The notes under the pieces were generated by a model. The model made no database searches. It was not told the DNA's origin and saw nothing but the letters and a program-made list of their open reading frames with translations. From the NCBI GenBank assembly GCA_016776605.1, contig JADHTB010000006.1, forward strand, positions 62,001 to 126,000: a stretch of DNA of 64,000 nucleotides. Direction: 5' to 3'. Each line of letters starts with the position of its first letter. Position 1 is the stretch's first letter. The stretch is from Alphaproteobacteria bacterium. GTDB taxonomy: Bacteria; Pseudomonadota; Alphaproteobacteria; GCA-2731375. Positions 1 through 64,000 of this stretch are shown one piece after another. The translations under genes were made by a program, and so were the position numbers.

Positions 1-1449
1 CGGGAGAGGATCGATCAAATCCTTGATCCGGAAAGTTTTCAGGAAATCGGCGGTCTGGCCGGCGCCTACGAGTATGACGAGGATGGCAATATCTCGTCCC
101 ATTCGCCGACCAACTGCGTCATGGGGCGCGGTAGGGTTGCTGGCCGGCCGGTGGTTATCTCCGGCGATGACTTCACCGTGCGCGGTGGTTCGGCCGATGC
201 CACGATCTGGGAAAAGGCCAAATATCCCGAATCCATGGCCCAGGAATTACGCCTGCCGATCATCCGCCTGATCGAAGGTTCGGGCGGCGGCGGTTCGGTC
301 AAAACCATTGAAACCAAGGGCCGGGCCAATCTGCCGGGCGGCCTGGGCACCTCGTCAGGGTTCGATCTGCTGGCCGAAAATATGGCAACGGTGCCCGTTG
401 TGGCACTGGGTTTGGGTTCGGTGGCGGGGCTGGGCGCGGCGCGCCTGGCGGCCAGCCATTATTCAGTTCTGGTCAAGGAGACCGGCGCCATGTTCGTGGC
501 CGGCCCGCCGGTGGTGAAGCATGTTGGCGAGGACCTGGACAAGCAGCAACTGGGTGGTCATGCCATTCAGACGGCCGCGGGCGGCGTCGATCACGCGGCG
601 GAGAGCGAAGAGGATGCCTTTGAGTGCGCCCGCCGCTTCCTCTCGTATCTGCCGCAGTCGGTATATGATCTGCCGCCGCGTGGAGCCCAGGAAGACGCCG
701 TCGACCGCCAGGATGAAATGCTGGACAACATCATCCCGGCGAACACGCGCAAGGTCTACCGCATGCGCAAGGTCGTCGAGTCGTTGGTCGATCAGGGCTC
801 GTTCTTTGAAATGGGCCGCATGTTCGGCCGTTCCATCATCACCGGCCTGGCCCGGGTGGATGGCTGGCCGGTGGCGCTGATGGCGTCCGATCCGCATTTC
901 TATGCCGGTGCCTGGACCGCCGATGCCTGTTTGAAGATCATCCGCTTTATCGATATGGCGGAGACTTTTCATCTGCCGGTCGTTTATCTGGCCGATTGCC
1001 CTGGATTTCTGGTTGGCAGCGAGGCCGAGCAGGCGGGCACCATCCGCCATGGCGTGCGCGCCATGACCGCCATCAACCAATCTACCGTGCCCTGGTGCTC
1101 GATCATCGTGCGCAATTCGTTCGGCGTGGCCGGTGGGGCGCATCGTCCCGTCGGCCGTTATTCCGTGCGCTATGCCTGGTATACCGCCCGTTGGGGTTCG
1201 CTGCCCCTGGAGGGCGGCATCGAGGCGGCCTATAGCGCCGATTTGGACGCGGCGGATGACCGGGAGGCTAAATTGGCTGAAATCAGCGAACGTTTGAACC
1301 GCTTGCGTTCGCCCTATCGTACGGCCGAGGTGTTCTGGATCGAGGATATTATCGCACCGCACCGCACCCGCCCGCTATTGTGCGACTTTGCCAATCTGGC
1401 GGCTCCGTTGCGGACGGCGGGCCGGTCCAGTTTCGGCATGCGGCCCTAA
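1..1449 (+). CDS. Acyl-CoA carboxylase carboxyltransferase (beta) subunit, 5' end outside window
   Basis: The reading frame is open from base 1, so the start lies upstream; 482 residues are visible and full-length relatives have about 510-540. The family transfers carboxyl groups from carboxybiotin to an acyl-CoA (acetyl-, propionyl- or methylcrotonyl-CoA type) in the cytoplasm. Both crotonase-like halves are visible: an N-terminal half with GRGRVAGRPVVISGDDFTV and a glycine-rich IEGSGGGGS segment, and a C-terminal half with FGVAGGAHRP and a conserved Arg/Tyr-rich end. The biotin carboxylase partner is not in the window, so the acyl substrate cannot be assigned. The gene ends at a strong palindrome and converges on the DUF547 gene. 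The family call is secure; the substrate is open. Confidence 0.88.
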   Translation, partial: RERIDQILDPESFQEIGGLAGAYEYDEDGNISSHSPTNCVMGRGRVAGRPVVISGDDFTVRGGSADATIWEKAKYPESMAQELRLPIIRLIEGSGGGGSVKTIETKGRANLPGGLGTSSGFDLLAENMATVPVVALGLGSVAGLGAARLAASHYSVLVKETGAMFVAGPPVVKHVGEDLDKQQLGGHAIQTAAGGVDHAAESEEDAFECARRFLSYLPQSVYDLPPRGAQEDAVDRQDEMLDNIIPANTRKVYRMRKVVESLVDQGSFFEMGRMFGRSIITGLARVDGWPVALMASDPHFYAGAWTADACLKIIRFIDMAETFHLPVVYLADCPGFLVGSEAEQAGTIRHGVRAMTAINQSTVPWCSIIVRNSFGVAGGAHRPVGRYSVRYAWYTARWGSLPLEGGIEAAYSADLDAADDREAKLAEISERLNRLRSPYRTAEVFWIEDIIAPHRTRPLLCDFANLAAPLRTAGRSSFGMRP

Positions 1450-1543
1450 ATCGGTTTCGACGACAGTCGAAACTGATTTAGCTGTTTTCGTTCACGCCGC
1501 CCCCGTGGAGCCGCGCGCGCAAGCGCGCTGGCGTGAACGAAAA
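1448..1543. terminator. Nested palindromes between convergent genes
   Basis: Two inverted repeats follow each other in the 98-bp convergent gap. The first pairs 1448-1461 with 1466-1479 (14-bp arms, one G.T wobble, 4-nt loop) and overlaps the TAA stop of the carboxyltransferase. The second has perfect 14-bp arms at 1485-1498 and 1530-1543; the arms begin and end in TTTT/AAAA, so either strand would give a hairpin followed by a U run. Position and symmetry suggest a bidirectional Rho-independent terminator. Confidence 0.65.
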
Positions 1544-1547
1544 ACCT

Positions 1548-2417
1548 CTAACCGCCGTTCAGGCGCCAGTCATAGGAGGAGCGGTCCAGGCGGCCGTGCC
1601 GGGTTAGTTCTTCGGCCAGGGCGGGGGCGGCGTATCGCTTCAGATGGGTCAGGACACCTGCATTGCCGCCGCCAAAATCCTCGATGAACCAGTCATATAT
1701 GCTGGAGACGACCAGGTCCCCGTTTTCGAAACGCACGCCTCTGGGGTGGTTGATGAATGCCCGCGCGGCGGCATCCAGGCGGGCCTCCATCCCCTTTGCC
1801 CTATAGGCCGTGGCGCCTAGGTTGGGGCAGCCAAGCGAGGCGCAGTTCAGGGCATAATGGATACGCGGGTCGCGCCACAGGGGACGCAGGATGCGGTGCT
1901 CTATATCATTCAGGCTGATGGCCTCGCCCTCAATCCGCAGCAATTTCTTGTCCCAGGGTCCGTTGCTGAAGAAGCCGGGCGAGATATCGATATCCAGAAT
2001 GGAGGCGGCGAGACCATCCCGGCTGTTGTCCAGTACCACTTTTACCGTCAGGGCATTGTACAGGTTGATCCAATAGGCCAACTGCCGCGCCCGGCTGTAT
2101 GTGCTGATGGGCAGGGCGGCCAGTTTGGCGACCATGCCGTCCAATATGGCCCGGTCGGCGGCGGCGACCGCGCCATAGCGGAATAAGTTGATACCCGCCG
2201 CCGAGGGCGTCAGAAAGCGCTGCAACAAATCATCCCAGGCCGCGAAATCAATTTCCGCCGGATTGTTTTCGTCCGCCGTCCGCCAACGCAGCCAGGGGTC
2301 GGCGCTGGGTGCGGCCAAGGCTGCCGATGAGCGAAATTCCGGCGGCGCGGCCAACCAAAAGGCGGCGGTAATGGCTGCCGGCAAGACCAGCCCTAAACGG
2401 AATCCACGCAGTTTCAC
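1548..2417 (-). CDS. DUF547 domain protein, predicted exported
   Basis: The protein has 289 residues. The first 35 or so form a signal-peptide-like stretch (basic start, hydrophobic core, Ala-rich end near residue 36), so export to the periplasm is likely. The rest matches DUF547: the AYWINLYNALTVK block near residue 110 and the conserved HYALNCASLGCPNLG block near residue 190, whose Cys residues are typical of the family. No biochemical role is established for DUF547. The start lies 13 bp after the stop of the DMT transporter on the same strand, so the two are probably cotranscribed. Confidence 0.8.
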   Translation of the reverse strand: MKLRGFRLGLVLPAAITAAFWLAAPPEFRSSAALAAPSADPWLRWRTADENNPAEIDFAAWDDLLQRFLTPSAAGINLFRYGAVAAADRAILDGMVAKLAALPISTYSRARQLAYWINLYNALTVKVVLDNSRDGLAASILDIDISPGFFSNGPWDKKLLRIEGEAISLNDIEHRILRPLWRDPRIHYALNCASLGCPNLGATAYRAKGMEARLDAAARAFINHPRGVRFENGDLVVSSIYDWFIEDFGGGNAGVLTHLKRYAAPALAEELTRHGRLDRSSYDWRLNGG

Positions 2418-2430
2418 GGCCCGACCTCGT

Positions 2431-3363
2431 TCATGACTTGACCTCTGCGGTTACCCGTTTTCGCGCGCGGGCTTCACGGTGGGCGATGTAAGTCGCGGAG
2501 GTGACGATAATACCACCCCCCACCCAGGTCCAGACATCCGGCGCCTCGGCAAATACATAGAAGCCCAAAATCGTGGCCCAGACCAGTTGCAGGAAGGTGA
2601 TCGGTTGCAGGGCCGTGACTTCCGCGCAACGGAAGGCCTGGGTCATGGTCAGATGCCCAACCGTGGCCAGCGCCGCGACGATAACCAGCCAGATCATTTC
2701 GTCGCCGGTCGGCGTACGCCAGAAATACATGGCGGGTGGGAACAGGGTCAAGCTCACGAAGACCCCCATTACAGCGACGATGGTTCCGTTATGTTCGGTT
2801 TCCGTCAATTTCTTGCCGATCAGCAAAGAGGCGGCAAAGAATGGCGCGGCGATCAACTGTGCGATGGCGCCGGGTTCGATCACGTGCAGGCCGGGGCGCA
2901 GGATCACCATGGCGCCGGCGAAGGCGATCAGCACGGCCGAGATGCGGCGCAGGTACAGCCTTTCGCCTAAGAACAGCGCGGCGCCCAGGGTCGCGAAGAT
3001 TGGCGCGGTGAAACCCAGGGCGGTCACCTCCGCCACCGGGATATGGGCCATGGCGTAAAACCACAGCATGACGCCGCAGGCATGCACCAGGCCGCGCGCC
3101 GCGTGCAGGCCATAATGCCTGGGTCGGTTGCGGTAGCTGCGAATTTCCCGCCACAAAATGGGCGATAGAAAGATCAACGCGATGGCGTAGCGCAGAAAGG
3201 CCAGCTGTATCGGGTGCATATTGCTGCCCAGGTGGCGCACCACCCCGGTGACACCGACAAAGATCAGCCCGGTCAGGAACATCCAGGCGATACCCTTGGC
3301 ATTGCCGCTGCTGGCGGCAAAGATCGCGCCTAACCTGGACATCTGCCTATGGTTTCCTATCAT
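2431..3363 (-). CDS. DMT-superfamily (EamA) transporter
   Basis: This 310-residue, strongly hydrophobic protein has about ten predicted membrane helices arranged as two EamA halves, the usual size and layout of drug/metabolite-type exporters in the inner membrane. The substrate cannot be told from sequence. The ATG at 3363 is used here; an ATG eight codons in (3342) has an AGGAAA upstream and may be the true start. The gene reads into the DUF547 gene and diverges from the CMD-like gene, with 72 bp between the starts. It resembles the second EamA protein at 48.4-49.4 kb in length and fold only. Confidence 0.82.
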   Translation of the reverse strand: MIGNHRQMSRLGAIFAASSGNAKGIAWMFLTGLIFVGVTGVVRHLGSNMHPIQLAFLRYAIALIFLSPILWREIRSYRNRPRHYGLHAARGLVHACGVMLWFYAMAHIPVAEVTALGFTAPIFATLGAALFLGERLYLRRISAVLIAFAGAMVILRPGLHVIEPGAIAQLIAAPFFAASLLIGKKLTETEHNGTIVAVMGVFVSLTLFPPAMYFWRTPTGDEMIWLVIVAALATVGHLTMTQAFRCAEVTALQPITFLQLVWATILGFYVFAEAPDVWTWVGGGIIVTSATYIAHREARARKRVTAEVKS

Positions 3364-3435
3364 CGTGGCGTGGTGTCAGTTCCATCTCGGTTATTGCATC
3401 ACACTATTACGAAAACACTTAAATGGGAGTATCGA

Positions 3436-3837
3436 ATGTCTGAGAGTGAGCTTTATAAAAAAGGCCGGGAAGTCCGCCGTAAGTTGATGGGCGATGCCAT
3501 GGTCGAAAATATGTCGTCGACTGTCTACAACAGCCCGATCATGGAAAAGTTCGGTCAGTACACCTCTGAAGCGATCTTTGGCATGCTCTGGTCCCGGCCC
3601 GGCCTGGATCTGAAAACCCGGACCCTGATTTGCGTCATCTCGGACACCTCGACCGCCCGCTGGCCGGAACTGGAAATTCACCTGCGCATGGCGTTGCGCC
3701 AGGGCTGGACCGAGGACGAGCTGGGCGAGGTTCTGCTGCACCTGGGTGGCTATATCGGCGTGCCCTCGGTGCGCGAGGCCATGATCATCGCCAATAAAGT
3801 CTTCACCGAAGTGGCAGCCGAGGGCTCGGGCGACTAG
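3436..3837 (+). CDS. Carboxymuconolactone decarboxylase (CMD) family protein
   Basis: The start is the ATG at 3436, preceded by GGGAG at a good distance, giving 133 residues; longer in-frame versions have no such site. The sequence follows the all-helical CMD fold, with a block around LICVISDTSTARWPEL and HLRMALRQGWTEDELGEVLLH. The CxxC pair of the AhpD peroxidase branch is absent, so a decarboxylase or ring-cleavage accessory role is more likely than a peroxidase role. No protocatechuate genes are adjacent. It converges on the crotonase gene with a 4-bp overlap. Confidence 0.82.
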   Translation: MSESELYKKGREVRRKLMGDAMVENMSSTVYNSPIMEKFGQYTSEAIFGMLWSRPGLDLKTRTLICVISDTSTARWPELEIHLRMALRQGWTEDELGEVLLHLGGYIGVPSVREAMIIANKVFTEVAAEGSGD

Positions 3838-4604
3838 ACCTTTCCCTTACCACGGCTGGCAAGAAAGGCTTCGATGACCGCTTGGGCCTGGCCCGTGGCA
3901 TAGGCTTCCTGTTGCCCCAGAACACCGACCCGGAAGGCTTCGTCAAAGCCGGCCAGGGCGATCTCGCGAAAGCGCGCCTTGGTGCGGGCCCAGGCCACTG
4001 AAGGTTTGCCGGCCAGGGTTTCGGCTACCTCGCAGGCCTTGGCGACGACCTGATCCTGTTCGACCATATAGTTGATCAGGCCCAGGCCGTGGGCTTCGTC
4101 CGCCGGCATCAGACGCCCGGTCATGGATAGTTCCTGATTCTTGGACCAGCCCAAATGCAGGGACATCCAATAGGAACCCATGATGGAGGGGATGGCGGCA
4201 TTAATCTCGGGCTGCCCCATGCGGGCGCCGGGATGGCTGACCCGCAGGTCGGAAACCAGCGCCATCTGAAAGCCGCCCCCAGCCGCGATGCCATTCACGG
4301 CGGCGATGACCGGCTTGTTGGTCAACAGGATCTGGCGGTAGACATTACAGGCGGTACCGAACCAGGTTTCGATATCGGCCACCTGCATGCCCCGGGCTTC
4401 GTGCAAATCCACGCCGGCGCAAAAAGCGCGATCACCGGTGCCGGTCAGGACAATGCCCCGCACTGTATCGTCGCCATCCAGTTCGATCAGGGAGGCGGCG
4501 ATGCCGCGCGCCAGGGCCAGGGACAGGGCGTTCAGGTTATCGGGCCGGTTAAAGCGCAAGATGGCGATATCGCCCGCGCGGTCTACCTCTACAACATTTG
4601 GCAT
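3834..4604 (-). CDS. Enoyl-CoA hydratase/isomerase family protein (crotonase)
   Basis: The start is the ATG at 4604 (MPNVVEVDRAG), giving 256 residues, the normal crotonase length; the longer open frame upstream only shadows phaC. The oxyanion-hole segments are visible: FCAGVDLHEA near residue 65 and NGIAAGGGFQMAL near residue 105. Members hydrate or isomerise enoyl-CoA esters in the cytoplasm. It lies 19 bp downstream of phaC on the same strand, so it is probably cotranscribed with it. It belongs to the (S)-type crotonase fold, not the hot-dog PhaJ type, so a direct role in supplying (R)-3-hydroxyacyl-CoA to PhaC is not implied. Confidence 0.88.
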   Translation of the reverse strand: MPNVVEVDRAGDIAILRFNRPDNLNALSLALARGIAASLIELDGDDTVRGIVLTGTGDRAFCAGVDLHEARGMQVADIETWFGTACNVYRQILLTNKPVIAAVNGIAAGGGFQMALVSDLRVSHPGARMGQPEINAAIPSIMGSYWMSLHLGWSKNQELSMTGRLMPADEAHGLGLINYMVEQDQVVAKACEVAETLAGKPSVAWARTKARFREIALAGFDEAFRVGVLGQQEAYATGQAQAVIEAFLASRGKGKV

Positions 4605-4623
4605 TGCTTGCAATAAACTCCTG

Positions 4624-6444
4624 CTACCCGTCCGAACGGACTTTGACGTAACTGCCCGGTGCGTCCTCCAGGGCGGGGGCCGCCTTGCTGCCCGGCAGGC
4701 GCGCCTTGACCTTTGGGCCGGATTGCTTGGCGATCCAATTGCCCCATTGCGGCCACCACGAACCTTCGTGCTGGGTGGCGCCCGCAAACCATTCATCGGC
4801 GGTGGGCGGATTTTTTTGATTGCTCCAATAACCATACTTTTTCGCCGCGGGTGGATTGACAATGCCGGCGATATGGCCCGACCCGGCCAGGGTAAAGGTG
4901 GTTTTGCCGCTATAAAGCTGCGTTGCCACATAGGTGCCCTTCCAAGGCGCGATATGGTCTTCCTTGGTGGAGATGATGTGCACGGGGATGTTTACGGCGG
5001 TCAGGTCGATGGGGGAGCCGCCCAGTTCGATGCCGCCCGGCTGGGACAGCAAATTCCGCTGATACATGTTGCGCAGATAAAAGCTGTGCATCTTTGCCGG
5101 CATGCGGGTCGAATCCGAATTCCAGTACAGCAGATCAAACGGGAAGGGATCTTTGCCCATCAGGTAATTGTTGATGACAAAAGACCAGATCAGATCATTG
5201 GAGCGCAGCATATTGAAGGTGCCGGCCATGGCCGCGCCTTCCAGGATGCCGCCCTGATCCTCCATCTTTTGTTCCAATTGGCCCAATTGCTCGTCATCGA
5301 CGAAGATCGACAATTCGCCGGCCTCGGTAAAATCCACCAGGGTGGTGAAAAAGGTCGCGGATTTCACCCGTTGATCGTCGTTGGCCGCCATATGGGCCAG
5401 GGTCGCGCCGGTCAGGGTGCCGCCCAGGCAATAGCCGATGATGTTGACGTCATCCTCGCCGCAGGCGGCCTTGATGCCGTCCAGGGCCGCATAGATACCT
5501 TCGAACATGTAATCTTCGAAGGTTTTCTCCGCCAGCCGTTGGTCCGGGTTGACCCAGGAAATCACGAACACTGTCAGGCCCTGCTCCACGGCCCATTTAA
5601 TAAAGGAATTCTCCGGCTTCAGATCCAGGATGTAAAATTTGTTGATCCAGGGCGGCACAATCAACAGGGGGCGCTTGTGCACCTGGCCGGTTCTGGGTTG
5701 GTACTGGATCAATTGCATCAGATCGCTCTGCCAGATCACCTTGCCCTCGCTGACGGCGATATTCTCCCCCACGGCAAAGGCATCCTGGTCAGTCATCCTG
5801 ATCGCCAGCTTGCCTTTGCCGCGCTCCAGATCGTCCAGCATGTTTTGCAGGCCGCGCACCAGGTTTTCGCCCTTGGTCGCGACGGTTTCGCGCAGCACCT
5901 CGGGATTGGTCGCGACGAAGTTGGAAGGCGCCATGGCATCGGTGAACTGGCGGGTATAAAAATCCACCTTGCGGGCCGTGGCCTCGTCCAGGCCCTCGAC
6001 ATCATGCACCGTGTTTTGCACCCAGCGCGAGGTCAGCAGATAGGATTGTTTGATAAAATCGAAGATCTGGTTGTTTTCCCATTCTTCGCCACGAAAGCGC
6101 TTGTCGCCCTTTTCCGGCCTGACCAGCGGTTCCGCCCCTTCGCCCAGCATGCTCTTGGCGGCGTTCTGCCACAGGTTCATATAGTCCTGCCACAGGCCCA
6201 TCTGCGCCTCGACCAACTTGGCCGGATCGGACATCATTTTGCTGGTCAATTCCATGAACGCGGAACCGATATTCAGTGGGTCGGCCTCTAGCTGTCCGCC
6301 ATCCTTCGCCTGGCGTTGCAGGAAATCGTTAACCATATGCTGGCATTGTTCCGCTACCTTGGTCAGGTTTTCGGAGAATTCGGCCGCCTGCTGGCTGCTT
6401 GATCCGTTTGCGTTGGGTCCGGTATCTCCAGTATCTTGGGTCAT
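4624..6444 (-). CDS. phaC: Class I poly(3-hydroxyalkanoate) synthase
   Basis: PhaC polymerises (R)-3-hydroxyacyl-CoA into storage polyester on cytoplasmic granules. The lipase-like box GYCLGG, with the nucleophilic Cys at about residue 339 in place of Ser, is plain, followed by the Asp (TKEDHIAPW) and His (GSGHIAG) regions. The length of 606 residues from the ATG at 6444 fits single-subunit class I enzymes; the frame is open 29 codons further up. The C-terminal YGYWSNQKNPPTADEW and EGSWWPQW blocks are also typical. No phasin, phaA/B or phaR lies next to it; a crotonase gene follows after 19 bp. Confidence 0.95.
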   Translation of the reverse strand: MTQDTGDTGPNANGSSSQQAAEFSENLTKVAEQCQHMVNDFLQRQAKDGGQLEADPLNIGSAFMELTSKMMSDPAKLVEAQMGLWQDYMNLWQNAAKSMLGEGAEPLVRPEKGDKRFRGEEWENNQIFDFIKQSYLLTSRWVQNTVHDVEGLDEATARKVDFYTRQFTDAMAPSNFVATNPEVLRETVATKGENLVRGLQNMLDDLERGKGKLAIRMTDQDAFAVGENIAVSEGKVIWQSDLMQLIQYQPRTGQVHKRPLLIVPPWINKFYILDLKPENSFIKWAVEQGLTVFVISWVNPDQRLAEKTFEDYMFEGIYAALDGIKAACGEDDVNIIGYCLGGTLTGATLAHMAANDDQRVKSATFFTTLVDFTEAGELSIFVDDEQLGQLEQKMEDQGGILEGAAMAGTFNMLRSNDLIWSFVINNYLMGKDPFPFDLLYWNSDSTRMPAKMHSFYLRNMYQRNLLSQPGGIELGGSPIDLTAVNIPVHIISTKEDHIAPWKGTYVATQLYSGKTTFTLAGSGHIAGIVNPPAAKKYGYWSNQKNPPTADEWFAGATQHEGSWWPQWGNWIAKQSGPKVKARLPGSKAAPALEDAPGSYVKVRSDG

Positions 6445-6562
6445 GGCGGGTCTCAGTCCTTGAAAAACGGGTTTTCTGCTAACCTCTGGATATCGATCCT
6501 CGGTTTGACGAATAGGTACTTGGTCATACAATGCCGAAGTGATTCGTTGAAGATAGCGACGA

Positions 6563-6591
6563 TTGTTGGCAAAGTACCTGAAGTCTATAAC
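6563..6591 (+). promoter_or_regulatory. Possible sigma-70-like promoter of the OmpA-like lipoprotein gene
   Basis: TTGTTG at 6563-6568 and TATAAC at 6586-6591 are 17 bp apart, upstream of the lipoprotein gene. An 11-bp tandem duplication (ATGGCTAATAT, 6593-6614) follows directly. This is a pattern match only; no start site is known. Confidence 0.35.
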
Positions 6592-6678
6592 AATGGCTAA
6601 TATATGGCTAATATAGTTCCAATTGGGCCATGCGGCGATCGGGCTTTGACCGTCGCCAGTTTAAGGAGCACGCGCGGG

Positions 6679-8256
6679 ATGAATGGACAGATAGCAGAGG
6701 ACCACGGCGTCCGGACCGGGCGCGGGTCTGTCGGGCGCAGGTCTGGGCGGCTGACCGCCTTGGTTTTGACATTTGCCCTGGCCGGCTGTGCCCAGACTCC
6801 GGATTGGGTGAACCCGGTAAACTGGTTCGACGGTATGTTTGATGACATGTTCAGCGAGAACGTGGATCAATTGCCGCCGGCGCCGAAAACCTCCGCCACG
6901 ACTCCGGGCGCCGACAAACCTTTTCCAAAGCTGAGCCAGACGCAGATGCCGTCAAATACCGGCACCTCGGCCGAGGAACGGGAAAAATTGGCGAACAGCC
7001 TGATCGCCGATCGGGATAATGCCAAATATACCGATCAGGATCTGCGCGCCGGTAACCAGCGTCTGGCCGCCGCGCCACCGCCGCCCCCACCGCCCAGGCC
7101 TACCCTGGTGCCTACGGCCCAACCCATGGCTAAACAGACCGCGCCGGAACGGATCAAGGATGTGCGCGCCAAAAAAATGGCGGCGGTACCGGTAATTGAG
7201 GGTACGGCGGCCCGGTCGGCAGCACCGTCGTTGCCCGCCGCGCCTGCCCGTATAGCCGGAGACTCTGACGATCGCAGCGGCAGCACACGCGCGCGCGGCT
7301 TATCCCAATTGCCCTCCATCGTGCAACGCCGTGGCGCCCCGCCGCCGCCGCCCACCCCTATTGCCGAAGCGTCACGGCGGCCGATCCCGCAAATTGTTGA
7401 AAAAAGCAATCGCGCCAAAAGTGGCCAGCAGCTGGCGGGTATGGCGGCGTTGCCGCAACCACCCGTCGCCGTGTCGCGGACCTCCGCCCTGCCATCGGCT
7501 CCTGCATTGGTGAAGGCGCCGGCCGCCCCAACCGTGGCGCGTCCCGTGGCGCCTGGGCTTACGCCGCCGCCCGTTCAAGCCGTCGCTCGAACCGCGGCCC
7601 AGGGTGGCGCGGTGATGGCGCCGTCGGTACAGGTCAATCTGCCGCTTGGTCAGGATCAATCTATCCTGGCGCAGACTTTTTCCGCGTTATTGGCGGCCCA
7701 GAACAGCCCCGTCGTAAGCCAGCCGGGCAATGTCTTCTATGCTTCCAACGCCACGCCTATTGGCGGGCAGTGGGCGACCAATGTGCCGGGCGTGGTGCAA
7801 CAGGCTTTCAACGCAGCCCTTAATGATGCTGATCGGGATGTCCAATCGGTGCGGGATTCCATGATAGCATCGCCGCAAATGAGCAACGATGCCATGCGGC
7901 GTTTGCCGGGCGCGCCCGGGCTGATCCGCTTTGGCCACGGTTCGATCAGGCTGAGCGGAAAGGAAAAGAAATATCTGCGCGGCGTCGCCGAACAGGTCCG
8001 GCGCGACGGCAAAATGATTTATGTCGTGGGACATGCCAGCCAGCGCACGGGTGATATGAACTATGCCAAGCATAAGCTGGTGAACTTCAACCTCTCGCTC
8101 GATCGGGCCAATATCGTGGCCAGGGAACTGCGCCGTCGGGGCGTTGCCCGGGATCGGATCGTGGTGCAGGCGAAGGGCGATACCGAGCCGCTGTATTTCG
8201 AATTCATGCCGGATGGCGAGTCGCAAAATCGCAGGGTTGAGGTCTATGTTCGTTAG
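6679..8256 (+). CDS. OmpA-like outer-membrane lipoprotein with Pro/Ala-rich linker
   Basis: The ATG at 6679 is preceded by AAGGAG at 6663-6668; this start puts a lipobox (LALAGC type, Cys at residue 37) at the right distance for a lipoprotein signal. The protein has 525 residues. Residues about 60-400 are low-complexity, rich in Pro and Ala with polyproline runs (PPPPPPPRP, PPPPPTP). The last 110 residues form an OmpA-type peptidoglycan-binding domain, with VVGHASQRTGDMNYA and SLDRANIVARELRRRG near the end of the fold. The likely role is tethering the outer membrane to the cell wall. The long linker would span the periplasm. Confidence 0.85.
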   Translation: MNGQIAEDHGVRTGRGSVGRRSGRLTALVLTFALAGCAQTPDWVNPVNWFDGMFDDMFSENVDQLPPAPKTSATTPGADKPFPKLSQTQMPSNTGTSAEEREKLANSLIADRDNAKYTDQDLRAGNQRLAAAPPPPPPPRPTLVPTAQPMAKQTAPERIKDVRAKKMAAVPVIEGTAARSAAPSLPAAPARIAGDSDDRSGSTRARGLSQLPSIVQRRGAPPPPPTPIAEASRRPIPQIVEKSNRAKSGQQLAGMAALPQPPVAVSRTSALPSAPALVKAPAAPTVARPVAPGLTPPPVQAVARTAAQGGAVMAPSVQVNLPLGQDQSILAQTFSALLAAQNSPVVSQPGNVFYASNATPIGGQWATNVPGVVQQAFNAALNDADRDVQSVRDSMIASPQMSNDAMRRLPGAPGLIRFGHGSIRLSGKEKKYLRGVAEQVRRDGKMIYVVGHASQRTGDMNYAKHKLVNFNLSLDRANIVARELRRRGVARDRIVVQAKGDTEPLYFEFMPDGESQNRRVEVYVR

Positions 8257-8330
8257 GGCTCGCGCCGGCGAATAGTTTCGGGCATAAAGCACGCCCGCTG
8301 GACGGTCGTGTAAACGGTCGCCCCCCCACC

Positions 8331-8356
8331 GCTGCCAATGACTGCTGCCAATGACT
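8331..8356 (+). repeat. 13-bp tandem duplication upstream of alaC
   Basis: The unit GCTGCCAATGACT occurs twice in direct tandem (8331-8343 and 8344-8356) and starts a third time, just before the ribosome-binding region of alaC. It may be a recent slippage duplication in the leader. Confidence 0.7.
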
Positions 8357-8384
8357 GCTGTAATCCAACCAGGTGATGACGGCC

Positions 8385-9605
8385 ATGCCCTTTGAATTTC
8401 ACCGCATCAAACGATTGCCTCCGTACGTTTTCGCCGAAGTAAACGCGATGAAGGCCGCCGCCCGGGCCCGGGGCGAGGACATTATTGATTTAGGCATGGG
8501 TAATCCCGATACCCCGCCGGCGCAGCATATTATCGACAAGCTGGTGGAAACGGCACGGGATCCTAAGACCCATCGCTATTCCACCTCCCGCGGTATACCG
8601 GGTCTGCGCCTGGCCAACGCGAACTATTACAAGCGCCGCTTTGGCGTTGATATCGATCCCGAGAGCGAAACCATCGTCACCCTGGGTTCGAAGGAAGGTT
8701 TGGCCAATCTTGCCCAGGCCATTACCACGCCGGGCGATATTATCCTGGCGCCCAATCCAAGCTATCCGATCCACCCGTACGGCTTCATTATCGCCGGTGC
8801 GGTGATCCGTCACATTCCGGTAGGACCGGCGCAGGATTTTTTCGCCAATCTGGAGACGGCCGTGCGCCATTGCGTGCCGCCGCCCATGGCCATCGTCCTG
8901 AACTATCCGGCCAATCCCACGGCAGAGGTGGTGGATTTGGCATTTTACGAGCGTATGGTGAAATTCGCGAAAGAGAAGAATTTATTCCTGCTGTCCGATT
9001 TGGCCTATGCCGAGATCTATTTTGATGGCACGCCACCGCCCTCGATCCTGCAGGTACCTGGCGCCAAGGATGTCGCCGTGGAATTCACTTCGATGTCCAA
9101 GACCTATTCCATGCCTGGCTGGCGCATGGGTTTCGCCAGCGGTAACCGCCGGCTGATCGCGGCCCTGACGCGAATGAAATCCTACTTGGATTATGGCGCT
9201 TTTACGCCGATCCAGGTGGCCGCTTGCGCCGCCCTGAACGGCCCACAGGATTGCATCGAAGACATCCGCGACCTGTATCGCCAGCGCCGGGACGTTCTGA
9301 TCCAGGGTCTGGGCGCCGCCGACTGGGAGGTGCCCTCGCCGCAGGCGACGATGTTTGCCTGGGCGCCGTTACCGGCCGGTTTCACCCATTTGGGCTCGTT
9401 GGAATTTTCCAAGCTATTGTTGGACAAGGCCAAGGTGGCGGTCTCGCCGGGAATTGGCTTTGGCGAATACGGCGACGGCTTCGTGCGCATTGCGCTGGTC
9501 GAGAACGAGCATCGCTCGCGCCAGGCAATTCGTAACATCAAGCGTTTCTTACAGGACTACAAAGACATGGACATCGCGACTAAGCAGGCCTCGGCGGTTC
9601 AATGA
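8385..9605 (+). CDS. alaC: Aminotransferase class I/II, alanine transaminase AlaC-like
   Basis: This PLP enzyme of fold type I matches AlaC (YfdZ) closely in block order: HRIKRLPPYVF at the start, DLGMGNPDTPP, YSTSRGIPGLR, LGSKEGLAN, PNPSYPIHPYG, the Schiff-base Lys in SMSKTYSMPGWRMGF, and SPGIGFGEYGDGFVRIAL near the end. It interconverts pyruvate/alanine with glutamate; some relatives are annotated as LL-diaminopimelate aminotransferase. The ATG at 8385 is chosen because AGGTGAT lies 10 bp upstream and relatives start here; GTG 8373 and ATG 8376 are in frame. Its stop overlaps the start of hom by 4 bp, indicating translational coupling. Confidence 0.88.
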   Translation: MPFEFHRIKRLPPYVFAEVNAMKAAARARGEDIIDLGMGNPDTPPAQHIIDKLVETARDPKTHRYSTSRGIPGLRLANANYYKRRFGVDIDPESETIVTLGSKEGLANLAQAITTPGDIILAPNPSYPIHPYGFIIAGAVIRHIPVGPAQDFFANLETAVRHCVPPPMAIVLNYPANPTAEVVDLAFYERMVKFAKEKNLFLLSDLAYAEIYFDGTPPPSILQVPGAKDVAVEFTSMSKTYSMPGWRMGFASGNRRLIAALTRMKSYLDYGAFTPIQVAACAALNGPQDCIEDIRDLYRQRRDVLIQGLGAADWEVPSPQATMFAWAPLPAGFTHLGSLEFSKLLLDKAKVAVSPGIGFGEYGDGFVRIALVENEHRSRQAIRNIKRFLQDYKDMDIATKQASAVQ

Positions 9606-10918
9606 TGACATCAGGAAAGAGTTCGAGGGGCGCGCCATTGCGCCTGGGCATCGCCGGGCTGGGCACGGTGGGTGGCGGTGTTGTCCGCCTGGTGCAGGAA
9701 CATGGCGATTTGCTGGCGGCCCGGTGCGGCCGCCCGATCCAGGTCACGGCTGTATCCGCGCGGAACAGGAACCTTGACCGCGGCCTGGATCTAAGTCCGT
9801 TCACCTGGCATGACGACCCGGTGGTGCTGGCGGTCAGCGACGATATCGATGTGCTGGTGGAATTGATCGGTGGCGACGAAGGGCCGGCCAAATTGGCGGT
9901 GGAAGCCGCCATTGCCGCGGGCAAGGATGTGGTGACCGCCAACAAGGCGCTGATCGCCCAACATGGTACGGCACTGGCCGGCGCGGCGGAAAGCCAGGGC
10001 GTGGCCCTGAACTTCGAAGCAGCGGTGGCGGGCGGTATCCCCATTGTCAAAGCCATACGCGAAGGCCTCGCCGGTAACCGCTTTTCCCGCGTCTATGGCA
10101 TCTTGAACGGCACCTGCAACTATATTTTGTCCGCCATGCGTGACAGCGGCCGGGACTTTGCCGACGTGTTGGACGAGGCCCAGGCGCTGGGCTATGCCGA
10201 AGCCGACCCGGCCTTTGATGTCGATGGCGTGGATGCCGCGCACAAGCTGGCAATTCTGACCAGTCTGGCGTTCGGCTGTCCGGTCAATCTAGGCGCGGTC
10301 CATATCGAGGGCATTCGCCAGGTTTCCGCTGTCGATATCGATTTCGCCACTGAATTGGGCTATCGCATCAAGCTGCTGGCCATTGCGCGCCTGACCGAAC
10401 ACGGCGTCGAACAGCGGGTGCATCCCTGCATGGTGGCCGAGGGGGCATCAATCGCTCACGTCGACGGCGTTTTCAACGCGGTGGTAGCGGAAGGCGACTT
10501 CGTCGATCGGGTGGTCTTTGAAGGGCGCGGTGCGGGCGCGGGGCCGACGGCCTCGGCGGTGGTCGGCGATCTGGTCGACATTGGACGCAATATCCGGCTG
10601 CCGGCGTTCTCTGTGCCCGCGGATGCCTTGGCGCCATTGCCCGCGGCGCCCATGGATCAGCATGTGGGCCCCTATTATGTGCGCCTGTCAGTGTTGGACC
10701 AGCCGGGCGTGATCGCCGATATCGCGGCGATCCTGCGGGATCAGAAAATTTCCATCGGCAGCATGTTGCAGCGGGGCCGCGACCCGGGCGAAGCGGTGCC
10801 GGTCGTGCTGATTACCCATGAAAATCAGGAAGCGGCCATGCTACGCGCCATGGCCTTGATCGGCGGTTTGGACTCGGTCGTCGAAGAGCCAAAAATTATC
10901 CGTATCGAGTCGCTATAG
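9602..10918 (+). CDS. hom: Homoserine dehydrogenase
   Basis: It reduces aspartate semialdehyde to homoserine, the branch point to Thr and Met. The 438 residues show the NAD(P)-binding start (LGIAGLGTVGGGVV), the catalytic-domain block FEAAVAGGIPIVKAIREGLAGN and LNGTCNYIL, and the YAEADPAFDVDGVDAAHKL motif. A C-terminal ACT domain (about residues 355-430, beginning near YVRLSVLDQPGVIADIAAIL) predicts feedback control, usually by threonine. The ATG overlaps the alaC stop. Confidence 0.95.
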   Translation: MMTSGKSSRGAPLRLGIAGLGTVGGGVVRLVQEHGDLLAARCGRPIQVTAVSARNRNLDRGLDLSPFTWHDDPVVLAVSDDIDVLVELIGGDEGPAKLAVEAAIAAGKDVVTANKALIAQHGTALAGAAESQGVALNFEAAVAGGIPIVKAIREGLAGNRFSRVYGILNGTCNYILSAMRDSGRDFADVLDEAQALGYAEADPAFDVDGVDAAHKLAILTSLAFGCPVNLGAVHIEGIRQVSAVDIDFATELGYRIKLLAIARLTEHGVEQRVHPCMVAEGASIAHVDGVFNAVVAEGDFVDRVVFEGRGAGAGPTASAVVGDLVDIGRNIRLPAFSVPADALAPLPAAPMDQHVGPYYVRLSVLDQPGVIADIAAILRDQKISIGSMLQRGRDPGEAVPVVLITHENQEAAMLRAMALIGGLDSVVEEPKIIRIESL

Positions 10919-10983
10919 TTTCACTGCGGTTTCGCTACAGTTTCGCTACAATAGTATGTACATAGAATCATTAGGGGCGCGTC

Positions 10984-11946
10984 ATGGCCAAACAGACCAC
11001 ATTGGACCGTAATCTAACTATCGAGGCCGTACGGGTGACCGAGGCGGCCGCCATCGCGGCGGCGGAAACCATGGGCCGGGGTGATGAAAAAATCGCCGAT
11101 CAGGCTGCCGTGGACGCCATGCGCACCGCCCTGAACCGCTTGCATATGGACGGCACCGTGGTGATTGGCGAGGGCGAGCGGGACGAGGCGCCGATGCTGT
11201 TCATCGGCGAAAAGGTGGGCACCGGCAAGGGGCCAAAGATCGACATCGCGCTTGATCCCCTGGAAGGCACCACCATCACCGCGAAAGGCATGCCCAACGG
11301 TCTGGCCGTTCTGGCTCTGGCCGAGGACGGCATGTTGCTGAACGCCCCGGATGTTTATATGGACAAGATCGCGGCCGGCCCCCAGGTGCCCGCGGGCGCC
11401 ATCGATTTGGATAATACGCCCGGCGAAAATATCGCCAATGTGGCCAAGGCCCTGGGCAAGGCGCCCAAGGATGTGGTGGCCTGTATCCTGGACCGGCCCC
11501 GGCATGCGGAATTGATCGCGGCGGTACGCGCCGCCGGCGCCCGTATCGTGCTGATCGGCGATGGCGATGTGGCGGGCGTCATGGCGACGGCGATGCCCGA
11601 AACCGGCGTCGATATCTATATGGGTACGGGCGGCGCACCCGAAGGGGTGCTGGCTGCCGCGGCCCTGCGTTGCATCGGCGGCAATATTCAGGGCCGTCTG
11701 CTGTTCCGCAATGATGCCGAACGGGGCCGCGCCGCCAAGGTGGGGGTCCAGGATCTAAGCCGTAAATATGAAATTACCGACCTGGCGGCGGGCGATGTGA
11801 TTTTTGCCGCCACCGGCGTTACGGACGGCAACATGTTGCAGGGGGTGCGCCGTACGGCCACCATGCTGTCAACGGAATCCGTTGCCATGCGGGCCCGTAC
11901 CGGCACCGTGCGCTGGATACGCATGCAACATCCTATCGGCAAATAA
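10984..11946 (+). CDS. glpX: Class II fructose-1,6-bisphosphatase
   Basis: GlpX dephosphorylates fructose 1,6-bisphosphate in gluconeogenesis. The 320-residue protein shows the expected blocks: EAAAIAAAETMGRGDEKIAD, GTVVIGEGERDEAPML, the metal-binding DPLEGT, MGTGGAPEGVLAAAALRCIGG (first 20 residues of the block) and a conserved Arg/His-rich end. The start ATG at 10984 follows an AGGGG stretch. In the preceding 65-bp gap an 11-bp unit (GTTTCGCTACA) is repeated. It lies between hom and recJ, an order common in Rhodospirillales. Confidence 0.95.
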   Translation: MAKQTTLDRNLTIEAVRVTEAAAIAAAETMGRGDEKIADQAAVDAMRTALNRLHMDGTVVIGEGERDEAPMLFIGEKVGTGKGPKIDIALDPLEGTTITAKGMPNGLAVLALAEDGMLLNAPDVYMDKIAAGPQVPAGAIDLDNTPGENIANVAKALGKAPKDVVACILDRPRHAELIAAVRAAGARIVLIGDGDVAGVMATAMPETGVDIYMGTGGAPEGVLAAAALRCIGGNIQGRLLFRNDAERGRAAKVGVQDLSRKYEITDLAAGDVIFAATGVTDGNMLQGVRRTATMLSTESVAMRARTGTVRWIRMQHPIGK

Positions 11947-11950
11947 TACC

Positions 11951-13759
11951 ATGAGTTTATCCGCGGCTTCGCCCTCGCCGACCGAGGGCGCGGCTGTGCT
12001 GGATGTGGCGCAATCGGTTTCCGGCCGCCTGTGGCGGCAGCGGCCCGCTGATGACCGCGTTGCCATGGCGCTTTCCCAACGGCTCGGCGTGCCCGATATC
12101 GTGGGCCGGGTACTGGCCGGCCGTGGCGTGGGTATTGCAGATGGCGAAGGCTTTCTGAACCCGACTTTGAAGTCCGCCATGCCTGACCCCTCCTGTTTGC
12201 GCAATATGGACAAGGCCGCCGACCGCCTGGCGACGGCTATTCAGGGCGGCGAGCGGGTGGCCGTGTTTGGTGATTACGATGTGGATGGGGCCACCTCGGC
12301 GGCCCTTTTACAGCGTTATTTCCGGGCTGTCGGCGTTGAACTGACGGTTTATATCCCGGATCGGCAAAAAGAAGGCTATGGCCCCAATGCTCCGGCTCTA
12401 TTGGCGTTGCGGGATCAGGGCATGGCCGTGGTGGTGACCGTGGATTGTGGCATCGCGGCGTTCGAGCCGTTGCAGGCGGCGGCGGATGCGGGTCTGGACG
12501 TCATTGTTGTCGATCACCATCAGGCAGAGCCGCGTCTGCCTATGGCCTGCGCCGTGGTCAATCCAAACCGCCTGGACGATGACAGCGGCATGGGCCGGCT
12601 GGCGGCGGTCGGCGTCAGTTATCTGTTGGTCGTGGCCCTGAACCGCGCCTTGCGCGCGCGCGGCTGGTTCCAGAACAGGGTGGAGCCGAACCTGCTGCAA
12701 TGGCTGGATCTGGTGGCGCTGGGCACGGTCTGTGACGTGGTGCCGCTGACCGGTTTGAACCGGGTACTGGTGGCCCAGGGCTTGAAGATCGCGGCGCGGC
12801 GGGACAATCCGGGCCTGGCCGCCCTGTCTGATCTGGCGGGCGTCGATCAACGGCCCGGCGTCTATCACCTGGGCTTTGTCTTTGGCCCGCGCCTGAACGC
12901 CGGTGGCCGGGTGGGAAATCCGCATATGGGCGCGCGGCTGCTGGCCACTGATGACGGGGACGAGGCCCGCGCCATCGCGGCCAGGTTGGATGAATTCAAC
13001 CTTGAACGCCGAGAGATAGAGGCCGCCATTCAGGCCCAGGCCACGGAACTGGTGGAAAGCAGTGGCGGTGGCAAACAACCTTTGCTGTTCCTGGCCGATC
13101 CGCGCTGGCACCAGGGCGTGATCGGCATCGTTGCCTCCCGCCTGAAGGACCGCTATCGCCGGCCCACCATCATCGTTGCCATGAATGATGAGGTGGGCAA
13201 GGGCTCGGGGCGCTCTGTGCCCGGTGTTGATCTGGGTGCCGCCGTTACCGCCGCCAAACAGGCGGGCCTGTTACTGGCTGGCGGCGGCCACGCCATGGCG
13301 GCGGGGCTGACCGTGGCACTGGAAAAAATGGCGGAATTGGAAGCGTTTTTGACCGAACGCATCGCCCAATCCATGGCGGAGCAGCCGCAAAGCCATGAAT
13401 TGAGCCTGGATGGCGCCCTGACCGTATCGGGTGCCAGCCGTGATCTGTTTGATACCCTGGAAGGTGCGGGGCCGTTTGGCGCCGGCTATCCCGAACCCCG
13501 CTTTGCCATCGCCAACGCCGAACTGGTCAAGGTTGACCTGGTGGGCCAGAACCATGTGCGCGTGGTGCTGGCGGGGGGGCGGGGCGGCCGCCTGAAAGGC
13601 ATCGCCTTTGGCGCCGCCGACAGCCCCATGGGCCAGGCCATGCTGTCGGCCCGTGGCCGCAGCCTGCATCTGGCGGGCCATCTGCGCGCCGACGACTGGC
13701 AGGGCCGGCGCGGCGTGCAATTGTTTATTGAAGACGTGGCATATCCCGAGAATTCATAG
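11951..13759 (+). CDS. recJ: Single-stranded-DNA-specific exonuclease RecJ
   Basis: RecJ degrades single-stranded DNA 5' to 3' in recombination and mismatch repair. The DHH-family motifs are visible in order: GDYDVDGATSAALL (motif I), TVDCG, VVDHHQ (DHH) and the DHHA1 region with GGGHAMAAGL. The C-terminal OB-like domain follows. The ATG at 11951, four bases after the glpX stop, gives 602 residues, the usual size. The close spacing suggests cotranscription with glpX. Confidence 0.95.
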   Translation: MSLSAASPSPTEGAAVLDVAQSVSGRLWRQRPADDRVAMALSQRLGVPDIVGRVLAGRGVGIADGEGFLNPTLKSAMPDPSCLRNMDKAADRLATAIQGGERVAVFGDYDVDGATSAALLQRYFRAVGVELTVYIPDRQKEGYGPNAPALLALRDQGMAVVVTVDCGIAAFEPLQAAADAGLDVIVVDHHQAEPRLPMACAVVNPNRLDDDSGMGRLAAVGVSYLLVVALNRALRARGWFQNRVEPNLLQWLDLVALGTVCDVVPLTGLNRVLVAQGLKIAARRDNPGLAALSDLAGVDQRPGVYHLGFVFGPRLNAGGRVGNPHMGARLLATDDGDEARAIAARLDEFNLERREIEAAIQAQATELVESSGGGKQPLLFLADPRWHQGVIGIVASRLKDRYRRPTIIVAMNDEVGKGSGRSVPGVDLGAAVTAAKQAGLLLAGGGHAMAAGLTVALEKMAELEAFLTERIAQSMAEQPQSHELSLDGALTVSGASRDLFDTLEGAGPFGAGYPEPRFAIANAELVKVDLVGQNHVRVVLAGGRGGRLKGIAFGAADSPMGQAMLSARGRSLHLAGHLRADDWQGRRGVQLFIEDVAYPENS

Positions 13760-13891
13760 ACTCTGTGTCCATAAGGCCACACTCAGACTGCGCCCAGACC
13801 GCGCCCAGACCGTGCCCGTGCGGCGCAGCGAACTAAATCATAGTTCAAGCTTGCTTTTCACGGCTGATTTAGCTATTTCCTCCTCCACCGC

Positions 13892-13967
13892 GACCCCGTA
13901 GTCTAAAGGTTAGGATGCCGGCCTTTCAAGCCGGAGATGCTCGGTTCAAGCCCGGCCGGGGTCGCCA
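13892..13967 (+). tRNA. tRNA-Glu (anticodon TTC), CCA encoded
   Basis: A 76-nt cloverleaf folds by eye: a perfect 7-bp acceptor stem (GACCCCG / CGGGGTC), D arm GTCT...GGAT, anticodon stem CCGGC/GCCGG around the loop CTTTCAA (anticodon TTC), and T loop TTCAAGC. The outermost T-stem pair is a C-C mismatch. CCA is encoded at 13965-13967. No integrase or duplicated tRNA end follows, so there is no sign of use as an attachment site. The rest of the 13760-14093 gap shows only short degenerate repeats. Confidence 0.95.
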
Positions 13968-14093
13968 CTTTCTCCCATCTAAGATGTCCAGCCAAAGCCC
14001 GTGCAAGATGCTGTGCGCAGACGCGCCGGCTGGTGTATTATGCCGGGCCATACCAATTGATTCTTCCGGTCTTACAGGGGGCGCGTCCTTAGC

Positions 14094-14360
14094 ATGGAAA
14101 ATATCGACGTTCGCAAGGTTATCGGTTCCGGCGTAAAGCTTTTGCTGATCAGCCTGGTGGTCGGTTGGGTCTTGTCCGTGATCAACGTGGACGCCCTGGG
14201 CTTTATCCGCTTCCTCTCTCAATCCGTGCGGCATGCGGGCGAGTTGGCGGCTGATGTGGTGCGCTGGGGCGTGCCCTACATTCTGCTGGGCGCGGTGGTC
14301 GTGGTGCCGTTCTACATCATCAAATTTGGCTTCGATCTGTTGAAGCGCCGCAGGAAATAG
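14094..14360 (+). CDS. Small integral membrane protein, unknown function
   Basis: The protein has 88 residues with two clear hydrophobic segments (about residues 14-34 and 60-80), a short linker with acidic and basic residues, and an Arg/Lys tail (LLKRRRK), so the C-terminus is probably cytoplasmic. It starts at an ATG 4 bp after a GGGGGCG stretch and ends 28 bp before the crotonase gene on the same strand. The family is not recognised with certainty. Membrane topology and position support a real gene. Confidence 0.65.
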   Translation: MENIDVRKVIGSGVKLLLISLVVGWVLSVINVDALGFIRFLSQSVRHAGELAADVVRWGVPYILLGAVVVVPFYIIKFGFDLLKRRRK

Positions 14361-14388
14361 CCACGCTGCTATCTTGAAAGGTTGCGCC

Positions 14389-15201
14389 ATGTCCGAAGTT
14401 GCCGTGCGCCGCGAAGGCGCCGTCGCGATTATCACCATCACCCTGCCGGACCAGTTCATGACGGATACCACCGTTGACGAATTGAACGCCGCCACGGAAG
14501 CATTGGACGCGGATGAAAGCTGCCGGGCCATGGTGTTTACCGGCGGCGAGGACGGTGTCTTCATCCGCCATTTCAGCGTCAAGGTGCTGGAGGAAATGTC
14601 CGCCGCCCTGCGCCAGCGCGGCAAGACATTCTCGGATCAGAAATTAATGGAAAAAGACCGGGCGATCGATCTGCTGTTCCGCCGTCTGGCCAGCACGCCG
14701 AAGATCACCATTGCCGCCATCAACGGTTTTGCCATGGGTGGCGGCTTTGAATTCTGCCTGTCCTGCGACCTGCGTATCGCCCAGGACGGGGCGCATACCC
14801 TGGGCCTGCCGGAGCTTAAGGTCGGCATTCTACCGGGCGGCGGCGGCACGCAAAAGCTGGCCCGTCTGGTGGGCCAGGCCCGGGCCCTGGAAATGGTTCT
14901 GCGGGGCCGTACCGTGCCCCCGCGCGAGGCGTTGCAATTGGGCATGGTGCATGAAGTCACCGATGGCCCGGTGCTGCCCCGGGCCCTGGAACTGGCGCGG
15001 GAATATGCGGCCATGGCGCCCCTGGCCTTTGGCCATATCAAGCGCCTGTTACGGCAGGAGCTGGAAAAACCCCTGGAAGACGGCCTGATTATGGAGCGCA
15101 CCCTGTTCCTGGATTGCCTGGTTTCGGATGACGCCCACAGGCTGATGAAGCGCATGAACGATGGCGGCCTGGATATCCGCGAGGTCCCGCAAGAGGATTG
15201 A
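14389..15201 (+). CDS. Enoyl-CoA hydratase/isomerase family protein (crotonase)
   Basis: The ATG at 14389 is preceded by GAAAGG and gives 270 residues. The crotonase oxyanion-hole blocks are FTGGEDGVFIRHFSVKVL near residue 55 and NGFAMGGGFEFCLSCDLRIA near residue 115; the acid/base segment LPELKVGILPGGGGTQKLAR follows with the usual Glu. The Ile-Arg-His variant in the first block departs from the usual F-x-A-G-x-D, so the hydratase acid may differ. It is distinct from the crotonase beside phaC. The physiological substrate is unknown. Confidence 0.88.
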   Translation: MSEVAVRREGAVAIITITLPDQFMTDTTVDELNAATEALDADESCRAMVFTGGEDGVFIRHFSVKVLEEMSAALRQRGKTFSDQKLMEKDRAIDLLFRRLASTPKITIAAINGFAMGGGFEFCLSCDLRIAQDGAHTLGLPELKVGILPGGGGTQKLARLVGQARALEMVLRGRTVPPREALQLGMVHEVTDGPVLPRALELAREYAAMAPLAFGHIKRLLRQELEKPLEDGLIMERTLFLDCLVSDDAHRLMKRMNDGGLDIREVPQED

Positions 15202-15230
15202 GGCGAAGGGGCGCCGTCTTCAGGCCGCGC

Positions 15231-16049
15231 CTATGCCTGAACCTGGCGCGGCTGATAGATCGCCGTGTGGTCCATGCGGGCCAACAGGCGGCTGCCTTGG
15301 GCCAGAACCACCGCATCCAGTTCCACGAACAAATGCCCCTTGCGTTCGAAGTTATTGGTGATCCGGGCCCGAATGGACAGCTCCTCGCCATGCCGCGCCG
15401 TGGCGAAATGCTGTACCGAACTGCTGACATGGATCCACGGGCCCAGCACCACGTTCTGGGTCACGGCCCAATTGCCAAAGCGTAGCAAATGACCCGGATG
15501 AATGAGGCTTTCCGCCGCGTATAGGGGTAGATCCTCGCGCACGTCGGCCTGATAGGCCGCCTCCGCCTCCGCCTCGCAAAGTTTGCTGTAGGTGCCCAGC
15601 ATGGCGCCGATGGGCAGGGCGGCAGGCGAGGCCGGCGGGCGGTTGTCGGGCAGCGCGGTAAGCGGGAAGTCCGCCAAATCGGGTGCCGTGGGGGCCGCGC
15701 CGGGCAGCCGTGCCGTGCCCGTGGCACAGATCTGGCCGGCGCTTTCCACCGTAATGGCCATGGCCTCTGCCTCGCCCTCGATCGGCTGGACGGAAATGGT
15801 GGCCGTGGCGCCTTCATAGACCGGCTTTATCAGGCGGCAGTCGCCCGTACCCCGTTCCAGCCAGTCCCGGCCCCAGCGTTGCACGGCCGGGTGGGTCATA
15901 TAAGCATAGACATCGACGCCGGGCACCAGGCCGCCGCTGAAGCCGTACTTGCGCGCCACTGTGTCGTCGTGAATCTTGTTCTCGGAATCCTTGGCGGTGT
16001 TATAGGCCTCGACCTGATAGTCGGCCATGCTTGCGGCGGAACTGGACAT
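15231..16049 (-). CDS. Hot-dog-fold (MaoC-like) dehydratase domain protein
   Basis: The ATG at 16049 has GAGGAG 9 bp upstream and gives 272 residues. A MaoC-type entry is visible at residues 15-60 (DSENKIHDDTVARKYGF, GLVPGVDVYAYM), and a second hot-dog-like half covers the C-terminal 130 residues. Such proteins hydrate enoyl-thioesters or act as thioesterases; the exact reaction is not evident. It starts 11 bp after the FAD oxidoreductase stop on the same strand, so the two form a transcription unit. Confidence 0.7.
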   Translation of the reverse strand: MSSSAASMADYQVEAYNTAKDSENKIHDDTVARKYGFSGGLVPGVDVYAYMTHPAVQRWGRDWLERGTGDCRLIKPVYEGATATISVQPIEGEAEAMAITVESAGQICATGTARLPGAAPTAPDLADFPLTALPDNRPPASPAALPIGAMLGTYSKLCEAEAEAAYQADVREDLPLYAAESLIHPGHLLRFGNWAVTQNVVLGPWIHVSSSVQHFATARHGEELSIRARITNNFERKGHLFVELDAVVLAQGSRLLARMDHTAIYQPRQVQA

Positions 16050-16060
16050 TGCTGCTCTCC

Positions 16061-17359
16061 TCAATTCTCTAGGGCATCACGAAAACGATAATAGGCCCGT
16101 GTCGCGGTTACCGCTACACCGCGCAGGGCATGCAGGGGCAGGGGACGCACGGGGCTGGCGGGAAATTCGAACGCGGGCTGGACGGTATCCAGGGCCCGAT
16201 CAGCCAGGACCTTGCCCATCATGGTGGCCATGGCGACGCCCCGGCCGTTAAAGCCCAGGCCGGCCCACAGGCCCGGCGCCAGTTCGTGCAGATGGGGGTA
16301 GTGATCCCTGGTCAAGGCGACCCGGCCGTTCCAGGCGAATTCAAAATCCACCTTGCCCGCCTCGGGCAGCAGGCTTTCGATCCTTTGGCGCAGGCCGTCA
16401 TAGATTTTTACCGCGCCGCTTTCATAGGCCGAACCGCCGCCGCCCATGATCAGGCGGCCATGGGCGTCCTGGCGGAAATACCACAACACCCGGCGGGTAT
16501 CGGAGAGCACTTCGCCGCCGCCTAGAATTTTGCCGCGTATATTCTCGCCCAGAGGCGCGGTCGCCACCTGCACGCTGTAGACCGGCACCACCGATTGCGC
16601 CAGACCGGGCCATAGGCCATCGGTATAGCCGTTGGTGGCGATGATAACCTTGTCCGCCGTCATGCGGCCCCGGGGCGTTTGCAATTGCCAGCCCGTCGGA
16701 TCCCTGTGCAGGGACTGCACGGGTGAGCTACCATGCACCCGGGCGCCCAGCTGTTGCGCCGCGCGGGCCAGTCCGCGGGCATAGCTTAACGGTTGCACGC
16801 CGCCGCCGCGCTTGTCGATCCAGCCGCCGTGGTAGCGCCCATCGCCCATGCGCCGGGTCAGCTCGTCCGGCTCCAACCAGGCGACATTGGCGTCGCGCCC
16901 GGCCCAATCCTGATGCCGTTTCGCCAAAACGCCCAGCATGCTTTTGGTATGCGCCGCCTGGATCCAGCCGGTCTGCCGGCCATCGCATTCGATGCCGTGC
17001 CGCGCGATCAGTTCAAACACCAGATCGGCGGCCCCGCCCGAGGCGCGCACCATGGCCTCGCCTTTTTCCGGGCCAAAGCGGGCCAGAATTTCCCTTGGAT
17101 CTTCCTTCAGGCCGGGAATGACCTGGCCGCCGTTGCGCCCCGAGGCGCCCCAGCCCGGCTCGGCCGCTTCCAGAACCGCCACATCCGCGCCGCCCTGGGC
17201 CAGATGCAGGGCCGCTGAAAGACCACTGAAGCCGCCCCCCACCACCGCCACGTCGGCGCGCGCATCGCCATCCAGGGCCGGCGTGTCGGGGGCCGGTGCG
17301 GCGCTTGCGGCCCACAGGGAGGGCGGCAGTATTGTTTTGGGATCATTTACCTTGGCCAT
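16061..17359 (-). CDS. FAD-dependent oxidoreductase of the DAO family
   Basis: The 432-residue protein has an N-terminal dinucleotide fold (VAVVGGGFSGLSAALHLAQG, residues about 37-56), the WGASGRNGGQVIPG block typical of the PuuB/gamma-glutamylputrescine-oxidase branch of amine oxidases, and a C-terminal GLGFNGRGVAMATMMG FAD contact. Members oxidise secondary or primary amines with oxygen. The substrate is not known here; a polyamine or N-methyl amino acid is plausible. It is the first gene of a unit with the hot-dog protein. Confidence 0.85.
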   Translation of the reverse strand: MAKVNDPKTILPPSLWAASAAPAPDTPALDGDARADVAVVGGGFSGLSAALHLAQGGADVAVLEAAEPGWGASGRNGGQVIPGLKEDPREILARFGPEKGEAMVRASGGAADLVFELIARHGIECDGRQTGWIQAAHTKSMLGVLAKRHQDWAGRDANVAWLEPDELTRRMGDGRYHGGWIDKRGGGVQPLSYARGLARAAQQLGARVHGSSPVQSLHRDPTGWQLQTPRGRMTADKVIIATNGYTDGLWPGLAQSVVPVYSVQVATAPLGENIRGKILGGGEVLSDTRRVLWYFRQDAHGRLIMGGGGSAYESGAVKIYDGLRQRIESLLPEAGKVDFEFAWNGRVALTRDHYPHLHELAPGLWAGLGFNGRGVAMATMMGKVLADRALDTVQPAFEFPASPVRPLPLHALRGVAVTATRAYYRFRDALEN

Positions 17360-17405
17360 GGTGGCACTGTAGCATGCCGGTAGGATCTGTCACGGGGAGG
17401 GAAAA

Positions 17406-18227
17406 ATGGAGGCGGCGGTGAAAATACTGGGTCTGGTTTTGGTTGCCTATGCCGCCCTGGTGGCTGGTTGCACCATGATACAACGGTCCTTGATGTATTT
17501 TCCCGATACATCCCTGCCGTCGCCGGAAAATGCCGGCGCGCCGGGATTTCAGGCGATAACCTACGCAACCGCCGACGGCTTGGAGCTGGTGTCATGGTAC
17601 CGTCCCGCCAGCAAGGCCCCACGTGGCGGAGATTTTGCCACCATCGTTTATTTCCAGGGTAACGGCGGCAATATCGCCGACCGGATCTTCAAGACACGGC
17701 CCCTGTTCGAAGCCGGCTATGGCCTGTTGCTGGTGGGCTATCGCGGTTATGGCGGCAATCCGGGCAAGCCCAGCGAGGACGGCCTGTATCAAGACGCCCG
17801 CGCCGCCCTGGCCTATTTACAGGCCCAGGGCTTGTCCATGGCAGGCCTGGTCCTGTTGGGCGAGTCTCTGGGTAGCGGCGTTGCCGTGCGCATGGCATCG
17901 GAAATCCGCGTCCGCGCGGTCATCTTGGAAGCGCCCTATACCTCGACGGTGGCTGTGGGCCAGGCGGCCTACTTCTTTTTGCCCGTGGGATTGTTGATGT
18001 ATGACCGCTTTCCCTCGATTGATCTTATCGGGCAAATCAACGCACCCCTGCTGGTGATCCATGGCGAAGAAGACAGCATTATCCCCACCCGTTTCGGCCG
18101 CCGCCTGTTCCAGGCCGCCAGTCAGCCCAAGGAAGCGCATTTCCTGGCGGGCGCCGGGCACAACGATATGTTCGAACATGGCCTGACCGATCTTGAACTC
18201 GATTTCCTGGCCCGGTTGCCCGACTAA
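17406..18227 (+). CDS. Alpha/beta hydrolase, probable lipoprotein or membrane-anchored
   Basis: The start ATG at 17406 follows GGGGAGGG at a proper distance. The first 20 residues are hydrophobic and end in AALVAGC, a lipobox-like site with Cys at residue 22. The 273-residue protein has the oxyanion block VYFQGNGGN, a nucleophile elbow LLGESLGSG (Ser near residue 155), an Asp in VIHGEEDSIIP and a His in GAGHNDMFEHG. This is the BEM46/ABHD13-like branch of serine hydrolases, of mostly unknown substrate. It converges on the phosphodiesterase gene with a 4-bp overlap. Confidence 0.82.
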   Translation: MEAAVKILGLVLVAYAALVAGCTMIQRSLMYFPDTSLPSPENAGAPGFQAITYATADGLELVSWYRPASKAPRGGDFATIVYFQGNGGNIADRIFKTRPLFEAGYGLLLVGYRGYGGNPGKPSEDGLYQDARAALAYLQAQGLSMAGLVLLGESLGSGVAVRMASEIRVRAVILEAPYTSTVAVGQAAYFFLPVGLLMYDRFPSIDLIGQINAPLLVIHGEEDSIIPTRFGRRLFQAASQPKEAHFLAGAGHNDMFEHGLTDLELDFLARLPD

Positions 18228-19687
18228 ATAATATCAGGTCCGCCGTCACGCTGACCATGGGCCAGATAGCGGCTGGCGCCAACCAAATCAGCCTGAACGC
18301 TTTGCCGATAATCAGCGCTATTTTCAGCACTGGTTCGCTGCCGTTCGGCCTCCGGCGGCACGCCCTCGAAGCCGGCCAGAATTTCGTGCAGAATGCGGCC
18401 GTCGGTTGGCGGACTTTCCAGCCCCAAAGCGTGCAGCACGGTCGGCAGCACATCAATAATACCCGTGGGGGCGGTAATTTGCGCCTGCTTGGCAAACAGG
18501 CTGCCCGAAAAGGCCAGCATGGTGCTGACCTCGTAGGGGGATAGGCCGCCGTGCATGCCGCAGCCGATAGGAATATCCGGGTTATCGTGCAGGCAGCGGC
18601 CCAGCAACCCGCCGTTGGGCGCCCCTTCGTCGCGGGCCAGGACAAAGACAATATCGCCGGTTCGGGCGTGTTCCAGGTTGGCGGCGGCCAGGGGCAGGGT
18701 GCCTGGCGGCGGGTCGCCGCCGTCCATGGCGCGGGCAAAGATCGGACCGCACCAGGATTGTGCCTGTAGCCAGGAAATCAGCCGTGCCTGCGCGTCGGCG
18801 TTTCTGACGTATAGGGCGGCGCAGGTGCCGGGGATCAGGCTGGCCTCGCCAGCGTCACCAATCTCGAAGCCGGCCTCGGTAAATTTGGCCTCCAGCTCCA
18901 GGGCCGGGCCGTGGGTCGCCACATGGCCGTGATCGGACAGGGCGATGATCTGCAAGCTGTCTTCCCGGCCGCTATCCTGGCGCCATTGCAGCAGACGGCC
19001 CAGGGCGGCGTCCGCATGGCGGATGGCGGCGGCGGCTTCCGGGCTTTCAATGCCGCGATAGTGAAACGGCGTATCGGGATCGGAGAACCACAGGATCGTT
19101 ACCCGTGGGTCCCGCTGCGGCGCCACCTGTTGCATGTAGGCATCGACCACCCAATCGATCCGCTCTAGGTTGGGCAGCGCCGCCTTGGGAATGGGGCCGT
19201 GGGCCGCAACCAATGCCGCGCCCAGCTCTGGCGTGGTGGATTTATCCAGACCATGTAGAGAGATATTTAAGGCACCCAGGGCCTCCGCGTGATTGTGCAA
19301 TATGCGGTTGCCGCCAGGGGTGCCGCAGCCGATAACGGCCAGCGCCTGTCCCGCGTCATGCAATATCTGGCCCAGGCTGGGCGCCGTCAGAATGCCGCCC
19401 AAGGCCTCGTCAGCCCGGCTCAGCGCGGCGAAATCGGCGGTGTTGAGTGCGCCGCCCGCTGCCACCTCCCTGAACTTGTTCGCCACCATGCCATGGCGTC
19501 CGGGATGGCAGCCGGTGATCAGACTGGCCTGATTGACCCGGGTTTCGGTGGGGAAAACCCCACGGCTGTCCGTGCAATGGCTGCCGCGTTGGCAAAAGGC
19601 CACCAAATTTGGCGTCAGAGCCTGGTCCACCATGTCGGGGCGCAGGCCATCGAAGGCGACAATCACAAAGCGAATTTCATTATGCAT
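18224..19687 (-). CDS. Alkaline-phosphatase-superfamily phosphodiesterase/nucleotide pyrophosphatase
   Basis: The 487-residue protein starts at the ATG at 19687 (MHNEIRFVIVAFDGLRPDM). The metal-binding Asp in AFDGLRPD, the nucleophile Thr in FPTETRVNQAS, GCHPGRHGMVANKF and the later SDHGHVATHG are the hallmarks of the type I phosphodiesterase/NPP branch. It would hydrolyse phosphodiester or phosphonate bonds using two metal ions, commonly Zn. No signal peptide is apparent, unlike many relatives, so a cytoplasmic site is possible. It is divergently placed to the acyl-CoA ligase. Confidence 0.85.
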   Translation of the reverse strand: MHNEIRFVIVAFDGLRPDMVDQALTPNLVAFCQRGSHCTDSRGVFPTETRVNQASLITGCHPGRHGMVANKFREVAAGGALNTADFAALSRADEALGGILTAPSLGQILHDAGQALAVIGCGTPGGNRILHNHAEALGALNISLHGLDKSTTPELGAALVAAHGPIPKAALPNLERIDWVVDAYMQQVAPQRDPRVTILWFSDPDTPFHYRGIESPEAAAAIRHADAALGRLLQWRQDSGREDSLQIIALSDHGHVATHGPALELEAKFTEAGFEIGDAGEASLIPGTCAALYVRNADAQARLISWLQAQSWCGPIFARAMDGGDPPPGTLPLAAANLEHARTGDIVFVLARDEGAPNGGLLGRCLHDNPDIPIGCGMHGGLSPYEVSTMLAFSGSLFAKQAQITAPTGIIDVLPTVLHALGLESPPTDGRILHEILAGFEGVPPEAERQRTSAENSADYRQSVQADLVGASRYLAHGQRDGGPDII

Positions 19688-19805
19688 GTCATCTTGTAGC
19701 AAATTGTCGCGTCCCACGCCAAGCGCTGGCGGCCCGTGCGTCGGTATGCCAAGATATGCTCAGATATACGTTTCATGCTTGGTGCGTCGTTGTTGCGAGT
19801 ATTCC

Positions 19806-21449
19806 ATGCCCATAGATAAATCCGATTGGACCCTGGTGGATTTGGTCCGCCGCCAAGGCGCCCGCTATGGCGAGCGGGAATTTATTTCGTTCGAACAGGG
19901 CGACAAGCTGACCTTCGCCGGCTTCGACCGGGACAGCGATGCGGTGGCGCTTCGCCTCTCCGCCCTTGGGGTTGGTCCCGGCGACCGGGTTCTGGCCCTG
20001 GTCAAAAACCGCATCGAGTTGCTGGTGACCATGTTCGCGACCTTCAAGCTGGGGGCTGTTTATGTGCCCATCAACACGGAATTGAAGGGCGCCTTTCTGC
20101 AGCATCAACTGCGCAACGCAGAGCCAAAGGTGGTGCTGGTCGATACGGTTCTGGCCGATGCCTTTCAGGGCGTCGATGCCGGGGACGGCGAAATCGGGGA
20201 CGGCGAAATCGGGGCGGTGGTTTTCATCGCGGGCGGCCTGCCTGATGCAATGCCGGCGGTGTTTGCCGATGTGCGGCGGCTGACATACGAGGATTTGGCC
20301 GCACTTGCGCCTAACGGCGCGGATGTCCTGGTCACGCCAAAGCCGGAAGACATCGCGTTCATCATGTACACGTCGGGCACCACGGGGCCATCCAAGGGCG
20401 TGTTGATGCCGCATGCCCATTGCTATTTGTTTGGCGTGGGAACCCAACGGGCGTTGGAATTGACCGAAGCCGACCGTTATTACATCTGCATGCCGCTGTT
20501 CCACGCTAACGGCCTGTTGATGCAGCTATTCGGCTCCTTCATCGCCGGCGCCTGGATCTATGTTGTTGAACGGTTTTCGCCAAACCGCTGGCTTGATGAT
20601 GTGCGCAATAGTCAGGCGACGGTGACCAACGCGCTGGGCGTGATGCCGGAATTCATTTTCCGCCATCCGGCCAATCCCCTGGATCGTGATAACCACCTGC
20701 GCATTATCATGGCGGCGCCCGTGGCCGATGAATGGGCCGCTGATTTCGAACGCCGTTTTGATCTTAAGATCCGCCAAGGCTTTGGCATGACGGAATGCAA
20801 CATCCCCGCCTATACCGGCCCCGATGATCCATTGGAAGTGGGCTGCGCCGGCCAGATTATGGATGAATTTTTTGAAGTCCGCATCGGAAATGTCGATACT
20901 GACGAACCCTTGGCGGCGAACGAGATTGGCGAGATTCTGGTGCGCCCAAAGGAGCCATCCTGTTTCATGGCCGGCTATTTCAAGATGCCGGAAAAGACCG
21001 TCGAGGCCTGGCGCAATCTGTGGTTCCATACCGGGGACGCCGGCCGCATGGATGCCAGTGGCCGGCTGTATTTCGTCGACCGGTTAAAGGATTGCATCCG
21101 CCGCCGGGGTGAGAATATTTCTTCGTTCGAAGTTGAACAGGTCCTTAACAATCACCCCGCCATCGCCGAAAGCGCGGTCGTCGGTATCAGGGTGGAGGGC
21201 GCGGGTGGCGAGGAAGAGGTCAAGGCATTGGTGATCCTGGCGCCGGGCCAGGAAATAGAAAATGTAGCCTTGCTGGATTATTGCGCGGAGCATATGCCGC
21301 GCTTTGCCGTGCCCCGCTATATTGAATGGATCGATAATCTTGCGAAAACAGCGACCGGCAAAATTCAAAAACAGGAATTGCGCGATGCCGGCGTTACCCG
21401 TGGCACCTGGGATCGGGAAAGCGTTGGATATAAAGTAGCCCGGCGCTGA
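19806..21449 (+). CDS. AMP-forming acyl-CoA ligase
   Basis: The ATG at 19806 gives 547 residues. ANL-family motifs are clear: the phosphate loop MYTSGTTGPSKGV, GFGMTECN, WFHTGDAGRMD, DRLKDCIRRRGENIS and the C-terminal catalytic Lys in KTATGKIQKQELRD. It activates a carboxylic acid to acyl-AMP and acyl-CoA. The coding region contains an exact 15-bp tandem duplication (20181-20210), which makes a GDGEIGDGEIG insert in a surface-like region. The ThDP lyase-like gene follows after 44 bp with a strong ribosome site, so the ligase probably supplies its CoA ester. Confidence 0.88.
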   Translation: MPIDKSDWTLVDLVRRQGARYGEREFISFEQGDKLTFAGFDRDSDAVALRLSALGVGPGDRVLALVKNRIELLVTMFATFKLGAVYVPINTELKGAFLQHQLRNAEPKVVLVDTVLADAFQGVDAGDGEIGDGEIGAVVFIAGGLPDAMPAVFADVRRLTYEDLAALAPNGADVLVTPKPEDIAFIMYTSGTTGPSKGVLMPHAHCYLFGVGTQRALELTEADRYYICMPLFHANGLLMQLFGSFIAGAWIYVVERFSPNRWLDDVRNSQATVTNALGVMPEFIFRHPANPLDRDNHLRIIMAAPVADEWAADFERRFDLKIRQGFGMTECNIPAYTGPDDPLEVGCAGQIMDEFFEVRIGNVDTDEPLAANEIGEILVRPKEPSCFMAGYFKMPEKTVEAWRNLWFHTGDAGRMDASGRLYFVDRLKDCIRRRGENISSFEVEQVLNNHPAIAESAVVGIRVEGAGGEEEVKALVILAPGQEIENVALLDYCAEHMPRFAVPRYIEWIDNLAKTATGKIQKQELRDAGVTRGTWDRESVGYKVARR

Positions 21450-21493
21450 GAGTGGCCGGTTGGATGATGATTTTTTTAAGAAGGAGATAGATT

Positions 21494-23146
21494 ATGGCGG
21501 CATTGAACGGTTCGGAAATCCTGGCGAAGGCGTTGAAGCGGGAAGGGGTGGAGGAGTTATTCTTCCTCATGGGCGGGCCGATGCTGGCGGCGGAAGCGGC
21601 GACCATCAACGAAGGCATTCGCTGTATCGATGTGCGCCACGAACAGGCCGCCGCCATGATGGCCCAGGCCTATAGCCGCCTGCGGCAACGTCCCGGTTTC
21701 TGTATGGCCGCCTCCGGCCCGGCGACGATCAATCTGTCGACCGGCCTGGCCAATGCGCTGATCGATTGCTGTCCCGTGGTGGCAATGGGCGGGGCCAGCC
21801 CGGTTTTGGGTAACGGCAAGCAGGTCTTTCAGGAAATCGATCAGATGGAGATCATGTCCGGCTGCGTCAAATACGCCGCCCGTATCCATGACGCCCGCCG
21901 TATTCCGGAAATGTTGAATGTGGCCATACAGCGCGCCATGTCGGGCAAGCCGGGACCGGTCTATTTGGACCTGCCGGGCGATACGCTGTATCAAATGGTG
22001 GAAGAGGAAGATATTGATTGGTCGCAATCGGGACGGCCTATTCTTGGTGCCCGTACGCCGGCGCCGCAGGCGCAGATCGACGAACTTGTCGCCGCCCTGG
22101 CCAAGGCGGAACGCCCGGTGCTGCTAACGGGCAGCGGCATCATCTGGTCCCAGGCCTGGGAAGAAATGCAGGCCTTTGTCGATGCCACCGGAATACCGTT
22201 TTATACCACGCCCCAGGGCCGTGGCGTGGTGCCCGAGGATCATCCCTGCTGCTTCCCCGCAGCCCGGTCAACCGCGTTTCGCGACGCCGACCTGATCGCC
22301 GTGGTGGGCACCCGCTTGAACTATATCGTTGGCCATCTGGCCCCGCCGCGCTTTTCCGGTGATGCCACCATCGCGCGGATCGATATCGATGTGGAGGAAA
22401 TTTCGGAGAGCGCCCGGGCGGTGGATATCGGGATTGTCGCCGATGCCAAGGTTGCGTTGGGGCAATTGAACCAGGCCATCGCGGGTAAGATCGATCCGGC
22501 GCAATATGATCACTGGCGCGGCTCGCTGGCGGAAAAGGAAGCGTCCAAGCGGGCCGGGCCGGGCAGCAACAGTCTGTCGGATGCGGTTCCCATTCATCCG
22601 CTGCGGCTATGTGAGGAAGTGAAGAACTTCATGGACCGGGACGCGATCCTGGTGGTCGACGGCCAGGAAATTCTGAATTATGGCCGTCAGTCCATGCCCA
22701 CCTATGCACCGGGCCACCGGCTGAATTCCGGCCCCTTCGGCACCATGGGCGTTGGCCTGCCCTTCGGCCTGGGCGCCAAGGTGGCCAAGCCGGATACCCA
22801 GGTTATCGTTGTGCATGGCGATGGCTCGTTCGGCCTGAATGCCATGGAGCTGGACACGGCGGTGCGCCACAAGATCCCGGTTTTGGTGGTGATCAGCCTG
22901 AACGGCGGCTGGACCGCCGATCCCGAAAAGGAAAAGCCGGGGCGCGATCTGGGCTATACCCGCTATGATAAAATGGCGGAAGCCTTGGGTTGTTACAGCG
23001 AATATGTGGAGGAACCCGGCGAAATCGCGGCCGCCCTGGCCCGCGCCCAGGCCAAGGTTGATGAGGGCATGGTCGCCGTCGTCAACATCAAGACCGACTG
23101 GGCCGCGCAAGCCGTGACGCAGAAATTCGCCACGTACTCCACCTAG
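21494..23146 (+). CDS. ThDP-dependent enzyme, oxalyl-CoA decarboxylase/2-hydroxyacyl-CoA lyase-like
   Basis: The ATG at 21494 follows a near-perfect AAGGAG. The 550-residue protein has the three-domain ThDP layout: an N-terminal PYR domain with the cofactor-activating Glu in DVRHEQAAAMMAQAY, a middle domain, and a PP domain with the GDGSFGLNAMEL...NGG diphosphate/Mg motif. The segment VFQEIDQME followed by SGKPGPVYLDLP resembles oxalyl-CoA decarboxylase and HACL rather than catabolic acetolactate synthases. The predicted reaction is C-C cleavage or decarboxylation of a short 2-hydroxy- or 2-oxo-acyl-CoA. The acyl-CoA ligase gene just upstream fits a CoA-ester substrate. Acetolactate synthase or glyoxylate carboligase remain possible. 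Confidence 0.72.
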   Translation: MAALNGSEILAKALKREGVEELFFLMGGPMLAAEAATINEGIRCIDVRHEQAAAMMAQAYSRLRQRPGFCMAASGPATINLSTGLANALIDCCPVVAMGGASPVLGNGKQVFQEIDQMEIMSGCVKYAARIHDARRIPEMLNVAIQRAMSGKPGPVYLDLPGDTLYQMVEEEDIDWSQSGRPILGARTPAPQAQIDELVAALAKAERPVLLTGSGIIWSQAWEEMQAFVDATGIPFYTTPQGRGVVPEDHPCCFPAARSTAFRDADLIAVVGTRLNYIVGHLAPPRFSGDATIARIDIDVEEISESARAVDIGIVADAKVALGQLNQAIAGKIDPAQYDHWRGSLAEKEASKRAGPGSNSLSDAVPIHPLRLCEEVKNFMDRDAILVVDGQEILNYGRQSMPTYAPGHRLNSGPFGTMGVGLPFGLGAKVAKPDTQVIVVHGDGSFGLNAMELDTAVRHKIPVLVVISLNGGWTADPEKEKPGRDLGYTRYDKMAEALGCYSEYVEEPGEIAAALARAQAKVDEGMVAVVNIKTDWAAQAVTQKFATYST

Positions 23147-24243
23147 AAGCCCGCTTCGGGATCTTGCAGGTAGACTTCCTCCGCCGCGCTGTTGACCCGT
23201 CCCAGGGCAGCGTTGCGGTGGGGGAAGCGGCCATATTCGGCGATGACGTCGTGGTGTTTGACGGCGGCTTCGTATGATTTTTCACCGTTTTCCGTGCCGC
23301 GGAACTTGGCGGCAATCGCCATGCCCTGTTCCTGATCAGCCAGATTTTCGCTATGGGTGAATGGCAGGACGAAGAACTTGGCCACGATGGGGGGCTGCCC
23401 CTCCAACCAGCCGGCCTTTACGCCGTGCTTGGCGAAATCCAAAGCCTTGGCATCGTTGGTAAAAGCCTGGGGTGTGCCGCGATGGATATTGCGGGAAAAC
23501 TGATCCAACAGAATGAGCAATGCCAGGGTGCCGTCCAGGCTATGGGCCCAGTGATCCAATTCACCGGCCGCCGCCGCTACCACGGTCGCTGCAAATTGCC
23601 GCCGGATTTCTTCGTCGAAGCTTGACGTTTCGGTGCTTTGACGCGCAAACCAGATCTCGCGCGGCTGTCCCCGTTCGGGTGAATTTTGTGCTCCGAACCA
23701 GAAATCCAGCACCTCGCGCCGGGTTTTCACGCCCTTTTCGCGCAATTCGCATTCCCGTCGGTAGCCTTCGATCCGTTCGCGCCAGTCGTCGGGAAAAGGC
23801 CGTGACTTGATGGCGGGGCTATGAACATCCGTGACCAGGGCGGCGGTGAAGGAGGCGGTGCAGACCAGGGGGCCGCCAACCTTGGTCATTTCAAAACGGT
23901 GGGTGATGGAGGATCTGCCCAGGCGTTCCAGGAATACAGCCGTATCGAAACGATCGCCCACCACCAGCGGCGCATGGAAATCGAAATGCAGCGAGACCGC
24001 CGGATTGCCCATGTTGTCCTGCTTCAAATGGTAGAAGTTAAATCCCAGCACCGCCTCGTACCAGACTTCCAGGGTGTCGATGGCGAAGGGGATAAAGCTG
24101 CCCGTATAGGCGATTTCGGCGGTGTCGCTATCGCCCCAGTTGACCCGGCGGCGAATGGCGAAGGGGATATCGGATTGCGGCTGCTGGCCGCCGAAGTCCG
24201 AGCTGGGAATAGTATCTGTAAGTGTGTCATGCATGGCAGCCAT
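23143..24243 (-). CDS. Fusion of hot-dog acyl-CoA thioesterase with DUF924 domain
   Basis: One uninterrupted frame of 366 residues from the ATG at 24243 (ATG 24234 also possible) joins two unrelated domains. Residues about 25-155 are a 4-hydroxybenzoyl-CoA-thioesterase-like hot-dog domain (FAIRRRVNWGDSDTAEIAYT, with the conserved Asp in WGDSD). Residues about 175-350 match DUF924 (VLDFWFG, ELDHWAHSLDGTLALLILLD, QFSRNIHRGTPQAF, FVLPFTHSENLADQEQG). No stop, frameshift or start-like site separates them. DUF924 has no established function; the thioesterase half would hydrolyse an aryl- or acyl-CoA. It converges on the ThDP enzyme with a 4-bp overlap. Confidence 0.82.
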   Translation of the reverse strand: MAAMHDTLTDTIPSSDFGGQQPQSDIPFAIRRRVNWGDSDTAEIAYTGSFIPFAIDTLEVWYEAVLGFNFYHLKQDNMGNPAVSLHFDFHAPLVVGDRFDTAVFLERLGRSSITHRFEMTKVGGPLVCTASFTAALVTDVHSPAIKSRPFPDDWRERIEGYRRECELREKGVKTRREVLDFWFGAQNSPERGQPREIWFARQSTETSSFDEEIRRQFAATVVAAAAGELDHWAHSLDGTLALLILLDQFSRNIHRGTPQAFTNDAKALDFAKHGVKAGWLEGQPPIVAKFFVLPFTHSENLADQEQGMAIAAKFRGTENGEKSYEAAVKHHDVIAEYGRFPHRNAALGRVNSAAEEVYLQDPEAGF

Positions 24244-24385
24244 TATGCATTCGCGGGGGCCGTTGCCAATTGCACCATTGCCATATAATGCGCTTATTCT
24301 TTCGCTGTCAGGCATCCATCGCTACACTGATCAGCAACTAATTCTGATCCACCCTTTATTCATTGCCATCCGAGGCGCGTCCGAC

Positions 24386-25591
24386 ATGACGATCCAAGAT
24401 ACCGCGCGCCCGGTCGAGGCGGCGCTGCCGCCCATGCCGTGGGTGCTGATCGCAGCCACCTGTCTGGCGACCTTTGCCATCACGGCCAGCGGGGTCACCC
24501 GGGCGCCGTTTTTGATCGATATGGCGCGGGATCTCGATGTTGGGCTGGCGCTTATCGCCAACCTGTTCGGCCTGACGTCCATTGCCTGGGGATTGGCATC
24601 GTTCGGGTCCGGCGTGGGTTCGGACCGCCTGGGGCGGCGGCCCTTCCTGGTGGGGGCGCCGATTGCTCTGGCCTTGACCCTGACCGGCGTCGCCAATGGC
24701 CAAAGTTTTCTGGAAGTGGCGGTCTGGGCCACCCTGTCGGGGGGCTGCAGCGGTCTGTTCACCGGGGTCAGCCTGGCCGAGGTCGCCGGCCGGGTGGTCG
24801 ACCGGCAGCGCGGCCGTGCCCTTGGCTGGGTCATGGCCGGGCAATCCCTTACCTTGCTGGTGGGTGTGCCTCTGGCGGCCTGGATCGGGGCCAGCGTTGG
24901 TTGGCGCGGCGTCAATCTATGTGTGGCGGCCCTGGCCGTTATTTCCGCCGTGGCCATGTTCGCCACCACCAGATCGGTTGCGCGTAAATCGGCGGGTTCC
25001 GCCGGAACAGCGCCTGGGCCACGGCCTTTACTGCGCACGGCGTTTTCCGCCACCGTTATCCGGTTGCTATGCAGTGTGATCGCCGAACGCATCTGTTTTG
25101 GTCTTGCAGCGGTTTATTACGCGACATTTATGTTGCAGACCTATGACATAACCTTGGCGGCCCTGGCCCTGCCGTTGGCGATATTCGCGGCGGGTAATAT
25201 CCTGGGCACTATATTAGGCGGGCAACTGGGCGACAGGGCAAAGAACCGCATGTTGACCTTCGCCCTGGCCTTGTTGGCGTCGGGCGCGGTTGGGCTGGTA
25301 TTGTTCGGCTGGCAGGCAAGTGTCATGGTTTCGGTCGGCTTTGGCTTTGCCTATATGTTTTTTACCGCCCTGTCCCGGCCGTCGCTGATGGCCGCCCTGG
25401 CCAATGTGCCGGCGGAAGTGCGGGGCACGGTAATGGGCCTGAACAGTACCGCCGCCTCTGCCGGCTGGCTGGGTGCGGCCGCCCTGGGCGGCTGGGTATT
25501 GGCGACGGTGGGTTTTGCCGGGTTCGGGCCACTGGCCGCTGTTTTGGCGGTGATTGGCGCCATTTTGGCGCTCTCTGGTCCGCGCCGCTGA
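24386..25591 (+). CDS. Major facilitator superfamily transporter
   Basis: The ATG at 24386 starts a 401-residue, 12-helix protein. The MFS motif between helices 2 and 3 (GSGVGSDRLGRRPFL) is near residue 75. Charged residues are confined to loops and to a central cytoplasmic segment (RSVARKSAG). The substrate is unknown. It is followed after 37 bp by the molybdenum hydroxylase genes on the same strand, so import of that enzyme's substrate is a reasonable guess, no more. Confidence 0.85.
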   Translation: MTIQDTARPVEAALPPMPWVLIAATCLATFAITASGVTRAPFLIDMARDLDVGLALIANLFGLTSIAWGLASFGSGVGSDRLGRRPFLVGAPIALALTLTGVANGQSFLEVAVWATLSGGCSGLFTGVSLAEVAGRVVDRQRGRALGWVMAGQSLTLLVGVPLAAWIGASVGWRGVNLCVAALAVISAVAMFATTRSVARKSAGSAGTAPGPRPLLRTAFSATVIRLLCSVIAERICFGLAAVYYATFMLQTYDITLAALALPLAIFAAGNILGTILGGQLGDRAKNRMLTFALALLASGAVGLVLFGWQASVMVSVGFGFAYMFFTALSRPSLMAALANVPAEVRGTVMGLNSTAASAGWLGAAALGGWVLATVGFAGFGPLAAVLAVIGAILALSGPRR

Positions 25592-25628
25592 GTTCGGGCA
25601 GGCTAATAAAGGGGAAGGATAAAACATT

Positions 25629-26111
25629 TTGACCCAGACTTTTGAAATGACCGTCAATGGCACGGTGAAACAGGTTGAGGCGGCGCCGTCCCTGCCGTTG
25701 ATCTATGCCTTGCGTAACGAACTTGGCCTTACGGGCACGCGCTATGGCTGCGGCTTGGAACAATGCGGCTGCTGCATGGTGCTGATCGACGATGAACCGG
25801 CCTATGCCTGTACCCGGACCATGGATTCGGTTGCCGGCCGGGCGGTGCTGACGGCCGAGGGCCTGGGCGGGGCGGCCAACCCCCATCCCCTGCAACAGGC
25901 CTTTCTGGACGAGCAGGCCGGGCAATGCGGCTATTGCCTGTCCGGCATTCTGATCAGTGCCAAGGCATTGCTGGACCGGAACCCCAAGCCCAGCCGGGAC
26001 CAGATCGTCGCGGCGCTGGACGGCCATCTATGCCGTTGTGGCGCCCATACCCGCATCATCAGGGCCATAGGGCGTGCCGCCGCGCTGTTGCGCGGGGAGG
26101 AGCCGGCATGA
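25629..26111 (+). CDS. Molybdenum hydroxylase small subunit, two [2Fe-2S] clusters
   Basis: The 160-residue protein carries both clusters of the xanthine-dehydrogenase family: the plant-type set in GTRYGCGLEQCGCCMVLI with a later AYAC, and the helical set GQCGYCLSG...CRCG. A TTG at 25629 is taken as start because GAAGGA lies 9 bp upstream; ATG 25647 is the alternative. It passes electrons from the molybdenum centre of the next gene's product. Its stop overlaps the next start as ATGA. No FAD subunit gene is present, as in isoquinoline 1-oxidoreductase and related two-subunit enzymes. Confidence 0.9.
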   Translation: MTQTFEMTVNGTVKQVEAAPSLPLIYALRNELGLTGTRYGCGLEQCGCCMVLIDDEPAYACTRTMDSVAGRAVLTAEGLGGAANPHPLQQAFLDEQAGQCGYCLSGILISAKALLDRNPKPSRDQIVAALDGHLCRCGAHTRIIRAIGRAAALLRGEEPA

Positions 26112-28228
26112 GTAGTCGCGAGGTTGCATTGCCCGCCAGCCTGACCGTTAATCCGCGCCTGGACCGTTGGCTGAAATTCCAACCCGATGAAACCGTACGC
26201 ATTGCCACGGGCAAGGTGGAGATCGGCCAGGGCATTGTCACCGCCCTGTCGCAAATCGCGGCCGAAGAGCTGGATCTGCCCCTCGACCGCGTTGTTATGC
26301 TGGCCGGGGACACCGATGAAGGCCCGGACGAACGCTATACCTCTTCCTCTCTGTCTATCATGGTGTCCGGGGCATCCATCCGGCTGGTCTGTGCCGAGGC
26401 CAGGGCTTTGCTGGTGGCGCGGGCCGCCTTGCGTCTGAATTGCAGCCCCGATGATATTTCCGTGACAGCAGGCCGCTTCGCCGTCAATGACGCCCTCGGC
26501 GAGCTGTCCTATTGGAGCGTGGCGCCGGAAATTGATTGGTCACAGGCGCCCACGGGAGGCGTCGCACCCAAGCCTGCCAGCGAATACCGGATCGTCGGGC
26601 AGGATATCCCCCGCCAGGATCTGCCCGCGAAGCTTCGGGGCGGTGCCTACATTCACGACCGGTTGCCGGACGATATTCTGCATGCCCGCGTTCTTCGCCA
26701 GCCGGGGCGGGGGGCGGTATTGCGTTCCCTGGACGAGGTCGCGGTTCGCCGCGCCGCCGGTGCGGAGATCGAAATATTCAAACTGGCCAATTTCGTTGCC
26801 TTTATCGGCGCGGACGAGCCGGCGGTGGAAACAGCGGCGGCGGTGGCGGCGGAACATGCGCAATGGGATGGGGCGCCGAATATCGAACCGGCCCAGCAGG
26901 AAGCCGCCTGGCTGCAAGGCCAACCCGCCATTGATAACCAATACGGCGCGGCGGAAGATCCAGAGCCCTCTGGACGGCTGGTCGAGGCAACCTTTTCCCG
27001 CCCCTACATCGCGCATGCCTCCATGGCGCCATCCTGCGCCCTGGCCCTGTACGTGGATGATCACCTGACCATCTGGTCCCACGGCCAGGGCATGCATCCG
27101 CTGCGCCGTAATATCGCCGAGGTGCTCAACCTGCCACTCGAGGCCATCACCGCCAGGCATCTTGATGGCGCCGGTTGTTATGGCCATAACGGCGCCGATG
27201 ATGCCGCGCTCGATGCCGCCATTATCGCCGTAAACAAGCCCGGTCATTGCATCCGTCTGCAATGGCGCCGGCAGGATGAATTTGGCTTTGAACCCTTCGG
27301 GCCCGCCATGCTGGTAACCATGCGGGTTAGGCTCGATGATGCGGGCCAGCCCCAGGATTGGACATCCGAAATTTGGAGCCCGACCCACGTCCAACGTCCC
27401 GGCACCGGCAGCGGCTATCTTCTGGCGGCGGAGGCGTTGCCCAATCCACCCCCGGCCCTGGTGCCGCAAGATCCTATCGAAGAGGCGGGTGGCGGTGGCA
27501 CCCGAAATGCCAGGCCCTATTACGATATCCCCAACAGCCGCATCATTCATCATCTGGTGACAACGCCGCCCGTGCGCACCTCGGCCCTGCGTACCTTGGG
27601 CGCGGCGGCGAACGTCTTTGCCATGGAGGCGATGATGGATGACCTGGCCGCCATGGCTGGCAAAGATCCGTTGGACTACCGCCTGGCGCTGCTATCCGAT
27701 CCGCGCGCCCGCGCCGTACTTTCAGAAGTTGCGGCACGGGCCGGTTGGGCCCGGCGGGGCAAGGGAGGCGAGGGCCACGGCCTGGGCCTGGCCTTCGCGC
27801 GCTACAAGAACACCGCCGCCTATGCCGCCGTCGTGGTGGCCCTGAGTGTGCATGAGGCGGTCAAACTGGAGCATATCTGGGTGGTGGCCGATGCCGGTCT
27901 GGTGATCAATCCCGACGGCGTGCGCAACCAGTTGGAGGGTGGCGCGGTGCAAGGTGCCTCCTGGGCCCTGAAGGAACAGGTCCGCATGGCGGGCGCGGGC
28001 GTCACGTCGCAGGATTGGGACAGCTATCCGATCCTGCGGTTTAGCGAGGTGCCGGAAATCGAGGCGACCGTGCTGAGCCACCCCGATCAGCCGTCGTTGG
28101 GGACAGGCGAATGCGCCGTATCGCCCACGATGGCGGCTATCGGCAATGGCGTGGCCCACGCCCTTGGCATCCGGATCCGCCATATGCCGCTGTCGCGCGA
28201 GCGGATCATGGCCAGCCTGCTGAGTTAG
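26108..28228 (+). CDS. Molybdenum hydroxylase large subunit (isoquinoline 1-oxidoreductase type)
   Basis: The ATG at 26108 overlaps the small-subunit stop. The 706-residue protein shows the IorB-like start with TGKVEIGQGIVTALSQIAAE, the aldehyde-oxidase a/b hammerhead near residue 165 (LRGGAYIHDRLPDDILHARV) and molybdopterin-binding segments. GTGECAVSPTMAAIGN near the C-terminus carries the presumed catalytic Glu. Members hydroxylate N-heterocycles or oxidise aldehydes using water. No Tat signal is evident, so it is probably cytoplasmic. The substrate is open. No molybdenum cofactor maturation gene is nearby. Confidence 0.87.
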   Translation: MSSREVALPASLTVNPRLDRWLKFQPDETVRIATGKVEIGQGIVTALSQIAAEELDLPLDRVVMLAGDTDEGPDERYTSSSLSIMVSGASIRLVCAEARALLVARAALRLNCSPDDISVTAGRFAVNDALGELSYWSVAPEIDWSQAPTGGVAPKPASEYRIVGQDIPRQDLPAKLRGGAYIHDRLPDDILHARVLRQPGRGAVLRSLDEVAVRRAAGAEIEIFKLANFVAFIGADEPAVETAAAVAAEHAQWDGAPNIEPAQQEAAWLQGQPAIDNQYGAAEDPEPSGRLVEATFSRPYIAHASMAPSCALALYVDDHLTIWSHGQGMHPLRRNIAEVLNLPLEAITARHLDGAGCYGHNGADDAALDAAIIAVNKPGHCIRLQWRRQDEFGFEPFGPAMLVTMRVRLDDAGQPQDWTSEIWSPTHVQRPGTGSGYLLAAEALPNPPPALVPQDPIEEAGGGGTRNARPYYDIPNSRIIHHLVTTPPVRTSALRTLGAAANVFAMEAMMDDLAAMAGKDPLDYRLALLSDPRARAVLSEVAARAGWARRGKGGEGHGLGLAFARYKNTAAYAAVVVALSVHEAVKLEHIWVVADAGLVINPDGVRNQLEGGAVQGASWALKEQVRMAGAGVTSQDWDSYPILRFSEVPEIEATVLSHPDQPSLGTGECAVSPTMAAIGNGVAHALGIRIRHMPLSRERIMASLLS

Positions 28229-29421
28229 ATGATGTTCTTCTCTTTCAGTTCGACTAAATCGGCTGGGTCCAGATCGAGAAATTCCTTGTAGATGGCCTTG
28301 TTATCGGCACCGATGGACCGGGCCGTATGGCGTACCTTGCCTGGGTTATTGGCAAACTTCGGCACCACGCTTTGCAGGCGCACTTCACCAAAATCGTCGT
28401 CCTGGGCGGGCACGATGGCTTCGCGGGCGGCGAACTGGGGATCCTCGAATATCTGAGCGACGGAATAGATCGGCGCCAGGGTGCCTTTTTCCCGCTCGAA
28501 CGCCTCGATGGCTTCGGCCTGGGTATGGGAGGCAAACCAGGCGGCAAATATCTCGTCGATCTCCGCCCGGTGGGCAAAGCGGGTCGGATTTGAATTGAAT
28601 CTCGGGTCATCCGGCAATTCCGGGCGGCCAATGGCCCGGGCATTGCCCAGAAAGATCGAATGGGTGCTGCCGGAAAGCGATACGTATTGATCGTCCGAGG
28701 TTTGAAAAACGTTGGAGGGCGCGGAATAGTGCGAGGCGTTGCCGCTGCGCTGGGGAATTTCGCCTAACTGATCGTACTGGATGGTTTGCGAATCCAGCAG
28801 ACGAAAAGTAGCCTCGGTCAGGGATAGATCAATTTCCTCACCGCCCGTTATGGTGCCCCGGGCCCGGCCCAGCAGGGCCATCAGGACCGCATTACAGGCG
28901 GTCAGGCCGCCAATGGAATCGCCGATCGGATAGCCATTGTGCATGGGCGAGCGATCGGGTTCCCCGGTGATATGGGCCAGGCCTGACATCGCCTCGAATA
29001 TGCGGGCAAAACCGGGCTTGGTCGCATAAGGCCCGGTCTGTCCAAAAGCCGTAGCGCGCAGAATGATCAGATTTGGGTTGGCCTTCCACAAGGTCTCCTT
29101 GTCCAGGCCCCAGCGGGCGAGGGTGCCGGTGCGGAAGTTTTCCAACAGGACATCGAACTTCGGCAGCATTTTCAACAGCAATGCCGCGCCCTCGGGCTTG
29201 CGCAGATCAAGGGTGATGAACCTTTTGTTGCGGTTGGCTGCTTTCCACCAGATGGACTTGCCATCCTTGAAGGGCGGGAAGTTGCGCAGGCCATCGCCGG
29301 CGCCGGGCATCTCGGCCTTCACCACGTCGGCGCCGAAATCCGCCATCAGGGTGCCGGCAAGGGGGGCCGCAAGAATAGTCGCGATATCCAGTATCCGGAT
29401 ACCTTCCAATGGTCCGCTCAT
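28225..29421 (-). CDS. CaiB/BaiF (class III) CoA-transferase
   Basis: The ATG at 29421 (MSGPLEGIRILDIATILAAP) gives 398 residues, the family norm; AGAGG lies upstream. Typical blocks are ADFGADVVKAEMPG, NRNKRFITLDLRKPEG, VLLENFRTGTLARWG, and the GDSIGGLTACNAVL segment with the presumed catalytic Asp. It moves CoA between carboxylic acids, possibly activating a substrate or product of the neighbouring oxidoreductase pathway. The 3' end overlaps the large molybdenum subunit by 4 bp on the opposite strand. Confidence 0.9.
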   Translation of the reverse strand: MSGPLEGIRILDIATILAAPLAGTLMADFGADVVKAEMPGAGDGLRNFPPFKDGKSIWWKAANRNKRFITLDLRKPEGAALLLKMLPKFDVLLENFRTGTLARWGLDKETLWKANPNLIILRATAFGQTGPYATKPGFARIFEAMSGLAHITGEPDRSPMHNGYPIGDSIGGLTACNAVLMALLGRARGTITGGEEIDLSLTEATFRLLDSQTIQYDQLGEIPQRSGNASHYSAPSNVFQTSDDQYVSLSGSTHSIFLGNARAIGRPELPDDPRFNSNPTRFAHRAEIDEIFAAWFASHTQAEAIEAFEREKGTLAPIYSVAQIFEDPQFAAREAIVPAQDDDFGEVRLQSVVPKFANNPGKVRHTARSIGADNKAIYKEFLDLDPADLVELKEKNII

Positions 29422-29478
29422 GTACAAAATGCCTCTAAGGTTGCTCTGACCCACGGATAGTACGGTACGCCCCGGTCC

Positions 29479-29535
29479 AGAGCAATTTTCAATTAGATTG
29501 AGTCGCCAACGTGACTAAAGTGATAGTGCAATTGC
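29479..29535 (+). repeat. Dispersed palindromic repeat, module 2, degenerate copy
   Basis: The sequence begins AGAGCAATTTTCAATTAGAT and ends with an inverted GCAATTGC-like arm around a GAGTCGC/GTGACT core. It matches the second half of the composites at 37.1 kb and 63.2 kb, with several mismatches. Confidence 0.6.
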
Positions 29536-29595
29536 CTTCATCAAAGAGTTCGCGCACACCCAGACTGAATGTGCTTTCGGCAAACGACTAGCGCG

Positions 29596-29877
29596 CTATT
29601 TGGCGATGAATTTCGTAAAGATCATCAGGCCAATGACGACACCGGTAACCCATTGAAAGGTGGTCCGGTAATCGGTTTCTTTTTTCAGCAATTTTTGAAA
29701 ACAAACTTTGGCCCCGGCAAAGGCGGCCGCGGCGAGCCAGGGGCCAAAGCCATAAAAGACCGTTCTGAACCAGCGGGACGCAAGGGGAAGATCGGCGTAT
29801 TCATGGTGAAATGAATGCGCCGCCAGCAAGGTGGCGGCCACGGCAAAGATGGCGGTCAAAAGGCTAACTTGCTTCAT
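29596..29877 (-). CDS. Small membrane protein, unknown
   Basis: The 93 residues have a signal-like or first membrane helix at 4-20, a second hydrophobic stretch at about 42-60 and a third at 75-90, joined by charged loops. No ribosome-binding site is obvious before the ATG at 29877. The family is not recognised. Codon use looks like that of its neighbours. Reality is moderately supported by its membrane pattern alone. Confidence 0.5.
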   Translation of the reverse strand: MKQVSLLTAIFAVAATLLAAHSFHHEYADLPLASRWFRTVFYGFGPWLAAAAFAGAKVCFQKLLKKETDYRTTFQWVTGVVIGLMIFTKFIAK

Positions 29878-30045
29878 GCTACAGCTTTGTACTTTAAGAT
29901 CAGGAAGGCGGGCCGCAAAAAGACATACAAAATGGCGGCCCCAAATGCCAGGGCCCGCTCTGATTTTGCATCACGGACTGAGCCAACCCGGATAATCAAT
30001 GGTATAGTTCCAGTCTACTCCACGGGCCACGAAGACGGGGGATAT

Positions 30046-30540
30046 ATGGTAAAGCGCATTGATGCCTCGGAGGTCCCGTTTGTTGTCGGGACGCTTTATC
30101 CGTCGCCATTCGATCTGCCGTGCCGCGGCCGTGAACGCAAAAAGCTGGGTGACGCGGCGGGGCTGTCACAATTTGGCGTCAACCTGCTGCGGCTGCCACC
30201 AGGGGCGTGGTCTGGCCAGCGGCATTGGCACACCAGGACAGACGAATTTATTTATGTTCTGGCGGGCGACGTCATACTTGTTAGCAATGACGGCGAAGAA
30301 ACTCTGAGCGCGGGGGACGCCGCTGGTTTCAAAGCGGGCGATGAAAATGGCCATAGCCTGCGCAACCGCACGGACAATGAGGTAATGATACTCGAAATAG
30401 GCAGCCGCTTTAGCGACGATGTCGGCTATTATTCGGATATCGATATGGTGGCCCATGCAGATGGAAAGCCGGCGATTTATACCCATCGAGACGGCACACC
30501 GTATACCGGCATCACGCGTCGCGGGCCGGAAGCCGATTAA
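30046..30540 (+). CDS. Cupin domain protein
   Basis: The ATG at 30046 (after GGGGGAT) gives 164 residues. A single cupin fold is centred on HWHTRTDEFIYVLAG, which fits cupin motif 1 (two His and a Glu as metal ligands), followed by a degenerate motif 2 around KAGDENGHSLRN. Small cupins act as metal-binding oxygenases, isomerases or storage proteins. It precedes the MDR oxidoreductase by 36 bp on the same strand and is probably cotranscribed. Confidence 0.8.
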   Translation: MVKRIDASEVPFVVGTLYPSPFDLPCRGRERKKLGDAAGLSQFGVNLLRLPPGAWSGQRHWHTRTDEFIYVLAGDVILVSNDGEETLSAGDAAGFKAGDENGHSLRNRTDNEVMILEIGSRFSDDVGYYSDIDMVAHADGKPAIYTHRDGTPYTGITRRGPEAD

Positions 30541-30576
30541 ACTGTTCCCAATTTCACCAACACAGGACCCATTGCA

Positions 30577-31701
30577 ATGGCACTTCAACTTCGCTCTACC
30601 GTAAAGACCGGCGGCACCCTTGAAATCATGCTTGCCGAGGTGCCGATCCCCGAGCCCAAGGACAACGAGGTTGTCGTTCGTGTCGAAGCCAGTCCGGTTA
30701 ATCCGTCCGACCTTGGCCTGCTGTTTGGCGCCGCCGACATGAGCACGGCGAAGGTATCGGGCAGCGCGGATAGCCCCGTGGTCACGGCGGATATTCCCGG
30801 CGGTTTGATGAAGGCCATGGAGGGCCGGTTGGATCAATCCCTGCCGGTAGGCAACGAAGGGGCTGGCGTCGTGGTCAAGGCCGGGGCATCCGAAATGGCG
30901 CAGGCATTGCTGGGCAAGACCGTCGCCATCATTGGCGGTGCGATGTATGCCCAGTACCGGGCGGTCCGGGTGGACCAATGCCTGACCCTGCCCGATGGCG
31001 TGACCCCCGCCGAGGGCGCATCCTGGTTCGTCAATCCGATGACCGCGCAGGGCATGGTGGAGACCATGCGGATGGAGGATCATAAGGCGCTGGTGCATAC
31101 GGCGGCGGCCTCCAACCTGGGGCAAATGCTGAACAAGATCTGCCTTCAAGACGGGGTTGATCTGGTTAATATTGTCCGCAAGCCAGAGCAGGCGGCGCTA
31201 CTGAAAGGGCTTGGCGCGAAGTATATTTGTGATTTGTCATCGCCCGATTTCATGGATGAGCTGACGGAAGCGTTGGTGGCCACGGGGGCGACCCTGGCCT
31301 TTGACGCCATCGGCGGCGGCAAGCTGGCCGGACAAATCCTGACCTGTATGGAAGTGGCGGCGAACCGCACGGCCACGGAATACAGCCGCTATGGCTCCAC
31401 CACCCATAAACAGGTTTACATCTATGGCGGACTTGACCGCGGCCCCACGGAATTCAATCGCAGTTTCGGCATGATGTGGGGCGTTGGTGGTTGGCTGTTG
31501 ACGCCTTTCCTGAAAAAAGCCGGCGGCGCAGTGATCAACAGGCTGCGCCAAAGGGTCGCGGCGGAGATCAAGACAACCTTCGCCAGCCACTATACCCAGG
31601 AGGTCTCTCTTGCCGGGATGCTGACGGCGGACGCCATAGCCGTCTATGGCAAGCAGGCCACCGGCGAGAAATTCCTGGTTAACCCCAACAAGGATATTTG
31701 A
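30577..31701 (+). CDS. MDR-family (quinone oxidoreductase-like) dehydrogenase
   Basis: The 374-residue protein begins at an ATG at 30577. The N-terminal GroES-like half shows VRVEASPVNPSDLGLLFG, and the cofactor half has VHTAAASNLGQML in place of the usual G-x-G-x-x-G, as in quinone oxidoreductase-type members. Zinc ligands of alcohol dehydrogenases are not apparent. NAD(P)H-dependent reduction of an alpha,beta-unsaturated carbonyl is the likely class of reaction. A palindromic repeat follows 22 bp after the stop. Confidence 0.82.
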   Translation: MALQLRSTVKTGGTLEIMLAEVPIPEPKDNEVVVRVEASPVNPSDLGLLFGAADMSTAKVSGSADSPVVTADIPGGLMKAMEGRLDQSLPVGNEGAGVVVKAGASEMAQALLGKTVAIIGGAMYAQYRAVRVDQCLTLPDGVTPAEGASWFVNPMTAQGMVETMRMEDHKALVHTAAASNLGQMLNKICLQDGVDLVNIVRKPEQAALLKGLGAKYICDLSSPDFMDELTEALVATGATLAFDAIGGGKLAGQILTCMEVAANRTATEYSRYGSTTHKQVYIYGGLDRGPTEFNRSFGMMWGVGGWLLTPFLKKAGGAVINRLRQRVAAEIKTTFASHYTQEVSLAGMLTADAIAVYGKQATGEKFLVNPNKDI

Positions 31702-31723
31702 AAAGACTCAGATCTTTAGAATT

Positions 31724-31784
31724 AGAGCAATTTTTCCAATCACTTAGAATCGCTTCGCAATTCTCATTAATTCGGAATTGCTCT
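31724..31784 (-). repeat. Dispersed palindromic repeat, module 1 (copy A)
   Basis: This 61-bp element has near-inverted ends (AGAGCAATT...AATTGCTCT) and an inner GAATCGC/GCGATTC-type hairpin. It is the reverse complement of copies at 37007, 39283 and 63151. It fills the 81-bp gap between convergent genes and could also act as a transcription terminator. Confidence 0.85.
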
Positions 31785-33408
31785 AGCGGAGCGCGAAACC
31801 TGTGTAGCCGTTTTCCGCCACCTCGGTGAGGCGTTGGCGGTAGCGCGGGGTGCCGCCGTTATAGATCATATAACGCAGTTTATCGTGGCCCGGCACATTG
31901 GAATTATAGCCGGTGAACCAGGATTTCGTGTTGCCCAGAAGGGAATAATTGTAAGTGTCCTTCACGTGCGCGGTCCACTCGTCCTCGGCCTCCGGGCTGG
32001 GTTCAATGCGGGTATAGTGGTGCGCCCGCATGTGGATGAGGAGATCGGTGGCCCAGTCGACCGCCTCCTCGATGCCGCGGGGGAAGTTGGTCGAGACCGA
32101 GCCGCCCTGCGGGCCAGCCAACGTGATCATATTGGGGAAGCCGACGGTCTGTAGGCCTAGGTAGGTGATCGGCCCGTCAATCCACTTATCGCTCAACTTT
32201 TCGCCGCCGATCCCACGAAACTCGATCCGATCAAAGGCGCCGGTGATGGCGTCGAAGCCGGTGGCATAGATGATCATGTCGAACGGGTATTCACGGTCCG
32301 ATGTCTTGATGCCCGCCGGCGTGATCCGCTCGATCGGCGTATCGTTGAGATCGACCAAATGCACGTTGTCACGGTTATAGGCTTCGTAATATTTCGTCTC
32401 CAGCGGCACCCTGCGGGTGCCAAAGCCATGATCCGTGGGGATCAGCTTTTCCGCCGTTGCCGGATCGTTGACCCGTTTGCGGATCTTGTCCGCGATGAAC
32501 TTCGTAAATTCCGCGTTGACGTCCTCGTCAACCAGGACATCGCGGAAGTTGCCGATCCACACACCGAATCCGGGCGAAGCGTACAATTCCTCCCAAAACG
32601 CCAGCCGTTCATCTTCGGGCACGTCGGCGAATTTGCGCCGATCCGGTCCGTGGATAAAGCCACCCGGTGTCTGCCGGCATCTCTCGAAGATCTCGTCATA
32701 GGATGCCTTGATCTTCACCTGGGTCTCGTCATCGATGGGGCTGTTATGCAGCGGCGCGCACCAGTTCGGGCGCCGTTGGAAGACGGTCAGCTCTTCCACC
32801 TTGTCGGCGATTTCGGCAATAATCTGCACCGCGGTCGCGCCGGTGCCCAGCACGGCAACCTTTTTGCCTTTGAAGTCCACCGGCTCCTTTGGCCAGTAGT
32901 AGGTGTGGAACGCCTCGCCCTGATAGGATTCCACGCCCTCGATGGTCGGCATGGTGGGCGCCGACAGCATGCCGATCGCGGTAAACAGGATGCGGCTGGT
33001 CAAGGTGCGGCCGTCCGCCAGCTGTACGGTCCAGCAGTCCGTGTCCTCGTCAAAGGCAGCGGATTTGACTTGGCAATTGAACTGCATATGGCGGCTCAGG
33101 TCGAACTTGTCGACCACATGGTTCAAATACCGCAGCGTCTCGGGCTGACCCGCGAAATGCTCGCTCCAATTCCATTCCGCCAGCAGTTCCTTGGAGAAGG
33201 AGTAGCCATAGGTGTAGCTCTCGGAGTCGAACCGGGCACCGGGATAGCGGTTCCAGTACCAGGTGCCGCCGGGACCGTCGCCGGCTTCGAGGACCGTCAC
33301 GTCGACGCCCAGTTCGAGCAGACGGTACAATTGATAGATTCCGCTGACACCGGCACCGATGATGATCACCTCGTGCTGCGGGGACTCGTTGTTACTTGAA
33401 TTTGTCAT
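31783..33408 (-). CDS. Flavin-binding monooxygenase, Baeyer-Villiger type (first of two)
   Basis: The 541-residue protein has two Rossmann motifs (GAGVSGIYQLYRLLELG near residue 17; LGTGATAVQ near residue 190), the PGGTWYWNRYPGARFDSES block of cyclohexanone-monooxygenase-like enzymes, and the BVMO fingerprint between them as YQGEAFHTYYWP, with Tyr for the usual Phe. Such enzymes insert oxygen next to a ketone using FAD, NADPH and O2. It resembles the second copy at 37.6-39.2 kb over its whole length; the two flank a TRAP transporter. The real ketone or sulfide substrate is unknown. Confidence 0.9.
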   Translation of the reverse strand: MTNSSNNESPQHEVIIIGAGVSGIYQLYRLLELGVDVTVLEAGDGPGGTWYWNRYPGARFDSESYTYGYSFSKELLAEWNWSEHFAGQPETLRYLNHVVDKFDLSRHMQFNCQVKSAAFDEDTDCWTVQLADGRTLTSRILFTAIGMLSAPTMPTIEGVESYQGEAFHTYYWPKEPVDFKGKKVAVLGTGATAVQIIAEIADKVEELTVFQRRPNWCAPLHNSPIDDETQVKIKASYDEIFERCRQTPGGFIHGPDRRKFADVPEDERLAFWEELYASPGFGVWIGNFRDVLVDEDVNAEFTKFIADKIRKRVNDPATAEKLIPTDHGFGTRRVPLETKYYEAYNRDNVHLVDLNDTPIERITPAGIKTSDREYPFDMIIYATGFDAITGAFDRIEFRGIGGEKLSDKWIDGPITYLGLQTVGFPNMITLAGPQGGSVSTNFPRGIEEAVDWATDLLIHMRAHHYTRIEPSPEAEDEWTAHVKDTYNYSLLGNTKSWFTGYNSNVPGHDKLRYMIYNGGTPRYRQRLTEVAENGYTGFALR

Positions 33409-33711
33409 GCCCGAATTCTAGCAAACCAGCATCATCCCGTCCATATATCGAGGCCCAATATCTAGGCATGGTGACGCTTTTCCCCAATCGCGGATAGCGT
33501 CCCGCCCATTGGTAAATGCGAATTTCATGCGCTGCCTGGGCACAATGGGTCCTCAGTCAAAGGATTTATGGGTGATTTAATAAAGGTGCATTGACGGCCA
33601 AGCGCCCAGCGGCCACAATCAAACTAATGAACCGCGATGACAGTTGGGATTCTGTCGTCGGGATCTGGATCAAAAAATTGTCCTCAAGGGACAAGATCGC
33701 TTGGGGTAGCG

Positions 33712-33756
33712 TGTGGGCCATGGGTCAACACTAATCGTGTGGGCCATAGGTCAACA
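33712..33756 (+). promoter_or_regulatory. Tandem 19-bp palindromic operator-like sites upstream of the TAXI gene
   Basis: Two copies of TGTGGGCCATRGGTCAACA (33712-33730 and 33738-33756) are spaced 26 bp apart. The unit is an imperfect palindrome, TGTnGnCCnnnGGnCnACA, ending 7 bp before the ribosome site of the transporter gene. A third copy lies at 55886-55904. The rest of the 33409-33777 gap shows no gene. Symmetry and placement suggest a repressor site; the binding protein is unknown. Confidence 0.5.
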
Positions 33757-33777
33757 CTTAATAGGGAGGTTTATAGA

Positions 33778-34938
33778 ATGAGTAGCAAGATTTTCCGTAC
33801 CGTGGCGGCTGTCGCGGTCGCCGCCGGGCTTAGTATGGCGGGTAGCGCCATGGCCGGCGAGGTGATGTTGCCGAAAAAGGTTTCCTGGACTGCTTATGGC
33901 ACGACGGCATCCGGTTATGCCCAGTCCGTGGCCATTGGCAACGCCATCAAGAAAGCCTATGGCACCACATTGCGGATTATTCCGGGCAAGAACGATGTCT
34001 CGCGCATGGCGCCGTTGCGCGACAAACGGGCTGACTTCTGCGCCTGCGGTATTGCCGTCTATTTCGGCCAGGAAGGCGTTCTGCTGTTCGCCTCGAAAGA
34101 ATGGGGCCCACAGCCCCTGCGCGTCGTCATGACCGCGATCGGTACCAACAATCTGGCCCTGTCCACTGCCAAGGATGCCAACATCAGGACCATGGCGGAC
34201 CTGAAGGGCAAGCGGGTTTCCTGGGTGCGCGCGGGCGATGCCTTGAACTGGAACGTCGCGGCCAATCTGGCTTTTGCCGGTTTGACCTGGGATGACGTGA
34301 AAAAAATTGAGGTTTCGGGCTTCAAGGCGTCCATTGATGCCATCATCAACGGCCAGTCCGATGCCGCCTTCATGAGCACCATTACACCCCATGCAAAACG
34401 CCTGGCGGCCTCGCCTCGTGGGCTTTTTTGGCCGGAACTGCCTCATAGTGACAAGGCCGGCTGGAAGCGTATGGCCAATGCCCATCCGGTCAATCAGGCG
34501 CATGTGGCAACTTCTGGAGCAAATATTTCCAAGGATAATCCCCACGAAGGCGCTGTCTATGCCTATCCGGCGTTGGTCACCAATGCCTCCAAGGGTTCGG
34601 ATATCGTCTATTCCATGCTCAAGGGCGTCGTTGCCCAGTTCGACAATTACAAGAACGCCGCACCTGGTGGCGCGGGCTGGTCGATCAAAAATCAGAACAT
34701 GACCTGGGCCCTGCCGTATCATGAAGGTGCGATTGAATATTGGAAAGAAGTTGGCATCTGGTCGGACGCTGCGCAAAAGCATAACGATGGACTGATCAAG
34801 CGTCAGAATTTGTTGATCGCCACCTGGAAAGCATTACCCGGAAAAGACAGCATGTCCAAGGACGACCTGCGGTCAAAATGGATGTCGGCACGTGGCATGG
34901 CTTTGAAAAAAGCTGGTCTGCCATTAGTTTTCAATTGA
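33778..34938 (+). CDS. TAXI-family TRAP transporter substrate-binding protein
   Basis: The ATG at 33778 is preceded by AGGGAGG. The 386-residue protein has a classic signal peptide with cleavage after ALA-like AMA (residues 24-26), so it is periplasmic. The TAXI pattern is visible in YAQSVAIGNAIKKAYGTTLR, MAPLRDKRADFCACG, LKGKRVSWVRAGDALNWN and the C-terminal WKEVGIWSDAAQKHNDGLI. It captures a solute, in known TAXI systems often a dicarboxylate or glutamate-like acid, and hands it to the fused permease encoded 14 bp downstream. The two flanking flavin monooxygenases make a ketone-related acid a possible ligand; this is a guess. Confidence 0.9.
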   Translation: MSSKIFRTVAAVAVAAGLSMAGSAMAGEVMLPKKVSWTAYGTTASGYAQSVAIGNAIKKAYGTTLRIIPGKNDVSRMAPLRDKRADFCACGIAVYFGQEGVLLFASKEWGPQPLRVVMTAIGTNNLALSTAKDANIRTMADLKGKRVSWVRAGDALNWNVAANLAFAGLTWDDVKKIEVSGFKASIDAIINGQSDAAFMSTITPHAKRLAASPRGLFWPELPHSDKAGWKRMANAHPVNQAHVATSGANISKDNPHEGAVYAYPALVTNASKGSDIVYSMLKGVVAQFDNYKNAAPGGAGWSIKNQNMTWALPYHEGAIEYWKEVGIWSDAAQKHNDGLIKRQNLLIATWKALPGKDSMSKDDLRSKWMSARGMALKKAGLPLVFN

Positions 34939-34952
34939 TGGCATAGGTAAAT

Positions 34953-36932
34953 ATGTCTCAAGCGGTTGGTCAGGATCAACCGGCGACAGCGGAACACCGC
35001 TATCGCCGGTTGACTCCATTCTGGAAGTGGGTCCTCGTTTCGGGGACGGTGCTATCCCTCGTCATTTCAATTTATCAACTTTTTAACCTGGGCCGGTTCG
35101 GGGGCTTCGTTGCCATCGATACCCAGTATTTTTATGCCTTGCTGGGGGTTTTGCTGCCCCTGGTTTTTGTGATTTTTCCGTCCCATGCCAAGTCCGTGGG
35201 CAAAGTACCGATCTATGATCTGTTCCTGGCCGCGCTGGCGATCGGCGTAAATTTATACTTCTTGGTGTACGCCCGTGACATTGTCGATCTGGGCTGGGAA
35301 TATGCCGCCCCCGATCATATTAAATACGCCTCCGTTGTACTGTGGTTGTTGGCCTTGGAGGCGGTTCGCCGGGCCGGTGGCCTGCCGGTGTTCCTGGTGG
35401 TCTTCATTGTTTCGCTCTATCCCGTCTACGCGGACAATTTGCCGGTACCCTTCGATGCTTCGAACGAGGATTTTACCGTTGCGTTGGCCTATCATGCGGT
35501 CTCGTCGGAAGGTATTTTCGGCATTCCGTTTCGCGCCTTCGCCAACCTGGTGATCGGCTTTTTGATGTTTGGCGTGGCGCTGCAATATACCGGGGGGGGC
35601 ACCTTTTTCCTCAATCTGGCTTTCGCCTTGCTGGGCCATGTGCGTGGCGGCCCGGCCAAGGTGGCCATTTTCGCCTCGGGCCTGATGGGTTCCATGAGCG
35701 GCAGCGTCATCACCAATGTCTTGACCACTGGCGCCCTGTCGATCCCAGCCATGAAACGCACCGGGTTTTCCCCCCATTACGCGGGCGGGGTAGAGGCGTG
35801 CGCCTCGACCGGCGGCGTTCTGATGCCGCCCATTATGGGCGCTACGGCCTTTGTCATGGCCACCTATCTGGAGGTTCCCTATTCCGACATCGTCATCGCG
35901 GCGGTGATACCCTCGGTACTATATTTCTTTGGCTTGTTCATTCAGATCGATTCCTATGCGGCGCGCATGGGATTGGAAGGGCTGCCAAAAGAGGAACTGC
36001 CTTCGGTGCGCCAGACCCTGTTGGAAGGCTGGCATTATGTAACCGTCTTCGGCTTGTTGATTTGGATGCTGCTGTATTTGCAGCGCGAGGCACTGGCGCC
36101 CTACTACGCCACCGTGCTGTTGATCGTCATCAACCAGTTCCTCAAATCCAGCCGCTGGAACTTCGACGGATTTATCCAGTTTATTCTTGGTGTGGGGCGT
36201 TTATTCGTTGAATTGGCGGCAATCCTGGCGGGCATCGGCATGATCGTGGGCGCCCTGTCCCTGACCGGAAAAATATCCACCCTGGCCAATGAACTACTGT
36301 CCATGGCCGGCGATTCCGTCATCGTGTTGTTGATGATGGGGGCACTGGCCTCGTTCATCATGGGCATCGGCGTCACGGTTACAGTGGCCTACATCATCCT
36401 GGCCATTACCCTGGCGCCTGCATTGACCGAATCCGGCCTTAATCCCATGGCCGTGCATTTGTTCATGTTGTACTGGGGCATGCTGTCGTTCATCACGCCG
36501 CCGGTGGCGTTGGGTGCGTTTGCCGCCGCCTCTCTCGCCCAGGCCAAGCCCATGCGAACCGGGTTCGAGGCCATGCGATTGGGATCGGTGATCTATTTCA
36601 TACCGTTCTTTTTCGTTCTCAACCCGGCCTTGATCATGCAAGGTTCGGCGGGTGAGATCCTCAATGTCTTTACTACCGCCATCATCGGAATCATTATTTT
36701 GGCGGGCGCCTTGCAAGGCTATTTGCTGGGTATTGGTGATCTCTCATCCAACGTTTTCCTGCAATGGCCAATCCGGGTGGCGTTGCTGCTCTCGGCCATG
36801 TTGTTCGCCGTACCAGGTGGAGAATTCACCGGTTATAGCAACCTCGAACTGGCGTTTGCCGGTGCCGTGGTGCTGGCGCCGGCGGCGTTTCTGGGCTGGC
36901 TGGGCAATCGGGGTAAAGTCGCGGCGGCATAG
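34953..36932 (+). CDS. TRAP transporter permease, fused 4TM/12TM
   Basis: The 659-residue protein is almost wholly membrane-spanning. The first 170 residues form the small DctQ-like part and the remainder the DctM-like part, as usual for permeases working with TAXI proteins. Blocks such as GLMGSMSGSVITNVLTTGAL, ACASTGGVLMPPIMGATAFV and WGMLSFITPPVALGAFAAAS are typical of the DctM fold. It would import the TAXI ligand using the sodium or proton gradient. It starts 14 bp after the TAXI gene and ends at a region of palindromic repeats. Confidence 0.93.
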   Translation: MSQAVGQDQPATAEHRYRRLTPFWKWVLVSGTVLSLVISIYQLFNLGRFGGFVAIDTQYFYALLGVLLPLVFVIFPSHAKSVGKVPIYDLFLAALAIGVNLYFLVYARDIVDLGWEYAAPDHIKYASVVLWLLALEAVRRAGGLPVFLVVFIVSLYPVYADNLPVPFDASNEDFTVALAYHAVSSEGIFGIPFRAFANLVIGFLMFGVALQYTGGGTFFLNLAFALLGHVRGGPAKVAIFASGLMGSMSGSVITNVLTTGALSIPAMKRTGFSPHYAGGVEACASTGGVLMPPIMGATAFVMATYLEVPYSDIVIAAVIPSVLYFFGLFIQIDSYAARMGLEGLPKEELPSVRQTLLEGWHYVTVFGLLIWMLLYLQREALAPYYATVLLIVINQFLKSSRWNFDGFIQFILGVGRLFVELAAILAGIGMIVGALSLTGKISTLANELLSMAGDSVIVLLMMGALASFIMGIGVTVTVAYIILAITLAPALTESGLNPMAVHLFMLYWGMLSFITPPVALGAFAAASLAQAKPMRTGFEAMRLGSVIYFIPFFFVLNPALIMQGSAGEILNVFTTAIIGIIILAGALQGYLLGIGDLSSNVFLQWPIRVALLLSAMLFAVPGGEFTGYSNLELAFAGAVVLAPAAFLGWLGNRGKVAAA

Positions 36933-37006
36933 TCCGTCGCGGCCTTGCGCCCGACGCTCATTGGTGTGGTTTTGGTGCCTGCGACTTCGATCCAACTTGT
37001 CGGTCT

Positions 37007-37180
37007 AGAGCAATTCCGAATTAAAGAGAATCGCGAAGCGATTCTAAGTGATTGGAAAAAGTGCTCTAATTCTAAAGATCTGAGCATTTTCAATTAATTG
37101 GAGTCGCTATCGCGACTTAAGTGATTGGTTCAATTGCTCTGCTTTTAAGAGTCTGAGCGCATTTTCTTCGAATGCACTCT
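37007..37180 (+). repeat. Composite of three palindromic repeat modules
   Basis: Module 1 lies at 37007-37066 (AGAGCAATTCC...GTGCTCT), module 2 at 37082-37140 (GAGCATTTTCAATTAATTGG...CAATTGCTCT, core GAGTCGCTATCGCGACT) and module 3 at 37144-37180 (GAGCGCATTTT...AATGCACTC). Each is an imperfect palindrome found elsewhere in the window. They occupy a 652-bp intergenic region (36933-37584) without any convincing gene. Confidence 0.85.
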
Positions 37181-37465
37181 AACTAATTCCTAACTATTTA
37201 GCGGTATGACAGTGTTTTGGCGCTACACAAACGTTGACATGTGTTGTTAGCCTATGCGGCGGGCCAGAATAATTGGACGAAATTACCGGACGGAAATTGG
37301 AGACGGCAGTTGGCGACCCTAAAAATTGTATTCACGCGTTTGTTCAAGAAAATTCGACACACGTACCGCCCGGAACAAAAATATATGCGGGGTTGACGTG
37401 ATAGGGTCGACCATCAGAGTAAATCTGCCTCACTTGGGGGCAGGTCCAAAAACACCGGTCTCCTG

Positions 37466-37564
37466 GAGCATTTTCATTCCGAATTGCTCAGACCTTTAGA
37501 GTTAGAGCAATTTTTCCAATCACTTAGAATCGCTTCGCGGTTCTCATTAATTCGGAATTTCTTT
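37466..37564 (-). repeat. Palindromic repeat pair, module 3-like plus module 1 (copy C)
   Basis: A GAGCATTTTCATTC / GAATTGCTC palindrome (37466-37489) is followed by a reverse-oriented module 1 (37504-37564) whose outer end has decayed to AATTTCTTT. It adjoins the 3' end of the second flavin monooxygenase gene. Confidence 0.8.
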
Positions 37565-37584
37565 AAACCAATCTCGAAAATAGC

Positions 37585-39225
37585 CTAAAGAAAACGCAAG
37601 GCCTGATAACCGTCGGCCGCGACCTCGTCGCATTTTGCGCGGTACTCCGGCGCTGTGCCGCTGTAGCGGACAACGGTACGGGTTTGTTTGCCCTCGACGT
37701 TCAAGTTGATGCCGGTCATCCAGGAATCAATTTCATTCGATAAGAGGCCTTCGGCCTTCTGGTGGACGAAGGCGTTCCATTCGGCGACGGATTCCGGTGT
37801 CGCCTCGGTAAACGGCAGGCCCCGCTGGGTCATATGGCTGATCAGGTCGCGTACCCACTCGACGTTGTATTCAATGCTGCGCGGGTTGTTCCCAAGTGCT
37901 GCGTGGGGCCCCATAATCATGAACATGTTGGGGAAGCCGTCGACCATGACGCCGACAAAGGTTTGGGGGCCGCCGGCCCATTTGTCCTTGAGGCGCTGAC
38001 CGCCCGTACCACGAATATCAATGCGGTCGAAGCTACCCGTTACCGCGTCGAAGCCCGTCGCGTAGACGATAACGTCAAACTCGTAATCCTGCGCGCTGGT
38101 GCGAACGCCGGTTGGCGTGATCCGCTCGATCGGTTCTTCCAGCATGCTGACAAGTTTTACGTTCGGCTGGTTGTAAACCTCGTAATAGCGCGTCTCCTGC
38201 GGCACCCGCCGGGTGCCAAAGCCGTGATCCTTAGGGATCAGCATATCGGCGACCTTCGGATCATTCACCCGTTGACGGATCTTGTCGGCGACAAAATCGG
38301 ACATCAGCCGGTTTGCCTCACGGTCGACCAACATGTCGCGGAAATTGCCCTGCCAGATGCCAAAGCCTTGACCGGCATAGAGCTCCTCCCAAAAGGCGGT
38401 CCGCTCCTCCTCCGTTACTTCAAAGGTCCCGCGGGGGTCTACCGTGTGGATAAAACAGGCGGCGGTCTCGCGGCAAAGCTGGAACAGTTCCGGATAGCCG
38501 GCGCGGATCTCCGCCATCTCGTCCTTCGTGATTGGCCGATTGTGGAGCGGCGTGCACCAGTTGGGCCGGCGCTGGAAGACGGTGAGCTGCCCGGCGGTCT
38601 TGGAGATCTCCTGGATCGCCTGCACACCGCTGGCGCCGGTGCCGATCACCGCGACGCGTTTGCCGGCGTAGTCGATGCCCTCCTTCGGCCAGAGCCCGGT
38701 ATGGCACCACGGGCCCTGGAAATCATTGATGCCCTCGAAGCGCGGCATGGTCGGCGCCGACAGCAATCCAATGGCCGTGATCATAAAGCGCGCGCGGTAT
38801 TGGGTGCCGTCCGCAAGGCTGACAGTCCAAAATCCGCCGTCGTCGTCATAGACAGCGGAGGCGACCCGTGCGGAGAACTGAATATCCCGGCGTAGATCGA
38901 ACTTGTCGGCGACAAGGTTGCAATAGCGCTCGATCTCCGGCTGACCGGAGAAATGTTCGTTCCAGTCCCATTCGTCCAATAGCTCTTGCGAAAAAGAAAA
39001 GCCGTAGGAATAGCTCTCGGAATCGAAACGGGCGCCCGGATAGCGGTTCCAGTACCAGGTTCCGCCGACCTGGGTCCCGGACTCGAGAACCCGCACCCGC
39101 AGGCCCATCTCCCGTAAACGGTATAACTGGTACATCCCCGACATCCCCGCGCCGATGACGATGGCATCGAAATCCAGGTCCGGGATCTCCCCGGTACCTG
39201 CGTCCGCTGCGTTAATTGCCGTCAT
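37585..39225 (-). CDS. Flavin-binding monooxygenase, Baeyer-Villiger type (second of two)
   Basis: The 546-residue paralogue of the enzyme at 31.8-33.4 kb shows GAGMSGMYQLYRLREMG, GGTWYWNRYPGARFDSES, the complete BVMO fingerprint FQGPWCHTGLWP, and the second Rossmann motif IGTGASGVQAIQEI. A GAGGAAAC lies just before the ATG at 39225. Together with the first copy it brackets the TAXI-TRAP operon, both monooxygenases being on the minus strand. Differences in the substrate loop suggest related but distinct substrates. Confidence 0.92.
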   Translation of the reverse strand: MTAINAADAGTGEIPDLDFDAIVIGAGMSGMYQLYRLREMGLRVRVLESGTQVGGTWYWNRYPGARFDSESYSYGFSFSQELLDEWDWNEHFSGQPEIERYCNLVADKFDLRRDIQFSARVASAVYDDDGGFWTVSLADGTQYRARFMITAIGLLSAPTMPRFEGINDFQGPWCHTGLWPKEGIDYAGKRVAVIGTGASGVQAIQEISKTAGQLTVFQRRPNWCTPLHNRPITKDEMAEIRAGYPELFQLCRETAACFIHTVDPRGTFEVTEEERTAFWEELYAGQGFGIWQGNFRDMLVDREANRLMSDFVADKIRQRVNDPKVADMLIPKDHGFGTRRVPQETRYYEVYNQPNVKLVSMLEEPIERITPTGVRTSAQDYEFDVIVYATGFDAVTGSFDRIDIRGTGGQRLKDKWAGGPQTFVGVMVDGFPNMFMIMGPHAALGNNPRSIEYNVEWVRDLISHMTQRGLPFTEATPESVAEWNAFVHQKAEGLLSNEIDSWMTGINLNVEGKQTRTVVRYSGTAPEYRAKCDEVAADGYQALRFL

Positions 39226-39282
39226 GTTTCCTCGCCACCTTAAAATATTTCAACCGGTGTTGTCGAAATCCGTATCAGTTCT

Positions 39283-39384
39283 AGAGCAATTCCGAATTAA
39301 TGAGAATCGCGAAGCAATTCCAAGTGATTGGAAAAATTGCTCTAATTCTAGAGATTCTGAGCATTTTCAGAATGAAAATGCTCT
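39283..39384 (+). repeat. Palindromic repeat pair, module 1 (copy D) plus module 3-like
   Basis: Module 1 at 39283-39343 is followed by GAGCATTTTCAGAATGAAAATGCTCT (a 26-bp palindrome read as two halves) at 39359-39384. The spacer between them (AATTCTAGAGATTCT) also matches the spacers of the other copies, so the modules move or duplicate together. Confidence 0.85.
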
Positions 39385-39569
39385 AGCCAGTAGAGTAGCC
39401 AATTCGCCCCCCGACCAAAATCTCGAAATCATCATGAGGTAGAAAGCACCCCTAGCTTATGATGTCAGATTTTAGCAGGCTTGGCAAAAATGGGAAGCTT
39501 TGGAATTGCTGCGCAACGGTGGTCGTAACCCTTTCGCCTGACCACCGCTGCGCACTGAATAGCCGACAT

Positions 39570-39708
39570 GCACGGCGGCGTATTTGTCCGGCTTGGTAGC
39601 CGGTTGTATCAGGCTGATGTCACAGGCGCGGCCGGCATCGCCGGTCCACCATCCGCCGTGCTTTTGGTCCACTTGGCCGCGGCAATGCCCTGGCCCTCGG
39701 GGCTGACC
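39570..39708 (-). pseudogene. Frameshifted fragment of a boxB-like gene (C-terminal part)
   Basis: About 139 bp align to bases 45332-45471 of the intact boxB at roughly three-quarters identity by eye, on the same strand. In one frame it reads DAGRACDISLIQPATKPDKY against DADRAYVISLMQPVTEPGKY of BoxB. One base is missing upstream, after which the other frame continues as SPEGQGIAAAKW against SPEGQVITEAEW. Similarity ends sharply on both sides. It is a relic of a second boxB-like gene or of a local duplication. The remainder of the 39226-39817 gap holds repeats and no gene. Confidence 0.7.
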
Positions 39709-39817
39709 CACAACGATCATTCCGACAGGCCGGCCTTGGCAGACCTTAATGGCAGGTTAACCATCCTATGGCCTATTAGAGTGAATGGGGATTACTTAGC
39801 TAGAGAAAAATTGGACG

Positions 39818-41926
39818 ATGCATAGGGGGCTTGTCGTTATTTTAAAGGTTGCCCTGGTCATTTTCTTGACCGAGGGCGCCTTCATGCTTGTCCTTCCGCT
39901 TCTCGGACTACCGTCGAACGTTTGGGTGAATGCGTTTGTCGACGCAACGGCATTGACGCTCATCGGTGGTGTCTGCATCTATTTCTTTGTCATCAAACCA
40001 TATATCGACGCAAGGGATAAGTCGGAACGGAAGCTACGCGAGAACGAGACGCTCCACGCAATCATTTTGGATAATATGCCCGCACCAATCGGCCTCAAGT
40101 CGGTTGATGGACGGTACCTTTTTGTCAACAAGATCTTCGCCGAGAGGCGGGGCATGTCCGTGGATGAGATCAGGGGAAACACTGCCTCGGATCTTTGGCC
40201 TAAGGAAATCGCCGAGAATTTGGAAGCGGAAGATCGGGAATTGATCCGAACTGGTTCTTCCATAGAATCTGAAACAGACTCGCTGGGTGTGGACGGCAAG
40301 CTTCGCCACTACCGGGGGATCAAATTTCCAGTATTCGGTGAGGATGGTAACATCGTGGCCACCGGCTCGGTGCATACCGACATCACCAAGCAAAAGGATA
40401 TTGAAGAAGAAGTAGCTCGGCAATCGGCGGTGTTGAGCGCCTTGATCGACGCCCTGCCGGCTCATGTTTCGCTACGCGACCGGGAGGGCAGGTTCATCTT
40501 CGTCAACCGCACGATGGCGGAAGACTATGGCCGTGACGTTTCGGAGTTCGTCGGACGGAATCTGAATCAGATCAGCATGTCGATCGATGCGCCTACGTTG
40601 CAGGCCATGGCGGAAGAGGTATTGAAGACCGGCAAGCCGATCGTTAACCGAGAGTTCAATCCGCCCCGCTTTCCAGGCCGAACGTTTCTGTCCAATATTA
40701 TGCCGTTGCGTCAGGAGGATGGCGTATTGGCGATTTCTCTGGATATCACCGAACTTAAGCGTTCAGAGCAAGCCCTAAGAGAGTCTGAGGCAAGGTTTTC
40801 TGGCGTTCTGGAGATCGCGCCCGATGCAATTATCACGGCTGACGCACATGGTAATGTCCAGATGTTTAATCAACGTGCCCGGAATATCTTCGGATACGAG
40901 GAGGACGAAATCCTGGGCCGATCGCTGGAAATGCTTATTCCCAAGCGGTTTCGGAACGGCCACGTTCAGAATATAGCGGGGTTTGTTGCTTCAGGCGCGC
41001 AGAGCCAGCGTATGTCGGAGCGTAACGGAATTTTCGGTCTCCGCAAAGATGGCTCGGAATTCCCCGCTGAAGCCTCGGTGAGCAAATTCGAAGCCGGCGA
41101 CGAAAGGTTTTTCAGCGTCATCCTGCGCGATGTCACCGAACGCAAACGTATTGAGCGCGAGATCATCCAGTCCAAAGAACTCGCCGAGGCTGCAAGCAGG
41201 GCAAAGTCCGAATTTCTGGCCAATATGAGCCACGAGTTGCGCACGCCTTTAAACGCGATCCTTGGTTTTTCGGAGGTTATGACAAGAGAGACCTTCGGCC
41301 CACTCGGAAGCAAGAAGTATAATGAATACGCTGCCGACATACACAACAGCGGAAGCCTCTTGCTGGATCTCATAAGCGATGTGCTCGACCTGTCAAAGAT
41401 CGAGGCCGGCGCGTTGGATTTGACCGAAGGGGTGGTGGATCTGAATGAGGCGGTTCGATCCGTGTTGCGCATGGGACAAGAACGCGCCGCAAGAAAATCA
41501 CTGCATATCGACACGAACCTCGATCCAACCTTGCCGGCCATTCGCGGCGACGAACGGGCGATCAAGCAGATCGTCCTTAATCTTCTTTCCAACTGTACGA
41601 AGTTCACCGCAGAGGGCGGAGCGATCACATTCAGTTCGGAAATCGACCCCGATGGCGGAGTTTCGCTGATCGTTACGGATACAGGCATCGGGATCGCTCA
41701 CGCCGACATCCCCAAGGTTCTTGAACCGTTTGGGCAGGTCGGGAGCCCACACACGCGGGGATATGAGGGCACGGGCCTGGGTTTGCCGCTCGCCAAGCGA
41801 TTGACGGAAATGCACGATGCGATTTTCGAGTTGGAAAGCGAGCCCGGCGTTGGTACCACCGTCAGACTCCGCTTTCCGCCGGAACGCATCATCAGGGCGG
41901 ATCACAATAGACCGGAACGGCTCTAG
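39818..41926 (+). CDS. Membrane-bound PAS sensor histidine kinase (orphan)
   Basis: The 702-residue protein has two N-terminal membrane helices (about residues 7-30 and 42-64), three PAS-like domains (about 75-195, 200-315 and 325-450), and a kinase core. The H-box SHELRTPLNAI has its His at residue 472, followed by NLLSNCTKF (N), DTGIGI (G1) and GTGLGLPLAK (G2). It autophosphorylates and would pass phosphate to a response regulator, but none is encoded nearby. The ligand is unknown; three PAS domains allow sensing of redox, light or small aromatic compounds. Confidence 0.92.
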   Translation: MHRGLVVILKVALVIFLTEGAFMLVLPLLGLPSNVWVNAFVDATALTLIGGVCIYFFVIKPYIDARDKSERKLRENETLHAIILDNMPAPIGLKSVDGRYLFVNKIFAERRGMSVDEIRGNTASDLWPKEIAENLEAEDRELIRTGSSIESETDSLGVDGKLRHYRGIKFPVFGEDGNIVATGSVHTDITKQKDIEEEVARQSAVLSALIDALPAHVSLRDREGRFIFVNRTMAEDYGRDVSEFVGRNLNQISMSIDAPTLQAMAEEVLKTGKPIVNREFNPPRFPGRTFLSNIMPLRQEDGVLAISLDITELKRSEQALRESEARFSGVLEIAPDAIITADAHGNVQMFNQRARNIFGYEEDEILGRSLEMLIPKRFRNGHVQNIAGFVASGAQSQRMSERNGIFGLRKDGSEFPAEASVSKFEAGDERFFSVILRDVTERKRIEREIIQSKELAEAASRAKSEFLANMSHELRTPLNAILGFSEVMTRETFGPLGSKKYNEYAADIHNSGSLLLDLISDVLDLSKIEAGALDLTEGVVDLNEAVRSVLRMGQERAARKSLHIDTNLDPTLPAIRGDERAIKQIVLNLLSNCTKFTAEGGAITFSSEIDPDGGVSLIVTDTGIGIAHADIPKVLEPFGQVGSPHTRGYEGTGLGLPLAKRLTEMHDAIFELESEPGVGTTVRLRFPPERIIRADHNRPERL

Positions 41927-42142
41927 AGGGCTCATGGCGGCCAAAATTGACGACCCGTTGCCGCTATTGCGATGTCTCCTTTGGCACCAAAGGCGCATAA
42001 ACCAGCATCGGGCCAATGTCCGCCATGGCTCCGATGGCGGGCCTTGCTGATTTCACCGCATCACCGCCAAGACGATGCCTTGTGGCGGCGCAGAAAAACC
42101 GCCTGACGGCCCAGGCACGAGTGCAGGGGCGATTGCCGGCGG

Positions 42143-43996
42143 CTAGGCCGCGCGCCACTTGTTGCTAGGCACGAACGATGACGGCTCCGGTTGCCGTGGA
42201 TTGTTGACCCAAAGCTGGCGGTCGGGGTGCATGCCGGCGCCCTGGGTGGCTGGAACGGCGGAACGGCGCATGCGGTTGAGCAACCGGGTGTCGGCTTCAT
42301 CGCAGGCGGGATGAACACCGCCATTGTCCGCAACGACTTTCTCCCACGCAGCCTTTCGTGCCGCCAGTTTCGCGGGATCGCTCAACTGGGTGCAATTTAG
42401 CTCGTTGCTGTTGAGGTCGGCAACGATCTCATCGCCGTCCTCAATGAAGGCAATCGGCCCACCAAGGGCAGCCTCCGGACCGACATGCCCAATAACCAGT
42501 CCCACCGATCCGCCGGAGAAGCGGGCATCGGTCATCAAAGCCACGACAATGCCGCGTTCGCGGCATAACGTCGTGATCCGTGACGTTGCATCCAGCATTT
42601 CCGGCATGCCTGGGGCGCCGCTCGGGCCCTCATAGCGTACGATGATCATGTCATGATTACTGAAGCTGTCAGGCTCATGGTCGAGCGCATTAAGCAGGAA
42701 TTGTTCACCGTCGAACACGCGGGCCTTGCCACGGAACAGATTATCTTCAAGGCCCCCCTCTACGCCAGCCAGTTTCAGGATCGCACTAAACTCGGGCGAC
42801 AGGTTCCCGCCCAGCATGCGCAGACCGCCCGTCGGCTTATAGGGCTTCTCGACTGTGTAGATGACCCGTCCGTCCGCTGACGGCGTGCCAAGCCGCTCGA
42901 TTTGTGCGGCAAGTGTCTCGCCGGTGCATGTCATTACCTCGCCATTTAGCAGGCCCGCCGCAAGCAGCTCCTTGGCGATGACCTGAACGCCACCGACCTC
43001 GTCGATGTCGACCATGGAATATTGGCCGTAGGGACGGGCATCGGTGAGTACGGGCACGACGTATTGCGAAAGGTGATTGAACTCTTCCGGTGTCATGATG
43101 TCTTTCCAGAAATTCCCGAAACCAGCAGCCCGGGCAATTTCCGGCGCGTGCAGGGTTACGTTCGTCGATCCGCCGATCGCCATCGCGACGATCACCGCAT
43201 TCCGAATGGAATCGCGCCCAACGATATCCCTCGGCATGGTGTTGCTGTCGATCATGGCCTTGAGATAGTCAACCAGTTCGCCCGGGAATTGCTCCAGGCG
43301 GCGTGGGTCATCGGAGGGTGGTGCAACCATGTGCAACGGCTGCATGCCGAGCACCCCGATGAACGTTTGCATGGTGTTGTAGGTGAACATGCCACCGCAG
43401 CTGCCAAACCCGGGGCATGCCGCGCAAGCGATCCGCATGCGATAAGCCTCGTCCTCGTGGCCTGCCACCTGGTAGGCGCTGACAAGATCGATAGGCTCGT
43501 TGCTGACGGGATCCACGCCCGGCCGGATCGGTCCGTCCGACATGATGATCGCAGGCCGGTTGTGCTCAAGGATCGCGGCCAGGGTGCCGACGGGGGGCTT
43601 GTCGCAAGCGACAACAGAGATGCTGCCTTCCAAGCCACTCGCGCTCAGATGCTCGCACACGCTATCGTTTGTGACTTCGCGCCCGATCAGCGAGTAGCGC
43701 ATTTCGCGCGTGCCATTACGAATGCCGTCAGAGGTGGCAATCGTATATTCCGGTTGAACCAGGCGCATGGGGATCTGTCCTGGCTCGCGCCCTATGCGGC
43801 TGCGAAGGCATTCGTGTATCGCCTCAACCTTATCTTGCACGCCCATATAGCACTGGCTGTCACCCTTGTTGCCAATCACCCCAACGGACGGCTCGTGGAT
43901 AAGATCGGGATCGGTGCCCAGCTCGCGGGCGATGCCGATGGTTTGGGCGCTCCGGCCGGGATGCTTATCGATAAGTACGGTCTTGGAATTCGACAC
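42143..43996 (-). CDS. Dehydratase of the IlvD/Edd family, divergent member
   Basis: A GTG at 43996, with AGGAG nine bases upstream, starts a 617-residue protein. The IlvD/Edd fold is recognisable from SVVACDKPPVGTLAAI, CAACPGFGSCGGMFTYNTMQ (cluster Cys region), AIGGSTNVTLHAPEIARAAG, and TDARFSGGSVGLVIGHVGPE near the end. These enzymes dehydrate dihydroxy acids or sugar acids using an Fe-S cluster. The N-terminal 60 residues (NKGDSQCYMGVQDK) differ from both IlvD and Edd, so the substrate may be another sugar acid. The gene stands alone. The 216-bp gap to the kinase gene has no supported feature. Confidence 0.82.
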   Translation of the reverse strand: MSNSKTVLIDKHPGRSAQTIGIARELGTDPDLIHEPSVGVIGNKGDSQCYMGVQDKVEAIHECLRSRIGREPGQIPMRLVQPEYTIATSDGIRNGTREMRYSLIGREVTNDSVCEHLSASGLEGSISVVACDKPPVGTLAAILEHNRPAIIMSDGPIRPGVDPVSNEPIDLVSAYQVAGHEDEAYRMRIACAACPGFGSCGGMFTYNTMQTFIGVLGMQPLHMVAPPSDDPRRLEQFPGELVDYLKAMIDSNTMPRDIVGRDSIRNAVIVAMAIGGSTNVTLHAPEIARAAGFGNFWKDIMTPEEFNHLSQYVVPVLTDARPYGQYSMVDIDEVGGVQVIAKELLAAGLLNGEVMTCTGETLAAQIERLGTPSADGRVIYTVEKPYKPTGGLRMLGGNLSPEFSAILKLAGVEGGLEDNLFRGKARVFDGEQFLLNALDHEPDSFSNHDMIIVRYEGPSGAPGMPEMLDATSRITTLCRERGIVVALMTDARFSGGSVGLVIGHVGPEAALGGPIAFIEDGDEIVADLNSNELNCTQLSDPAKLAARKAAWEKVVADNGGVHPACDEADTRLLNRMRRSAVPATQGAGMHPDRQLWVNNPRQPEPSSFVPSNKWRAA

Positions 43997-44107
43997 TTTG
44001 GCACTCTCCTATGGCGTTTCCGACGGGCTCGGACGCAATTCATTGCTTGGAACCAGGCGGATCATCGGGTTTTTAGCAGCAGTAGATCCAAAAACCACAA
44101 AATTCTT

Positions 44108-44144
44108 TTTTAAAGAGTCTGAGTGTATTTTCTTCCAATGCGCT
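44108..44144 (+). repeat. Palindromic repeat module 3, solitary copy
   Basis: The sequence TTTAAAGAGTCTGAGTGTAT and following bases to 44144 matches 37144-37180 with few changes, ending in AATGCGCTCC. It is the only module seen on this side of the kinase and dehydratase genes. Confidence 0.65.
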
Positions 44145-44166
44145 CCAGGCGGATCGCTATTTTCAG

Positions 44167-45108
44167 TCAAACATCCCAGCTCGCGAAAATGGCGCGTAGG
44201 GCGGTTACGAATGCAAGCGGCTGATCCATCGTCAGATGGTGCTGGGCATCGGGAATGCCAATCATGGGATTGGCGGGATCAAATATGCTGGACATGTAAT
44301 CCACCACCTCCGCGCCAAAAATAGCGCTTTCTTCACCATAGATCATGGCCTTGCGGCAAGGTAGTTGGCGCAGATAATCCTCCAACGGCTCGTCATGCAA
44401 TCCGCCGACACGGGCGGCAGGATCGAATTTCCAGATGTATCCGCCTTCGCATTCCTTGAGGGAATGGCGGGCGATGTGCTCGACAATATATTCGTTGTCG
44501 CAATATTGCGGTGGAATGGGCCGAAAGCGGTAAATCATCTCGTCCCTGTCGGTATAGACCCGGTTAGGGGGGCGCTTGGGTGGGTCATAAAACCGGGGTT
44601 TTTCCCCGGTCGGCCGATTTTCCGGCCGCAAGGGGGAATCGACGATAACCGCACCCGATAATTCCGCGCCATGCGCGTGGGCGTAGCACATGGTCATGAA
44701 ACCGCCGAAACTATGACCCACGATGATCGGCTTTTCGCCCAATTTGGCGGCGGCCAGCACCGCGGCGATTTCAGGCACGTGAACCTTGCTGCCATACCCG
44801 TCGCGCCAGCCGCTGTCGCCCATGCCGGACAGGTCAATGGCCGCGATTGGCCGGTCGGTAGAGAAAAACGGCGCGATAAAATCCCACCAATGGGCGTGCG
44901 CGCTGGCCCCATGGATGAACAATATGCCGGGGCGGGTCGAAACCTCGGGTCCCCAACGTAAATAGTGGACATCACAATCCATGACCTGCAAATGGTGCGA
45001 GGTCGGAGTGTTTTTCAGGGCCTGTTCGAACCAATACGGTGGTTCCATTGGCGGCGGGTCCATTGCGGGCGGGGCTTGGGGCGGCTCCATCGGCGGTTCG
45101 TCATACAT
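44167..45108 (-). CDS. Alpha/beta hydrolase with Pro-rich N-terminus
   Basis: The ATG at 45108 (one codon after a TTG) gives 313 residues. The first 27 residues are unusual: repeats of MEPP/MDPP and Pro-Ala (EPPMEPPQAPPAMDPPPMEP). The hydrolase domain shows the oxyanion region FIHGASAHAHWW, nucleophile elbow VGHSFGGFMTM (Ser about residue 137), and a late His in DAQHHLTMDQP. A cytoplasmic carboxylesterase, lactonase or C-C hydrolase is possible. It lies downstream of boxB on the same strand, 158 bp after the boxB stop, but a link to benzoate catabolism is not proven. Confidence 0.8.
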   Translation of the reverse strand: MYDEPPMEPPQAPPAMDPPPMEPPYWFEQALKNTPTSHHLQVMDCDVHYLRWGPEVSTRPGILFIHGASAHAHWWDFIAPFFSTDRPIAAIDLSGMGDSGWRDGYGSKVHVPEIAAVLAAAKLGEKPIIVGHSFGGFMTMCYAHAHGAELSGAVIVDSPLRPENRPTGEKPRFYDPPKRPPNRVYTDRDEMIYRFRPIPPQYCDNEYIVEHIARHSLKECEGGYIWKFDPAARVGGLHDEPLEDYLRQLPCRKAMIYGEESAIFGAEVVDYMSSIFDPANPMIGIPDAQHHLTMDQPLAFVTALRAIFASWDV

Positions 45109-45266
45109 CAAATTTGTCCAAAATCGTGATTTTCACCACGCCATCATACACGGCCTATTCCGCTATGATCACAAATTCTGATATCTGCCCAATGTGCCAA
45201 GTAACACCGCTCCGGATCGAAAAGCCGCCATTGCGTGCGCGGGATCTTGCCGGTCCGCGGCAGGCG

Positions 45267-46697
45267 CTAATTCAGCCGCACATATTCGAAATCGATGGGC
45301 TGGTTGTTGATGCCACGGGCGGGCGGGGCGATCCAGGCGGCGTATTTGCCCGGCTCGGTGACCGGCTGCATCAGGCTGATGACATAGGCACGGTCGGCAT
45401 CGCTGGGCAGCCAGTCGCCTTGCTTTTCGGCCCATTCGGCTTCGGTAATAACCTGGCCTTCGGGACTGATCCGCGCGCCGGCGGTGCTTGCGAGGTTGAA
45501 GCTGCCGATTTGACGGTTGAAGGCGCGATGGGGCAATTTCAGCTCGAAATCGATACCCTGGCGCTTGAGAATCTGGTTCCAGCGGCGGACGCCACGGTCG
45601 CAATCGATGACATAGTCATCGCGCAGGCGTTCATTGATGACCGTCAGGGCGTTATCCTGGTTGGTGACGAATTTTCCGCCCTCCAGCTCCAAGATGGGAT
45701 ACAGCGCTTCGGCCAATTTATGATCGTCGCCGATCTTGGTTTCCTCGAAACGGCCCTTCAGCCCCATGGAATAAAAGTTCGCCGCGTTGGTGGAGCGTTC
45801 CGAGCCGAACAAATCCAGCGAAACGGAGAAATGAAAGTTCAGGTATTTCTGCAGGGTTGGCAGATCGATGCCGCCCATTTTGCGCACGTTGTCTTCGCCA
45901 TGTTCCTTCATCAACTCGCAGGCCCGTTGGATCACCCGGCCGACGCCGGTCTCGCCCACGAACATATGATGCGCTTCCTCGGTCAGCATGAAGCGGCAGG
46001 TGCGCGATAGCGGGTCAAAGCCACTTTCGGCCAGGGATGCCAATTGGTACTTGCCATCCCGGTCCGTGAAGTAGGTGAACATGTAAAATGACAGCCAGTC
46101 GGGCGTTGCCTCGTTAAAGGCGCCCAGGATGCGCGGCTTGTCCGGATCACCCGAATGCCGTTGCAGCATCTCGTCGGCCTCTTCCCGGCCGTCGCGGCCA
46201 AAATAGCCATGCAGCAGATAAACCATGGCCCATAAATGCCGGCCTTCCTCGACGTTGACCTGAAACAGATTGCGCAGGTCATAGAGGGAAGGGGCGGTAA
46301 GGCCCAGTTGCCGCTGCTGTTCCACCGACGCCGGCTCGGTATCGCCCTGGGTGACGATCAGGCGGCGCAGCATGCCGCGGTATTCGCCGGGCACGTCCTG
46401 CCAGGCGGCCTCGCCCTTGTGCTCGCCGAAATTAACCTTTCGATCCGCTTCCGGCTCGGCCAGAAAGATACCCCAACGGTATTCCGGCATCTTCACATGG
46501 CCGAAATTGGCCCAACCCTTGGAATCCACGCTGATTGCGGTGCGTAGATAAACGTCATGGGTCTGAAATTCCGTCGGACCCATCTCCTGCCACCATTTCT
46601 GGTAGTTCGGCTGCCAGGCCTCCAGGGCCCGTTGCAGACGGCGGTCTTCCGACAGATCGACGTTGTTGGGGATGCGTTCCTGATAATCAATGGCCAT
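45267..46697 (-). CDS. boxB: Benzoyl-CoA 2,3-epoxidase, oxygenase subunit BoxB
   Basis: BoxB is the di-iron oxygenase that epoxidises benzoyl-CoA in the aerobic hybrid pathway. The 476-residue length is the family norm. The carboxylate/His ligands are visible in VEEGRHLWAMVYLLHGYFG and LTEEAHHMFVGETG; the start (AIDYQERIPNNVDLS) and the C-terminal SLMQPVTEPGKYAAWIAPP are characteristic. It starts 3 bp after the boxC stop, with GGAGGG placed inside the end of boxC, so the two are cotranslated. It needs a reductase (BoxA) that is not in this window. Confidence 0.95.
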   Translation of the reverse strand: MAIDYQERIPNNVDLSEDRRLQRALEAWQPNYQKWWQEMGPTEFQTHDVYLRTAISVDSKGWANFGHVKMPEYRWGIFLAEPEADRKVNFGEHKGEAAWQDVPGEYRGMLRRLIVTQGDTEPASVEQQRQLGLTAPSLYDLRNLFQVNVEEGRHLWAMVYLLHGYFGRDGREEADEMLQRHSGDPDKPRILGAFNEATPDWLSFYMFTYFTDRDGKYQLASLAESGFDPLSRTCRFMLTEEAHHMFVGETGVGRVIQRACELMKEHGEDNVRKMGGIDLPTLQKYLNFHFSVSLDLFGSERSTNAANFYSMGLKGRFEETKIGDDHKLAEALYPILELEGGKFVTNQDNALTVINERLRDDYVIDCDRGVRRWNQILKRQGIDFELKLPHRAFNRQIGSFNLASTAGARISPEGQVITEAEWAEKQGDWLPSDADRAYVISLMQPVTEPGKYAAWIAPPARGINNQPIDFEYVRLN

Positions 46698-46700
46698 GGG

Positions 46701-48350
46701 TCAGACCCTCCTTTTATCGAATTCACTACGCTGGCCGCTGCCGTACATCGGCAGTGCGCCGGTTTCGCCAACCGCATTGGGACGCTGGAATATCCAGTTC
46801 TGCCAGGCGGAGAGGCGCGAGAAGATTTTGCTTTCCATGGTTTCCGGTCCACCGAAACGCAGGTTGGCTTCCATGCCGGTCAAAGCATCGGGAGAGAAGG
46901 CGGCGCGCTCTTCGATGGCGATACGCACCTCGTCCACCCAATCGATGTCGTCGGGGGCAAAGGTGACCAGACCGGCGTCTTCCGCCGTCAGCGCACCCAT
47001 AGCCTCGCCCTGACGCTGTTCCAGGGCCGCGACCGTCTCCGCATCATCCAGGAAACGGGATTGCAGGCGGGTCAGGCCGTTGACCATGTCATAAGGGCCG
47101 AAGTTCATGGCGGTCAGGGCCAGCATCGCCGGCGGTTGGTTGTCGCCTTCGAATTGGCCGTCCAGCATGTAGCTGCGGTCGGCCGCCAGGGCCAGTTCCA
47201 GTAAGGTACCGGTGAAACATGATCCAGGTTCAATAAATGCGAAGATGCTGCGCGAAGTGACATCAACACGCTTCAGGGTACGTTTCAGATACAAAATCAC
47301 CTCGCGCACCAGCCAATGGTTCTGGTTGGCGGCCATCGCGGCGTCATGGGCGGCAAGCAGATCGCTGTCGCCGCTGGTGTGAAACAGCCAGGTGCCGATC
47401 TCGTTCTCATTCGTACGCAGGTGCAGGATCGCGTCGTCCAACTCGCGCGCCAGGCGCAGGGGCCAGTATGCCGCACCCAGTGCCTGGATGGCGTCGGTGT
47501 CGGCGGGGGGGGCTTCGGTCGGTCCCTGTACAGTCAGGCTGGCGGTGCGGCTATGCCGGTCGATTTCCACCGACAGGGTGGAATAGCGGATGCTGTCGCC
47601 ATCGATGGTGCGTTGCAGCGGCGTCAGGGCAATGCCCTGGGACCCAGCCGGGCGGTCCGATTGGGCCACGGCCCGGGCCGCGCGGGCGGCCACGGCATCG
47701 TCATATTTGGAGCGCGGCGCGATCTCGTCAATCAGGCGCCAGTCCACGGCGCGCTGGCCGCGGATGCCTTCCTCCAGGGTGCAGAAGAAATCGGCCCGGT
47801 CGCGCCGCACCTTGCGCTTGTCGGACAGGCGGGTCAGGCCGCCGGTGCCGGGCAACACCGCCAACAGGGGCACTTCCGGCAGGGAAACCGTGGTGGCGCC
47901 GTCGTCGATCATGACGATCTGGTCGCAGGCCAGGGCCAGCTCATAGCCGCCGCCCGCGCAGGGGCCGTTGACGGCGGCGATATAAGTCTGCTGGGAATGG
48001 GCGGAGGCATCCTCGATGCTATTTCGGGTCTCGTTGGTGAATTTGCAGAAATTCACTTTGTGATCGTGGGACGAGGTCGCCAGCATGCGGATGTTGGCGC
48101 CGGCACAAAAGATCCGCTCCTTGGCCGAGGTCATGACAACGGCGGCCACTTCCGGGTGTTCAAAGCGCAGGCGCTGTACCGCATCATAGAGTTCGATGTC
48201 GACGCCCAGGTCGTAGGAATTCAATTTTAATTCATAGCCGTCCCGCAGACCGCCGCCTTCGTCCACGGCCATGGCCAAGGTCGCCACGCGGCCGTCAATG
48301 GACAATTGCCAATGCCGGTAAGATCCCGGCTCCGTGCGGAATTCAATCAT
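46701..48350 (-). CDS. boxC: 2,3-epoxybenzoyl-CoA dihydrolase (benzoyl-CoA-dihydrodiol lyase) BoxC
   Basis: BoxC opens the ring of 2,3-epoxybenzoyl-CoA hydrolytically, giving 3,4-dehydroadipyl-CoA semialdehyde and formate. From the ATG at 48350 (GGGGAG upstream) the protein has 549 residues, as expected. It is a tandem crotonase-fold protein; the N-terminal half shows ICAGANIRML-type FCAGANIRML and NGPCAGGGYELALACDQIVM. The long second half with FAFIEPGSCFTGTLLELALA is BoxC-specific. It leads the boxC-boxB unit, preceded by a putative BoxR site. Confidence 0.95.
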   Translation of the reverse strand: MIEFRTEPGSYRHWQLSIDGRVATLAMAVDEGGGLRDGYELKLNSYDLGVDIELYDAVQRLRFEHPEVAAVVMTSAKERIFCAGANIRMLATSSHDHKVNFCKFTNETRNSIEDASAHSQQTYIAAVNGPCAGGGYELALACDQIVMIDDGATTVSLPEVPLLAVLPGTGGLTRLSDKRKVRRDRADFFCTLEEGIRGQRAVDWRLIDEIAPRSKYDDAVAARAARAVAQSDRPAGSQGIALTPLQRTIDGDSIRYSTLSVEIDRHSRTASLTVQGPTEAPPADTDAIQALGAAYWPLRLARELDDAILHLRTNENEIGTWLFHTSGDSDLLAAHDAAMAANQNHWLVREVILYLKRTLKRVDVTSRSIFAFIEPGSCFTGTLLELALAADRSYMLDGQFEGDNQPPAMLALTAMNFGPYDMVNGLTRLQSRFLDDAETVAALEQRQGEAMGALTAEDAGLVTFAPDDIDWVDEVRIAIEERAAFSPDALTGMEANLRFGGPETMESKIFSRLSAWQNWIFQRPNAVGETGALPMYGSGQRSEFDKRRV

Positions 48351-48378
48351 GCGGTCTGCTCCCCATTTCTTAATAGGC

Positions 48379-48397
48379 ATTATAATGCATTAAATGT
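48379..48397 (-). promoter_or_regulatory. boxR operator: Candidate BoxR operator upstream of boxC
   Basis: On the minus strand this reads ACATTTAATGCATTATAAT. It shares ACAT-n3-ATGCATTATA-WT with the site at 59968-59986 next to boxR. It contains a TGCA core, the element reported for BzdR/BoxR-type regulators in Azoarcus. It lies 28 bp upstream of the boxC start and overlaps a TTGACA-like box at 48394-48399. Confidence 0.6.
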
Positions 48398-48409
48398 CAA
48401 GATCAAGAA

Positions 48410-49351
48410 TTATTTCGCAGGTTTTGCCGTCTGTGTTATTGCCTTGCCGCGTACACCCTCGCGATAAATAATATAAATGCCGGTGGCGATCAGGATGCTG
48501 GCGCCGCCGACGGTCCAGCGGTCGGGCAGGTCGCCAAAGGCCAGATAGCCGAACAAGGTATTCCAAAGCAGAGCCGTATAAGACAGCGGCGCCAGCACCG
48601 CCACGGGGGCGAATTCAAACGACCTGATCAGGGCGTAATGGCCGGCCGCGCCCAACAACCCTAGAGAGGCCAGCATCAGCCAATGCTCTAGGGTCGCCGG
48701 ATTTTGCCAGAAAAATGGCACCACCAGGGTCATGGCCGCGGCGCCGACCAGGCCGGAGAAAAATAAGGTCGTAATAGGGTCGTCCGTGCTGGACAGCATG
48801 CGCGTGGTGATTTGGTAGAGGGCATAGCCAAGTGCCATTAACAACAACAACCAGACGGCCCAATGCATCACGCCGAGGCCCGGCCGGACAATGATCAGGG
48901 CGCCAACGAAGCCTACGGCAACAGCCGCCCAGCGCCGCCGCCCAACCACTTCCCCCAACAATGGCACGCTTAGGGCGGTAACCAGCAGAGGCGAGATGAA
49001 ACTGATTGCCACAGCATCGGCCAGGGGCATGTACTGAATGGCCGTGAAGAAGGTAAGCGTACAAAATACCAGCAATAAAGATCGGATCCATTGCACACCA
49101 GGGCGGCTGGTCCGTAACAGGCTGCGTCCGCGCCGGGGTAAAAAGATCACGGCCATGAAGGCGAAATGGAAAAAATAACGGGCCCAGGTGATTTGCATTA
49201 CCGGCAGGGTCTGGCTCAAATACTTGGCCTGCAGGTCCATCAGCGATAATAAAAACATGGCCCCCAAGGCCAGCATGATCCCGGCCAGTTGGTTCGGCCC
49301 CAAAACCACGGTTCCTGCCGCCGCATTCTCGCCGGCGCCTGGCGTTATCAC
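48410..49351 (-). CDS. DMT-superfamily (EamA) transporter
   Basis: The 313-residue protein has about ten membrane helices in two EamA halves. It begins at a GTG placed immediately after the TAG of the giant coiled-coil gene (TAGGTG), which suggests translational coupling to that gene. The substrate is unknown. The 59 bp between its stop and boxC hold the candidate BoxR site, so it probably is not part of the box unit. Confidence 0.82.
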   Translation of the reverse strand: MITPGAGENAAAGTVVLGPNQLAGIMLALGAMFLLSLMDLQAKYLSQTLPVMQITWARYFFHFAFMAVIFLPRRGRSLLRTSRPGVQWIRSLLLVFCTLTFFTAIQYMPLADAVAISFISPLLVTALSVPLLGEVVGRRRWAAVAVGFVGALIIVRPGLGVMHWAVWLLLLMALGYALYQITTRMLSSTDDPITTLFFSGLVGAAAMTLVVPFFWQNPATLEHWLMLASLGLLGAAGHYALIRSFEFAPVAVLAPLSYTALLWNTLFGYLAFGDLPDRWTVGGASILIATGIYIIYREGVRGKAITQTAKPAK

Positions 49352-52300
49352 CTAATTTAAACGTCCCAGGGCCTTGGACATCAGCATGTACAATTTGCCC
49401 ACATCCGACGATAACAGGACCGCCGCCAGGATATCTTCGGGATCGTTTTCCTCGGCCTGCGCCAACGCTTCCTGAAACTGGAAGAGATAGCGGTCCACGT
49501 GTTCGCGGAAGCCGTCGTCGTCCTCGTAATTACTCTGGATGGCGGCCAGCGAGATACGGTCGCGGCTGTGGACAATGCGGCGGGCGAAAATGCCCCGGTC
49601 ACCGTCCAGATAGCGCTCCCAGGCGTCCTCGGGCACATTTTTTTCCAGGGCCCGGTCCAGGTCAATGGCCAGGGAGTTCATGCGCTCTGTCACGAAGGCC
49701 ATATTGCGCATGAAGGTTTTGCGCCGGTTTGCGCCGCTGCTCTGTTCGACCTTAGCCACATCGACGGCGGCCTTTTCGCTGACCTGACGCAATTCTTCGG
49801 CCTGGCGGCGATAGGTGTCGCCAACCGAATCCGCGGCCTGGCCGGTCCGCTCGGTCAGTTGTTCCAATTCGCCCGCGTTGCGGGCCAACTGTTCGCCCAG
49901 GCGCAACAGCCGCTTTTCGCTGCCCTTGGCCTGATCCGATAATTCGTCCACCGCCAGGCGCAAATCCTTGCTCAATGCGGCAACCTGCTGGGACAGCCGA
50001 TTGGATTCATCACGCAGTTCAGTGCCCTGGCCGGCCATTTCCAGACCGGCCGCCTTCAGCCTTTCGGCCCCGCGCTCGCCGGCGGCCGCGACATTCTGAA
50101 TTTCCTGGCGAAAGGCAATGCCGGCGCCCAGGATTCGCGTTGCTTCACGGTCGGATGTTTCATTCAAGGCGGTCGAGGCGTTATCGAAGGAAATATGGGC
50201 GCCGCGCAAACGCGCGGCTGCTTCGTCCGCCGCTTCCGCCACGCGGGAGGTGCCACGGCCCAGGACATCAATCGCCTCGGTCAAATCGGTTTTTGACTGG
50301 GTCGCCACCGCGCTCATTTCGCCGGCCCGCCGCAGCAGCTCCTCGCTAACATCACCCGACTCCCGGTTCAGGGATTGGCTGTGCTCCGTAAAACGGGTCA
50401 GGGCGGCTTCGATCCGCGCCGCCGCCGCCGTTGCCGCTTCGTTTAATTGCTCGCCTTGCCCGCGCAGGGACTGAGCCAGACCGGCCATGTTCTCAACCGC
50501 CTTGGTGGATGTGCCTTCCGCCTGCGCGCTACCCTGGCTCAACAAATCCATAATCTGGTTCAGATAGGCCCCGCCCTTGGTGGTGGCGGCATCCAGGGTC
50601 TGCAGTTCCGTTTGCAAGGCGCTGCCGGCCTTGGCCAAATCATCCAGGGCGGACGATGATGCCTGGCTCAGGGCGTTGGTGCTTTTCTCTAATATGGTCT
50701 CTATCTGGCCGGCCCGTTCAGAGATGGCGGTGGTGATTTGCTGCAAGGCGCCGGCCCGGCTTTGCAGATCCTCGCTCAGGCGCATGGCGCGCTTCTCTGC
50801 CTTGTCGGCGGCGTCTTCCAGCGCGGTGGCGTGCTGCTGCATGGCGGCACTCAGGGTCGTGGCCTCGGCCTGAACCCGGTCCGTCGCGGCTGTCAGATGT
50901 TGCGCGTTCTGGCGCAGGGTTTCACCGGTGGTGTCCACCGCCGCGTTGGCTTGCTGGGCCGCCGCCGCGACACCATCGGCCTCTTCCCGCAGGCTGGCGG
51001 TGGTGTTGTGAATTTGGGCCAGTGCGCGTTCGCCTTCAACGGCCAGGGTGTCGGCGGCCTCTACATAGGCCGCTTCCGTGGCACGCATTTCCGATGTTGC
51101 CGCAGTGCCGGCCTCGGCCAGACCGGCGATGCGTTCTTCCAGTTGGCGCCCGGCCCCTTCGGCCCGCGTGGCCGCCACTGTTACGCCTTCGATGCCCTTG
51201 TCCAGCGCGGATTGAACCGCCCCGATACGTTGCCCGGCGGCATCGGCTGCCTCGGCAACACGGCCGGCGGTGGCCTGGGCGATCTGCTCTAAATTCGTCT
51301 CCGCCCCTTCGCTCAATTCTCTAAAGCGCTGCTCCGTCATGCTGGTCAAATCGCCAATGCGCACGTCAGTGCTCTGGGTGAAGCCGCCGATCCGGCTTTC
51401 GACCGCGTTGGTCACATTGTCCACGCGGTCCTCAATCATGTTGGCTACATTATCCACGCGGGCCTCGACCGCACCGGCCATGGCATCGATCCGGTCCTCG
51501 GCGCCGCCGGTCAGGTCTTCAATTTGCCCGGATGCGGTCGTGGCGGCGAATTGTATCCGGCTCATGGCTTGTTCAACGCCGTCGCCGGCCTGACCCAGGG
51601 CTGCCGCCGATTGCCGCGACGTCGCGGCGATGGCCTCGGCCTGGGCGTTCAAATGCTGGCTGGCCTGGTCGAGCCGCTGGTCGGCCTGCTGGGCGGCCTG
51701 CTGCACGGTTTCCGCCGTTGCCGCCAATTGGCCGCCCGCCTTGGCGATGCGTTCCTCGGTCTTCCCGGCGGTGGCGTTCAGTATTTCAAGATGCTGTTGC
51801 ACCCGCGCCTCGATGCCGTGGGATATGCTTTCCACCTCGCTCGAAAGCTGACGCAGGCCGTTGCCGTCCTGGCGCATGGCCTCGCCCGCGCGCTTGGCCT
51901 CGGATCCGATCTGGGTCGAAACTTCCTGCAGCCACTCACTCTCCTGATGCAGGTTCTGGTTCATCTCGCCACCGCGGCTTATCATGTCGTCAACCGCAAG
52001 GCTCAAATCCGTGATTTGGGCCCGCAGGCCCGCTTCCACCGTGTTGGCCTGGCCAATGGTGCGTTGGGCCAGACCTTCCAGGTTTGCCACGATGTCCGTG
52101 ATCCGCGCCTCGAACTCATCGCGGATGGCTTCCGCCGAATGAGAGGCTTCCTGGCCGAATTTTTCAGTATTGCCCGCCACGGACTTGCCGATTTCGTCGA
52201 TCCGTTGTTGAAAAGCATTGCTCAACGCCAAGGCGTTCAGGGCGGCCTGGCGCGAGGCATCCTCGGCATAGCCGGTAACGACCGCGGCGCCATCCTTAAA

Positions 52301-55186
52301 GGATTGCGCGATTTCCTCGGTGCGGCGGTTGACGAAATTGGCAATTTTGTCTGTTTCGCTGGCGATTTGCACCGTACGCAACGTGAAGGCCTGGGCCACC
52401 GCGTCGGCCCTGGATTCCCCCCGGCGGGCGCTGTCTTCGACGGCACTGTTGAAGGCTTCAGCCCGACCGCGCAGTTCGGCTTCAACCTTGGCGACCGTGG
52501 TGCGCAGGCCATCAACCGTACCCTCGGCCATGCTCAGGAGTTGTCCGCGCCGGGCGTCGAGATCCGCCAACAAGGCATCGATCCGTCCAGCGGCATGATC
52601 GGTCATGCGGTCGGCGGTCTGCCGCGCCTCATATTCTTCTTCCCGCAGCCGCTCGGAAATGACATCGGCATGCCGCGAGACATCCGAGGTGATGCGCCTG
52701 GCAACATCGGCCAGGGCGGTGGCGCGCTCGTCCACATTTGATTGCAGGTCGCTCCAGTCCTGATCGATCCCGTCGATGCTGCGGTTCATGTCGCCGCTGA
52801 CCCGTTCGATGCGTGACAGCAGGGTGGCGCTCATTTCCTCCAACCGGCGCACGGCCTGTTCCGTGGCGACGGTGGTGGCGGTACGCAGATCGTCCGTCTG
52901 GACCCGAATGCGTTCGCCAGTGTTGGTGACACGGCTTTCCAGGCGGTCAATGGTCTGATCGATTTCCTGGCCCAATTTGCCAACCGTTTGGCGCACCCCG
53001 TCGGCCATCTGATCGGCGTGGCCACCAACGGTCTTTTGCGTCCCGGCTGAAGCCGTCTCGATGGCCTTGAGCTGCTGGGCATAGTGCAGGCGCATTTGTT
53101 CGGCGCTGGTCACGGCCTGGTCGGTCATCTCGCCGGTACGCACCAGTAACTGGTCCAGGGAACGGCTGTAATCCTGGCCCAACTGATCCACGACCCCGCG
53201 GACCCCATCGGCCATTTCACCGGACCGCCCGGCCACGGTCTTTTGCGTTTGGCTCGACGCCAGCTCAATTCCGGCCAGCTGCTCGCCATAATGGCGGCGC
53301 ATATGTTCAGCCTGGGCCATGGCGTTCGAGGCCATTTCGCCGGTCCGGGATTCCAGACGGTCGACGGATAGGTTGAAATGATCGGCAAGGTCGTTGAGAT
53401 TTTGTTCGATGCCGTCGGCCAGGCGATCGGCACGGCCGGCCAGGGCGCCGTGGGCCTGATCCGTCGATTGCTCGATGACGGCCAGTTTATCCAGATATTG
53501 CTGGCGCAATTGCTCCACCCGTTCCATGGCAGTGTCGCGCAGATCGTCGGAGCGGTTGTTGAGACCGTCGATGGCATGCTCGAAGGCCTCGGTCATGAGG
53601 TTTAAATTCTGCCTCATATGGCCGGCCATGCGTTCGTTTTGCACGGCGATGTCAGTCTGGACCTGGGTTGACAGCTGTTCAATCTCGGCCAGTTTCAGGC
53701 CGTAATGCTGGTGCATTTGATCCGCCCGGGCGGCGGCGGCTTCGGTCATCTCGGTGCCGCGCTGGGTCAACTCGTCAATGTTTTGATCAAAGCGGTCCGA
53801 CATTTGCGCCAGGTTCCGGGTCAGTTCCTGCGCCATTTCCGTGCCGCGCGCGGTCAGCGCGGTTTGGCCTTCGTCAGCGTTCCGCGCGATGGCGTTCAAC
53901 CGGTCTTCGAAATGCTGGCTGATACCGTCGGCCCCGGCCATGGCCGCGTCCTTCATGCCCCCGGCGCGTTCCTCCAGGTGGTCGATGGCGGTGTCGAAAT
54001 CAGTCTCCATATGGGCCAGATTTTTGTGCAAATCCGCCGTCATTTGGGCGCTGCGGGCGGCGATGGTGGTTTGCGTCTGTTGGCCCGTGCGTTCGATCTC
54101 ATTCAGGCGGGTGCCATAATGCTGGCGGATCTGGTCCGCCCGCGCCATGGCTTCTTCGCTCCAGGTTCCCGCCCGGCTGTCCATATGATCGACGGTCTGG
54201 GAAAATTTCTGTTCCATCTCATTCGCGGTGTGGGCGACGCCATCGGCTATCATATCGGCCCGTTGAGAGACGGTCTGGTGCGTCTGCGCGGTGTTTTGCT
54301 CTATTTCCGCCAGACGGGTTTCATAATGCTGCCGCAGACGGTCGGCCTGGCTCATGGTATTTTCGGTCAGGGCCTCGGCCCGCGCTTCGGCCTCGTCCAT
54401 GGCCTCGGCCAAAGCTTCCGACTGCGCGTTGAGGACACTGGCCACCTGTTCGGCCCGATGTTGTGATTGCGTGACCGAGGCCTCGAAGTCGCCAGCCTGC
54501 CCCAACAACAAATCGTTGATCTGACTACCCTGTTCCGTCAGACGTTCGGCGGCGCCTTCCAGGGACCGGGCCCGTCCGCCCAGCTCTTCGACCAGGGCGG
54601 CGGTGCGGGCGTTGGACGAGGTGGAGCTGCGGTTGATATCCTCGACCCGTTGGCGCAACAGGCTTTCGACCTGACGCACCTGATCGGTCGCCTGCTCCGA
54701 GGCTTGGGTCAGTTCCTCCGCCTGGCGGCGCAGCGCGGCCGAGACCATTTCGATCCGGGCATTCGCCTGATTGTCGGGATAGGTCAGACGCCGCAGTTCC
54801 GCCTGCAAGGCAGCGGCATGATCGGTCATCTCGCTGCCTCGGCGAAGATAAAACAACGCCAGCCATAGGACGCCCAATGGGGCGAAAACCGCGCTTAGCA
54901 CCGATGCCAGTTCGTGGGGCAGCAGAAAGGCCAGGGCATCCCACCCGACATAGCCGGTGACATAGCTGACACAGACGACCAGCCAGACCGCGGTGATCAC
55001 CAGGCCCAGCATCAGGCCGCGGTGGAAATTGACCTCCCCCGGCGCCCACCATCTTGGCGGCCGCCCGCCCGGGCCGCCACCGGTGGCCCCGCCATAACCA
55101 CCGCCACGCCCGCCATAGCCGGGCTCGCGCTCGACGGCTTCCGCCGGGATTGGCAGTTGGCTGACGGGTGTCTCTATCTGCGGCAT
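49352..55186 (-). CDS. Giant membrane-anchored coiled-coil protein, TipN/GPR-like polar organiser candidate
   Basis: This protein has 1944 residues. Residues 22-50 are Gly-rich; two membrane helices follow at about 57-80 and 86-114, and the rest is almost uninterrupted, Ala/Glu/Gln-rich alpha helix. Seven consecutive repeats of exactly 69 residues (275-757) contain the signature Q-H-Y-x2-x-L-x-x-I-E. A later stretch shows 11-residue periodicity (RVDNVANMIE DRVDNVTNAV). The C-terminal 110 residues form a distinct, conserved-looking domain (AWERYLDGDRGIFARRIVHS). Two N-terminal helices plus a giant coiled coil match TipN of Caulobacter and GPR of Agrobacterium, which mark or build the growth pole. 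AGGG precedes the ATG at 55186. The upstream exported-protein gene is 25 bp away. Confidence 0.75.
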   Translation of the reverse strand: MPQIETPVSQLPIPAEAVEREPGYGGRGGGYGGATGGGPGGRPPRWWAPGEVNFHRGLMLGLVITAVWLVVCVSYVTGYVGWDALAFLLPHELASVLSAVFAPLGVLWLALFYLRRGSEMTDHAAALQAELRRLTYPDNQANARIEMVSAALRRQAEELTQASEQATDQVRQVESLLRQRVEDINRSSTSSNARTAALVEELGGRARSLEGAAERLTEQGSQINDLLLGQAGDFEASVTQSQHRAEQVASVLNAQSEALAEAMDEAEARAEALTENTMSQADRLRQHYETRLAEIEQNTAQTHQTVSQRADMIADGVAHTANEMEQKFSQTVDHMDSRAGTWSEEAMARADQIRQHYGTRLNEIERTGQQTQTTIAARSAQMTADLHKNLAHMETDFDTAIDHLEERAGGMKDAAMAGADGISQHFEDRLNAIARNADEGQTALTARGTEMAQELTRNLAQMSDRFDQNIDELTQRGTEMTEAAAARADQMHQHYGLKLAEIEQLSTQVQTDIAVQNERMAGHMRQNLNLMTEAFEHAIDGLNNRSDDLRDTAMERVEQLRQQYLDKLAVIEQSTDQAHGALAGRADRLADGIEQNLNDLADHFNLSVDRLESRTGEMASNAMAQAEHMRRHYGEQLAGIELASSQTQKTVAGRSGEMADGVRGVVDQLGQDYSRSLDQLLVRTGEMTDQAVTSAEQMRLHYAQQLKAIETASAGTQKTVGGHADQMADGVRQTVGKLGQEIDQTIDRLESRVTNTGERIRVQTDDLRTATTVATEQAVRRLEEMSATLLSRIERVSGDMNRSIDGIDQDWSDLQSNVDERATALADVARRITSDVSRHADVISERLREEEYEARQTADRMTDHAAGRIDALLADLDARRGQLLSMAEGTVDGLRTTVAKVEAELRGRAEAFNSAVEDSARRGESRADAVAQAFTLRTVQIASETDKIANFVNRRTEEIAQSFKDGAAVVTGYAEDASRQAALNALALSNAFQQRIDEIGKSVAGNTEKFGQEASHSAEAIRDEFEARITDIVANLEGLAQRTIGQANTVEAGLRAQITDLSLAVDDMISRGGEMNQNLHQESEWLQEVSTQIGSEAKRAGEAMRQDGNGLRQLSSEVESISHGIEARVQQHLEILNATAGKTEERIAKAGGQLAATAETVQQAAQQADQRLDQASQHLNAQAEAIAATSRQSAAALGQAGDGVEQAMSRIQFAATTASGQIEDLTGGAEDRIDAMAGAVEARVDNVANMIEDRVDNVTNAVESRIGGFTQSTDVRIGDLTSMTEQRFRELSEGAETNLEQIAQATAGRVAEAADAAGQRIGAVQSALDKGIEGVTVAATRAEGAGRQLEERIAGLAEAGTAATSEMRATEAAYVEAADTLAVEGERALAQIHNTTASLREEADGVAAAAQQANAAVDTTGETLRQNAQHLTAATDRVQAEATTLSAAMQQHATALEDAADKAEKRAMRLSEDLQSRAGALQQITTAISERAGQIETILEKSTNALSQASSSALDDLAKAGSALQTELQTLDAATTKGGAYLNQIMDLLSQGSAQAEGTSTKAVENMAGLAQSLRGQGEQLNEAATAAAARIEAALTRFTEHSQSLNRESGDVSEELLRRAGEMSAVATQSKTDLTEAIDVLGRGTSRVAEAADEAAARLRGAHISFDNASTALNETSDREATRILGAGIAFRQEIQNVAAAGERGAERLKAAGLEMAGQGTELRDESNRLSQQVAALSKDLRLAVDELSDQAKGSEKRLLRLGEQLARNAGELEQLTERTGQAADSVGDTYRRQAEELRQVSEKAAVDVAKVEQSSGANRRKTFMRNMAFVTERMNSLAIDLDRALEKNVPEDAWERYLDGDRGIFARRIVHSRDRISLAAIQSNYEDDDGFREHVDRYLFQFQEALAQAEENDPEDILAAVLLSSDVGKLYMLMSKALGRLN
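52916..54364 (-). repeat. Seven in-phase 207-bp coding repeats
   Basis: The repeats encode residues 275-343, 344-412, 413-481, 482-550, 551-619, 620-688 and 689-757 of the giant protein. All are exactly 69 residues, with no insertion or deletion, though sequence identity between units is only moderate. This implies selection on length rather than recent duplication. Confidence 0.85.
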
Positions 55187-55211
55187 TGGGCTATCCCTTC
55201 AGGACCCATGA

Positions 55212-55868
55212 TTACAGCGCATTCTGCAAGTGATCTGGATAGGTTGGTACGTCCAATTGGGCATACGGCGGGCGTACATGTTGAACAAGGAAAAAATTCG
55301 GCTTTATGCCGGTATGGGTAATGGCGACGGCGAAGCGGCCCCGTTCGCCCGGGATGATCTGCCCCTGGCTGAAGCGGATCACGTCGCGCGGTTCCGTCAA
55401 ATCATCAACCTGGGCAAAGCTGTCCGAGCGAAAGGGCCGGTTGGCTGCCTCTGATTGGGCAAACGACAGGCCGTCGTAATAATCGCTGCCGCGCCCGGCC
55501 TCGAACTCCAATTCCAGGGCATAATAGTCCCAGATCAGGGCCGTGCGGTTGATCACCACTTTTTGCAGGGCGAAACCGACCGCATGCCGGGTTGCGACCC
55601 GGCTGCCGAAGTCCGCCGCTTCCACATTGATCGCCAGCACCACTTCGCCCTCGCCGAAAACTTCTTCGACCAGCACGATGGGATCCTCCAGGCTGCCCGT
55701 GCCCGAGGCCGCCAATAGGCGAAAGTTGCTCGATGCCTCGGAAAATGTAATCCCCGGCAACGAAATGCGGCCGGCCGCCGCGGCGCCCCCGGCGCCGGGC
55801 CCCGCAGCCAGCATCAGAACCGCCAGAGCCAGATAAAAAGGCAGGATTATGGCTAATCGTACAAACAT
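55212..55868 (-). CDS. Hypothetical exported protein
   Basis: The ATG at 55868 gives 218 residues with a clear signal peptide (MFVRLAIILPFYLALAVLML, cleavage near AAAAG at residue 31). The mature part is rich in beta-type and acidic residues with no recognisable motif; two blocks, GSDYYDGLSFAQSEAANRPF and AITHTGIKPNFFLVQHV, stand out. It is the first gene of a unit with the giant coiled-coil protein and the EamA transporter. A periplasmic partner of the membrane-anchored coiled coil is an inference from this pairing. The longer frame starting at 55895 would overlap an operator-like site. Confidence 0.6.
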   Translation of the reverse strand: MFVRLAIILPFYLALAVLMLAAGPGAGGAAAAGRISLPGITFSEASSNFRLLAASGTGSLEDPIVLVEEVFGEGEVVLAINVEAADFGSRVATRHAVGFALQKVVINRTALIWDYYALELEFEAGRGSDYYDGLSFAQSEAANRPFRSDSFAQVDDLTEPRDVIRFSQGQIIPGERGRFAVAITHTGIKPNFFLVQHVRPPYAQLDVPTYPDHLQNAL

Positions 55869-55885
55869 GCCCCATTGTCCCTGAC

Positions 55886-55904
55886 TGTGGGCCATAGGTC
55901 AAAG
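55886..55904 (+). promoter_or_regulatory. Third copy of the 19-bp operator-like palindrome
   Basis: TGTGGGCCATAGGTCAAAG differs from the pair at 33712-33756 only at its end. It lies 18 bp upstream of the exported-protein ATG (minus strand). The shared site hints that this unit and the TAXI-TRAP operon answer to one regulator. Confidence 0.45.
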
Positions 55905-55941
55905 CATGCCTTGGCCGTGTATCGGGTCAATTTGAAGTAAC

Positions 55942-56622
55942 CTAACTGACCCAGCCGCCTGCGAAGGGGATAATCTGCCCGACGAAAAAATCACTGTCTT
56001 CGCCAGCCAGGAACAGGGCAAGGGCGGTGTCCTCGTCGGCGCGGGCCAGGCGACCCAGAGGCACCTCCTGTTTCAGCCTGGAACGGAATTTAGGATTGTC
56101 CTGCAAGCTTTCAGGATAATACACGTCACTTTCCACCCAGTTCTGGGCGATCAGGTTAACTTGAATATTGTTGCGGGCCAATTCCACGCCAACGGCACGC
56201 ACATAGCCGGCTTGGGCCCCGCGCGCGGCGGTATAGGCGGCCAGCCGGGCTATGCCCCGCAAAGGTGTTGCGCTGCCATAGACGACAATCTTGCCCTGCG
56301 CCCGTTCGATCATTTGCGGCGTCACGGCGCGCACCAGTCGGTGCAGGGGATGGACCATGATGTCGAACATGCTGGCCCAGATATCGTCGTCAATATCGGC
56401 CACCGCCACGCCGTGATGGTTCGGCGCCGCCAGATTGGCGATCAGGATATCCAGCGGTCCCGACTGGGCCACGATGCGGCCGGCAGCATCCGGTTCAGTT
56501 AAGTCGCTGCGGTCCGCGATAACCTCGGCCCCGGCCTCACGAAACGTTTTGACCGTCTGGGGACCCATGTAGTCGTCGGCTTGGGTTACCAATACCCGTT
56601 TTCCCGCCAGCTTGCCCGTCAT
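55942..56622 (-). CDS. Halohydrin dehalogenase-like SDR-fold protein
   Basis: The ATG at 56622 (GAGG upstream) gives 226 residues. Although SDR-folded, it lacks the nucleotide-binding TGxxxGxG. Instead it has both signatures of halohydrin dehalogenases: T-x4-[FY]-x-G as TQADDYMG (residues 13-20), which builds the halide site, and the catalytic S-x12-Y-x3-R as Ser117, Tyr130, Arg134. The neighbourhood GSATP, YTAAR, YYPESLQ, NPKF and VPLGRL parallels the HheC type over the C-terminal half. The predicted reaction is dehalogenation of vicinal haloalcohols to epoxides, and nucleophilic epoxide opening in reverse. Common annotation would call it an SDR oxidoreductase. Activity is untested. Confidence 0.82.
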   Translation of the reverse strand: MTGKLAGKRVLVTQADDYMGPQTVKTFREAGAEVIADRSDLTEPDAAGRIVAQSGPLDILIANLAAPNHHGVAVADIDDDIWASMFDIMVHPLHRLVRAVTPQMIERAQGKIVVYGSATPLRGIARLAAYTAARGAQAGYVRAVGVELARNNIQVNLIAQNWVESDVYYPESLQDNPKFRSRLKQEVPLGRLARADEDTALALFLAGEDSDFFVGQIIPFAGGWVS

Positions 56623-56734
56623 AACGACCTCGCTCCCAATGCCCTTTCTTGTGGCGTCGATAGTAGCAGGCAGGTACTCTGAAATCATCACTTTACGGCG
56701 TTGGCCGGCGTCTTGTAGTCAATTATTGCCCGCT

Positions 56735-56773
56735 GGGTATTGGGGGTATTGGGGGTATTGGGGGTATTGGGGG
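56735..56773 (+). repeat. 9-bp tandem repeat in the leader of the molybdoenzyme gene
   Basis: Four copies of a GGGTATTGG-type 9-mer run in tandem and merge into the GGGGGA that serves as ribosome site of the next gene. Each unit carries a G-run like a weak Shine-Dalgarno and an in-frame TTG. Copy-number change would keep the frame but could alter initiation. Confidence 0.75.
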
Positions 56774-56775
56774 AA

Positions 56776-58995
56776 ATGGTGGTATCGCAAACGATATACG
56801 AGGCGCCGCGCCCGGTGCCGGGGCCAGGGGAACAGGTGGTTACCAGCACCTGTGGCCATAATTGCGGCGGGCGTTGCGTGGTCAATGCCCATGTGCGCGA
56901 TGGCCGGATCACCAGGATCTCCACCGATGCCCGGCGTTGGAACCCCGCGCATCCGCCGCTGCCGGCCTGCGCCCGCGGCGTCGGGCAGATCGAACGCACT
57001 TATCACCCTGACCGTCTGCAATATCCCATGCGCCGCACGGGGCCGCGCGGCTCTGGCCAGTTCGCGCGAATTTCCTGGGACGAGGCCTTGGACGAGGTGG
57101 CGGCGCAATTGCTGCGCGTGCGGGAAAAATGGGGCAATGCGGCCATACTCGACGGCTCCCGCTCGGGCAGTTTGTCCATGTTGCATGGCCGGGGTCCGGC
57201 GAAGCGCTTTTTGCATATGTTTGGCGGCTGCAGCGATTTGTGGTCGAACATGTCGTGCGAGGCTGAAATATTCTCCCTGCGCGCTACCTATGGCCAGGGT
57301 TTCTCCCACAAGGTCGCGGGCCGCGAACCCACGGACTATGTCAATTCGAAATTGATCTGGATGTGGGGCTGGTCGCCGGGGGACGGCACCTTTGGTACCG
57401 GCACCATGCAATATTTGAAACAGGCCAAGGCGCAGGGCACGCGCATCGTCTGTATTGATCCCCGCCGCAGCCGCAGCTCTATTCAGTTGGCCGATGAACA
57501 TATCTTTATCCGCCCCTCCACCGATGCCGCCGCCTTGATCGCCATGGCCTATGTGATGGTCAAGGAAGGGGTGCATGATCAGGTTTATTGCGATCGCTTT
57601 GTGCAGGGTTTCGACGAGGCGACCTTGCCTGAAGGCGCACCGGCGGGGGCCTCCTATCGCAGCTATCTGATGGGCGAGACCGATGGTTTGGCAAAGACTC
57701 CAGAATGGGCGGCCGGGATAACGGGCATTCCAGCCGCGACGATCCAGCGTCTGGCCATTGAATTCGCCACCACCAAGCCGGCCGCGTTGCAGGGCGGTTA
57801 CGGGCCAGGGCGAACGGCCTTTGGCGAACAGTTCCACAGGGCGGCCTTTGCTTTGGCGGCGATGACCGGCAATGTGGGTATCGTTGGCGGCAATTCCGGC
57901 ACCAGCAATGGCGCCACCGGGCAGGGCAATATGCGTGGCTTTTCCGCGGGGCCGAATCCGGTCGATGCAAAAATTTCCGCGCCTCTGCTGGCCGATCTGT
58001 TGGCCCGTGGCAAGAGCGGCGGTTATCCCGCGGATATCAAGCTGATTTATTCCATGGGCGGTGATTTGTTCAACCAATGTCCGAACGCGGCAAAAACCGC
58101 CAAGGCATTGGACAACGTCGAATTCATCGTCGGCCAGGACCATTTCCTCACCCCGACCACGCGCCACGCGGATATCGTGCTGCCGGCCACGACCTTTTGG
58201 GAACGTAACGACGTGCATACGCCCTGGGCCGGGGCGGGCCATTATGCGATCTTCATGAAACAGGCCATCGAACCTATGTACGAGTGCCGCAATGATCTGG
58301 ATATTTTTACCGATCTGGCCGCGCGCGTCGGCATCGAGGGTTATAACGGCAAAGAAGAGATGGACTGGCTGCGCGCGTTCACCGCCGACGCGGTGGACGA
58401 TTTTGATGCCTTTCAGGCGCAGGGTGTGGCCCGGTTTCCCGCACCCGAGGATGCGGTGGCGTTTGCCAAACAGATCCGCGATCCGGAAAGCCATAAATTC
58501 GCCACGCCGTCGGGCAAGATCGAGGTTTATGCCACTCTCATCGCGGATAATCCCAATCCCTATGGTCTGGGCGCTATTGCGCCGATCCCGACCTGGGTGC
58601 CGCAACTGGAGCACGACGGGGATTACCCACTAAGCCTGTGCAGTCCCAAGTCACGGGCGCGGACCCATTCCATTCATGGCAACCAGGACAAGCTGGCCAA
58701 GGTTGATCCCGATGATCTGTGGCTGCATCCAGCGGATGCCGAGGCGCGGGGCATTCACGATGGGCAGATGGTGCGGATCTTCAACGCCCAGGGCGCGACG
58801 GTCTTGCCGGCCAAGGTGACGGAAAACATCGCGCCCGGCGTCGTTTCCATCAAGGAAGGTGCCTGGTTTACCCCCGATGAAGAGGGCACCGACACACAAG
58901 GCTGCGCCAACGCGGTGACCCTGGACCGCTCCGCGCCCAGCGGGGCGACCACCTACAACACGAATTTTGTCCAGGTACGGCCGGTCAATAGTTAG
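56776..58995 (+). CDS. DMSO-reductase-family molybdopterin oxidoreductase, catalytic subunit
   Basis: The ATG at 56776 follows GGGGGAA and gives 739 residues; a TTG start inside the tandem repeat is possible. An N-terminal [4Fe-4S] site is seen as CGHNCGGRCVV (Cys 26, 30, 34) with a later PACARG. Molybdopterin-guanine-dinucleotide contacts include CIDPRRSRSS, GNMRGFSAGPNP and the C-terminal LSLCSPKSRARTHSIHGNQ. The domain order resembles DmsA. No twin-arginine signal and no iron-sulfur or membrane subunit gene is adjacent, so a cytoplasmic orphan subunit is suggested. The substrate is unknown. Confidence 0.87.
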   Translation: MVVSQTIYEAPRPVPGPGEQVVTSTCGHNCGGRCVVNAHVRDGRITRISTDARRWNPAHPPLPACARGVGQIERTYHPDRLQYPMRRTGPRGSGQFARISWDEALDEVAAQLLRVREKWGNAAILDGSRSGSLSMLHGRGPAKRFLHMFGGCSDLWSNMSCEAEIFSLRATYGQGFSHKVAGREPTDYVNSKLIWMWGWSPGDGTFGTGTMQYLKQAKAQGTRIVCIDPRRSRSSIQLADEHIFIRPSTDAAALIAMAYVMVKEGVHDQVYCDRFVQGFDEATLPEGAPAGASYRSYLMGETDGLAKTPEWAAGITGIPAATIQRLAIEFATTKPAALQGGYGPGRTAFGEQFHRAAFALAAMTGNVGIVGGNSGTSNGATGQGNMRGFSAGPNPVDAKISAPLLADLLARGKSGGYPADIKLIYSMGGDLFNQCPNAAKTAKALDNVEFIVGQDHFLTPTTRHADIVLPATTFWERNDVHTPWAGAGHYAIFMKQAIEPMYECRNDLDIFTDLAARVGIEGYNGKEEMDWLRAFTADAVDDFDAFQAQGVARFPAPEDAVAFAKQIRDPESHKFATPSGKIEVYATLIADNPNPYGLGAIAPIPTWVPQLEHDGDYPLSLCSPKSRARTHSIHGNQDKLAKVDPDDLWLHPADAEARGIHDGQMVRIFNAQGATVLPAKVTENIAPGVVSIKEGAWFTPDEEGTDTQGCANAVTLDRSAPSGATTYNTNFVQVRPVNS

Positions 58996-59017
58996 GCGGG
59001 AGTCAGGACTGCTGGGA

Positions 59018-59914
59018 TTACGCCTCGGCGCCGGTATCCGGCACCATGGCGGCCAGTTCATCCAGGCAGGCGCCCAGGGTGCGGGCCGTGGTGTCCAGGC
59101 TGGCATCAGCCTTGCGGTACAGGCTCTCGCGGCCCTCCAGGATACGCTGTAGATCTTCCATGGCCTCCCGGTTGCCGGCCATGGGGCGCTGGTCACCCTG
59201 GGCCGCTACCCGGGCCATATGCTCCGCCGGCGAGGCTTGCAGCCAGATGGTGTAGCAAGACGACAACAGGCGTTCGTAGGTGCCCGGTTCGGTGACCAGC
59301 CCGCCGCCCGTTTCCAGCACGGCCCTGGGATAGGCCTCGACCACCTGTTCCAGGCATTGCCGTTCCAACCGGCGGTAGGCGGTCCGGCCCAGCAGATCAA
59401 AAATTTCGTCCAGGCGCATGCCGGCCTTTTCCTCGATCCGCTTGTTCAACTGCACAAAGGGCAGACCCAGGCGCTTGGCCAGGGCGGCCCCCAGGGTGCT
59501 TTTGCCCGCGCCACGCAGGCCGATCAGGGCAATGCGGCTGCCTTGCCCGGCCTCCGGCGCATAGCGCTGGCGCAAATGACGATGCAGATCGGCCAGGTCA
59601 GCGTTGTTCAGGTCGGCTAGTTGCTCCAGTATCAAGGCCAATTCCACCGGCCGGTCCGGGCCGTCCTGAACCAATTCCGAAAGCGGCAGATGCATGGCCG
59701 CCGCGATTTGCCGCAGCAGGATGATCGAGACATTGCCCCGGCCGCTTTCCAACTGTGCCAGATAGCGCTCCGAGACCCCGGATTCAGCGGATAATATCTT
59801 GCGCGTCATGCCGCGCCGGGCCCTGGCCCCACGCACCCGGTCGCCCAACAGGGCCAAATAGCGCCCGTCGTCGTCCGCCCTGTCCGCCTGATCCCGCTCC
59901 ATTCGACGCTGCAT
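59018..59914 (-). CDS. boxR: BoxR-type regulator: XRE helix-turn-helix plus shikimate-kinase-like domain
   Basis: The 298-residue protein has an XRE helix-turn-helix at about residues 25-85 (ILSAESGVSERYLAQLESGR) and a P-loop shikimate-kinase-like domain from about 125 on (ALIGLRGAGKSTLGAALAKR), the architecture of BoxR and BzdR. These repress benzoate genes and bind benzoyl-CoA as inducer through the kinase-like domain. GAGG precedes the ATG at 59914. It diverges from the flavodoxin/bclA unit, and candidate operators lie between them. The position beside benzoate-CoA ligase supports the call. Confidence 0.93.
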   Translation of the reverse strand: MQRRMERDQADRADDDGRYLALLGDRVRGARARRGMTRKILSAESGVSERYLAQLESGRGNVSIILLRQIAAAMHLPLSELVQDGPDRPVELALILEQLADLNNADLADLHRHLRQRYAPEAGQGSRIALIGLRGAGKSTLGAALAKRLGLPFVQLNKRIEEKAGMRLDEIFDLLGRTAYRRLERQCLEQVVEAYPRAVLETGGGLVTEPGTYERLLSSCYTIWLQASPAEHMARVAAQGDQRPMAGNREAMEDLQRILEGRESLYRKADASLDTTARTLGACLDELAAMVPDTGAEA

Positions 59915-59967
59915 GGTTGCCTCGTTGCCGTGAATTCGCTACCGATATGACAATGGTACATGACAAG

Positions 59968-60023
59968 ACATAATATGCATTATATTTCTTTTTAATTGTT
60001 TTTGGAATAAAAAATGCAGTATA
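59968..60023 (+). promoter_or_regulatory. boxR operator: Divergent boxR / flavodoxin-bclA control region with two TGCA boxes
   Basis: ACATAATATGCATTATATT (59968-59986) shares its core with the site before boxC, and ATGCAGTATA (60014-60023) is a second, weaker box 39 bp away. Both lie in the AT-rich 155-bp gap between divergent genes, so BoxR could control itself and the benzoate genes. TATAAT-like hexamers overlap the first box on the minus strand. Confidence 0.6.
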
Positions 60024-60069
60024 TATCATTTCTAATCATCGAAGACCACGGCGGAGATTTGGGGGGCGT

Positions 60070-60528
60070 ATGGCGAAGTCCATCACCATATTGATTGGCA
60101 CCATCACGGGTACCGCTGAATTGGTCGCCGAAGACGTGGCGCCGGTGTTGGAAGCTGCCGGTTATCAGGTCGAAATCCTGGATATGGACGGCCTGACCCC
60201 GGATATTCTGTGCGACAACGACCTGGTCCTGATCTGCACCTCAACCTACGGCCAGGGCGATGTGCCTGACAATGCCATGGCGTTATACGAGGCCTTGGAT
60301 GTGCACCAGCCGGATTTGTCGGGGCTGCATTATGGCATCATTGGTTTAGGTGACAGCACCTATGCCGATACCTACAATCAAGGCGGCGTGCGGTTCGATA
60401 ATCTGCTGCGGGAACTGGGGGCCCAACGGGTCGGTGACGTTATGCGCCATAATGCATCCAGCGATGAACTGCCGGAAGAAGCGGGCGTCGCCTGGGCCAG
60501 GCAATGGGTCGAACTGCTGGCCAAATAA
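60070..60528 (+). CDS. Flavodoxin-domain (MioC-like) FMN protein
   Basis: The 152-residue protein carries the FMN-phosphate loop IGTITGTAE near residue 9 and the two FMN-ring loops, CTSTYGQGDVPDNA and GLGDSTYADTYNQGG, as in MioC and the diflavin reductases. It should be a cytoplasmic one- or two-electron carrier. It sits between boxR and bclA on the bclA strand, 30 bp before bclA, so it is probably induced by benzoate. In the absence of BoxA here it may feed electrons to BoxB; this is inference. Confidence 0.85.
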   Translation: MAKSITILIGTITGTAELVAEDVAPVLEAAGYQVEILDMDGLTPDILCDNDLVLICTSTYGQGDVPDNAMALYEALDVHQPDLSGLHYGIIGLGDSTYADTYNQGGVRFDNLLRELGAQRVGDVMRHNASSDELPEEAGVAWARQWVELLAK

Positions 60529-60558
60529 GTAACGTACGACGGTGGGAGGAATATCGCG

Positions 60559-62145
60559 ATGACGAGCGGCTATAGTACATTCGATCTATCCCAGGATCCG
60601 CCTTTGGTGACCGTGCCACGGGCCTATAACCTGGCGGTGGACTTCATGGACCGGCGGGTTGACGAGGGCTTTGGCGACAAGGTTGCCTTTATCGATGACA
60701 ACGGTAGGCACAGCTATGGCGCGTTGCAGGAAAATGCCAATCGCTTTGGCAATGCCATGCTGAATTTGGGCCTGCAAGCGGAACAGCGCGTCATGCTGCT
60801 GCAACTGGACAGCATTGATTTTCCCATTGCCTTCTTTGGCGCCATTAAGGCGGGATTGGTGGCGGTGCCGGTCAATACCCTGCTGACCACCGACGATTAT
60901 CACTACATGTTGCGGGATTCCCGGGCCAGGGCCCTGGTGGTCAGCGCGGACCTGCTGCCCGTCGTGGCGCCGATCCTGGATCAATTGCCCGATCTGCGGC
61001 ATGTCATCGTGACCGGCACTGGTGATACGCAAGGCCATGCCAGCATGGCCGCGACCCTGGCGGGCGGGGCGGCGGCGTTGGCGGCGGCGGCCACCTCGGC
61101 GGACGACGTGGCGTTCTGGCTCTATTCCTCCGGCTCCACGGGGCGTCCCAAGGGCGCGCCGCATCTGCAAAGCGATATGATCCATACGGCGGTCCTGTAT
61201 GGCCTGGGCGTGTTGGGCATTCGGTCCGATGACGTGGTCTATTCCGCCGCCAAGTTGTTTTTCGCCTATGGGCTGGGCAATGCCCTGACCTTTCCCATGC
61301 TGGTCGGGGCCACCTCTGTTCTGATGGCCGGGCGGCCGACGCCGGGGGATGTCATGGCCCGGATAAAGGATAACGGGGCCAGCATATTTTACGGTGTGCC
61401 CACCCTGTATGCAGGCATCCTGGCGGATGACAGCATTGGCCAGGATGCGTCCTCGCCACGCCTGCGCCACTGTGTTTCCGCCGGTGAAGCCTTGCCCGAA
61501 GATATTGCCAAACGCTGGGCGGATCGTTTCGGCGTGGATATTCTGGACGGCATCGGCTCGACTGAGATGCTGCACATTTTTGTCTCCAACCGGCCGGGCG
61601 ATGTGCGCTATGGCAGCACCGGGCTGCCGGTGCCTGGCTATCGCTGCCGCCTGACGGATGATGCGGGTGCGGCTGTGGCCCCCGGAGAAATTGGCGATCT
61701 GCTGGTCAGCGGACCGTCGTCGTCGCCTTATTACTGGAACAACCGGGAAAAAAGCGTCGCTACTTTCGAAGGCGCCTGGACCCGCACCGGCGATAAATAC
61801 ACCTGTGATAAAGATGGCTATTTCATCTATGCGGGCCGCAGCGATGATATGTTGAAGGTCGGCGGCATCTGGGTCTCGCCGTTCGAGGTGGAATCCGCCC
61901 TGATGGCCCATGACAGCGTCCTGGAAGCAGCGGTGGTCGGACACGGCGACAGCGACGAATTGATCAAGCCAAAGGCCTATGTTGTCCTGAAGGCTGGCGG
62001 CGGCGGGGAAAGCCAGGCCACGGCATTGCAGCAATTCGTCAAGGATCGTCTGGCGCCCTACAAATATCCCCGCTGGGTGGAATTTGTCGACGAATTGCCC
62101 AAGACCGCGACGGGCAAGATCCAACGTTTTAAGCTGCGGGATTGA
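60559..62145 (+). CDS. bclA: Benzoate-CoA ligase
   Basis: The ATG at 60559 follows GGGAGGA. The 528-residue ANL enzyme shows WLYSSGSTGRPKGAPH (phosphate loop), GIGSTEMLHIFVSN, TRTGDKYTCDKDGYFIYAGR, DDMLKVGGIWVSPFEVE and the C-terminal Lys in KTATGKIQRFKLRD. The segment AAKLFFAYGLGNALTFPM is typical of the benzoate/2-aminobenzoate ligase branch. It makes benzoyl-CoA, the substrate of BoxB and the probable inducer of BoxR. The alpha/beta hydrolase gene follows after 13 bp. Confidence 0.93.
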   Translation: MTSGYSTFDLSQDPPLVTVPRAYNLAVDFMDRRVDEGFGDKVAFIDDNGRHSYGALQENANRFGNAMLNLGLQAEQRVMLLQLDSIDFPIAFFGAIKAGLVAVPVNTLLTTDDYHYMLRDSRARALVVSADLLPVVAPILDQLPDLRHVIVTGTGDTQGHASMAATLAGGAAALAAAATSADDVAFWLYSSGSTGRPKGAPHLQSDMIHTAVLYGLGVLGIRSDDVVYSAAKLFFAYGLGNALTFPMLVGATSVLMAGRPTPGDVMARIKDNGASIFYGVPTLYAGILADDSIGQDASSPRLRHCVSAGEALPEDIAKRWADRFGVDILDGIGSTEMLHIFVSNRPGDVRYGSTGLPVPGYRCRLTDDAGAAVAPGEIGDLLVSGPSSSPYYWNNREKSVATFEGAWTRTGDKYTCDKDGYFIYAGRSDDMLKVGGIWVSPFEVESALMAHDSVLEAAVVGHGDSDELIKPKAYVVLKAGGGGESQATALQQFVKDRLAPYKYPRWVEFVDELPKTATGKIQRFKLRD

Positions 62146-62158
62146 TGGCGGCCGGTGT

Positions 62159-62965
62159 ATGGCGAACAGTTATGACAGTATAGAGGCGGCGGGCCAGCGT
62201 CTGGAATGCGCCTGGCTGGGGCCCGCGCCGTCCACCGACCCCAATGGGCCGCCGACCCTGGTGTTTTTGCACGAAGGCCTGGGTTGTGTCGCCTTGTGGC
62301 GCGATTTTCCGGCCCAATTGGCCGCGGCGACCGGTCTTGGCGGCTTTGTTTATAGCCGTCAGGGCTACGGCGGCTCCGATCCCTGCGCCTTGCCACGGCC
62401 CATAACCTATATGCACGATGAAGGATTGCGGGTGCTCCCCGCCCTATTGGCTGCCGCCGGCATCAAGCGGACCATCCTGGTGGGGCACTCCGACGGCGCC
62501 TCGATTGCGCTGATCTATGCCGGTGGCACCCCGGCCACCGCTTTGGCCGGCCTGATCCTGGAGGCCCCGCATGTGTTTATGGAGGAATGTAACGCCGCCT
62601 CCATCGCAGAGGTGCGGGAAATTTATGCCACCGGCGATCTGCGCCAGCGTCTGGCGAAATATCACGGCGACAATGTGGATTGCGCCTTTCACGGCTGGTC
62701 CGAGCCCTGGCTGGGTGAAGGCTTCAGCACGTGGAACCTGGAAGGCTATTTGCCGGCAATCTGCGCCCGAAAACCGGTGCCAACCCTGGTGATCCAGGGT
62801 GCGGCGGACGAATACGGCACCATCGCCCAGTGTCAGGCCATTGAACGGGGCATAGGACCGGATGCCAAAACGTTGTTTCTACCAGATTGCGGCCACGCGC
62901 CTCACAAGGATCAGTTCGAACAAACCCTCTCGGCCATGGTGGCCCATATCAACAGTATCGTTTGA
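62159..62965 (+). CDS. Alpha/beta hydrolase of the benzoate gene cluster
   Basis: The ATG at 62159 is 13 bp after the bclA stop and gives 268 residues. Typical elements are FLHEGLGCVALWRDFP (oxyanion region), SRQGYGGSDPCA, nucleophile elbow VGHSDGASIALIYAGG (Ser about residue 107), and the final His in LPDCGHAPHKDQ. Hydrolases of this kind are found in many box clusters; they may cleave a stray CoA thioester or a lactone from the pathway, but no role is settled. It ends the benzoate-induced unit. Confidence 0.85.
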   Translation: MANSYDSIEAAGQRLECAWLGPAPSTDPNGPPTLVFLHEGLGCVALWRDFPAQLAAATGLGGFVYSRQGYGGSDPCALPRPITYMHDEGLRVLPALLAAAGIKRTILVGHSDGASIALIYAGGTPATALAGLILEAPHVFMEECNAASIAEVREIYATGDLRQRLAKYHGDNVDCAFHGWSEPWLGEGFSTWNLEGYLPAICARKPVPTLVIQGAADEYGTIAQCQAIERGIGPDAKTLFLPDCGHAPHKDQFEQTLSAMVAHINSIV

Positions 62966-63150
62966 AGGCGCCCATCGGCGCACGGCATTAAGCCTATAAA
63001 GGCCCAGCCCGCACGCGCCCGGCCTGCACGCGCAAAGACTCTCGGGGCCAAACCTATTGGTCTGGCCTTGCAGTCTCAAACTTATATGAGCCAGGCTGTC
63101 GGGGCGCCGGATAAAATCGGCGACGCCCACGCGTCGGGACGTGGCCTTCT

Positions 63151-63283
63151 AGAGCAATTCCGAATTAATGAGAATCGCGAAGCGATTCTAAGTGATTGGA
63201 AAAATTGCTCTATCTCAAAGGCAAAGCAATCGAACCAATCATTTAAGTCGCGAAAGCGACTCGAATTAATTGAAAATTGCTTT
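63151..63283 (+). repeat. Palindromic repeat pair, modules 1 (copy E) and 2
   Basis: Module 1 at 63151-63211 is the cleanest copy in the window (AGAGCAATTCCGAATTAATG start, AATTGCTCT end). Module 2 follows at 63223-63283 with the core AAGTCGCGAAAGCGACT. The end of the GcrA-like reading frame on the minus strand lies inside module 2. The rest of the gap from 62966 shows no gene. Confidence 0.85.
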
Positions 63284-63473
63284 AGGCAGCTTTCCGGCGC
63301 GGAATAAATGGCTGGCGAGGCTCGATCTCTAGATCGCGGATCGATTTCGCCTTATGTTCTTCGCAGTACGAGCTACCGTCCGACCGAACTTCGCCGCAAT
63401 ACTCGTGGCTGGGGTGATCACCGTGGGGCCACATGGGCCAAAGACACCCTCGGCGGGTCCTGATATCAAGCAT
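63282..63473 (-). CDS. GcrA C-terminal-like small protein or gene remnant
   Basis: The 63-residue frame shows a Cys/His pattern, CLWPMWPHGDHPSHEYCG...SYCEEH, that resembles the C-terminal end of the cell-cycle regulator GcrA, without its N-terminal helix-turn-helix. The stop codon is provided by the edge of a palindromic repeat. It may be an independent small zinc-type protein or a truncated gcrA paralogue. The ribosome site is weak. Confidence 0.45.
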   Translation of the reverse strand: MLDIRTRRGCLWPMWPHGDHPSHEYCGEVRSDGSSYCEEHKAKSIRDLEIEPRQPFIPRRKAA

Positions 63474-63670
63474 ATGTCGCTCTCATCACGTTATTGAATA
63501 GGATAGGTAACTGTGGAATACATTGGTTATATGTTGCGGCGCACCATGTTGTCAAGTGTTGATTATCATTAATGAATCATCAATTGTCACTTTTTTCGAA
63601 TCGGCCTGTGGATAAGTTATCCAGAAGCTCTCGCTTTGCGTGCCCGGCGCAATAGGATACGCTTGGCGGC

Positions 63671-63949
63671 ATGGCGCATCCCAGTGAAAACCAAATCCGC
63701 TATTTGCAGCGGGGATTGACCCAGCCGGGTGGAAAATTGCCCCTGTTCGACGAACTGGGCCAGGAAATCGATGTCCGCACAATTCGCGCTTGCATCAAGG
63801 CCGGCTGGGCCGAAGCCTGGTTCGCCAATCCGTTGAAGCCCGATTGGCTGGTCTGCCGTTTGACCGACAGCGGCCGGGAGATTTTGGCTAAGTCGGATGT
63901 GCATCAGGTGAAAAATCCATTCCCGCCGTTCGCCCCCCGCCCAGAATAA
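63671..63949 (+). CDS. Small hypothetical protein, possible winged-helix remnant
   Basis: The 92-residue protein is soluble, with a C-terminal VCRLTDSGREILA block like the wing end of MarR/winged-helix proteins (LTxxGR). No DNA-binding helix can be assigned with confidence. The ATG at 63671 has an AGGATA upstream. Codon use matches the neighbourhood. The function is unknown. Confidence 0.6.
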   Translation: MAHPSENQIRYLQRGLTQPGGKLPLFDELGQEIDVRTIRACIKAGWAEAWFANPLKPDWLVCRLTDSGREILAKSDVHQVKNPFPPFAPRPE

Positions 63950-63980
63950 GAGCGTTTGTGAGTAGGAGATCGTTTTCGGC

Positions 63981-64000
63981 ATGCCGTACAGAACCTTTGG
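63981..64000 (+). CDS. Possible start of a further gene, cut by window end
   Basis: ATGCCGTACAGAACCTTT opens a frame 12 bp after AGGAG (63964-63968). Only six codons are visible, so nothing can be said of the product. Confidence 0.3.

Follow-up and report, generated by a model that had tools for sequence, protein, structure and literature searches.

Halohydrin dehalogenases (HHDHs) serve as biocatalysts. In the literature they are told apart from SDRs by two sequence motifs, T-x4-[FY]-x-G and S-x12-Y-x3-R, whose SDR counterparts are T-G/A-x3-G/A-x-G and S-x10-14-Y-x3-K (available portions of PMC4989007 and PMC11976700). For 19 selected enzymes found by these motifs the activity was confirmed, as stated in the accessible part of a review that also traces HheC to Agrobacterium, HheA3 to Parvibaculum and HheA5 to Tistrella (PMC4989007). 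The review also notes that just two of the known HHDH genes share an operon with an epoxide hydrolase gene, and from this small number it draws the view that other physiological functions are possible (PMC4989007).

The window, by which we mean the whole 64,000-nucleotide stretch of alphaproteobacterial DNA analyzed here, contains a minus-strand gene that, judged from its motifs, similarity ranking, predicted fold and phylogeny, very probably encodes a cofactor-free HHDH of the B/D branch (Table 1). The family itself is already known, and the present gene is a further member. An initial annotation, given without a strand, had placed an HHDH at a range that coincides exactly with this one gene. 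The frame opens with an ATG at 56622–56620 and closes with a stop codon at 55944–55942; the longest mechanical ORF extends upstream to a GTG at 56691, and the HHDH proteins of congeners, trimmed to the equivalent of the ATG, align from residue 1. The first motif reads T13-QADD-Y18-M-G20, in agreement with T-x4-[FY]-x-G, and the second comprises S117, Y130 and R134 in the spacing S-x12-Y-x3-R, both at the residues that the annotation had named. The classical SDR marks, the glycine-rich T-G-x3-[AG]-x-G and the S-Y-K triad, are both absent from the sequence: Gln14 and Tyr18 occupy two of the Gly positions of the glycine-rich motif, which bears out the claimed loss of the cofactor motif, and Arg occupies the place of the catalytic Lys. 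The state of the NAD(P) site is judged here from this lost motif.

By analogy with the family mechanism, as the accessible text of PMC4989007 describes it, Ser117 would hold the hydroxyl group of a vicinal haloalcohol, and Arg134 would lower the pKa of Tyr130, which would take the haloalcohol proton. The alkoxide could then close to the epoxide, with the halide leaving into the pocket lined by motif 1, and in the reverse direction halide, azide, cyanide or nitrite may open epoxides (same portion of PMC4989007). We infer the HHDH activity of the present protein from this mechanism; the motifs predict it rather than prove it.

We compared the motifs with the SDR background of the same genome, in which 82 SDR-like sequences, the HHDH itself included, match the protein at E ≤ 0.001, the next best at E 3.2e-20 and 29% identity. 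The motif script was given 47 of the other 81 matches and yielded a row for 38 and none for 9; for two of the 38 rows (E 6.8 and 9.5) the frame is probably wrong, and one row is truncated. Among these 38 rows, neither the two motifs together (0/38) nor motif 2 (0/38) was found, while a motif-1-like string occurs in one and the S-x10-14-Y-x3-K form in 29. Among relatives of the HHDH, both motifs are kept in all 80 that were retained from at least 537 in a genome scan, and in 18 of 19 from a genome-collection search and a plasmid collection, some of which are also among the 80. The exception, the copy on the Novosphingobium plasmid pSA2, has Ser instead of the motif-1 Thr.

The C-terminal parallel to HheC drawn in the initial annotation holds only weakly: in phmmer comparisons with the protein HheC reaches 64 bits versus 243 for HheB, and several ordinary SDRs outscore HheC. 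The predicted monomer has an SDR fold, modeled as closest to HheB, HheD2 and HheD8. Phylogenetically, the protein groups with verified HHDHs and apart from the YxxxK SDRs (100/99 split), not within the YxxxK reductases, the placement that the annotation had named as speaking against its own proposal; a quick 51-row tree shows broadly the same split. Joining the protein to the SDRs was moderately rejected (AU p 0.026, with six SDRs, in a test run after the first tree had been seen). With HheB, HheD2 and HheD8 as the only B/D references and HheG-type references left out, the tree places the protein with HheB rather than with HheD2/HheD8 (support 82/91), and joining its group to HheD2/HheD8 was rejected (AU p 0.013, also tested after the first tree had been seen). 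The family name first proposed, from sequence alone, is supported by the motifs, the ranking, the predicted structure and the tree.

Table 1. Features of the HHDH locus, in window coordinates
Feature	Position	Strand	Remarks
boxB, benzoyl-CoA 2,3-epoxidase subunit	45267..46697	-	TIGR03225, 862 bits (cut-off 499.1)
boxC, 2,3-epoxybenzoyl-CoA dihydrolase	46701..48380	-	TIGR03222, 948.9 bits (cut-off 712.3)
EamA-family transporter	48410..49351	-	same direction as HHDH
1944-aa repetitive protein	49352..55186	-	coiled-coil-looking by eye; same direction as HHDH
Next gene, ~227 aa	55212..55895	-	begins 46 nt past HHDH stop; present in genus
Halohydrin dehalogenase (HHDH), predicted, B/D branch	55942..56622	-	226 aa, ATG to stop
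Motif 2, S117-x12-Y130-x3-R134	56221..56274	-	putative catalytic triad (definition in available portions of PMC4989007, PMC11976700)
Motif 1, T13-x4-Y18-x-G20	56563..56586	-	putative nucleophile-pocket motif replacing the SDR glycine-rich motif (definition in available portions of PMC4989007, PMC11976700)
DMSO-reductase-family molybdopterin oxidoreductase, divergent	56740..58995	+	under curated subfamily cut-off
BoxR-type regulator	59018..59914	-	HTH and shikimate-kinase-like domain; NF006015, 390.3 bits (cut-off 204)
Benzoate-CoA ligase	60559..62145	+	TIGR02262, 771.8 bits (cut-off 375.25)

The HHDH gene is the first of a co-directional run that continues through a gene with no match in Pfam (1e-5) or NCBIfam (1e-10), the 1944-aa protein and the EamA transporter to boxC and boxB, the mechanical ORF ends of successive genes being 46, 25, 0, 29 and 3 nt apart. 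Its place ahead of these genes suggests that the HHDH is expressed with benzoate catabolism in this genus, as an accessory and dispensable function, although position by itself does not reveal the substrate. Aligned length and identity of the 1944-aa protein vary among congeners. Upstream of the HHDH lies the divergent oxidoreductase, whose true start is probably inside the listed ORF, followed in order by the regulator, a flavodoxin, the benzoate-CoA ligase and an alpha/beta hydrolase. The NCBIfam model matched by the regulator is named 'anaerobic benzoate catabolism transcriptional regulator', and we take the protein to be of BoxR type. The benzoyl-CoA epoxide pathway that had been noticed nearby is indeed present, in that BoxB, BoxC, this regulator and the ligase all pass curated NCBIfam cut-offs. 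A 9-bp tandem repeat (GGGTATTGG, 5.7 copies) spans 56735–56785 between the divergent HHDH and oxidoreductase genes, at the called start of the latter; its exact two-unit string was found in none of the 176 other loci compared, congeners included.

Within its genus, the HHDH occurs in 8 of 11 genomes (own included), and the copies in the others share 80–84% identity with it. The species-genome scan returned at least 537 relatives confirmed by tblastn, and the 80 retained come, by record title, mostly from Gammaproteobacteria and Alphaproteobacteria, with a few Acidimicrobiia-type and Myxococcota records. This count, with both motifs in every retained sequence, does not support the initial annotation in calling the enzymes rare. 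Its view that an alphaproteobacterial member is unusual also finds no support: in a sample of 385 genomes from the class, 10 match at E ≤ 1e-42, the own genome and two congeners included, and the source genera of HheC, HheA3 and HheA5 (Agrobacterium, Parvibaculum and Tistrella) are Alphaproteobacteria. A single-query search of viral contigs found no relative, and the plasmid collection gave one at E ≤ 1e-30, on Novosphingobium resinovorum pSA2. This copy (L041, 9001–9678), which carries the Thr-to-Ser change in motif 1, adjoins an annotated epoxide hydrolase gene. Another relative, of 60% identity (L128, 2416–3090), comes from a contig whose record names a Klebsiella pneumoniae MAG; the bin may be mislabelled or mixed.

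As to its role, it is possible, though on balance doubtful, that the enzyme acts on natural halohydrins, such as bromohydrins from marine haloperoxidases, and hands its epoxide product on to an epoxide hydrolase whose gene lies elsewhere in the genome. The records of some relatives name marine sources or genera, and an EHN-family epoxide hydrolase gene is found in 10 of the 11 genomes of the genus, the own one included. However, this gene lies on another contig, it is also present in the three congeners that lack the HHDH, and one carrier (G009) has no match to it; a literature search short of full texts found no statement of such a substrate. Occurring both with and without the HHDH, the epoxide hydrolase shows no link with it in the genus.

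A role in general electrophile defence, alongside the glutathione S-transferases (GSTs), glyoxalase-like proteins and alkylation repair encoded near relatives, appears unlikely. A GST gene lies within 1.5 kb in 26 of the 80 relatives retained from at least 537 (local phmmer), representatives adjoining the HHDH are confirmed by Pfam as GST, glyoxalase and O6-methylguanine methyltransferase, and the raw GST count is higher among near genes (26/282) than among far ones (12/503; Fisher p 4e-5). When each family is counted once, on the GST model matched by the majority of members, the excess is gone (6/106 near versus 4/110 far, p 0.53), so that the raw signal reflects a few operons kept within lineages, and the scanned window genes beside the HHDH include no GST. 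For this count the scan covered 106 of 107 near families, omitting a 1981-aa gene, and 110 of 208 far families, of which 140 had been sampled and 127 printed, with 17 at stretch ends dropped by hand; near and far genes alike came from a simple ORF script, which left some false ORFs in both sets. Counting same-strand families within 150 nt, done post hoc, gave 35 and was kept out of the GST test. The electrophile theme is a lead only.

Two arrangements in these neighborhoods may be recorded in their own right. In six relatives (L084, L085, L088, L095, L097 and L101) the HHDH start coincides with the end of a GST-like gene or is no more than about 60 nt from it, and downstream of the HHDH comes an O6-methylguanine methyltransferase-type gene, the three sharing one strand; Pfam was run for one representative of each. 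Six relatives (L060, L065, L069, L070, L087 and L092) have a gene for an HpaB-type flavin-dependent monooxygenase close to the HHDH on the same strand (Pfam, for the L092 copy).

It is distinctly unlikely that the HHDH serves the box pathway, whether by removing stray epoxides or halohydrins around benzoyl-CoA 2,3-epoxide or by handling haloaromatics that the pathway activates. The gene heads the run that ends in boxC-boxB, in all seven other carriers of the genus it is likewise flanked by the unknown gene and the oxidoreductase, and keeping the toxic epoxide in check has been suggested to matter for such epoxidases (PMC5489048). Within the stretches examined of these seven carriers, boxC lies downstream in five and boxB in two, with stretch or contig ends intervening in the remaining cases. 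On the other hand, EamA and boxC are about 1 kb apart in three of the seven, with other sequence between them, and two congeners (G002 and G007) keep the block without the HHDH and without a convincing remnant of it (best tblastn E 0.027, 28%). Their oxidoreductases are nearer to that of the window (85.7 and 86.7% identity) than those of the seven other carriers (76.5–80.1%), which suggests, from identities rather than a species tree, that the HHDH was lost in that lineage; since the block persists there, the gene is not needed for its retention. A third congener without the HHDH (G008) is 84% complete and yielded no boxC either. Tracking a box role by presence and absence fails outside the genus: in each of the four other genera of the family boxC is present and the HHDH gives no match at E ≤ 1e-30 (completeness is 81 and 83% for two of the genomes), while among seven HHDH genomes of other families five are without boxC at E ≤ 1e-30 and two carry it on another contig (one assembly being fragmentary). 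A small buried active site would also make a CoA-thioester substrate unlikely.

By the congener and family patterns, the benzoate link is stable within a single genus, and the evidence that the HHDH acts on side products of the box pathway, as the initial annotation had ventured, is mixed. That the HHDH was recruited as head gene of a box operon, acting on epoxides or halohydrins from aerobic benzoyl-CoA or halobenzoyl-CoA breakdown, is quite improbable; if true, it would give a B/D-type enzyme a native catabolic role beyond haloalcohol degradation, of which a literature search short of full texts returned no report. Present in one catabolic-cluster slot in eight genomes of the genus and absent from two, the gene offers a natural comparison for its role in the cell.

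A conventional NAD(P)-dependent short-chain reductase that carries the motifs by coincidence would agree with the SDR fold, with Pfam, where only SDR families score above cut-off, and with NCBIfam, where none of the best 25 of 200 models reaches its cut-off, but it is highly improbable given the lost glycine-rich motif, the Arg in place of the catalytic Lys, the two motifs in all 80 relatives retained from at least 537, and the ranking and tree.

As a predicted HHDH of the B/D branch, the protein brings to that branch one more sequence, about 50% identical to members of solved structure. HheB (halohydrin hydrogen-halide-lyase B of Corynebacterium sp. N-1074, PDB 4zd6) differs from it at about half of the residues, with uncharacterized relatives between the two in the tree, and the organism and gene context also differ. 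HheD2 (PDB 7b73) and HheD8 (PDB 8xxb) form a separate group of their own with L026 (100/99). HheC of Agrobacterium radiobacter AD1 (PDB 1pwx) has the mechanism class, both motifs and the SDR fold in common with the present protein, but it lies on the other main HHDH branch in the quick tree, and its C-terminal extension with Trp249 (described in the available part of PMC4989007) has no counterpart here. The proper yardsticks for the present protein are HheB, HheD2 and HheD8, not HheC.
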